A stretch of DNA of 36,689 nt from Saprospiraceae bacterium (GTDB taxonomy: Bacteria > Bacteroidota > Bacteroidia > Chitinophagales > Saprospiraceae): contig JALZVK010000395.1 in NCBI GenBank assembly GCA_023301005.1, forward strand, positions 1-36,689, given 5' to 3'. Positions 1 to 36,689 of the stretch are shown piece by piece. The position numbers were made by a program, and so were the translations under genes. Under the pieces are notes generated by a model, which was given only the letters and a program-made list of their open reading frames with translations, searched no databases and was not told the DNA's origin. Numbering within the stretch: position 1 is the first letter of the stretch; each line of letters opens with the position of its first letter.

Positions 1-1863
1 TCTATACCATTGATTAAAAATAATAGGTGCGACATCTTCTTTATCATAATTGAAATCCCATTTTTTTAAAATATCGATATAGCCTTTTTCTTTATCATCA
101 AGTTCAACTCCTTCCATAAAACCAAGTAGCAAAGGCAAAGCTTCCTCCGCTTTGATACTATAATTATTAGCATGTAGCGCCTTCATATCATCGAGAGTGA
201 TATTTTCCATTTTGTCTAATTCTCGATTAAGAATCCGTCCTCTATAATCTTCAAAACCACCACTATAATAATAAGGATAAGATTCGTCGGTAGAGAATTG
301 ATTGGCAGAAGAAACAAAACCTCGCTCAGGATTTTTGACAATTGGAGTTTGTTCATGAGGAATAAAACCTTTCCAATCATTTTCAGATGAACTTCCATCC
401 TGAACAAATCGACCTTGTTGATTAGCTTTTATGGGAAATTTGCCTTGTACTTTTAATGCAATATCACCTTCTCTACTTGCGAAAACTATATTTTGAGCAG
501 GTGTGTGAAACTCTCTTAAACTATTATAATAGTCATCAAAATTTTTCGCAACAGTCAGACCTAGTGATGAAGCCACTTCATTTCCTTTCCCTTCATGTAC
601 CACCCATTTTAAAGCTAAATCTTGATAAGGATCATCATTCTCATAAACTACAGGTCCCCAATGCGTATATCTTACCGTATCAATAACATCTGCTTGACCT
701 TTTACTTTAATCGTTTCGGTAACTAAATTTGCATTAACAATTTTTCCATCCAAGTGATAAGTTAGCTTCTTATCATCAGCCCATTTTATCTTATACCAAT
801 CTGAAATGTCTTGTCCAACATTTGTAAATCCCCAAGCGATATTTTCATTAAATCCAATAACGACACCTGGAACACCTGGCAACGAAACGCCATAAACATT
901 AGTAGTTGGCGTATGAATTTGTATTTCATACCAAATGGCAGGTAAGGTCAAATTTAAATGAGGATCATTACATAAAATTGGATTTCCAGAAGCAGTTTTA
1001 CTTCCTGATACCGCCCAATTATTACTTCCTAAAAATGCTTCGGGCTTTTTATAAGGCGTATGAAAAATTGCTCCAATAGTAGAATCAATAGACATAGTTT
1101 GCATAGTTGGAGCTTTAAAATCCCAATTGACAGTCTTAGGAATAATAGGAGATTCTTTAGTATTTCTTTCGGGAAATAGGACGTCGAAAGTTTCTTTTCC
1201 AAAAGTTGCCAAAGCATTAGTAGACTCCAAATCAACTTCTCTAGAGGCAAGAGTTGAAGCCATCGCTTTCATAAAAATGGCAGATTTAAGAGGTGTCCAT
1301 AACTCAGGTTCGTAATCTAATATTTTGTATTCTATAGGATAATCTTTAGGTGAAAGGCTATTGATATAAGTGTTGACACCTTTAGCATAAGCTTCAATTA
1401 AGGCAAATTCCTTTGGCGTTTTTTTCCAAGTTTTGATAGTATTTTCAGCGGCGTAAACCATCCCTCTGCGTCGCTTTAATTTATCAAACTCTATCGCTTT
1501 TGCTCCAATTACTTCTGATAATCTTCCACTAGTAGCACGAGTAGAAAAATCCATTTGCCACAGTCTGTGTTTCGCTTCAATATAACCTTGAACTATTGCA
1601 GCATCATTGAGATTTTGAGCAAAAATATGAGGTACTAATTTGTCATCAAAAATAACTTCCACAGGTGAATCCAATCCTAATTCACTTTGAAAATTATCAC
1701 TTCTATTCTCTTTTACACTTTCTGCATTTTGCCAAAAACCAGTAAATGGATTCAAAACTTTTCCTAGTGGCGGAACAGTAGTATCTAAAGGAATTTGATT
1801 ATTAAGCATATAGGTCAATGCTAAAGTGGCGAGGAGAGAGAGAAAGAATTTTAATTGGTTCAT
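1..1863 (-). CDS. Penicillin acylase family protein (N-terminal part; C-terminus runs off the left edge)
   Basis: Minus-strand frame appears open from ATG at 1863 to position 1 (621 codons, no stop, so absent from the ORF track). Starts MNQLKFFLSLLATLALTYMLNNQIPLDTTVPPLGKVLNPFTGFWQ; contains the family hallmark LGSNNWAVSGSKTASGNPILCNDPHL around the beta-chain N-terminal Ser. Confidence 0.9.
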   Translation of the reverse strand, partial: MNQLKFFLSLLATLALTYMLNNQIPLDTTVPPLGKVLNPFTGFWQNAESVKENRSDNFQSELGLDSPVEVIFDDKLVPHIFAQNLNDAAIVQGYIEAKHRLWQMDFSTRATSGRLSEVIGAKAIEFDKLKRRRGMVYAAENTIKTWKKTPKEFALIEAYAKGVNTYINSLSPKDYPIEYKILDYEPELWTPLKSAIFMKAMASTLASREVDLESTNALATFGKETFDVLFPERNTKESPIIPKTVNWDFKAPTMQTMSIDSTIGAIFHTPYKKPEAFLGSNNWAVSGSKTASGNPILCNDPHLNLTLPAIWYEIQIHTPTTNVYGVSLPGVPGVVIGFNENIAWGFTNVGQDISDWYKIKWADDKKLTYHLDGKIVNANLVTETIKVKGQADVIDTVRYTHWGPVVYENDDPYQDLALKWVVHEGKGNEVASSLGLTVAKNFDDYYNSLREFHTPAQNIVFASREGDIALKVQGKFPIKANQQGRFVQDGSSSENDWKGFIPHEQTPIVKNPERGFVSSANQFSTDESYPYYYSGGFEDYRGRILNRELDKMENITLDDMKALHANNYSIKAEEALPLLLGFMEGVELDDKEKGYIDILKKWDFNYDKEDVAPIIFNQWYR

Positions 1864-2161
1864 ATTGTTTTATTCGATTGGTTTATAACGTTTCACAAAT
1901 TAAAATTTTAAAACAACTTCTTTAAAATTTGACAATTTTATTTGATGACTCAAGAAAAAAGTGTGGTGTAAATATAAATAACACTTTTTTCAATATCATG
2001 TAACTATTTAATATGAAGAACGTTTTGTGCCAAAAAAGTGACTTTAAAATGATTTTTTTATAAAAAAACTGATTCCCACAATTTAAGGATAAAGTCTTAT
2101 GGGTAAAGGGTTGAAAAAATAAAATTCGTTTTTTTAATGTCACAAAAAAATGACAAAACTA

Positions 2162-2192
2162 TTGTCGCAGATATATTTTCATCATACATTTG
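2162..2192 (+). promoter_or_regulatory. Candidate Bacteroidetes-type promoter (TTG-N20-TACATTTG)
   Basis: TTG at 2162-2164, 20-nt spacer, TACATTTG at 2185-2192; matches the Bacteroidetes primary sigma -33/-7 consensus (TTTG / TAnnTTTG). No + strand CDS follows. Confidence 0.5.
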
Positions 2193-2198
2193 TAGAAT

Positions 2199-2278
2199 CG
2201 AAAATATTTAAAAATAGTTTTTGTGTTTATTTGTTTGGGTTAGAGACCCTTGCTTTTTTAAAGCAAGGGTTTTCTTTT
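2199..2278 (+). ncRNA. Candidate ~80-nt intergenic small RNA
   Basis: Lies between the promoter at 2162-2192 and an intrinsic terminator ACCCTTGCTTT-ttt-AAAGCAAGGGT (2246-2270) plus T-rich tail; no credible ORF. Confidence 0.4.
2246..2278 (+). terminator. Intrinsic terminator
   Basis: 11-bp perfect stem, 3-nt loop, TTTTCTTTT tail. Confidence 0.7.
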
Positions 2279-2318
2279 AGATATACAGCATATTTTAAAC
2301 CTGTCTTGTTTTAAAATA

Positions 2319-2353
2319 AAAAACCTGCTAAGGAGAATCCTTAGCAGGTTTTT
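2319..2353 (-). terminator. Terminator of the DUF1573 gene (potentially bidirectional)
   Basis: AAAAACCTGCTAAGGA-GAA-TCCTTAGCAGGTTTTT, 16-bp perfect stem 59 bp beyond the stop of the minus-strand CDS. Confidence 0.75.
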
Positions 2354-2411
2354 ATATTTAGAAATAAAATAAATCAGCAGCGTAAGCGAAACTGATCAAA
2401 ATCAAAATCAA

Positions 2412-2888
2412 TTATTTTTGACCTTTCCCATTTGGAGTAGTCAATATACTTGGAGCAGCAGTAGGAACAGCATCTTCTTGTTTTGCTTTTTTGTTAACTG
2501 TACCAACTACTTTAAGAACTCTCTTAGCGTCTTCACCTTCATTAGTATAGAGAGTAACTGTCTTATTGATTTTTCCTAAACGATTAGTAGCATATCGGAT
2601 TTTGATTTCCGAAGTCTCACCTGGAAGAATAGGTGCTTTTTCGTAAGTAGGAACTGTACATCCACAACTACCTTTTGCATTTTTGATAATTAAAGGCTCA
2701 TTACCGTTATTCGTAAAAGTAATTGTACGAAATGGGTCAGAGTCTTGCTCGATAGTACCAAAGTCAACAGTAGTAGTACTTAATTCCATAGCGGGACCAT
2801 CTGTTTTAGGTGTAGTAGATTGAGCTTGAGCAAAAGTGAATGTTACTGCGAAAGATAAAAGAGTAAATAAAGAAAATAATTTTTTCAT
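2412..2888 (-). CDS. DUF1573 domain protein, exported
   Basis: Signal peptide MKKLFSLFTLLSFAVTFTFAQAQ; FGTIEQDSDPFRTITFTNNGNEPLIIKNAKGSCGCTVPTYEKAPILPGETSEIKIRY is the DUF1573 pattern. Confidence 0.9.
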   Translation of the reverse strand: MKKLFSLFTLLSFAVTFTFAQAQSTTPKTDGPAMELSTTTVDFGTIEQDSDPFRTITFTNNGNEPLIIKNAKGSCGCTVPTYEKAPILPGETSEIKIRYATNRLGKINKTVTLYTNEGEDAKRVLKVVGTVNKKAKQEDAVPTAAPSILTTPNGKGQK

Positions 2889-3251
2889 TGTATTATTAAT
2901 TTTAGATTATGTTCTAGAAATATTAACGAAACAAAATTAATGATATATTATTCAAAAAGAAAGTTTTATTAGGTTAATGACTTGTTAATGATTTTTAAAG
3001 ACTAATTAACAAATTAAAATTAGTGAAATTTTATTAAAATATAGTTACATTCTGATGTTTAAATAAACAAACTTTATGCCTTCTATATTTTATGTCAAAG
3101 TCAGGTGTATTATAGTTATTTTGATGATTTTAGTTTAAACGAAATAAATAATAAGCTATTTGACAAATCTTCTAAATAATTGACTTTAAAAACCTCTTTT
3201 TTTTTGTAAAACTTCATCAATTATTCTATGCTATTTCAGTTTTTTTTTTTA

Positions 3252-3259
3252 TAATTTTG
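3252..3259 (+). promoter_or_regulatory. Possible -7 element (TAATTTTG) upstream of the E1 gene
   Basis: Exact TAnnTTTG match ~130 bp upstream of the CDS; no clear TTTG -33 partner. Confidence 0.3.
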
Positions 3260-3390
3260 TAGTTCAATTCAATAAGTGGATAACTATAGTTTCTTATGAA
3301 GAATCATTTTATGGTTTTTCGTTAAAAACGATAGAAATTTTAATCACTATTTTGTGAGAAACCCGTAGAAAATAAAGTTACATATATTTT

Positions 3391-5811
3391 ATGATTGAAA
3401 ATCCTATCTTGAAAAAAATAGCTAGCAAAGGAAAAAATAAAAACACATTTCGTTCGGAAGCTCTTGAAGATTTTTGGACCTGCCTAGTAAGCCGAGAGGC
3501 ATCTCTTTTGGCTCGTAAAGAAGTATTAACTGGAAAAGCAAAATTTGGTATTACTGGTGATGGTAAGGAAGTGCCACAAGTCGCAATGGCTCGTGCATTC
3601 AAAAAAGGAGATTGGCGATCAGGTTACTATCGTGATCAGACTTTTATGTTTGCACTTGGATTGAGTACAGTAGAAGCATTTTTTGCTCAATTATATGCTG
3701 ATCATGACAATGATCCTTTCTCTGGTGGTCGTCAAATGAATAACCATTTTGCGACTCCGCTTATTGACGAAAAAGGAGATTGGTTAGAACATAAAAAATC
3801 ATACAATGTCTCTTCTGATATTTCAAGTACAGGAGGACAGATGGCAAGAGCTCTAGGTTTAGCGTTAGCTTCAAAAAAATATAGAGAATCCAAAGTGCTT
3901 AAGAAAACTTCAAAATTTTCTGCTAAAGGAAATGAGGTAAGTTGGGTAACTATTGGTGATGCAAGTACTTCTGAAGGTGTTTTTTGGGAAACATTGAATG
4001 CTGCTGGTGTACAGAAAGTTCCTTTGGCAGTATGTATTTGGGATGATGGTTATGGAATCTCAGTTCCAAAAGAATATCAAACTACGAAAGGTGATATTAC
4101 TTCAATCACAGAAGGTTTTAGATTGAATGAAAAAGGAGAAGGTTTCAACATGTATAAGTTACAAGGTTGGGACTATGAAGGATTAAGAGAAGTTTTTGCA
4201 GATGGTGGTGATAATCTAAGAAAAACTCATTCTCCTGCAATTTTTCATATTGAAGGATTAACTCAACCTCAAGGTCATTCGACTTCGGGTTCTCATGAAA
4301 GATATAAATCAAAAGCTAGATTAGAATGGGAGAGAGAGCATGATTGTATTAAAAAAATGCAAGAGTGGCTAATTGCTAAAAAGTTTATTTCTGTTAAAGA
4401 TGTTGAGATATTAATCGAAGATGCTAAAAAATATGTGAGAGAAGCACGTAATAATGCTTGGAAAATATTTACAGATCCGATTAAGTCTGAGATTAAAAAA
4501 ATATCTGATATATACATTCAGTTAGAGACGGAAGTCAATAGCAAAGATGAAGTAAGAGTGCTACATAAATCATTGACTAATCTTTTTAGTCCAATGATTT
4601 CGGAAGTTTTGGCGAATGTTCGAAAAATGCTTTTTGCTACAATTGGAGAAGATACTCCTTCTCGAAATACATTAATTGATTGGGTAGAATCTACAGAAGC
4701 TCTTGGAGATAAAAGATACCATACTTATTTATATAGTAGCTCTCCAAAGTCTGCCTTGAGTGTTCCTGTTATCCCCGCAAATTATACAGCCAAGTCACCT
4801 AAGTTAAATGGATATGAAGTTTTAAATGCTTGTTTTGATAAAGCTTTGAAACGAATACCTGAGCTTTTTGCTTTTGGAGAAGACGTAGGTCATATAGGTG
4901 ATGTTAATCAAGGATTCGCTGGACTTCAAGAAAAATATGGAGAGGAACGAATTTTTGATACTGGAATTAGAGAGTGGACTATCATGGGACAAGCAATCGG
5001 AATGTCGATGAGAGGATTGCGACCAATTGCTGAGATTCAATATTTAGATTATTTAGTTTATGGGTTGGAACCATTGACAGATGACTTAGCTACGATACGC
5101 TGGAGAAGTAATAATCTACAACAAGCACCTGCTATTATTAGAACGAGAGGACACCGCTTGGAAGGAATATGGCATGCAGGTTCTCCGCTAGGAATGTTGA
5201 TAAATTCATTAAGAGGAATTTATATTTTAACTCCTCGGAATATGACACAAGCAGCAGGTTTTTACAATACCTTATTACAGTCTGATGATCCTGCGGTAGT
5301 CATTGAATGTTTGAATGGTTATCGTTTGAAAGAAATGTTGCCAGACAATGTTGATAAATTTACTGTGCCATTAGGTGTTCCTGAAACTTTACAAGAGGGA
5401 ACGGATGTTACATTAGTAACTTATGGTTCATGTGTGAGAATCGCTCAGTCAGGAATTACACTATTAGAAAAAGCAGGAATTTCTGTAGAGTTAATTGATG
5501 TTCAAACTTTGCTTCCATTTGATTTGGAGCATCAAATAGTTGAATCAGTCAAAAAGACGAATCGAGTTGTTTTCTTAGATGAAGATTACCCAGGAGGAGC
5601 TACTGCTTATATGATGCGAGAGGTCTTGGAAAAACAAGGAGGTTATCAATATTTGGATGAAAAACCATTAACAATAACAGCAGCACCTAATCGTTCTCCT
5701 TATGGTTCGGATGGAGATTATTTCTCAAAACCCAACCCAGAGGATATTTTTGAAGTTATATATAATATGATGAGAGAAGGAGATCCTAATCGTTTTCCTA
5801 AAATACGATAA
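3391..5811 (+). CDS. 2-oxoacid dehydrogenase E1 component, fused alpha and beta subunits (branched-chain/2-oxoisovalerate type)
   Basis: 806 aa; N-half ThDP-binding alpha region (WVTIGDASTSEGVFWETLNAAGVQKVPLAVCIWDDGYGISVP), C-half transketolase beta region (FAFGEDVGHIGDVNQGFAGLQEKYGEERIFDTGIREWTIMGQAIGMSMRGLRPIAEIQY). Confidence 0.9.
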   Translation: MIENPILKKIASKGKNKNTFRSEALEDFWTCLVSREASLLARKEVLTGKAKFGITGDGKEVPQVAMARAFKKGDWRSGYYRDQTFMFALGLSTVEAFFAQLYADHDNDPFSGGRQMNNHFATPLIDEKGDWLEHKKSYNVSSDISSTGGQMARALGLALASKKYRESKVLKKTSKFSAKGNEVSWVTIGDASTSEGVFWETLNAAGVQKVPLAVCIWDDGYGISVPKEYQTTKGDITSITEGFRLNEKGEGFNMYKLQGWDYEGLREVFADGGDNLRKTHSPAIFHIEGLTQPQGHSTSGSHERYKSKARLEWEREHDCIKKMQEWLIAKKFISVKDVEILIEDAKKYVREARNNAWKIFTDPIKSEIKKISDIYIQLETEVNSKDEVRVLHKSLTNLFSPMISEVLANVRKMLFATIGEDTPSRNTLIDWVESTEALGDKRYHTYLYSSSPKSALSVPVIPANYTAKSPKLNGYEVLNACFDKALKRIPELFAFGEDVGHIGDVNQGFAGLQEKYGEERIFDTGIREWTIMGQAIGMSMRGLRPIAEIQYLDYLVYGLEPLTDDLATIRWRSNNLQQAPAIIRTRGHRLEGIWHAGSPLGMLINSLRGIYILTPRNMTQAAGFYNTLLQSDDPAVVIECLNGYRLKEMLPDNVDKFTVPLGVPETLQEGTDVTLVTYGSCVRIAQSGITLLEKAGISVELIDVQTLLPFDLEHQIVESVKKTNRVVFLDEDYPGGATAYMMREVLEKQGGYQYLDEKPLTITAAPNRSPYGSDGDYFSKPNPEDIFEVIYNMMREGDPNRFPKIR

Positions 5812-5817
5812 GAGCAT

Positions 5818-5878
5818 GTTTAAAATTTTAAATAACTGAAAAGAATTACTTCTTTTTTAGTTATTTAAAATTCTAAAC
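5818..5878 (+). terminator. Long hairpin/terminator after the E1 gene
   Basis: GTTTAAAATTTTAAATAACTGAAAAGAA-ttac-TTCTTTTTTAGTTATTTAAAATTCTAAAC, ~28-bp near-perfect stem immediately after the stop. Confidence 0.6.
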
Positions 5879-5984
5879 ACACTCCTGGAAGAAATATAAT
5901 ATTTTGATTTTTTAAAAGAAAAACTGAAACATAACTGACCAAAACTCCACAAGAATAATAGCTATCTTTAAAAAAAAATTATAT

Positions 5985-6767
5985 TTGCCGTTGCATCAAT
6001 TACAAACCATAAAAGAAACACTTAATCCAACTGCTTTGGCGGACAGCATTGTTATCATACCTACCTACAATGAAAAAGAAAATGTAGCGAAAATCATCCA
6101 AGCAGTATTTTCACTCAATAAATCTTTTCATGTTCTCATCGTGGACGATGGCTCTCCTGATGGTACAGCTGCTATTGTCAAAGACCTCCAAAAAGAATAT
6201 CCTGAATCTTTATTTATAGAAGAACGAAAAGGTAAGTTAGGACTAGGAACTGCTTATATTCATGGTTTTAATTGGAGTTTGGAGAGAGATTATGATTTTA
6301 TTTTTGAGATGGATGCTGACTTCTCTCATAATCCAAATGACTTGGAACGATTACATGAAGCTGCTAATAATTGCGGAGGAATGTCAGTTGGTTCTCGATA
6401 TGTAAAAGGAGGACAGTTAAAAAATTGGCCTTTAGATAGAATCCTATTATCGTATGGAGCATCTTGGTATGTTCGACTGATTACTTGGATGCCAGTCAAA
6501 GATCCAACAGCTGGTTTTGTATGTTACTCTCGTAAAGTCTTAGAATCTATGGATTTTGATAAAATCAGATTTATAGGTTATGCTTTTCAAATTGAAATGA
6601 AATTTGCAACTCGCTCAATGGGTTTTAAAATAGCAGAAGTGCCAATTACTTTTATTGATAGAGTAGAAGGAGATTCTAAAATGCATGGCGGAATTATCAA
6701 GGAAGCAATTATGGGCGTATTGAGTATGAAATGGAAAAGTTTTTTTGATTCTTATAAAAAAGCTTAA
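5985..6767 (+). CDS. Glycosyltransferase family 2, polyprenol-phosphate mannosyltransferase-like
   Basis: VIIPTYNEKENVAKIIQAV...VLIVDDGSPDGTA...MDADFSHNP...DPTAGFVCY, the DPM1-like GT2 signature. Start is TTG as listed; exact start uncertain. Confidence 0.88.
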   Translation: MPLHQLQTIKETLNPTALADSIVIIPTYNEKENVAKIIQAVFSLNKSFHVLIVDDGSPDGTAAIVKDLQKEYPESLFIEERKGKLGLGTAYIHGFNWSLERDYDFIFEMDADFSHNPNDLERLHEAANNCGGMSVGSRYVKGGQLKNWPLDRILLSYGASWYVRLITWMPVKDPTAGFVCYSRKVLESMDFDKIRFIGYAFQIEMKFATRSMGFKIAEVPITFIDRVEGDSKMHGGIIKEAIMGVLSMKWKSFFDSYKKA

Positions 6768-7137
6768 TCGGAAATCTAAATCTAGTAATAAATCTCACAT
6801 TATATAATAGACCTGTCCACTTTTTCCCACCTTTCTCTTATTTTTCTAATAAAGTTATCCACATGTTTTTTTTTAATACATAAATCATTGATTATCAATG
6901 ATATTGCCATTCCGATTTTTTCTATAAATAACTTATCAACCTGTATTTTCCCTACTTTTTATCAAAATGGTGATTTCTTACCACAGCCTCCCACCTTTAT
7001 TTTTTATTTAAAATAATAAATAAACAACATTTATTCACTATTTAGTTATAAATAAATAAGCGCTACGATGATTTGACAATCATTTGTTTACATATTTTCA
7101 TAATGTTAATTTGTGGAAAACTTTTTGCTAAAAAAAA

Positions 7138-7161
7138 GTGGAGGAAAGTGGTAATTTGTGG
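7138..7161 (+). promoter_or_regulatory. Candidate MraZ operator: three GTGG direct repeats at exact 10-bp spacing
   Basis: GTGG at 7138-7141, 7148-7151 and 7158-7161, immediately upstream of TACTTTTG (7172-7179) and mraZ. Confidence 0.6.
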
Positions 7162-7171
7162 ACATTCTTTT

Positions 7172-7179
7172 TACTTTTG
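7172..7179 (+). promoter_or_regulatory. Candidate -7 element of the mraZ/dcw promoter (TACTTTTG)
   Basis: Exact TAnnTTTG match ~50 bp upstream of the mraZ ATG; the -33 position would overlap the GTGG repeats. Confidence 0.5.
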
Positions 7180-7228
7180 AAGTGTATTATTACAATAACT
7201 ACTAAAATACCTTAGTCAAAAAAGAAAA

Positions 7229-7702
7229 ATGCCTCAATTATTAGGAGAATATGACTGCAAACTCGATGCAAAGGGAAGGGTAAGAATGCCTTCACCTTTA
7301 CTCAAGCAATTGGGCGAGCATGAGTCGTATGGATTCGTAGTAAATCGAGGAATTGAAGATTGTTTGACTTTATATCCTAAAGAAGTTTGGGATGTAGTAA
7401 GCGAAGAAGTAAATCAGTTGAATACTTATGTAAAAAAGAACAGAGCATTTGTTCGATACTTTTTTAGAGGAGCAACTGAATTAAATACAGACGGTTCCGA
7501 TCGAATCAACTTACCCAAAAAATTATTGGAGTATGCTGGTATCGAAAAAGAACTCGTGCTTTTCGCACATACTAATAAGATTGAAATTTGGGCAAAAGAT
7601 AAATATGACGGTGTTCTTGAAGAAGAACCCGAAGACTTCTCCGACCTTGCAGAGGAGGTGATGGGTAAAGCCAAAAATGGTAATCCACCGACCGAGGTGT
7701 AA
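7229..7702 (+). CDS. mraZ: Division/cell wall cluster transcriptional repressor MraZ
   Basis: 157 aa; LLGEYDCKLDAKGRVRMPSPLLKQL and DGSDRINLPKKLLEYAGIEKELVLFAHTNKIEIW, two SpoVT/AbrB-like repeats; first gene of the dcw cluster. Confidence 0.95.
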   Translation: MPQLLGEYDCKLDAKGRVRMPSPLLKQLGEHESYGFVVNRGIEDCLTLYPKEVWDVVSEEVNQLNTYVKKNRAFVRYFFRGATELNTDGSDRINLPKKLLEYAGIEKELVLFAHTNKIEIWAKDKYDGVLEEEPEDFSDLAEEVMGKAKNGNPPTEV

Positions 7703-7735
7703 AACCACTAAAACCAACAACCAACTTTAAAACAA

Positions 7736-8638
7736 ATGGCTTACCATGACCCAGTACTCAAGGATGAAAGCATTGAAGCTTTACTGATACAGCCAAGGGG
7801 CATCTATGTTGATGCTACCTTCGGCGGAGGAGGACATACAAGAGCTATACTTGAAAAATTAGATAGCGACAGTCAGATTTTTGGATTTGATCAGGATGAA
7901 GATGTGCTTCCAAATTTGCCTGACGATGAGCGATTCACTTTCGTTCATCATAATTTTAAGTATTTAAAAAGGTTTTTAAAACTACATGGTGTAACTGAAG
8001 TGGATGGAATATTAGGAGATTTAGGAGTTTCATCACATCAATTAGACAAAGCCGAAAGAGGTTTTTCATATAGGTTTGAAGCTGAATTGGATATGAGAAT
8101 GAATCAGCAAGATGAGTTAAGTGCTAAAGATATTTTGAATACTTACTCAGCTAGTGATTTGCAAAGAGTATTAAGTGAATATGGTGAAGTAAGAAATTCA
8201 AAAACTCTTGCCGAAGCTATAGTTAGAGAAAGGCAATTAAAAGCGATTCAAAGTACTGGCGATTTTTTGAGAATGGCAGAGCCTTATATAAGAGGTCAAA
8301 GAAATCGCTACCTATCACAAGTTTTCCAAGCATTGCGCATAGAAGTCAATGATGAAATGGGAGTTCTAAAAACTTTCCTTGAAGAATCTCTAGAGGTATT
8401 AAAACCAGGAGGAAGATTAGTCATCATTACTTATCATTCCATTGAAGATAGATTTGTGAAAAAATTCTTGAAAGCTGGAAACTTCGAAGGAGAACAACAA
8501 AAAGATTTTTACGGCAATATTTTTCGCCCATTTAAAATAATTACAAAGAAACCAATACTTCCCTCAAAGGAGGAAATTAAAAGAAATCCAAGAGCACGAA
8601 GTGCGAGCTTAAGAGTAGGGGAGAAAATTGATCAATAA
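7736..8638 (+). CDS. rsmH: 16S rRNA (cytosine(1402)-N(4))-methyltransferase RsmH/MraW
   Basis: YHDPVLKDESIEALLIQPRGIYVDATFGGGGHTRAIL...GILGDLGVSSHQLDKAERGFSYRFEAELDMRMN. Confidence 0.96.
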   Translation: MAYHDPVLKDESIEALLIQPRGIYVDATFGGGGHTRAILEKLDSDSQIFGFDQDEDVLPNLPDDERFTFVHHNFKYLKRFLKLHGVTEVDGILGDLGVSSHQLDKAERGFSYRFEAELDMRMNQQDELSAKDILNTYSASDLQRVLSEYGEVRNSKTLAEAIVRERQLKAIQSTGDFLRMAEPYIRGQRNRYLSQVFQALRIEVNDEMGVLKTFLEESLEVLKPGGRLVIITYHSIEDRFVKKFLKAGNFEGEQQKDFYGNIFRPFKIITKKPILPSKEEIKRNPRARSASLRVGEKIDQ

Positions 8639-8971
8639 ATGGCAAAAAAACCTAAAACATTTAAAGATTATCTGACACTTGATTTTAGTGCTGAAGCAAT
8701 ATTGAAAAATTTGCCTTTTGTCTTGTTCTTAGGATTTATCGGTTTGATATATATAATGAATGCCCATTACTCTGAAAAAAAACTGTGGCAGATACAGCAA
8801 TATAAAAAAGAGATAGAGAAGTTGGATTGGGAATACACATCAATAAAATCTGACTTGATGTATCAAACCAAACAATCAGAAGTGGCAAAAGCTGTAAAAG
8901 ATATAGGATTAAAAAATGGAAAGGGTTCTCATCCAAAACGGATAATAATTCCTAAACATAAAGAGGAGTGA
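8639..8971 (+). CDS. FtsL-like small membrane division protein
   Basis: 110 aa, one TM segment, coiled-coil-like region, lies between rsmH and ftsI; start codon directly follows the rsmH stop. Confidence 0.8.
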   Translation: MAKKPKTFKDYLTLDFSAEAILKNLPFVLFLGFIGLIYIMNAHYSEKKLWQIQQYKKEIEKLDWEYTSIKSDLMYQTKQSEVAKAVKDIGLKNGKGSHPKRIIIPKHKEE

Positions 8972-9050
8972 GAAGTTGATTGAGTTCGAAATTTCTTTTT
9001 TTAAAATAACAATCAACCCTCATACTTAAAGAAATCTCAATACTCAAAAA

Positions 9051-11174
9051 ATGAGTCAAAACAAAAATGAAGTTTTATACCGTGTGTACATTGTGTTGGG
9101 GTTGCTGATGGTATTTGCAGGTTTCATTTTTTATTATGCTATAAAAATAAGTGTGCTTGAAGGTGATTTTTGGAGAAAGGAAGGAGAGCAGAAAGTTAAG
9201 TTATACACCGTAAAAGCAAGTAGAGGAAATATAATGACAGAAGATGGCGCATTGTTGGCCTCTTCGCTTCCGTTCTTTGACATATATTTTGATACAAAAA
9301 CTCCTTCTCAAGAGTTGTTCGACCAGAATGTGGGTTCATTAGCTTTAGGGTTAATGCCATATTTAGGGGACGAATATGATTTTACAGAAGGAGGTTTAGA
9401 GCAATTTTTAAAAGATGCACGAGACAGTAGCCGCCAATATTTATTAATTAAAAAAGGCGCGTCTTACTTAGAGTGTGAAAAAATTAAAAAGCTACCCATA
9501 TTCAGAAAAGGACAATATGGAGGAGGTTTTATTGCGGAGGAAAATTTTCGTCGCAAAAGACCATACGGAATGTTGGCTCGAAGAACTTTGGGTTATGTAA
9601 GAGACAATGGAAAGAAAGTTGGACTCGAAGGATTTTTTGATAAAACACTTGGAGGTTCAGATGGTAAGCGACTTAAAGTTTATAAAGCTGCTTCCAAAAT
9701 TTTAGTTCCAGTCAACGATTTCAATGAAATCGAACCTGAGAGTGGACAAGACATTGTTACTACAATTGATGTCAATATCCAAGATGTAGTTCACAAAGCA
9801 TTATTGCGAGGACTCGAACATCACAATGCTCAAAATGGTACAGCTATAGTCATGGAAGTCAAAACTGGCAAAATCAAGGCCATCTCAAATATCGGTAAAA
9901 TGACTAACGGCTGGTATGAAGATTATAACTATGCTGTAGGTGCTGCGGTAGAACCTGGTTCTACATTTAAGTTAGCTGCAATGATGGCATTATTAGAAGA
10001 TGGTTTTATCGACTTGGATGATACAATTGATTTAGAACAAGGTGCTCATACTTTCTATGAAGAAGAAATGTTAGATGCTTCTTACCATCAATTGGATTCA
10101 ACAACTATTCGAAAAGCATTTGAAATATCATCAAATGTAGGTATAGCCAAATTGGCTCAAAAGTATTACGGAGATACAAAAGAAGAAAAAAGATTTATAG
10201 AACATTTTAGAAATTTCAGATTACATCAACCTATTAATATAGAAATAGATGGTGAAGATCCACCAACTGTAAAAGACCCTGAAAGAAAAAGAGAAGAAGA
10301 TTGGAGTGGTATCACAATCCCTTGGATGTCAATAGGTTATGAGGTGGAATTGACACCTATGCAATTGCTTTCATTTTATAATGCAGTTGCGAATGATGGG
10401 AAAATGATGAAACCTTATTTAGTAACTCAAGTCCAACATTTTGGAGAGGTGCTAAAAACATTTAAACCAATTGTTGTTAAAAATCAAATTGCAAAAAAAG
10501 AAACTATTCGAGATGTAAAGTCATTGTTAGAAGGAGTAGTGGAACAAGGAACAGCAAAGAAATTAAAATCAAATCAATACAAATTTGCAGGGAAGACAGG
10601 AACAGCACAAATTAATTATTACAAATTTGACAGAAAAGAAGACATCAAATATCGAGCTTCTTTTGTAGGATACTTTCCTGCTGATGATCCTGTTTATTCT
10701 TGCATTGTTGTTGTCACAGAACCAAGGCAAAATGGTCGATATGGTTCGGAGGTCGCAGGACCTATTTTTAGAGAAATAGCGGATAAATGTTTTATCCAAC
10801 AAAAAGAATTATTTCCTAAAGAAAACCTAATAGCAAAAAAATATTCAGATAGAGATAAAATGCCGCAGTTAGATGTGGGTTACAAAAAAGATGTAACCAA
10901 GGTGTTAGAAAAATTAAATTTTCCACATACCGACAGCGGTGTAAAAAATTGGGCAGTACTAACTGCTAACACAGATACGCTACATATTGCACCTCGATAT
11001 ATTAGTCGAGATTTAGTACCGAATGTAGTTGGAATGGGATTAAGAGATGCACTTTATATTTTAGAAAATTTAGGATTGAAAGTGACATTTGAAGGGACAG
11101 GAAAAATCGTAAAGCAATCTATCAAAGTAGGAACAAAGATAAGAGGACAGAATATTAGATTGACTTTAAGGTAA
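9051..11174 (+). CDS. ftsI: Penicillin-binding protein, FtsI/PBP3-type transpeptidase with C-terminal PASTA-like domain
   Basis: AAVEPGSTFKLAAMMALLEDG (SxxK), SSN motif in AFEISSNVGIAKLA, KTGTAQINYYKF (KTG); C-term VPNVVGMGLRDALYILENLGLKVTFEGTGKI PASTA-like. Confidence 0.94.
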   Translation: MSQNKNEVLYRVYIVLGLLMVFAGFIFYYAIKISVLEGDFWRKEGEQKVKLYTVKASRGNIMTEDGALLASSLPFFDIYFDTKTPSQELFDQNVGSLALGLMPYLGDEYDFTEGGLEQFLKDARDSSRQYLLIKKGASYLECEKIKKLPIFRKGQYGGGFIAEENFRRKRPYGMLARRTLGYVRDNGKKVGLEGFFDKTLGGSDGKRLKVYKAASKILVPVNDFNEIEPESGQDIVTTIDVNIQDVVHKALLRGLEHHNAQNGTAIVMEVKTGKIKAISNIGKMTNGWYEDYNYAVGAAVEPGSTFKLAAMMALLEDGFIDLDDTIDLEQGAHTFYEEEMLDASYHQLDSTTIRKAFEISSNVGIAKLAQKYYGDTKEEKRFIEHFRNFRLHQPINIEIDGEDPPTVKDPERKREEDWSGITIPWMSIGYEVELTPMQLLSFYNAVANDGKMMKPYLVTQVQHFGEVLKTFKPIVVKNQIAKKETIRDVKSLLEGVVEQGTAKKLKSNQYKFAGKTGTAQINYYKFDRKEDIKYRASFVGYFPADDPVYSCIVVVTEPRQNGRYGSEVAGPIFREIADKCFIQQKELFPKENLIAKKYSDRDKMPQLDVGYKKDVTKVLEKLNFPHTDSGVKNWAVLTANTDTLHIAPRYISRDLVPNVVGMGLRDALYILENLGLKVTFEGTGKIVKQSIKVGTKIRGQNIRLTLR

Positions 11175-11214
11175 GATTAGTGAAAGAACTAATCTATCAA
11201 AAATAAATTTTTTC

Positions 11215-11278
11215 GATTGGATTTAAAATAGAAGTTAGAAGGCTAAACGATAGCTTCCATTTTATTTAAACGCCAATC
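11215..11278 (+). terminator. Imperfect long hairpin after ftsI
   Basis: GATTGGATTTAAAATAGAAG ... CTTCCATTTTATTTAAACGCCAATC self-complementary arms. Confidence 0.4.
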
Positions 11279-11413
11279 TTAAACATACTTTTTTTTAGAC
11301 GACTGTACGAGAAAGAGAAACTTCTCACACTATCGAAACACTACATAAATTACACAAATGTTTTAGTCTGTTTTTTATTAAAAAAAACTAAGACAAAAAC
11401 ACAAACCTATTTT

Positions 11414-11510
11414 ATGATAAATTTTTTGGTCATTGAAAAATTAGTTTTATAGCGACCGCAAGGAGAAATAAAATTCTTTTTTCATTGACTTAAAACAAAA
11501 AAATAATCAT
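11414..11510 (+). promoter_or_regulatory. Structured leader element, copy A (upstream of murE)
   Basis: Outer arms ATGATAAATTTTTTG / CAAAAAAATAATCAT; inner arms GTCATTGAAAAATTAGTTTTAT / AAATAAAATTCTTTTTTCATTGAC; apex AGCGACCGCAAGGAG; one-sided bulge TTAAAA after GAC. Confidence 0.6.
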
Positions 11511-11528
11511 AAAGTTTAAAAGAAACTA

Positions 11529-12989
11529 TTGCAAGCTCTGAAGCACATATTACAAAATGTAACAGTAGACGAGTTGATTGGAGAATCAAATTTAAATATC
11601 AAAAATATCACGTTTGATTCTCGTCAGGTAAATGCAGAGAGCATTTTTGTTGCGATTCGAGGAACGCAGACTGACGGTCACAAGTTTATTGAAAATGCGC
11701 TTCAGGGCGATGCAATGGTTATCGTTTGTGAGGATTTACCTCAAGAGTTACACAACGGTGTAACTTATATCAAAGTACCAGATAGCTCAGAAGCTTTAGG
11801 AATTATGGCTTCTAATTTTTACGAGCATCCTTCTGGACAATTGAAATTAATTGGAATTACAGGTACCAATGGAAAAACAACTACTGTCACCCTTTTACAT
11901 GATTTATTTTCAAAAATGGGTTTTAAAGTAGGATTGCTTTCCACCGTCGAAAACAAAATTGGTAACAAAGTAATTGCATCTACACACACGACACCTGATG
12001 CAGTTTCAATGAATGAATTGATAGCTGATATGGTGGAAGCAGGATGTGATTATGCATTTATGGAAGTGAGTTCTCATGCGATAGACCAGAGAAGAATTGC
12101 AGGGTTGAAATTTGCAGGAGGTGTTTTTACTAATATCACTCACGACCATTTGGACTACCACAAAACATTCAAAGAATATTTGAATGTGAAAAAAAGATTT
12201 TTTGACGAACTACCTAACAATGCTTTTGCATTGACAAATATTGACGACAGAAATGGAATGGTTATGGTTCAAAATACCAAAGCCAAAATCCAAAAATATA
12301 GCCTGCGAAAGAAAGCAGACTTTAAAGTCAAAATAGTGGAAAATAGTCTTTCGGGACTCCACCTTGAAATAAATGGAAATGAATTTTTCGGACGACTCAT
12401 TGGCGAATTCAATGCTTACAATTTGTTGAGTGCTTACGGAACAGCAATTTTATTAGAGCAAGATGAATTGGAAACGCTAACGATTTTAAGTCAATTAAAA
12501 TCAGCAGAAGGTCGCTTCGATTATGTAATAAATAATAATACAGGTGTAATCGGAATCGTAGATTACGCACATACACCTGATGCTTTGGAAAAAGTCCTAA
12601 GCACTATTGACAAATTAAAAACAGGTAACGAACAAATCATTACCGTTGTTGGTTGCGGAGGAGATAGAGATAAAGGAAAACGTCCTTTGATGTCAAAAAC
12701 TGCATGTGCTTATAGCACAAAAGTTATCATCACATCTGACAATCCTAGAACTGAAGACGCTGATCAAATCATAGAAGATATGATGAAAGGCGTTCCGATT
12801 TATGCAACTAACAAAGTACTTACAATTTCTGATCGTAAGACTGCTATCAAGACAGCAAGTATGTTGGCTCAAAATGGAGACATCATTTTAGTAGCAGGGA
12901 AAGGTCATGAAAAGTATCAAGATATAGGAGGTGTCAAGCATCCATTCGATGATAAGCAAGTACTCAAGGATTGTTTGGACATTACTTAA
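11529..12989 (+). CDS. murE: UDP-N-acetylmuramoyl-tripeptide synthetase (MurE ligase)
   Basis: GITGTNGKTTTVTLLHDLF, EVSSHAIDQRRIAGLKFAGGVFTNITHDHLDYHKTF, TSDNPRTEDADQIIEDM, GKGHEKYQ. TTG start as listed. Confidence 0.95.
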   Translation: MQALKHILQNVTVDELIGESNLNIKNITFDSRQVNAESIFVAIRGTQTDGHKFIENALQGDAMVIVCEDLPQELHNGVTYIKVPDSSEALGIMASNFYEHPSGQLKLIGITGTNGKTTTVTLLHDLFSKMGFKVGLLSTVENKIGNKVIASTHTTPDAVSMNELIADMVEAGCDYAFMEVSSHAIDQRRIAGLKFAGGVFTNITHDHLDYHKTFKEYLNVKKRFFDELPNNAFALTNIDDRNGMVMVQNTKAKIQKYSLRKKADFKVKIVENSLSGLHLEINGNEFFGRLIGEFNAYNLLSAYGTAILLEQDELETLTILSQLKSAEGRFDYVINNNTGVIGIVDYAHTPDALEKVLSTIDKLKTGNEQIITVVGCGGDRDKGKRPLMSKTACAYSTKVIITSDNPRTEDADQIIEDMMKGVPIYATNKVLTISDRKTAIKTASMLAQNGDIILVAGKGHEKYQDIGGVKHPFDDKQVLKDCLDIT

Positions 12990-13068
12990 AATTAGTGGTG
13001 AATATTGAATGTTTACATTCATAACTCATCGCTCAAAAAGTATTATCATTCTCAGATTCACTTTGGAA

Positions 13069-13117
13069 GATAGTTGCGATGGTAGATTTATCTATTGTTG
13101 CAACTATCCTTTTTTCT
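13069..13117 (+). terminator. Intrinsic terminator between murE and mraY
   Basis: GATAGTTGCgatggTAGATttATCTAttgttGCAACTATC followed by CTTTTTTCTT. Confidence 0.65.
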
Positions 13118-13290
13118 TAAAATGAAAATGAGATTTATATATAAAAAAAGAAAAACACAGTGCTTTGAAAGTTAGGAAAAAGTTTTCATCGCATTTAAAC
13201 GAATCAAAAGAAAATATTAAACATAACAGGTTTCAAAAAAAACAAAAGAACAGCAGGAAAAACGAAGTGAAGCCACAATTTTATTAACCA

Positions 13291-14541
13291 ATGCTTTATC
13301 ACTTACTTGAGTTCTTGGGAGAACACTACGAATTTATCGGTGACGACTTGTACCAATTCATATCCTTTCGTGCAGGTGTTGCCATGATCCTATCTCTTGT
13401 AATATCATTGTTATTCGGTGGACGAATAATCAAATTCCTTAAAGCATTACAAATTGGTGAAACTGTTAGAGACCTCGGTCTTGCAGGACAAAAAGAAAAA
13501 GAAGGAACACCTACTATGGGTGGAGTCATAATTATAATGGCGATTCTTATTCCTTTTTTGTTGATGGCTGACTTAACGAATATGTACTCGTTGGTGATGA
13601 TACTCGTGACGATTTGGATGGGAATAATTGGATTTACGGATGACTACATCAAAGTATTTAAAAAAGATAAAAAAGGATTAGCGGGCAAATTCAAAGTATT
13701 AGGACAAGTGGTGTTAGGATTGATAGTGGGAGTTGTAATGTTCAATAGTCAAGATATAAAAGTAAGAATCGATAAAGATGTAGCACAAGAATACGGTTAT
13801 GAGTTAACCACTATTCAATCTGCAAAAATCGATTCAACAAAAGTTGAAATCAAAGCGGCATTAACGAATGTCCCTTTTTTAAAGAAATCAGAATTAGACT
13901 ATGCTTCTTTCCTAACTCCATTTATTAGCGAAGTAGAAAAAAGACAAAAGTGGGCATGGATAATTTTTATTCCTATTGCAATATTTTTTGTAACGGGAAT
14001 ATCCAACGGAGCCAATTTGACAGATGGAATAGATGGATTAGCAACAGGAGTTTCTGCAATCATAGGAGCGACATTAGGCATACTAGCTTATGTTTCTAGT
14101 AATGCACTTACGGCTGAATATCTCCATATAATGCATCTGCCAGGAGCGCAAGAATTGGTAACTTTTTGTGCTTGTTTCTTAGGAGCATGTATTGGATTCT
14201 TTTGGTACAATTCTTTTCCAGCTCAAATATTTATGGGCGATACAGGAAGTTTGACCATAGGAGGAATTATCGCAGCGATAGCATTATTAATTCGAACAGA
14301 ATTTTTGATTCCAATATTATGTGGAGTTTTTGTAGCGGAAAATTTATCAGTAATGATTCAAGTTTCTTATTTCAAATACACTAGAAAGAAATATGGAGAA
14401 GGGCGGCGAATTTTTAAAATGTCACCCTTGCATCATCACTATCAAAAATTGGGAATGCACGAATCGAAGATTGTTTCTCGATTTTTAATTGTAGGAATTT
14501 TCTTAGCAGCACTGACGATTATTACTTTAAAAATCAGATAA
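13291..14541 (+). CDS. mraY: Phospho-N-acetylmuramoyl-pentapeptide-transferase MraY
   Basis: KEGTPTMGGVIII, FTDDYIKVFKKDKKGLAGKFK, NGANLTDGIDGLATG, FMGDTGSLTIGG, FKMSPLHHHYQKLG. Confidence 0.96.
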   Translation: MLYHLLEFLGEHYEFIGDDLYQFISFRAGVAMILSLVISLLFGGRIIKFLKALQIGETVRDLGLAGQKEKEGTPTMGGVIIIMAILIPFLLMADLTNMYSLVMILVTIWMGIIGFTDDYIKVFKKDKKGLAGKFKVLGQVVLGLIVGVVMFNSQDIKVRIDKDVAQEYGYELTTIQSAKIDSTKVEIKAALTNVPFLKKSELDYASFLTPFISEVEKRQKWAWIIFIPIAIFFVTGISNGANLTDGIDGLATGVSAIIGATLGILAYVSSNALTAEYLHIMHLPGAQELVTFCACFLGACIGFFWYNSFPAQIFMGDTGSLTIGGIIAAIALLIRTEFLIPILCGVFVAENLSVMIQVSYFKYTRKKYGEGRRIFKMSPLHHHYQKLGMHESKIVSRFLIVGIFLAALTIITLKIR

Positions 14542-14602
14542 AACCTGATTGATTATAAGTGTTTATTCAAGAATCTTTTTCATGAGATTTTATATATAAA
14601 AC

Positions 14603-14699
14603 GAAAAACCACAGAGATAGAGATAACAGATATACTACTACTGTACTCGGTCTCAATAAATTAAGAAAAGTATCTGGAGTTTTCATCTCTTGGTTTTTC
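14603..14699 (+). promoter_or_regulatory. Nested hairpin leader upstream of murD (different apex from copies A-C)
   Basis: Outer arms GAAAAACCACAGAGAT / ATCTCTTGGTTTTTC; inner arms CAGATATACT / AAGTATCTG; ends 21 nt before the murD ATG. Confidence 0.4.
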
Positions 14700-14720
14700 T
14701 AATTTTAAAAAAAAGAAATC

Positions 14721-16034
14721 ATGAAACTAGTAATATTAGGAGCTGGTGAAAGTGGAGTAGGAGCAGCATTGTTAGCTCAACAAAAAGGATTCGAAGTTTG
14801 GGTATCTGACAAAGGAGCGATACATCCAAATTTCAAAAAAGAATTAGAAGAAAACAAAATTCCATACGAGGAATTACAACATACTAAAGAGAAAATATTT
14901 GATGCAACGCAAGTGATTAAGAGTCCAGGGATTCCTGACAAAGTTCCTTTAATCAAAGAATTAAAAGAACGAGGTATTCCAGTAATATCAGAAATAGAAT
15001 TTGCATCAAAATACACCGACGCTACCATTATAGCAATTACTGGTAGCAATGGCAAAACGACCACCACCAAACTAACTTATCATCTGTTACACACAGCAGG
15101 TTATGATGTTGCAGTAGGAGGAAATATTGGGACAAGTTTTGCGAGGTTATTATCAGGAGGGAATCATGCCTACTATGTGTTAGAGCTTAGTAGTTTTCAA
15201 TTAGATGGTATCCGTGATTTTCGACCGAATGTGAGTGTGTTGTTAAATATTACTCCTGATCATTTGGACCGATATGAATATAAAATGGAGCATTACATTG
15301 CCTCCAAATTTCAAATCATCCAAAATCAAAAAGGTAATGACCTTTTTATTTACAATGGGTTGGACAAAAATATAACAACCTATTTACAGGACAGACAACT
15401 GACTATTAAAGAGACAATCGTTAAAGAAATTTTTCATTCGAAAAACAAATTAACAGTAGGAGTCTCAGAATTCGATACTACTTCATGCAGCCTAAAGGGG
15501 ATGCATAACATGTTCAATGCCTCTTGTGCAATTCACGCTGCGAAAGCAGTTGGCATGGACGATACTTTTATACAGCAGGGGTTAAATACTTTTATCAATG
15601 CCCCACATCGGTTGGAACACGTTGCTGAAATTGATGGTGTAGAATTTATCAATGACAGCAAAGCTACTAATGTTGACTCAGTTTATTACGCCCTCAAAGC
15701 GATGGATAAACCAGTCATCTGGGTGGCTGGCGGAACAGACAAAGGAAATGATTATAACGCTATCGAAAGTTTAGTGTTAGAAAAAGTAAAAGCCATCATT
15801 TGTTTAGGAGTGGACAACACTCCAATCATTGAAGCTTTTATTGGAAAAATTGAAATCATTGAAGAAACACAAAGTTGTAAGGATGCGATTAACGTTTCCC
15901 AACAATATGCACACGCGGGAGATGTAGTACTACTTTCACCCGCTTGCGCGAGTTTCGATTTGTTTAAAAATTATATAGACAGAGGCGATCAATTTAAAGC
16001 TGCTGTACTTGAAATAAAAAAAGAAGAGAGATAA
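14721..16034 (+). CDS. murD: UDP-N-acetylmuramoylalanine--D-glutamate ligase MurD
   Basis: AITGSNGKTTTTKLTYHLL, ELSSFQLDGIRDFRPNVSVLLNITPDHLDRY, HRLEHVAEIDGVEFINDSKATNVDSVYYAL, LLSPACASFDLFKNYIDRGDQF. Confidence 0.95.
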   Translation: MKLVILGAGESGVGAALLAQQKGFEVWVSDKGAIHPNFKKELEENKIPYEELQHTKEKIFDATQVIKSPGIPDKVPLIKELKERGIPVISEIEFASKYTDATIIAITGSNGKTTTTKLTYHLLHTAGYDVAVGGNIGTSFARLLSGGNHAYYVLELSSFQLDGIRDFRPNVSVLLNITPDHLDRYEYKMEHYIASKFQIIQNQKGNDLFIYNGLDKNITTYLQDRQLTIKETIVKEIFHSKNKLTVGVSEFDTTSCSLKGMHNMFNASCAIHAAKAVGMDDTFIQQGLNTFINAPHRLEHVAEIDGVEFINDSKATNVDSVYYALKAMDKPVIWVAGGTDKGNDYNAIESLVLEKVKAIICLGVDNTPIIEAFIGKIEIIEETQSCKDAINVSQQYAHAGDVVLLSPACASFDLFKNYIDRGDQFKAAVLEIKKEER

Positions 16035-16107
16035 GATAAGAGAGAGTAGAGATGTTTTTTTCAAAACACTCTAATCTTGAATTATCACTCATTGCCAAAA
16101 ATCTTTT

Positions 16108-16208
16108 TTTAGAAAAAAAATCATGGTCAAGCTAAAGTTGAAAACATAAGCGACCGTAGGAAGTGTTGGTTTCAATTTTAGCTAGACTTAAAACATGAAT
16201 TTTCTAAA
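16108..16208 (+). promoter_or_regulatory. Structured leader element, copy B (upstream of ftsW)
   Basis: Outer arms TTTAGAAAAAAAATCATG / CATGAATTTTCTAAA; inner arms GTCAAGCTAAAGTTGAAAAC / GGTTTCAATTTTAGCTAGAC; apex AAGCGACCGTAGGAAGTGTT (16148-16167); bulge TTAAAA. Confidence 0.65.
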
Positions 16209-16223
16209 AAATAAATAATAAGT

Positions 16224-17369
16224 ATGTCGTTTGGAAATCAACTATATGCAAAGTTAAGAGGTGACCGAGTCATCTGGATGATAGTTTGTGTTTTAGCAAT
16301 CTTTTCCATTTTAGCAGTATATAGTGCATCGACGACATTGGCGTACCGATTGAGCGGAGGGAATACAGAGGCGTACATGATTAAGCATACAGTTTTGATT
16401 TTGATGGGATTGTTTTTGGCTTATGTATGTTACCTCACACCTTATGTGCAGTACTCTCGGATTTCGCCTTACTTGATGTTGATTACGATTCCGTTGTTGG
16501 TTTACACCTTAGGATTTACGGAAGGATTCAACGAAGCAAGACGATGGATAACAGTTCCATTTGTAGGATTGACATTCCAGACTTCTGACTTTGCCAAATT
16601 GTCTTTAATCATTTATGTGGCTAGAGCAATATCATCAAAGCAGGAGTACATAGAAGATTTCAATGATGCATTCATGCCTATTATCATTCCAATATTGATA
16701 GTATGTGGATTGATTGCACCAGCAGATTTATCGACTGCGGCAGTCTTATTTTTTACTTGCCTTTTGATGATGTTCATGGGGCGTGTTAGTTTGAAATATA
16801 TTTTACTCTTGATGTTTTTAGGAGTGGTTTTGTTTTCCTTTTTAGTCACTATTGGAAATTTATTTCCAGAATCAGACATCATCCGAATTGATACTTGGGT
16901 ATCACGGTTACATGATTTTATGTATGACAAAGGAGAAAACAATATCCAAGTCGATCAAGCCAAAATTGCAATAGCAAGTGGCGAATGGTTTGGCGTAGGT
17001 CCTGGTAATAGTGTACAAAGAAATTATTTACCTGCTCCATTTTCTGATTACATCTATGCAATTATTTGCGAAGAGTACGGATTGATATTCGGAGGTTTTA
17101 TCATCCTTGCACTATATGTAGCCTTGTTTTATAGATGCGTAAAAATTGTAACCAAAAGCCCAAAAGCTTTCGGAGCAATGCTCGCGTTAGGATTAGGATT
17201 ATTACTATCGCTACAAGGATTGATGAACATCGCAGTAAATGTGAATTTACTTCCCGTAACAGGACTAGCCTTACCTATGGTAAGTATGGGAGGAACTTCA
17301 GTAATATTTTCAGGAATTGCATTTGGAATGATACTTAGCGTAAGCCGATACATAGAAAAAACAACTTGA
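16224..17369 (+). CDS. ftsW: Peptidoglycan glycosyltransferase/division protein FtsW (SEDS family)
   Basis: Multi-TM SEDS protein; LPAPFSDYIYAIICEEYGLIFGGFIILALY and LPVTGLALPMVSMGGTSVIFSGIAFGMILSVSRY. Confidence 0.93.
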   Translation: MSFGNQLYAKLRGDRVIWMIVCVLAIFSILAVYSASTTLAYRLSGGNTEAYMIKHTVLILMGLFLAYVCYLTPYVQYSRISPYLMLITIPLLVYTLGFTEGFNEARRWITVPFVGLTFQTSDFAKLSLIIYVARAISSKQEYIEDFNDAFMPIIIPILIVCGLIAPADLSTAAVLFFTCLLMMFMGRVSLKYILLLMFLGVVLFSFLVTIGNLFPESDIIRIDTWVSRLHDFMYDKGENNIQVDQAKIAIASGEWFGVGPGNSVQRNYLPAPFSDYIYAIICEEYGLIFGGFIILALYVALFYRCVKIVTKSPKAFGAMLALGLGLLLSLQGLMNIAVNVNLLPVTGLALPMVSMGGTSVIFSGIAFGMILSVSRYIEKTT

Positions 17370-17447
17370 TGAGCAACCGTAAATACTCATCACAATAAGA
17401 TAATGAAAGACAGACTTTAAATTTAGAAACCCAGTAAATTAGACTAT

Positions 17448-17981
17448 ATGAGACCAACAGTTTTTTTATTTGATAAAAAGTTAGAACCAAAAGGGCAAGT
17501 GAGTGAACAGTTACTTGCTAATACTTGGATAGCTGTAAAAGATGTTTCGAGAAAAGAGTTGATGGAAAAATTCGAATTACAAGTATCATTGAATTTGAAT
17601 TGGGATGCAGGACTATTATTAAAGAATGATGAAAGCAGAGGTTTGGGTGGAAATTTTTTGATGCCACCAAGTTTAGATGGTTGGACAATTATGGTAGGAG
17701 AGTATTTTAACAATAACTCCGAAATGATAAAGATGTGTAAAGAATTAAGTATCGAATATGGGGAGATGTATTTCTTTTCCAATGATGATTCTTTAGAAAA
17801 GAATCTTTGGATTTATGGAAATGATGGATTGATGGAAAAATGGGAAACAGAAGAAGAAGACTTAGAAAGCGAAGCAAGTAAATTGCCTTTTGATTTTAGA
17901 AAATTTAATCATCAACTAAAATTCAAAGACGTTTTACTTTGTAAAAATAAAAAGAGCCAAAACCAAATGAGGTTGTGGTAA
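17448..17981 (+). CDS. Hypothetical protein inserted between ftsW and murG (resembles immunity-type proteins)
   Basis: 177 aa, acidic, no TM or signal; GWTIMVGEYFNNNSEMIKMCKELSIEYGEMYFFSNDDSLEKNLWIYGNDGLMEKWETEEE is reminiscent of small immunity-like proteins (impression only). Confidence 0.75.
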   Translation: MRPTVFLFDKKLEPKGQVSEQLLANTWIAVKDVSRKELMEKFELQVSLNLNWDAGLLLKNDESRGLGGNFLMPPSLDGWTIMVGEYFNNNSEMIKMCKELSIEYGEMYFFSNDDSLEKNLWIYGNDGLMEKWETEEEDLESEASKLPFDFRKFNHQLKFKDVLLCKNKKSQNQMRLW

Positions 17982-18097
17982 TTGCGACTATTCAGAGGTG
18001 AGAACAGAGAACAACGATTAGAGAGCTGTACAATTAGTATTCTCTTTTCTTTCAATAAAATGGTCTCTATTTTCTGATCTAAATAATCAATAAAAAA

Positions 18098-19186
18098 ATG
18101 AAAGTAATCATAAGCGGTGGTGGTTCAGGTGGACATGTGTTTCCAGCAATTGCGATTGCTAATGAATTAAAAAAACAGCGACCTGATGCCGAGATACTTT
18201 TTGTAGGAGCAGAAGGAAAGATAGAAATGGAAAAAGTCCCTAAAGCGGGATACCCAATTAAAGGTCTTTGGATCAGCGGGTTTCATAGAAAATTGACATT
18301 ACGGAATTTGATGTTTCCATTCAAACTCATTCACAGTTTGTATAGAGCATACAGAATTATTCAAAGTTACCAACCTGATGTGGTGATTGGAGTAGGAGGT
18401 TTCGCAAGCGGACCAACACTTCAAATAGCAACCTTAAAAGGAATACCAACTTTGATACAAGAACAAAATTCTTATCCAGGAATAACGAATCGACTTTTAG
18501 CAAAAAGAGTCACTCGGATTTGTACAGCTTACGATGGCATGGACAAATTATTTCCAAAAGAAAAAATAATACTCGTAGGTAACCCTGTACGACAAGACAT
18601 TATAGAATTGAGTGGACAAAGAGAAGAAGGAATAGAATATTTTGATTTAGATAAAAACAAAAAGACAATTTTTCTTTTTGGAGGAAGTCTTGGAGCAAGA
18701 GCATTAAATGATTCAATGGCAGCAAATAAAGATTTGCTCGAAAATAATAATAATGTCCAAGTGCTATGGCAAACTGGTAAACTCTATATCGAAGAGTTTC
18801 AAAATTGCGCCACAGCTCAATTGGATAATGTAAAGGTTTTACCTTTTGTTGACAGAATGGATTTGGCGTATGCAATGGCGGATATAATGGTAACGAGAGC
18901 AGGAGCATTAACGATTTCGGAATTGTGTTTGGTTGGAAAACCAGCCATATTAATTCCATCACCAAATGTCTCAGAAGATCATCAAACGATGAACGCAAAT
19001 GCTTTATCCACAAAGGATGCAGGAGTGTTGATTCAAGAAAAAGAAGCCATAAGTATGTTGGAACAGGCTTTGCATATAATTGATAATGAGCAACTTACAA
19101 ATAAGTTGAGCGAAAATATTAAACAATTAGCTCAACCGCAAGCTGCTAAAAATATAGTTTCTGAAATTTTAAAGTTGATAAAATGA
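18098..19186 (+). CDS. murG: UDP-N-acetylglucosamine--N-acetylmuramyl-(pentapeptide) pyrophosphoryl-undecaprenol GlcNAc transferase MurG
   Basis: IISGGGSGGHVFPAIAIANELKK, LIQEQNSYPGITNRLLAKR, LFGGSLGARALND, VTRAGALTISELCLVGKPAILIPSP. Confidence 0.96.
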   Translation: MKVIISGGGSGGHVFPAIAIANELKKQRPDAEILFVGAEGKIEMEKVPKAGYPIKGLWISGFHRKLTLRNLMFPFKLIHSLYRAYRIIQSYQPDVVIGVGGFASGPTLQIATLKGIPTLIQEQNSYPGITNRLLAKRVTRICTAYDGMDKLFPKEKIILVGNPVRQDIIELSGQREEGIEYFDLDKNKKTIFLFGGSLGARALNDSMAANKDLLENNNNVQVLWQTGKLYIEEFQNCATAQLDNVKVLPFVDRMDLAYAMADIMVTRAGALTISELCLVGKPAILIPSPNVSEDHQTMNANALSTKDAGVLIQEKEAISMLEQALHIIDNEQLTNKLSENIKQLAQPQAAKNIVSEILKLIK

Positions 19187-20535
19187 AACTAGAAGATATT
19201 CGTAAAATATATTTTGTTGGAATTGGTGGAATAGGGATGAGTGCATTAGCAAGATATTTTAATAAGAACGGAGTTGAGGTATTTGGATATGATAAAACGA
19301 AAACAACACTTACCAAAACGTTGGCAAGTGAAGGGATGAAAATCCATTATGACGATGATATTTCGCAAATACCTGAAGGCATAGATTTGGTGGTTTACAC
19401 ACCTGCTATTCCTAAAACGCATGGTGAGTTGAACTACTTTTGGAATAATGATTTTCCAGTAAAAAAGAGGTCAGAAGTTCTAGGCATTATTAGTCGCAGC
19501 AAAAAAGCGATAGGTGTCGCAGGTACTCATGGTAAAACTTCTACGAGTTCGATTTTGACTTGGTTGTTAAAAGTAGGCGGCGTGGATTGCACCGCTTTCC
19601 TCGGAGGAATTGCTCAAAATTTTGAAAGCAATTTTATAGAAGGAAAAAGTGATTGGGTCGTAATCGAAGCAGATGAATATGACCGTTCCTTTTTACAACT
19701 CAATCCTGACATGGCAATCGTATTGTCGATGGATGCAGATCATCTTGACGTTTATGGAGATGAAGCAACGATGCACCAAGGCTTTTATGATTACGTTGAC
19801 CGAGTTAAAGATGGCGGTTATGTATTTGTAAAAGATGGATTGCGAATGCCATTCAGTAAAGTGAATGTGACTTACGGACAGTTTGGAATCGAAAGAGGAA
19901 GTTATCGAGCAGAGAATGTAAGAGTCGAAAATGGATTCTTTGTTTTTGATTTTAAAAGTTCGAAAGAAAATATTGATAATATAAAATTCACATTGCCTGG
20001 AAAACACAATGTTGAAAATGCAACAGCAGCAATTGCCGTTGCTCAACAACTAGGAGTTACAGGTGATGATGTCAAAAAAGCACTAGCTTCTTTCAAAGGA
20101 ATTAAGCGAAGATTTGAACGAATTTATTCCAATGACAGTATTGTTTATACTGATGATTACGCACATCATCCTTCTGAACTAAATGCAGCAATTGGAGCAG
20201 CTAAAATGCTATTTCCTAACAAGAGACTTACGGGAATATTTCAACCACATTTATATTCAAGAACGAATGATTTTGTGGATGGATTTGCAGCTGCCTTAGA
20301 CGAATTGGACGAAGTGATTTTGATGGATATTTATCCAGCAAGAGAGTTGCCAATGCCAGGCGTAACATCTAAGATTGTTTTTGATAAAATGAAAAATCCA
20401 AATAAGACTTTAGTTACTAAAGCAACTTTGATGGATACATTGAAAGATAAGAAAGTAGAATCGTTGATGACATTAGGTGCAGGAGACATTGATACTTTTA
20501 TCCAACCGATTAAAGAATGGTTGGAGCGTTTATGA
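19183..20535 (+). CDS. murC: UDP-N-acetylmuramate--L-alanine ligase MurC
   Basis: VGIGGIGMSALARYF, GVAGTHGKTSTSSILTWLL, DDYAHHPSELNAAIGAAK, FQPHLYSRTNDF. 4-bp ATGA overlap with murG. Confidence 0.95.
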   Translation: MKLEDIRKIYFVGIGGIGMSALARYFNKNGVEVFGYDKTKTTLTKTLASEGMKIHYDDDISQIPEGIDLVVYTPAIPKTHGELNYFWNNDFPVKKRSEVLGIISRSKKAIGVAGTHGKTSTSSILTWLLKVGGVDCTAFLGGIAQNFESNFIEGKSDWVVIEADEYDRSFLQLNPDMAIVLSMDADHLDVYGDEATMHQGFYDYVDRVKDGGYVFVKDGLRMPFSKVNVTYGQFGIERGSYRAENVRVENGFFVFDFKSSKENIDNIKFTLPGKHNVENATAAIAVAQQLGVTGDDVKKALASFKGIKRRFERIYSNDSIVYTDDYAHHPSELNAAIGAAKMLFPNKRLTGIFQPHLYSRTNDFVDGFAAALDELDEVILMDIYPARELPMPGVTSKIVFDKMKNPNKTLVTKATLMDTLKDKKVESLMTLGAGDIDTFIQPIKEWLERL

Positions 20536-20553
20536 AATTTATAAAAACAAATT

Positions 20554-20572
20554 ATAGTCTCTTCGAGACTAT
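20554..20572 (+). terminator. Short perfect hairpin after murC
   Basis: ATAGTCTC-TTC-GAGACTAT; no strong U-tract, so terminator role uncertain. Confidence 0.35.
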
Positions 20573-20646
20573 GTAAATGTTTTGTTATAAATTTTAAATA
20601 AAAAAATAAAATCAAATCCGAAAGGATTGAATATATAAAACCTAAG

Positions 20647-20677
20647 TTGTAAAACATTGATTATCAATATTTTACAA
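20647..20677 (+). promoter_or_regulatory. 31-nt dyad in the ftsQ leader
   Basis: TTGTAAAACATTGA-TTA-TCAATATTTTACAA: 14-bp arms with one mismatch, ending 18 nt before the ftsQ ATG. Confidence 0.45.
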
Positions 20678-20694
20678 ATGAAAATAGCTGAGAA

Positions 20695-21480
20695 ATGAAT
20701 CCTGAGACCCTCCAAACGATAAAACGTTTAACACTCATAGCCATTGGGTTTATGTTGTTAGGCTTTATAGTTTGGTCAGTAAATAAGCGAGAAAGCTCGC
20801 TTTCTCAAGGATTGAAAATAGAAGTAGAACCAATGGTCAATGGAAGAAATCTATTAACGACTGGTGATATTCAAAAAATAATACAACGCAGTTTTGTATT
20901 TGACTTAACGGAGGAAAACGTTCCTCTTGCAAATTTGAAAGTAGGTGAAATCGAAAAAATATTAGAAGCGGAACCTTTTGTTTTGGATGCTGAAGTTTAT
21001 GTAGATGCACAAAATAAATTGTTCGTTCATGCTTCTCAACGAACACCAGTGATTAGAGTAATTGACAAGGACAATCAAACCTATTACATGGATGAAAGTG
21101 GCAGAAGAATGCCAATGTCAGATCATAGTACAGCGAGAGTGATTATTGCTACTGGTGAAATCCCTCCGTACACACCTGATTTTCATGATCCAAGAAAAAA
21201 ACATTTGATTAAATATTTGTTTGACTTGGCTAAATATATCAGAGACGATGATTTTCTAAATCCAATGATTGAACAAATTCATGTCAATGCTCGAAGAGAA
21301 TTTACGCTTATCCCAAAAGTGGGAAAGCAGAAAATAGAATTTGGAAAATTTCAAGATGTAGAAGATAAGTTTAACCGCTTAGAAATATTCTACAAAGAAG
21401 GAATGTCGAGAGAAGGATGGAATAAGTACAAGACCATTAATTTGAAATTTAGCAAACAAGTGATTTGCCAAAAGAGATAA
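20695..21480 (+). CDS. ftsQ: Cell division protein FtsQ/DivIB-like
   Basis: Single N-terminal TM, POTRA/FtsQ-like region, VYVDAQNKLFVHASQRTPVIRVIDKDNQTYYMDESGRRMP; position between murC and ftsA. Confidence 0.88.
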   Translation: MNPETLQTIKRLTLIAIGFMLLGFIVWSVNKRESSLSQGLKIEVEPMVNGRNLLTTGDIQKIIQRSFVFDLTEENVPLANLKVGEIEKILEAEPFVLDAEVYVDAQNKLFVHASQRTPVIRVIDKDNQTYYMDESGRRMPMSDHSTARVIIATGEIPPYTPDFHDPRKKHLIKYLFDLAKYIRDDDFLNPMIEQIHVNARREFTLIPKVGKQKIEFGKFQDVEDKFNRLEIFYKEGMSREGWNKYKTINLKFSKQVICQKR

Positions 21481-21581
21481 TATAATTGCTAATATAAATT
21501 AGCAGGTTATAAAGTCTCCAAGATTTACTTGATGCAAAAAATAAAGTACGTTTGAAATCTATTTTTGATGATTTATTTATT

Positions 21582-21606
21582 ACCGCCAATTTTTATTGGC
21601 GGTTTT
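21582..21606 (+). terminator. Intrinsic terminator between ftsQ and ftsA
   Basis: ACCGCCAAT-tttt-ATTGGCGGTTTT. Confidence 0.6.
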
Positions 21607-21694
21607 GAATCACTCTTCAAAATAGACCAAGCTTACTAGTAAGAATATCCCTTACATTTTTTAACCATAAAAGAACATAACACTCTTTTAAACT

Positions 21695-23035
21695 TTGAAA
21701 CACATTATGATGATGGAAACAAACTTGCCGAAACAAGAAGTCGTCGTTGCCTTGGACATAGGGACAACTAAGGTCTGCGCTATTGCAGGTCGAAAAAACG
21801 AATATGGAAAAATCGAAATACTCGGTGTAGGAAAAGTCGATTCTGAAGGAGTAATGAGAGGAATCGTAACTAACATTGAAAAAACCGTAAGAGCAATTTC
21901 TGATGCTGTTATTGCTGCCGAGCGTGCAGTAGGAAAATCAATTAAAATTGTTCATGTAGGTATCGCAGGTCAACACATCAAAAGTCTTCAGCATCGAGGA
22001 ATCTTAACTCGACATGATGACAATGATGAAATTAGTCAAAAAGATATTGATAAATTAGTAAGCGATATGTACAAATTAGTATTGCCTCCAGGCGATAAGA
22101 TTTTACATGTAATTCCTCAAGAATACACAATTGATAATGAGCAAGGTATAACTGATCCTATCGGCATGTCAGGAGTACGCCTAGAAGCTAACTTTCATAT
22201 TATAACAGGACAAATTACCGCTTCACACAACATTGACAGATGCGTTCGCAAAGCTGGTTTACAGGTTGCGGATATGACATTAGAACCTATCGCTTCTTCT
22301 AGCGCAGTATTGAGCGATGAAGAAAAAGAAGCAGGAATTGCTTTAGTAGATATAGGTGGAGGAACAACTGATATTACAATTTTTCAAGAAGGAATTATTA
22401 GACATACTGCTGTCATTCCATTTGGAGGAAATGTAATTACAAAAGATATCAAAGAAGGTTGTTCAGTTATTCAACAACAAGCTGAAAAATTAAAAATAAA
22501 ATTCGGTTCTGCTTTAGCAGAAGAAGTTTATGATAATAGAATAATTACTATCCCAGGACTTAAAGGAAGAGAACCTAAAGAAATATCTGAGAAAAATTTA
22601 GCTCGAATTATTCAAGCTAGAGTAGAAGAAATATTAGATTATGTAGTTTGGGAAATTCGTCGTTCAGGTTATGAACGTAAGTTGATTGGAGGAATAGTTT
22701 TGACAGGCGGAGGAGCATTGTTAAGTAACATTGATAAGATTACTGCTTTCCATACCGGTATGAGTACTCGAATTGGATTGCCAATAGAGCACCTTGCACA
22801 TGGTTACACAGAGCAAGTTTGTAGCCCAGTATTTTCTACTGCAATTGGATTATTAATCAAAGGAATAGATTCCAATGAGAAGCGTCCTGAAAAAATTAAA
22901 GAAGTCGAAATAGCAGAAGAAGAGATTGCACTAAAAGAGCCATCAAATGCAACTGAAGTAAAAGGAAAGTGGTATGACCAACTTTTCAAAAAAACCAAAG
23001 AGTGGTTTGAAGAAGAACCAGATTCAGATTTTTAA
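21695..23035 (+). CDS. ftsA: Cell division protein FtsA
   Basis: VVALDIGTTKVCAIAGRKN, LVDIGGGTTDITIFQEG, GGIVLTGGGALLSNID. Listed start is TTG; ATG at 21707, 21710 or 21713 is more likely. Confidence 0.95.
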   Translation: MKHIMMMETNLPKQEVVVALDIGTTKVCAIAGRKNEYGKIEILGVGKVDSEGVMRGIVTNIEKTVRAISDAVIAAERAVGKSIKIVHVGIAGQHIKSLQHRGILTRHDDNDEISQKDIDKLVSDMYKLVLPPGDKILHVIPQEYTIDNEQGITDPIGMSGVRLEANFHIITGQITASHNIDRCVRKAGLQVADMTLEPIASSSAVLSDEEKEAGIALVDIGGGTTDITIFQEGIIRHTAVIPFGGNVITKDIKEGCSVIQQQAEKLKIKFGSALAEEVYDNRIITIPGLKGREPKEISEKNLARIIQARVEEILDYVVWEIRRSGYERKLIGGIVLTGGGALLSNIDKITAFHTGMSTRIGLPIEHLAHGYTEQVCSPVFSTAIGLLIKGIDSNEKRPEKIKEVEIAEEEIALKEPSNATEVKGKWYDQLFKKTKEWFEEEPDSDF

Positions 23036-23099
23036 ATCTGGATTTTTCGAAAAACTATGAGAAACATTTTTTATCTAATTCCTATTAAAACATTCAATT

Positions 23100-24536
23100 A
23101 TGTTATTTGATTTGCCTAAAGAAACTACCTCTATAATAAAAGTCATCGGTGTCGGTGGCGGTGGAAGTAATGCAGTTAATCACATGTTTAACATGGGTAT
23201 CGTAGGCGTTGATTTTGCTATCTGTAATACAGATAATCAAGCAATGGAACAAAGTAAAATTCCTACTAAAATTCAATTAGGACCAAACTTAACAGAAGGG
23301 TTAGGTGCTGGTTCAAAACCTGATATCGGACGTCAGGCTTGTATTGAATCTATTGATGAAATAAAAACTTTTCTTGCGAACAATACAAAAATGCTTTTTG
23401 TAACTGCTGGAATGGGAGGTGGTACTGGTACAGGTGCTGCACCTATCATTGCGAAGGCTGCTCAAGAGATGGATATATTAACAGTTGGTATCGTAACACT
23501 TCCTTTTGTATTTGAAGGTCGTCGTCGTTCTAAGCAAGGAGTGGATGGACTAGAAGAATTAAAGAAAAATGTTGATACACTAATTGTTATTTCAAATGAT
23601 AAATTAAGACAGATTCACGGTAACTTAAAATTGTCAGAAGCATTCTCTGAAGCAGATGATATTTTATCAACTGCTGCCAAAGGTATCGCTGAGATTATCA
23701 CAGTTCCAGGTTATGTCAACGTGGATTTTGAAGATGTCAATACAGTAATGCGTGATAGCGGAGTTGCTATTATGGGTACAGCTGTAGCAGAAGGTGACAA
23801 CCGAGCTAAGTTAGCTGTTGACGAAGCATTGAATTCTCCATTATTGGAAGAGAGTGAAATCAAAGGTGCTCAACACATCTTATTAAATATTACTTCTGGT
23901 ACTAAAGAGGTAACAATGGATGAGATTTTTGAAATCACAGAATTCGTTCAAGATGAAGCTGGTTTTGGAACTGATTTGATTTGGGGAAATTGTTTTGACG
24001 AAACGTTAGGAGAAAAAATTAGCGTTACCGTTATCGCAACTGGTTTTGAAGAGAACCGCCCAACTGCAACTAAGACTGGAAATAACAAAATCAAAATTCC
24101 TTTAGAAGGAGAAGATGCTCCTAAAAAAAATGGAATTTTTGATATAGGTCATACTGCTGAAAGTAACAAGGCAAATACTGTAGAATTTGATGATGTACGT
24201 TCTAACTACGAGCAGTACCAAAAACAAAATGGGTACTCTTACGAAGAGCCTTATATCAAAAGTGAAGATAAGGAACGTATGGAGGAAGAGCGTAAACAAA
24301 GATTACAATACGAAGCTCAAAGACGCGAGGAAAGACTCCGTAATTTGAGTGTTAAATTAAATAATCCACAAACGGTAAATGAGTTAGAAAACGAACCTGC
24401 TTACTTACGTAGAAAAGTTCAGTTGGATGATGTACCTCATAGTAATGAGGACAAAATGTCTCGACTAACTATCTCGGATGATGCAGAACCTGAGATTCGT
24501 TCTGACAATTCATTCTTACACGACAACGTGGATTAA
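23100..24536 (+). CDS. ftsZ: Cell division protein FtsZ
   Basis: IKVIGVGGGGSNAVNHMF, FVTAGMGGGTGTGAAPIIAKAA tubulin-like signature; Bacteroidetes-style C-term EPAYLRRKVQLDDVP. Confidence 0.97.
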   Translation: MLFDLPKETTSIIKVIGVGGGGSNAVNHMFNMGIVGVDFAICNTDNQAMEQSKIPTKIQLGPNLTEGLGAGSKPDIGRQACIESIDEIKTFLANNTKMLFVTAGMGGGTGTGAAPIIAKAAQEMDILTVGIVTLPFVFEGRRRSKQGVDGLEELKKNVDTLIVISNDKLRQIHGNLKLSEAFSEADDILSTAAKGIAEIITVPGYVNVDFEDVNTVMRDSGVAIMGTAVAEGDNRAKLAVDEALNSPLLEESEIKGAQHILLNITSGTKEVTMDEIFEITEFVQDEAGFGTDLIWGNCFDETLGEKISVTVIATGFEENRPTATKTGNNKIKIPLEGEDAPKKNGIFDIGHTAESNKANTVEFDDVRSNYEQYQKQNGYSYEEPYIKSEDKERMEEERKQRLQYEAQRREERLRNLSVKLNNPQTVNELENEPAYLRRKVQLDDVPHSNEDKMSRLTISDDAEPEIRSDNSFLHDNVD

Positions 24537-24543
24537 TACATCT

Positions 24544-24626
24544 GTGAATAATGGATGATGAAAGTTGAATGATTAATCGTCTAGTACGATTCGTAAATTC
24601 TTCAACTATTTCTTCATTATTCATTA
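24544..24626. repeat. Imperfect long inverted repeat after ftsZ
   Basis: GTGAATAATGgATGATGAAaGTTGAAtgattaatCGT-ctagt-ACGattcgtaaattcTTCAACtatTTCTTCATTATTCAT. Confidence 0.5.
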
Positions 24627-24690
24627 CTAAATGGTTCCATTGGATTCCTAGAGTCCGTTATGGTTCTTTTAAGGGATTAGTTTAAATATA

Positions 24691-24726
24691 AGGTATGCTT
24701 GCTACGGCGAGTATACCTTTTTTTTT
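24691..24726 (+). terminator. Terminator of the dcw operon (after ftsZ)
   Basis: AGGTATgCTTGctacggCGAGtATACCT followed by an 8-T run. Confidence 0.65.
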
Positions 24727-24785
24727 ATACTTGCTTCGCAAGTGTTATTTATAAATAAAATACGAAACCGTAAGGTTTTCAATAA

Positions 24786-25031
24786 ATGAGAAAGAACTAT
24801 TTAAGTGTGAAACTCGTTTTTATGGAAAATGATAGTTATTTTTATAAAAATAAATATTTTAAGATGACACAAGATTTTGCATTTAGAAAATTAAATTTAT
24901 TTAGAAAATTGACCGAACTTCAAAATGAAGATGAAGATTGGGGAAAAGCATTAACTGAGAAAGACCAAGCAAATATAGAGCAAGGTCTAAAAGATATTGA
25001 AGAAGGAAGAACTATTTCTTTAGAAGAATAA
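24786..25031 (+). CDS. Small antitoxin-like protein (type II TA-type C-terminus)
   Basis: C-terminal EDWGKALTEKDQANIEQGLKDIEEGRTISLEE resembles antitoxin tails of the 'eeGl.dieeGrtishee' type. True start may be the internal ATG giving MTQDFAFRKL. Confidence 0.5.
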   Translation: MRKNYLSVKLVFMENDSYFYKNKYFKMTQDFAFRKLNLFRKLTELQNEDEDWGKALTEKDQANIEQGLKDIEEGRTISLEE

Positions 25032-25112
25032 TGTGAAAACGAAGAAAAAATTTAAATAAAAATAGCCCTTTCTGCTACCGCCACTCAACAACTTTTTATA
25101 AAAATAAATATA

Positions 25113-25352
25113 ATGACACTTGTAAAATTATTTGGAAATATAGCTGATACTTTTGCTCAAATGGATCCTGAGAAAGTTATTTCTATGAAGGCCTCTGAAG
25201 AGATGTCCAATAGAGTAGCAGAGTTAGTATCTAAGAAAAAAGAAGGAAAAATATCTGAGGAAGAATCAAGTGAACTAGAACGAATTTTATCCTTAGATTT
25301 ATTTATTGGTTTAACTAAAGCTAGAGCACATCAAATATTAGCTAATGGGTAA
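25113..25352 (+). CDS. Small acidic protein paired with HNH nuclease
   Basis: 79 aa; MSNRVAELVSKKKEGKISEEESSELERILSLDLFIGLTKARAHQIL; overlaps the HNH gene by 8 bp. Confidence 0.75.
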   Translation: MTLVKLFGNIADTFAQMDPEKVISMKASEEMSNRVAELVSKKKEGKISEEESSELERILSLDLFIGLTKARAHQILANG

Positions 25353-25755
25353 GAGATTATCTAAAGCTACCAGAACTAAGGTTGCTGAGCGTGCTGAATT
25401 CAAATGTGAGTATTGTATGATGCAGGAGGAGTTTCTATTTTTATCATTTGAAATAGACCATATTATTAGTATCAAACATGGAGGAGGAAACGAATTTGAA
25501 AATTTAGCATATACTTGTTCTCATTGCAATCAGCATAAAGGCTCAGACCTAACTACCTTTCTAGGTTCATATCAAAATATAGTACCTTTGTTTAATCCAA
25601 GATTACAAGTTTGGGAAGAACATTTTTATGCAGAAAAAGGTATTCTATTTTCCAAAACTGATATAGGAAAAGCTACAATCAAGCTTTTACAAATGAATAA
25701 CCCTGATAGAGTTGAAGTAAGAGAATTTTTCCAACAATTAGGAATTTATCCATAA
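25345..25755 (+). CDS. HNH endonuclease
   Basis: CEYCMMQEEFLFLSFEIDHIISIKHGGGNEFENLAYTCSHCNQHKGSD: CxxC...DHI..HGG..N...C..CN..KG HNH signature. Confidence 0.92.
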   Translation: MGKRLSKATRTKVAERAEFKCEYCMMQEEFLFLSFEIDHIISIKHGGGNEFENLAYTCSHCNQHKGSDLTTFLGSYQNIVPLFNPRLQVWEEHFYAEKGILFSKTDIGKATIKLLQMNNPDRVEVREFFQQLGIYP

Positions 25756-25765
25756 ATCTTTTCAC

Positions 25766-25773
25766 TACTTTTG
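25766..25773 (+). promoter_or_regulatory. Possible -7 element (TACTTTTG) upstream of the apbE-like gene
   Basis: Exact TAnnTTTG match 24 bp before the ATG; no clear -33 partner. Confidence 0.35.
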
Positions 25774-25796
25774 CCCCACCTAATAAAAAGTAGCTA

Positions 25797-26855
25797 ATGA
25801 GAAAATTCCTCCTATACCTTTCCATCATTTTTATTTTTTCATGTCAAAGTGAATCAACAGATTCACCTACTCATTATTATAGAATTGTAGGGGAAACTAT
25901 GGGAACGACTTATCACATAACTTATAATGATAGTCTCGGTAGGAATTTCAAAAAAGAAGTAGACTCCATATTAATTGCCATCAATCAAGGTGTTTCCACT
26001 TATATCAAAGATTCAGATATTTCTCTTTTTAATTTTAATAAAGAACAAGACATCACTTTTTCAGGTGATGATATGAAGCCGAGTCATTTTATCCAAGTAA
26101 ATAATGCTGCGCAAGTTATCTATGAAAAAACCGATGGATATTTTGACCCTACGGTAATGCCTTTAGTGAATTATTGGGGATTCGGTTATCAAGAAAAAAA
26201 ACCAGTTACGAAAGTAGATAGTATCAAAGTTGATTCACTTCAACAGTTAGTTGGTTTAGAAAAAATAAAAACAGAATGCGAAGGGAATTTCACAGGTCAT
26301 ATTTGTCATTTGAAAAAAAGCAATTCAAATATCCAACTTGATTTTTCAGCAATTGCAAAAGGTTATGCAGTAGATGTCATTGATGATTTTTTTGATGCAA
26401 AAGGTTTAGAAAATTACTTAGTCGAAATAGGAGGGGAGCTTTCTGCAAAAGGAAAAAATCTTCAAGGCAATTTTTGGAGTACTGCTATTAATACACCTAA
26501 AATTTCTGCGGGACTCAACGAGTACGAAGCCATCGTTTTGATGAATAATAAAGCAATTGCATCTTCTGGAAATTATCGAAATTTTTACGAAGTCGATGGC
26601 GAATGGTACGGTCATGAAATAAATCCAAAAACTGGTTTCCCTGAAAAAAGTAATTTGCTAAGCGTTTCCATTTTGGCAGATGATTGTATGAGTGCTGATG
26701 CTTACGCAACTGCAATGATGGTCATGGGTTTAGAAAAATCAAAAGCGTTAGTCGAAAGACTAAAATATATAGATGCCTTTTTTATTTTTGCGAATGAGGA
26801 AGGAGAGTTAGAGACTTTTTATACAGAAGGTTTTGATGTAGTTGATAATCGATAA
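25797..26855 (+). CDS. apbE: FAD:protein FMN transferase (ApbE family), lipoprotein
   Basis: Lipobox SIIFIFSCQSE; GETMGTTYHITYND; LDFSAIAKGYAVDVIDDFF; LVEIGGELSAKG; HEINPKTGFPEKSNLLSVSILADDCMSADAYATAMMVMG. Confidence 0.93.
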   Translation: MRKFLLYLSIIFIFSCQSESTDSPTHYYRIVGETMGTTYHITYNDSLGRNFKKEVDSILIAINQGVSTYIKDSDISLFNFNKEQDITFSGDDMKPSHFIQVNNAAQVIYEKTDGYFDPTVMPLVNYWGFGYQEKKPVTKVDSIKVDSLQQLVGLEKIKTECEGNFTGHICHLKKSNSNIQLDFSAIAKGYAVDVIDDFFDAKGLENYLVEIGGELSAKGKNLQGNFWSTAINTPKISAGLNEYEAIVLMNNKAIASSGNYRNFYEVDGEWYGHEINPKTGFPEKSNLLSVSILADDCMSADAYATAMMVMGLEKSKALVERLKYIDAFFIFANEEGELETFYTEGFDVVDNR

Positions 26856-26910
26856 TGAAAATTGTCGAATAGAATAATTTAAAACGAGATTAATATTTTT
26901 TTAAAAAAAT

Positions 26911-27018
26911 GTTCTTTGAAAAATTTCGTGGTCAGATAAAAATTGAAAATAAAAGCGACCGAAGGAAGTGTTATTTTTAATTTTTATCTGACTTATAACA
27001 CGAAATATTTCAAAGAAC
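26911..27018 (+). promoter_or_regulatory. Structured leader element, copy C (upstream of the DnaQ-like exonuclease)
   Basis: Outer arms GTTCTTTGAAAAATTTCG / CGAAATATTTCAAAGAAC; inner arms GTCAGATAAAAATTGAAAATAA / TTATTTTTAATTTTTATCTGAC; apex AAGCGACCGAAGGAAGTGTT (26953-26972); bulge TTATAACA. Confidence 0.7.
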
Positions 27019-27031
27019 TAAATAAACAATC

Positions 27032-27847
27032 ATGGAATTTAACCTAGATAGAGACTTATGTTTTTTTGATGTAGAGTCAACAGGCTTAAGTGTAGTAAGA
27101 GATAAAATTTTGCAAATCGCAATTGTCAAATATCATAAAAACGGAGACGCTCCAAAAGAGTTGAGCATGATGATTAATCCAGGAATTCCAATTTCTGAAG
27201 AGGCAATGAATGTACATGGAATCACTCCTAAGATGTTAGCGAACAAACCTACTTTCCAACAAGTCGCCAATGAGCTTTTAGAATTTATTGGTGATGCAGA
27301 TTTAGCAGGTTATAATTCTAATCGTTTTGATGTGCCGATGTTGATGGAAGAATTTTCGAGAGTAGGCATAGAGTTTAATATGGACAAAAGACGAACGATA
27401 GATGTGCAACGTATTTTTTATAAAATGGAACCTCGGACATTGAGTGCTGCGCTGAAATTTTACGCAGGTAAAAAAATCATAAACGCACACGATGCCTTAG
27501 CTGATGTACATGCAACAGTTGATGTGTTAAAAGGACAATTAGAAAAGTATGATGGCGTTGATATGGAAGACGGCGAAGGATTTATGATTGATGCGCCTGT
27601 GAAAAATGATATGGAAGCACTCTATCGTTTTACGACTGATGATAAAATGATTGATGCTACAATGAAATTAAAATACAACCACGAAGGAGTAATCGTTTTT
27701 AATTTCGGAAAATATGTAGGACAAAATGCAGCTAAAGTTTTAACTGAAGATAAAAATTATTACAACTGGATTTTGAATAAAGAGTTCTCTTCTCAAGTCA
27801 AACAGTTAGTCAAAAAGCTAGTAAAAGAATATAAAAGTCAAAGTTAA
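27032..27847 (+). CDS. DnaQ-like (DEDD) 3'-5' exonuclease
   Basis: CFFDVESTGLSVVRDKILQIAIVKY (ExoI DxE), LAGYNSNRFDVPML (ExoII), NAHDALADVHATVDVL (ExoIII); C-term FGKYVGQNAAKVLTEDKNYYNWILNKEF. Confidence 0.93.
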   Translation: MEFNLDRDLCFFDVESTGLSVVRDKILQIAIVKYHKNGDAPKELSMMINPGIPISEEAMNVHGITPKMLANKPTFQQVANELLEFIGDADLAGYNSNRFDVPMLMEEFSRVGIEFNMDKRRTIDVQRIFYKMEPRTLSAALKFYAGKKIINAHDALADVHATVDVLKGQLEKYDGVDMEDGEGFMIDAPVKNDMEALYRFTTDDKMIDATMKLKYNHEGVIVFNFGKYVGQNAAKVLTEDKNYYNWILNKEFSSQVKQLVKKLVKEYKSQS

Positions 27848-27963
27848 TTTATCGCAGAGTTGAGAAAGAGTTTGGCGCAGAGTTACACAGCGTAATCGAA
27901 AAATTTGTTTAGAAAAACGCTGTGTAACTCTGCGCCAAACTCCTTTCAAACTCTGCGGTAAAA
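27848..27963. repeat. 116-nt long inverted repeat with CGCAGAGTT sub-repeats
   Basis: Innermost 24 bp perfect: GTTTGGCGCAGAGTTACACAGCGT / ACGCTGTGTAACTCTGCGCCAAAC; extended to ~46-bp imperfect arms; CGCAGAGTT occurs twice in the left arm. Confidence 0.85.
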
Positions 27964-27979
27964 AATAAGAAAGAAAAAT

Positions 27980-28873
27980 ATGTTGAAAGATTCTACCCAA
28001 CTCATCACTCATCGCTCATCATTGCTCACGCTCCTCCTACTTCTTTTTTTATTTCAAAGTTGCTATACACCAACCGAAGGTTGCCTAGATATTAACGCAA
28101 CCAACTTCGATGCATCAGCAGATGAGCAATGCGAAAGTTGTTGCACATATCCTGAATTAGAGTTGACTGTTTTTCATAGTGTCATAACTGAAAGTTCATT
28201 AGGAGCGGATTCTTGTATCAATCATTCCTCTAGTTTTGCATTGACCAATGGAGATGATAATGTTTTTCAAATCAATGATATAGAATTTTATCTATCTGAT
28301 TTTCAGTTAGTAATGATGGATGGAACAATCAAAGAAGTAGAAGACACAATTACACTTTCTATTTATGAAGATATAGTTACTCAAATATCAAAAGATACTT
28401 TAGTCAAAGATGACTTTGTTTTAATCACTCGAAGTCAACCTACTTATAGTATAGGCAATTTCACAGGACCAGGAGCATATATGCAAGTGAAATTTAAAGT
28501 AGGAATTCCATCAGTATTATCAACAACAGATGTAGATACCTTAGCTACTTCACATCCTTTGAGTAGTTCGCAAGGCATGCATTTCGGAGCGAGAGATACA
28601 GGATTTATCTTACAGAACTTTTCAGTAGTAAATGATACAGCTACAAGTCTGACTGCAATTACTGCTTATGAAATAGGAAAAGATGATTTCAATACGATTG
28701 ATGTGGAATTAGATTTCTTTAGAAACTTCGACCCAGGATTCGATATTACAATTCCCCTAAAAGTAAATTACTCAAAATGGCTTCAAGGCATAAATTTTGC
28801 CACAGATAGTGAAGCCACTATTAAAGCGACGATTGTCAGTAATACGGCAGAGGCATTTGAAATTGATGAATAA
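27980..28873 (+). CDS. MbnP-like family lipoprotein, paralog 1
   Basis: Lipobox LLFLFQSCYTP; GCLDINATNFDASADEQCESCCTYPELELTVFHSV N-terminal motif of Bacteroidetes MbnP-like proteins; VFQINDIEFYLSDFQLV; HPLSSSQGMHFGARDTGFIL. Confidence 0.75.
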   Translation: MLKDSTQLITHRSSLLTLLLLLFLFQSCYTPTEGCLDINATNFDASADEQCESCCTYPELELTVFHSVITESSLGADSCINHSSSFALTNGDDNVFQINDIEFYLSDFQLVMMDGTIKEVEDTITLSIYEDIVTQISKDTLVKDDFVLITRSQPTYSIGNFTGPGAYMQVKFKVGIPSVLSTTDVDTLATSHPLSSSQGMHFGARDTGFILQNFSVVNDTATSLTAITAYEIGKDDFNTIDVELDFFRNFDPGFDITIPLKVNYSKWLQGINFATDSEATIKATIVSNTAEAFEIDE

Positions 28874-28999
28874 TTGTATAAAACCAACTTTTTTCTTCAA
28901 TTTTGAAAAACAGAACAACTTTAAGAACGTTTAATAATTACTTAAACAAAACTTAAAAGATACCAAGCTCCCCGTTAACTTATATAAAATAAAATCCCT

Positions 29000-29761
29000 A
29001 TGAAAAAGATTTTCACACTTTTATTCTTCTTAGCATTAATTTTACAGTTTTCATGTAAACCTGAACCTTCATTTGAAGGAACTACTGATGTTGAATTAAT
29101 ATTCAAGGGGACTTATGATGCAGAGACTTTATTGATTGATACGGAGTATGATTTTAATGGAACTCCAATTCGATTTGACCAATTTAATTTCTTTATTGGA
29201 AATGTAGCATTGGTAAAAGAGATAGTAGGTAACCCAGAAGAAACTGAATTATTAGAGATTGGTTTTGTTGATTTGAGCTTCAAACCTGTAGATGCTACTA
29301 ATGCAGCAAGTGGATTTGTGGTGACAGCTCCTAATATTCCAATCGGAGACTACTCAGGTATCAAAATTAATATAGGAGTTCCTACCGATTTAAATAAAAC
29401 ATCTTGGAGCGATTACGGTTCAGGTCATCCACTACGTCAAGCAAGTCATTTTTGGTCAGCTTGGGAAAGTTTTATTTTTTCTAAAACAGAAGCAAAATTA
29501 GATATAGATGGCGACGGAGGTTTTACTCATAAATTGTCTTACCACACAGGAACAGATGATGCTTATCGCACTAGATTTATTGCAACAGATATGACCTTAG
29601 AAGAAGATGTAGTTTCAAGTATTACATTAACTGTTGATGCTAAAATGATGTTTGAAGGGATAGATGTAATGGTTGATAATGCAACTCATAATCTTACTGA
29701 TTTGAGTTTGATTAATAAAGTAATGGATAATCTTGCAGGTGAAGCACTTGATATAGAATAA
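29000..29761 (+). CDS. MbnP-like family lipoprotein, paralog 2
   Basis: Lipobox LILQFSCKPE; IRFDQFNFFIGNVALVKE; GSGHPLRQASHFWSAWESFIFSKTEAKLDIDGDGGFTHKLSYHTGTDDAYRT. Confidence 0.8.
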   Translation: MKKIFTLLFFLALILQFSCKPEPSFEGTTDVELIFKGTYDAETLLIDTEYDFNGTPIRFDQFNFFIGNVALVKEIVGNPEETELLEIGFVDLSFKPVDATNAASGFVVTAPNIPIGDYSGIKINIGVPTDLNKTSWSDYGSGHPLRQASHFWSAWESFIFSKTEAKLDIDGDGGFTHKLSYHTGTDDAYRTRFIATDMTLEEDVVSSITLTVDAKMMFEGIDVMVDNATHNLTDLSLINKVMDNLAGEALDIE

Positions 29762-29767
29762 TATAGA

Positions 29768-29792
29768 GCATATTTAAATATTTTAAATATGC
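29768..29792. repeat. Perfect 11-bp palindromic hairpin
   Basis: GCATATTTAAA-TAT-TTTAAATATGC. Confidence 0.8.
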
Positions 29793-29799
29793 CCTTAGA

Positions 29800-29834
29800 T
29801 TGAAGAACTATGAATGAAATTCATAGTTCTTCAA
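29800..29834. repeat. Perfect 16-bp hairpin between the MbnP-like and MauG-like genes
   Basis: TTGAAGAACTATGAAT-GAA-ATTCATAGTTCTTCAA. Confidence 0.85.
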
Positions 29835-29856
29835 TTACAACTCTTTTTAAAAAACT

Positions 29857-30975
29857 ATGACCAAAAAAACTCCTCTTCTCCTTTTAATCTTATTCTTTAT
29901 TATAAGTTGTGGCAGCGACGATGATTGCAACACAACTATGACCACAGGCGACCTTTCTTCAATTCCATATAATCCAACTTCATATGATTTAGTTAATCCT
30001 GTCGGATTTCCTAGTATGTTAATTCCAGCTGATAATCCTTTGACAGTTGATGGAATTGAATTGGGAAGACATCTTTTCTATGATCCAATTCTATCAGCAG
30101 ATAGTACGATGTCATGTTCAAGTTGTCATTTTCCATCATTAAGTTTTACTGATAATAATAAATTTAGCGCAGGAATAGATGGAGTAGAAGGAACTAGAAG
30201 TTCCATGAGTTTGATAAATATCGGCTATGTAGAAAAAGGATTATTTTGGGATGGTCGGGTAAATACATTAGAGGAACAAGCATTGCTTCCAGTTGAAGAT
30301 CCTATCGAACTTCATAATACGTGGACAGCAGTTGTGGCAAAATTTAAAGTCCATCCAACTTATCCAACTATGTTTCGCAAAGCATTTGGAATCAATGATA
30401 CAGAAGAAATCACAAATGAATTAGCTGTAAAAGCTATTGCTCAATTTGAAAGAATATTAATCAGTTCCGATTCTAAATTTGATAAAGTACATTTAAGAGA
30501 AGAAGGATTATTTAATAGTTCTGAGGAGAGAGGTTTTGATATGTTTTTTGATAAAGGTTCGCAGGGAAGTGGTTTGCCAGATGCAGAATGTGCGCATTGT
30601 CATAACGAACCATTAATGACTACTGACGAATATTTTAATAATGGATTAGACTCTGTAAGTTCGCTTTTGGAATTTGCAGATCTAGGGAGAGGTTTAGTGT
30701 TACAGGATACTTTTGAAAATGGAAAATTTAGAGCGCCATCGCTTCGTAATATTGCACTTACTGCACCTTATATGCATGATGGTAGATTCGAGACATTGGA
30801 AGAAGTCATTAATTTTTATAATGAAAGTTCTAATCATACTAATGGCTCCAATGTAGATGTAAATATCTTACCACTTAATCTTAATCAAAGTCAAAAAGAA
30901 GATATTCTTAATTTTTTACATACACTTACGGATTCTGTATTTACTAATAATCCAGCTATCCAAAATCCGTTTTAG
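29857..30975 (+). CDS. Diheme cytochrome c peroxidase / MauG-MbnH-like lipoprotein
   Basis: Two CxxCH motifs (CSSCHFPSLSF, CAHCHNEPLMT); LGRHLFYDPILSADSTMSCSSCH; GTRSSMSLINIGY; FRAPSLRNIALTAPYMHDGRFETLEEVINFYN. Confidence 0.92.
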   Translation: MTKKTPLLLLILFFIISCGSDDDCNTTMTTGDLSSIPYNPTSYDLVNPVGFPSMLIPADNPLTVDGIELGRHLFYDPILSADSTMSCSSCHFPSLSFTDNNKFSAGIDGVEGTRSSMSLINIGYVEKGLFWDGRVNTLEEQALLPVEDPIELHNTWTAVVAKFKVHPTYPTMFRKAFGINDTEEITNELAVKAIAQFERILISSDSKFDKVHLREEGLFNSSEERGFDMFFDKGSQGSGLPDAECAHCHNEPLMTTDEYFNNGLDSVSSLLEFADLGRGLVLQDTFENGKFRAPSLRNIALTAPYMHDGRFETLEEVINFYNESSNHTNGSNVDVNILPLNLNQSQKEDILNFLHTLTDSVFTNNPAIQNPF

Positions 30976-31032
30976 ATAAGTTGTTTTTTTGTATAAATAT
31001 TAAACGAGAGTTTTGTAAAATGGAAATCATAG

Positions 31033-31052
31033 CCCTACGTTTTAACGTAGGG
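31033..31052 (+). terminator. Hairpin after the MauG-like gene
   Basis: CCCTACGTT-tt-AACGTAGGG. Confidence 0.4.
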
Positions 31053-31060
31053 AATAAAAT

Positions 31061-31122
31061 AAAAAAGAGAAGGCTTTAGTCATACATCAATTTTGTGTAT
31101 GGTTAAAGCCTTCTCTTTTTTT
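31061..31122 (+). terminator. Strong terminator (bidirectional-capable) after the MbnP/MauG operon
   Basis: AAAAAAGAGAAGGCTTTAgtCATACA-tcaattt-TGTGTATGgtTAAAGCCTTCTCTTTTTTT. Confidence 0.8.
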
Positions 31123-31648
31123 ATTTTATAGATGCTCGCTTTGAAAGGTGGTGTTATAAATATCTTTTGTATAACTACTTGATTATTTATTGTATTAAAC
31201 AAAACCCCTACATATTATTTTTAAAAAAAATAATAGATTAAAAAGTATCACTTTTTCTTTCTTGATTTCAGCGAGTTCCTCGCTCTATTTTTATTTTAAA
31301 AAAGAAACAGATCTAATTACCTATCATTTCATTGTTTTCCTTTAAAAAACATCGTTGATATTATTATTATTTTAAATAAATTATTTTTTATATAAAAACG
31401 AAAGTGCTGTCACAGAATCAATCCAATTTAAAATTTATAAGTACTAAAGCTCGGCTTATAGGCATATTTGTTGCCTATAAGTAATTGTTCCTATCAATGG
31501 AATAACACTTTAAAATCTCCCAATTATTCTTTCCCCGTTTTTATCTCCCTGATATAAATATAACACTATACCTACACGCTTTGCAGGATTTGTTTTTTTG
31601 TCAAATAATTAATTACAATTAATGTAATCAATTGACAATGAATAAGTT

Positions 31649-31695
31649 AATGGACTTTTCTATAATCCTATAGAAAATAAAATGAGTCGTCCATT
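31649..31695 (+). promoter_or_regulatory. Nested hairpin in the upstream region of the S8 peptidase
   Basis: AATGGAC[TTTTCTATA-ATCC-TATAGAAAA]...GTCCATT, 9-bp perfect inner stem within 7-bp outer stem. Confidence 0.45.
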
Positions 31696-31753
31696 TTCAT
31701 AACACATCATCTCCAGCATCTTTTTTTGACATCCAAACCGTGTAACAATTTTT

Positions 31754-34700
31754 ATGAAAAAGGTAATAATGAGTTTACTCGCTATCGTGTATACGATATG
31801 CGCAATAGAGGTGAGTGGTCAGAGCCTAAATGCAACCAACTCAACACAGCTCCAAAAAATAAGTCCTCGACAATTTGTTGAGAACCACCAAGATTTTCAG
31901 GATACTAAACTGGAAGAAGATTACATTGTTGTAGTTTCTTTTGAGCAGTTACCTACAGAAGTAATGTTAACTACATTGAATCAAGCAGGTATCGAATTAC
32001 TTAATTTTCATTCGAAAAAATCATACCTAGCAAAAGTTCCTACTTCAGTAAAAGTAGAACAGTTAGAAAATAATAGAATAGTAACTTTACGTAAGTATAA
32101 TGTTATAGAAAAATTATCTCCAGATTTAAAATCTAATCAACTTCCAACTTGGGCTATCAAATCAACAGGAACTATTGATGTAGCAATTATGCTCATTAAT
32201 AATACTACAACTCATCGTCAACAATTTATCGACGAATTTAACATCACTAATATTCAGTCTTCTTTAAAAGGAGGAGCAATTATTATAGGACGAGTAGAGC
32301 AAGATGATTTAGTAAATATTGCAGCATCACCAATGGTTGCACATATAGATGCTATTGAGCCTGAAGTACAACCATTCAACCAAGAGAACAGAGCTATCCA
32401 AAAAGTAAATATTTTACAGGCATCAACTTTAGGTGGAAGAGATTTGCAAGGAGAAGGAATAGTATGTGGAGTAGGAGATGGAGGAGAGTTAGGCGATCAC
32501 ATTGATTTTAATGGTCGAGTAATTAATTATGCCAATGGAACTTATGGTTCATTTGGAGCACATGGCGACCATGTATCTGGTATCGTAGGCTGTGCAGGAA
32601 ATCTAAATCCAATACATAAAGGGATGGCACCAGCATCTACCTTATTGATCCAAAAGACAACGTCAATTGTCAATAATGCTCAAGCATATTATGACGACCA
32701 CGAAATGGTGATGACTAATAATTCTTATGGTGTAGGTTATAATTGCGAATCCAATGGAACTTATAATTATTCAAGTAACAACTTAGATTGGCAGAGTCGA
32801 GAGATGCCAGGTTTACTTCATGTTTTTGCAGCAGGTAATAATGGATTTTCTACTTGTGGAAATTACCCAACAGGTTTTAGGTCAGTATTAAGATACTACC
32901 AAAGTGCAAAAAATGTATTGACAGTTGGTAATGTAAAAGAAGACCAAACACTTAATGTCGGTAGTAGTAAAGGGCCCGTATCAGATGGACGTATCAAACC
33001 TGAAATTTGTGGAGTAGGTACGAATGTAAATTCTACTGGAGCTAGTTATAATTACTTCGTAGGTTCAGGTACAAGTATGGCTTCACCTTCAGTTGTAGGT
33101 ACGATGGCATTAGTTAATGAGCGATATAGACAATTAAATAATGATGAAATTCCTAGCGGAGCATTGATGAAAGCTATCGCTTGTAATACTGCTGATGACC
33201 TTGGAAATCCTGGACCTGATTATTCATATGGGTTTGGTTTGATAAATGGACTAAGAGCTGTAGAGTGTCTTGAAAATAACAATTACGATTCTGATGATAT
33301 ATCAAATGGTGATACTAAGACTTTTAATTTTACAGTTCCAGCAAGTGCGGGAGAATTAAAAGTGATGTTGTACTGGCATGATAAAGAAGCTCCTGCTTAT
33401 GCTCCTAAAGCATTGATTAATGATTTAGATTTAAAAGTAACAGCACCGAATGGTGATGACTATTTACCGTGGGTTTTAAATTCTGATACTTTGCATGTAG
33501 ATGATATTGCAATTCGAAAAATAGATACACTTAATAATATAGAACAAGTAACTATTGATAATCCGACTGCGGGAACATATACGATTACTGTAAATGGAAC
33601 TAGTGTTCCAGAAGGACCACAAGAGTTTTATATAGTATATGAGTCTGTTAATGCTGAAGTTAAATTGACTTATCCATTTGGAGGTGAAAGTTTTCAACCT
33701 GCGACACATCAATTTATTCAATGGCAAACTGATGTAAATAATTCGAATGATTTTAAAATCGAATACTCATTAGACGGAGGGAACAATTGGATAGAGATAG
33801 CAAATAATGTAGAAAATAATAAAAGAAGTTATGCGTGGAATATTCCAAATGTAACGACCGAAAATGGATTTATAAAAATATCAAAAATCGGAATCTCCGA
33901 TTCCGATGCTAATATTATTTCTTTTAGTATATTAAATCAACCGACCAATCTACAAGCAGTTGCTATATGCGAAGGTCATTTGGATTTGACTTGGGATGCG
34001 ATTACAGAAGCGACTTCTTATGAGATATTTAGAATGAATGATATTGAGATGGAAGTAATTGATACTGTATTTACCAATCTATATTCTACAGGAAGCCTTA
34101 CAGTAGGAGATGAGTTTTGGTATGCAGTAAGAGGAATTACTACTAATGGAAATAAAACAGAACGTTCGATAGCAGAGAAAATGATTCCTCAAGCAGGAGG
34201 TGCTTGTCCTTGGAATTTTGATATAAAACTAAAAGAAATAATCATTGCTGAAAAACGAGGAAGAGCACATACTTCTCTTTCTCTTGGTAATACAGAAACC
34301 ATTTCTATTGTAGTTAAGAATCTTGGTATCAACAATCTTGATGGTTTTGATATGAAATATAAAATCAACAATGGTGTAGCAGTTACGCAGACTGTCAACG
34401 AATCAATTCTATCAGGAGATTCTCTATTAGTGACATTTAATACCTCAGCAGATTTTTCGAATGGCGGTACTTACATTGTCAATGCTTATGTAGAAATCAA
34501 TGAGGATACAGATAATACCAATAACCAAATAGTAGGACAAACAGTCATCACACAATTGGCGAACGAACCTATCATTTTACCTTATGAAAAAGATTTTGAA
34601 AGTCTAACTCCGAGTTCATTTAAGGAACATACTATAGGATTAGATGGAATTGAGGAATGGGATTTTATGCCAGATGCGAATGGACTATTAGGATTTATTC

Positions 34701-35641
34701 AAGAGAGTACGAACAAATGTTTGGAGACCAATAGTTTTTCTAACAATAGTACTACGGAGGGAATTACTTTTACATTAAACATGACTAACTACGTTAGTGC
34801 TGATGATGTAAAATTAAATTTCGATTACAAATATGAATTTATGGACATCACAGGGTCAGGGGATTATTTATATATCCGAGGTTCTGATACTGATGATTGG
34901 ATTCAAATAGAAGAATTTTTTACTTACGGACATTGGGTCAATTCAGAAAATGAAATCAGTACTATTCTAGCCAATAACAATCAATCATTTTCGAGTAGTT
35001 TCCAAGTTCATTTTTCACAAGGAAGAAATACAGGATATGCGATAGATAATTTTTCTATCAGATCATTGATGCCTTTACCAATGGAGTTATCTTCATTCAC
35101 AGCACATAAAGATGGGAATGATGTGGTACTGAATTGGTCAACAGCATCAGAATTTAATAATGACAAATTTGAAATAGAAGTGGCAGAAGAACCACTTCCA
35201 TTAGATAACGATAATTTTAAGCGAATAGGAACGGTGTTCGGCAATGGCACAACAACAACTAACCAAAATTACACTTTTACTGATTTTACCCCATTGAAGT
35301 CCGGACATCGTTACTACCGCTTAAAACAATTTGATTTAGATGGAACATTTACTTACACCGATTTACGTGTAGTTGATTTTGAAATCAATAATCAAGTTAC
35401 CGTTTTTCCAAATCCATTTGAAAATGAAATTAATGTTTGGAATCTGAGAGAAGATATGCAACTCACAAATATCCAGGTTATGAATTCAATTGGGCAAATT
35501 GTATATGATTCTTATAACATTCAAAATACGGAACAACTATTAATTAATATGGAAGATGATATTCCAGCAGGAATGTATTTTTTAAGATTAATTAGTAATG
35601 AAGAGACTCAAACATTCCCAATTCTAAAAAAAGAGCAATAA
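31754..35641 (+). CDS. Secreted S8 (subtilisin-family) serine peptidase with FN3/CARDB/MAM-like regions and T9SS type A sorting domain
   Basis: Signal peptide; catalytic motifs VGDGGELGDHIDFNGRV, HGDHVSGIVG, GSGTSMASPSVVGTMAL; C-term VFPNPFENEINVWNL...GQIVYD...DIPAGMYFLRLISNEETQTFPILKKEQ. Confidence 0.93.
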   Translation: MKKVIMSLLAIVYTICAIEVSGQSLNATNSTQLQKISPRQFVENHQDFQDTKLEEDYIVVVSFEQLPTEVMLTTLNQAGIELLNFHSKKSYLAKVPTSVKVEQLENNRIVTLRKYNVIEKLSPDLKSNQLPTWAIKSTGTIDVAIMLINNTTTHRQQFIDEFNITNIQSSLKGGAIIIGRVEQDDLVNIAASPMVAHIDAIEPEVQPFNQENRAIQKVNILQASTLGGRDLQGEGIVCGVGDGGELGDHIDFNGRVINYANGTYGSFGAHGDHVSGIVGCAGNLNPIHKGMAPASTLLIQKTTSIVNNAQAYYDDHEMVMTNNSYGVGYNCESNGTYNYSSNNLDWQSREMPGLLHVFAAGNNGFSTCGNYPTGFRSVLRYYQSAKNVLTVGNVKEDQTLNVGSSKGPVSDGRIKPEICGVGTNVNSTGASYNYFVGSGTSMASPSVVGTMALVNERYRQLNNDEIPSGALMKAIACNTADDLGNPGPDYSYGFGLINGLRAVECLENNNYDSDDISNGDTKTFNFTVPASAGELKVMLYWHDKEAPAYAPKALINDLDLKVTAPNGDDYLPWVLNSDTLHVDDIAIRKIDTLNNIEQVTIDNPTAGTYTITVNGTSVPEGPQEFYIVYESVNAEVKLTYPFGGESFQPATHQFIQWQTDVNNSNDFKIEYSLDGGNNWIEIANNVENNKRSYAWNIPNVTTENGFIKISKIGISDSDANIISFSILNQPTNLQAVAICEGHLDLTWDAITEATSYEIFRMNDIEMEVIDTVFTNLYSTGSLTVGDEFWYAVRGITTNGNKTERSIAEKMIPQAGGACPWNFDIKLKEIIIAEKRGRAHTSLSLGNTETISIVVKNLGINNLDGFDMKYKINNGVAVTQTVNESILSGDSLLVTFNTSADFSNGGTYIVNAYVEINEDTDNTNNQIVGQTVITQLANEPIILPYEKDFESLTPSSFKEHTIGLDGIEEWDFMPDANGLLGFIQESTNKCLETNSFSNNSTTEGITFTLNMTNYVSADDVKLNFDYKYEFMDITGSGDYLYIRGSDTDDWIQIEEFFTYGHWVNSENEISTILANNNQSFSSSFQVHFSQGRNTGYAIDNFSIRSLMPLPMELSSFTAHKDGNDVVLNWSTASEFNNDKFEIEVAEEPLPLDNDNFKRIGTVFGNGTTTTNQNYTFTDFTPLKSGHRYYRLKQFDLDGTFTYTDLRVVDFEINNQVTVFPNPFENEINVWNLREDMQLTNIQVMNSIGQIVYDSYNIQNTEQLLINMEDDIPAGMYFLRLISNEETQTFPILKKEQ

Positions 35642-35750
35642 TGATCTAAAAAAAAAAGAGCTATTAGAGTTAATAATAGTGTATTGAAATAGAATATTCT
35701 CTTTCAACACGCCCAAAAAAGACTCATTTTTTCATTTCATAAAATTGTTG

Positions 35751-35785
35751 AGCATGATTTTTTAATTAAAATCATGCTTTTTTTG
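35751..35785 (+). terminator. Intrinsic terminator after the S8 peptidase
   Basis: AGCATGATTTT-ttaatt-AAAATCATGCT followed by a T-run. Confidence 0.8.
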
Positions 35786-35937
35786 TTTTTTTTAGCTCAT
35801 TTTTATCATAATATTATTCACAAAATGCAATTTAATTTCACATTTAATTAGATATAAAATACTGGTAATCAATTGGTTATGTTTTTAATTATAATTGTAA
35901 TTAAATATTTTAACGTTCACAATGCTATGTTTTTGTC

Positions 35938-35969
35938 TTTGTTGAAGGGGAATATCGCTCTTATATTTG
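35938..35969 (+). promoter_or_regulatory. Near-perfect Bacteroidetes promoter (TTTG-N20-TATATTTG)
   Basis: TTTG 35938-35941, 20-nt spacer, TATATTTG 35962-35969; no ORF of usual size downstream. Confidence 0.65.
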
Positions 35970-36073
35970 TTATGTAATTAATGAGGAAGTAATGATTTAA
36001 AGCGGAAGTAAGGAAAACATCTCGATTAAATTCGAGAGCTGCCGACCAAAAGGCGTTGGCAATTTCAAATTGG

Positions 36074-36097
36074 ATATGTTCATGGGATTATAATTTG
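36074..36097 (+). repeat. 24-nt direct repeat, copy 1
   Basis: ATATGTTCATGGGATTATAATTTG. Confidence 0.95.
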
Positions 36098-36101
36098 CAT
36101 A

Positions 36102-36147
36102 GTAGCGAGTCTTACTTCTTAAAAAAGTATGACTCGCTACGCAAATA
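36102..36147 (+). terminator. Terminator of unit 1
   Basis: GTAGCGAGTCtTACTTcttaaaaAAGTAtGACTCGCTAC, then CGCAAATATTTTTT. Confidence 0.75.
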
Positions 36148-36240
36148 TTTTTTCACTCACATAATAAATTAAGTATTAAAATAGTTTATTAAGTGTTCGA
36201 TTTGACAAACTGATTAAAGAGCTTTTAAAAGCTTAAAAAT

Positions 36241-36264
36241 ATATGTTCATGGGATTATAATTTG
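36241..36264 (+). repeat. 24-nt direct repeat, copy 2
   Basis: ATATGTTCATGGGATTATAATTTG, identical to 36074-36097. Confidence 0.95.
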
Positions 36265-36272
36265 TTGTGGTT

Positions 36273-36309
36273 AGTCGCGTATTTTAAATACGCGACTTTC
36301 TATTTTTTT
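36273..36309 (+). terminator. Terminator of unit 2
   Basis: 25-nt palindrome AGTCGCGTATTTTAAATACGCGACT followed by TTTCTATTTTTTT. Confidence 0.75.
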
Positions 36310-36336
36310 AGGCAAATGTAAATTTTAAAAAAAATA

Positions 36337-36374
36337 AAAAAAAGGAAGTCATTGTAAAATGACTTCCTTTTTTT
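36337..36374. terminator. Bidirectional-type terminator
   Basis: AAAAAAAGGAAGTCATT-gtaa-AATGACTTCCTTTTTTT. Confidence 0.75.
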
Positions 36375-36457
36375 GTTTAACTTTTGGGGATTGTTGAGGT
36401 TTTGAGTATAGTGGTTTTTATTAAGTAGATTATCTTATATGGAACAGCAGAGAGAGA

Positions 36458-36562
36458 CTTAGACACCTTGCGGGAGCAAGGAGCTAACGTAGTTCTAGCT
36501 CTACAATTGAAGGAACAAAAAATAAATCGTCGCTAGCGCACTTTGCTCCGCAAGGTGCTAAG
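36458..36562. repeat. 105-nt inverted repeat enclosing a smaller hairpin
   Basis: CTTAGACACCTTGCGGGAGCAAGG ... CTTTGCTCCGCAAGGTGCTAAG; internal GAGCTA-acgtagttc-TAGCTC. Confidence 0.7.
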
Positions 36563-36601
36563 TATTATAAATTTTTTTAAATAGATTTTAAGTTATTTAT
36601 A

Positions 36602-36649
36602 AGAGCTTGTTGGGAAATTATATTTCGGCTAAAAACGCTCTTTTTTTGA
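36602..36649 (+). terminator. Possible terminator near the right edge
   Basis: AGAGC(ttgtt)...(aaaaac)GCTCT followed by TTTTTTG. Confidence 0.45.
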
Positions 36650-36689
36650 TGACACTTCTTTGAAAAAAAAGTCAAATAGCGCAGACTAT

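Follow-up and report, generated by a model that had tools for sequence, protein, structure and literature searches.

Several paralogous small RNAs (sRNAs) may share one region with which they pair with the starts of messages. The Qrr sRNAs of Vibrio are such a case, with several paralogues carrying a near-identical region that pairs with the start region, and they are separate single genes that are sigma-54-activated and Hfq-dependent. In Bacteroides thetaiotaomicron, the 14 paralogous FopS sRNAs share a core and block SusC-type mRNAs near the start codon; the members are individually intergenic, antisense or 3'UTR-derived, and the family is described as conserved within Bacteroidaceae (PMC11697453). 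In Listeria monocytogenes, the multicopy sRNAs LhrC1-5 are induced through LisRK and pair with the ribosome-binding/start region of the adhesin mRNA lapB, lowering its expression, by means of UCCC (CU-rich) sites in loops and in a single-stranded stretch (PMC4132741). We analysed a Saprospiraceae locus whose proposed mechanism resembles those of FopS and LhrC. It lies in a window of 36,689 nucleotides, the whole stretch of DNA under study, and it probably belongs to a multicopy, Saprospiraceae-specific family of base-pairing sRNAs, encoded as a promoter-driven array, with a core that is antisense to the start of an adhesin gene and likely lowers adhesin synthesis.

A conserved core repeated across Saprospiraceae

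The initial annotation had noted an identical 24-nt motif in two tandem sRNA-like units. Both exact copies of ATATGTTCATGGGATTATAATTTG are present on the + strand, at 36074-36097 and 36241-36264, and a pair of copies was found in none of 100 dinucleotide-preserving shuffles of the window, so the repetition is not due to chance. The shared block thus stands, with its extent revised, since the block conserved in the family (GGATATGTTCATGGGATTATAATTTGTT) is really 26-28 nt long and ends about where the following hairpin starts. Across 97 non-redundant units, conservation is limited to the 26 nt GATATGTTCATGGGATTATAATTTGTT and the flanks are near random. All 26 positions are strongly conserved, and positions 2, 6 and 13 vary only as C/T, G/A and A/G, respectively.

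Elsewhere in the draft genome to which the window belongs (448 contigs, completeness 67%), the 24-mer recurs exactly on contigs C107 and C427, and once with a single mismatch. Both contigs end inside a second tandem array and overlap in its sequence, the repeat being the probable cause of the break in the assembly. Allowing up to 3 mismatches, the 24-mer occurs in 122 of 150 Saprospiraceae genomes, the reversed control giving one match in all, and the samples of the order and the phylum outside the family were at the control (chance) level. Matches outside Saprospiraceae at this threshold were often antisense to gene starts, which we read as start-region composition. A GTDB scan with the exact 28-mer returned at least 118 stretches; among the 80 matches listed, the names were those of Saprospiraceae (Flavilitoribacter nigricans, Phaeodactylibacter, Lewinella) or broader MAG labels (Bacteroidia, Bacteroidota). 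A known ncRNA had been named as one possible outcome, but none of the 4227 Rfam families reached its gathering score in cmscan, and a low-threshold scan gave weak matches only. Our literature search found no paper containing the core string and none naming both Saprospiraceae and sRNA. Based on these sequence comparisons, the repeat is most likely the shared core of a previously undescribed tandem small-RNA gene family present in most Saprospiraceae genomes.

Deviating cores were also seen. Variant cores (TTTTCATGAGATTATGATTTG), considered as antisense targets, were nearly all further hairpin-bearing units and not gene starts. In some first units (L104:4680-4900; L152, L167, L179) a small hairpin inserted into the core divides it, as in GGATATGTTCA-ctacctacttcggtagttaaa-ATGGGATT, perhaps marking a degenerate or regulated unit. 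Three loci (L026, L045, L046) carry, between two normal units, a variant like TTTTCGTGAGATTACAATTTGTT after the half core AGGTCATGCTCATGGRATTA, which may represent another type of unit.

Array organization and promoter

The arrays run head-to-tail with 1-7 units at a median spacing of 163 nt, and the units of one cluster all lie on the same strand, where the reversed control scored none. A stable hairpin follows the core directly (mean z -5.0; z < -2 in 96% of 191 units) and its sequence varies from unit to unit, while those preceding the core are weaker (mean z -1.0). The hairpins described on either side of both cores in the window were all found, each with a different sequence (Table 1), and the stem after core 1 is able to extend into TTTGC at the end of the core. 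The suggestion of a site tied to termination held in part: of 73 last units, 35 have a T run immediately 3' of the hairpin, compared with 22 of 88 non-last units. The annotation's other suggestion, short RNAs that form a family around a conserved core, gains support from the family-wide conservation, the same-strand tandem arrays, the dedicated promoter and the strong, non-homologous 3' hairpins. General traits of multicopy base-pairing sRNAs are likewise recognizable at the sequence level, namely several paralogues per genome with a shared region and a predicted promoter and terminator of their own.

Table 1. Features of the array (35976-36310) and its upstream neighbour in the window
Feature	Position	Strand	Details	Basis
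Secreted S8 (subtilisin-like) protease gene	31754..35641	+	T9SS tail, 1295 aa; not a predicted target	
Terminator-like hairpin 3' of protease gene	35750..35779	+		Terminator scan
Array promoter	35916..35969	+	TTCACAAT 35916-35923, TTTTTGTCTTTGTT 35930-35943, TATATTTG 35962-35969	Match to 77-bp element before relatives' first units
Predicted 5' leader of transcript	35976..36019	+	Purine-rich, AATTAATGAGGAAGTAATG...	Leader start common to C107 array
Hairpin	36020..36037	+	TCTCGA-TTAAAT-TCGAGA	Transcript fold
Tetraloop hairpin 5' of core 1	36040..36061	+	TGCCGACC-AAAA-GGCGTTGGCA	Fold
Core 1, predicted pairing region	36072..36099	+	GGATATGTTCATGGGATTATAATTTGCA	Sequence comparison, shuffles
Hairpin after core 1	36102-36141; with T run 36102..36154	+	GTAGCGAGTC...GACTCGCTAC	Sequence, fold
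Hairpin separating units 1 and 2	36182..36212	+		Fold
Palindrome 5' of core 2	36220..36233	+	AGCTTTTAAAAGCT	Sequence, fold
Core 2	36241..36264	+	Identical to core 1 over 24 nt	Sequence, shuffles
Array terminator	36273..36310 (hairpin 36273-36297)	+	AGTCGCGTATTTTAAATACGCGACT then TTTCTATTTTTTT	Terminator scan

The promoter reported in the initial annotation, TTTG-N20-TATATTTG, is present and belongs to a longer conserved element, which in first units is rigidly spaced as TTCACAAT-N8-TTTTGTCTTTGTT-N20-ATATTTGTATTGTGAT. The start site near 35976 is placed by promoter spacing, and the leaders of most first units in related genomes are purine-rich. With a weight matrix, the element was recovered at more than 22 bits ahead of 85 of the 133 first units (about two thirds). 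In the scanned loci, 91 weight-matrix sites lay near arrays and 3 elsewhere; one of these three belongs to another array, with a split core, and the other two precede long secreted surface proteins. The exact promoter pattern, searched without the core, gave 54 matches in 90 genomes and none with the reversed control, and among 30 matches that were retrieved, 27 lie at the head of an array, while the remaining 3 all stand before one and the same gene, that of the adhesin. As this pattern was learned from the arrays, the array matches are expected; the adhesin gene as the sole other match is not. Many arrays also have an inverted repeat whose arms, TCACAAT upstream (window 35916-35923) and ATTGTGA close to the start site, are separated by about 50-55 bp; it is a candidate regulator site.

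Because the upstream protease gene has its own terminator-like hairpin, the array would be a separate transcription unit. Similar S8 proteases directly precede 23 arrays in the GTDB loci. Neither the start region of the S8 protease nor those of most other array neighbours are complementary to the core, and the protease-array linkage may reflect inherited gene order. The leaders of array-linked S8 protease genes contain C-rich runs. About 150 nt 3' of the array, parts of window 36430-36580 (~36459-36490, 36530-36567) recur on about 15 further contigs, in both orientations in the genome, and resemble REP- or MITE-like palindromes.

Complementarity of the core to adhesin gene starts

The predicted target encodes a T9SS-secreted adhesin-like protein of 810-890 aa with Ig/cadherin-type repeats and a T9SS tail, found in 86 of 110 genomes. 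When 416 gene starts were ranked by core pairing, blind to gene identity, adhesin orthologues took four of the top six places. The closer orthologues (n=32) had a mean pairing energy of -18.2 kcal/mol, versus -11.4 +- 1.6 kcal/mol for shuffled cores, with 0 of 300 shuffles as low; 28 of the 32 paired below -16 kcal/mol, against a mean of 2 of them with shuffled cores, and a control keeping TTCAT changed little (1/300). For the distant orthologues (n=32) the mean was -12.7 versus -10.0 kcal/mol, again with 0 of 300 as low (5/300 with TTCAT kept), and pairing was weak in about half of them. At least 11 contiguous pairs over the AUG were found in 33 of 64 adhesins versus 10 of 416 other genes. 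In one complete genome, of which 1.6 Mb was covered, the adhesin start ranked third by pairing among 2049 candidates. The adhesin start region reads AAATCC-ACGAACC-ATG-AAT-RTA-TYN; codon 3 has A at its wobble position in all but one of 32 genes, and most variation at coding positions 6, 7 and 11 still pairs with the core.

Arrays and adhesin genes are also linked by position and by occurrence. In 13 of 61 loci the adhesin gene is followed on the same strand, at a distance of 280-790 nt, by an array, and arrays are present in 80 of 86 genomes with the adhesin versus 9 of 24 without it (Fisher p 3e-8, a value inflated by shared ancestry, which the co-occurrence and shuffle tests leave in). Among the distant orthologues only, array presence was not significantly linked to pairing strength (p 0.20). 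In the window's genome, the adhesin gene is found on contig C243. There, ATGAACATAT is fully complementary to AUAUGUUCAU, and ATAATCT matches the latter half of the core, for a weaker total pairing of -14.1 kcal/mol; this gene is without an array-type promoter. The adhesin of the sister genome, one of the weakly pairing distant orthologues, keeps nine pairs only (-10.0 kcal/mol).

We also looked for other targets. The signature AAATCC-N3-12-ATGAAYRTAT matched 74 times and its control 17 times. Judged by where they lie, about 24 of the 74 are the adhesin and the rest are scattered, so this search found no second conserved target. Genes with signal peptides were not generally enriched among the predicted targets. 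Two other genes also scored well at their starts, a neighbour cluster resembling glutamine synthetase III (z -2.4, n=4) and an outer-membrane-type protein in one genome (G064). The 23S rRNA was rejected as a target, its complementarity to the core being weaker than that of most shuffles; 16S was not found in the genome used. As the core is stricter than one imperfect target demands, further partners probably exist.

A model of adhesin control and its relation to known sRNAs

In the model that we favour, the dedicated promoter would transcribe the two-unit tandem array, the transcript perhaps being processed, and each unit would present, just before a stable hairpin, a nearly invariant, mostly unpaired 26-nt core that is antisense to the adhesin mRNA start region from about -25 to +11. 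There, GAUAUGUUCAUGG would pair with CCAUGAAUGUAUC over the start codon, GGAUU with AAAUCC, and UUUGUU with (A)GCAAU further upstream, leaving a conserved bulge between. Such pairing would most likely block ribosome entry by start-codon occlusion and so reduce adhesin synthesis; we infer repression because the pairing site covers the start codon. Since the adhesin gene has the same promoter type in some genomes, sRNA and target would switch together there. A wider proposal, which we advance tentatively, is a family-wide circuit in which polycistronic sRNA arrays and the adhesin use one promoter type that serves little or nothing else, giving dosage-multiplied control of adhesion. The shared promoter type is possibly served by a specific sigma factor or regulator.

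Two alternatives keep the arrays as RNA genes. In one, the arrays act as sponges, the core binding an RNA-binding protein and the multiple sites titrating it as CsrB does, with the adhesin match being secondary. Tandem multiplicity fits titration, and strong conservation at all 26 positions is stricter than in most pairing seeds. However, a sponge leaves unexplained both the conserved antisense match to one gene and the fact that the adhesin gene alone shares the promoter, and the restricted changes at core positions 2, 6 and 13 suit base pairing, so we regard this reading as unlikely. Slightly less probable still is a base-pairing sRNA that activates or stabilises the adhesin mRNA, or whose main targets are other genes. 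The array-type promoter of the adhesin in some genomes could mean joint positive action, and the glutamine synthetase III-like cluster and the G064 protein might fit as targets, but pairing over the start codon is the usual place of translational block, and secreted proteins in general do not stand out among the predicted targets.

Two further readings seem to us highly improbable. The motif might code for a micro-peptide, MFMGL or MGL, or act as a minigene that stalls ribosomes; the initial annotation had pointed out the micro-ORF, and ATG GGA TTA TAA does occur in most units. Its conservation, however, is not that of a coding sequence: wobble positions vary no more than the rest, GGA can be replaced by AGA, about a third of units lack the first ATG (its G is retained in 68 of 97), and at least 7 of the 97 have no stop. 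Equally improbable is a DNA element, such as a recombination site, an IS end, a REP or an integron attC-like repeat; repeated, spaced units with hairpins would suit it, but the fixed promoter, the strict strand consistency and the non-homologous hairpins do not. Nothing like an IS end was seen, and the phage and plasmid collections held no homologue of the core, so the IS or integration end that the annotation had kept in mind finds no support.

Activated sludge and marine particles, both common habitats of Saprospiraceae, are settings where attachment matters. Because the model for this family predicts both a target and the pairing with it, and includes a specific promoter, it is directly testable in cultured strains, for example of Flavilitoribacter or Lewinella, and, if confirmed, would provide a handle on adhesion in wastewater flocs. 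Among known systems, Qrr resembles the arrays in having paralogues with a near-identical start-pairing region, and differs in being encoded by separate genes. The likeness to LhrC lies in multiple copies and in unpaired sites directed, by prediction here, against the start region of an adhesin mRNA; in contrast to LhrC, the arrays use a single 26-nt core, in which no TCCC occurs, and belong to a different phylum. FopS, compared by description, comes from the same phylum and also has many paralogues with one core and pairing, here predicted, near the start codon of a surface protein. Unlike FopS, the present family forms tandem arrays with one dedicated promoter, is found in Saprospiraceae only, and has as its predicted target an adhesin, not a SusC homologue; the occurrence in Bacteroidaceae typical of FopS/GibS is not shared by the core, which is at chance level in the phylum sample. 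If the model is confirmed, start-codon control of surface proteins by multicopy sRNAs, as exercised by FopS in Bacteroides, would extend to a further class of Bacteroidota, where the gene architecture differs.
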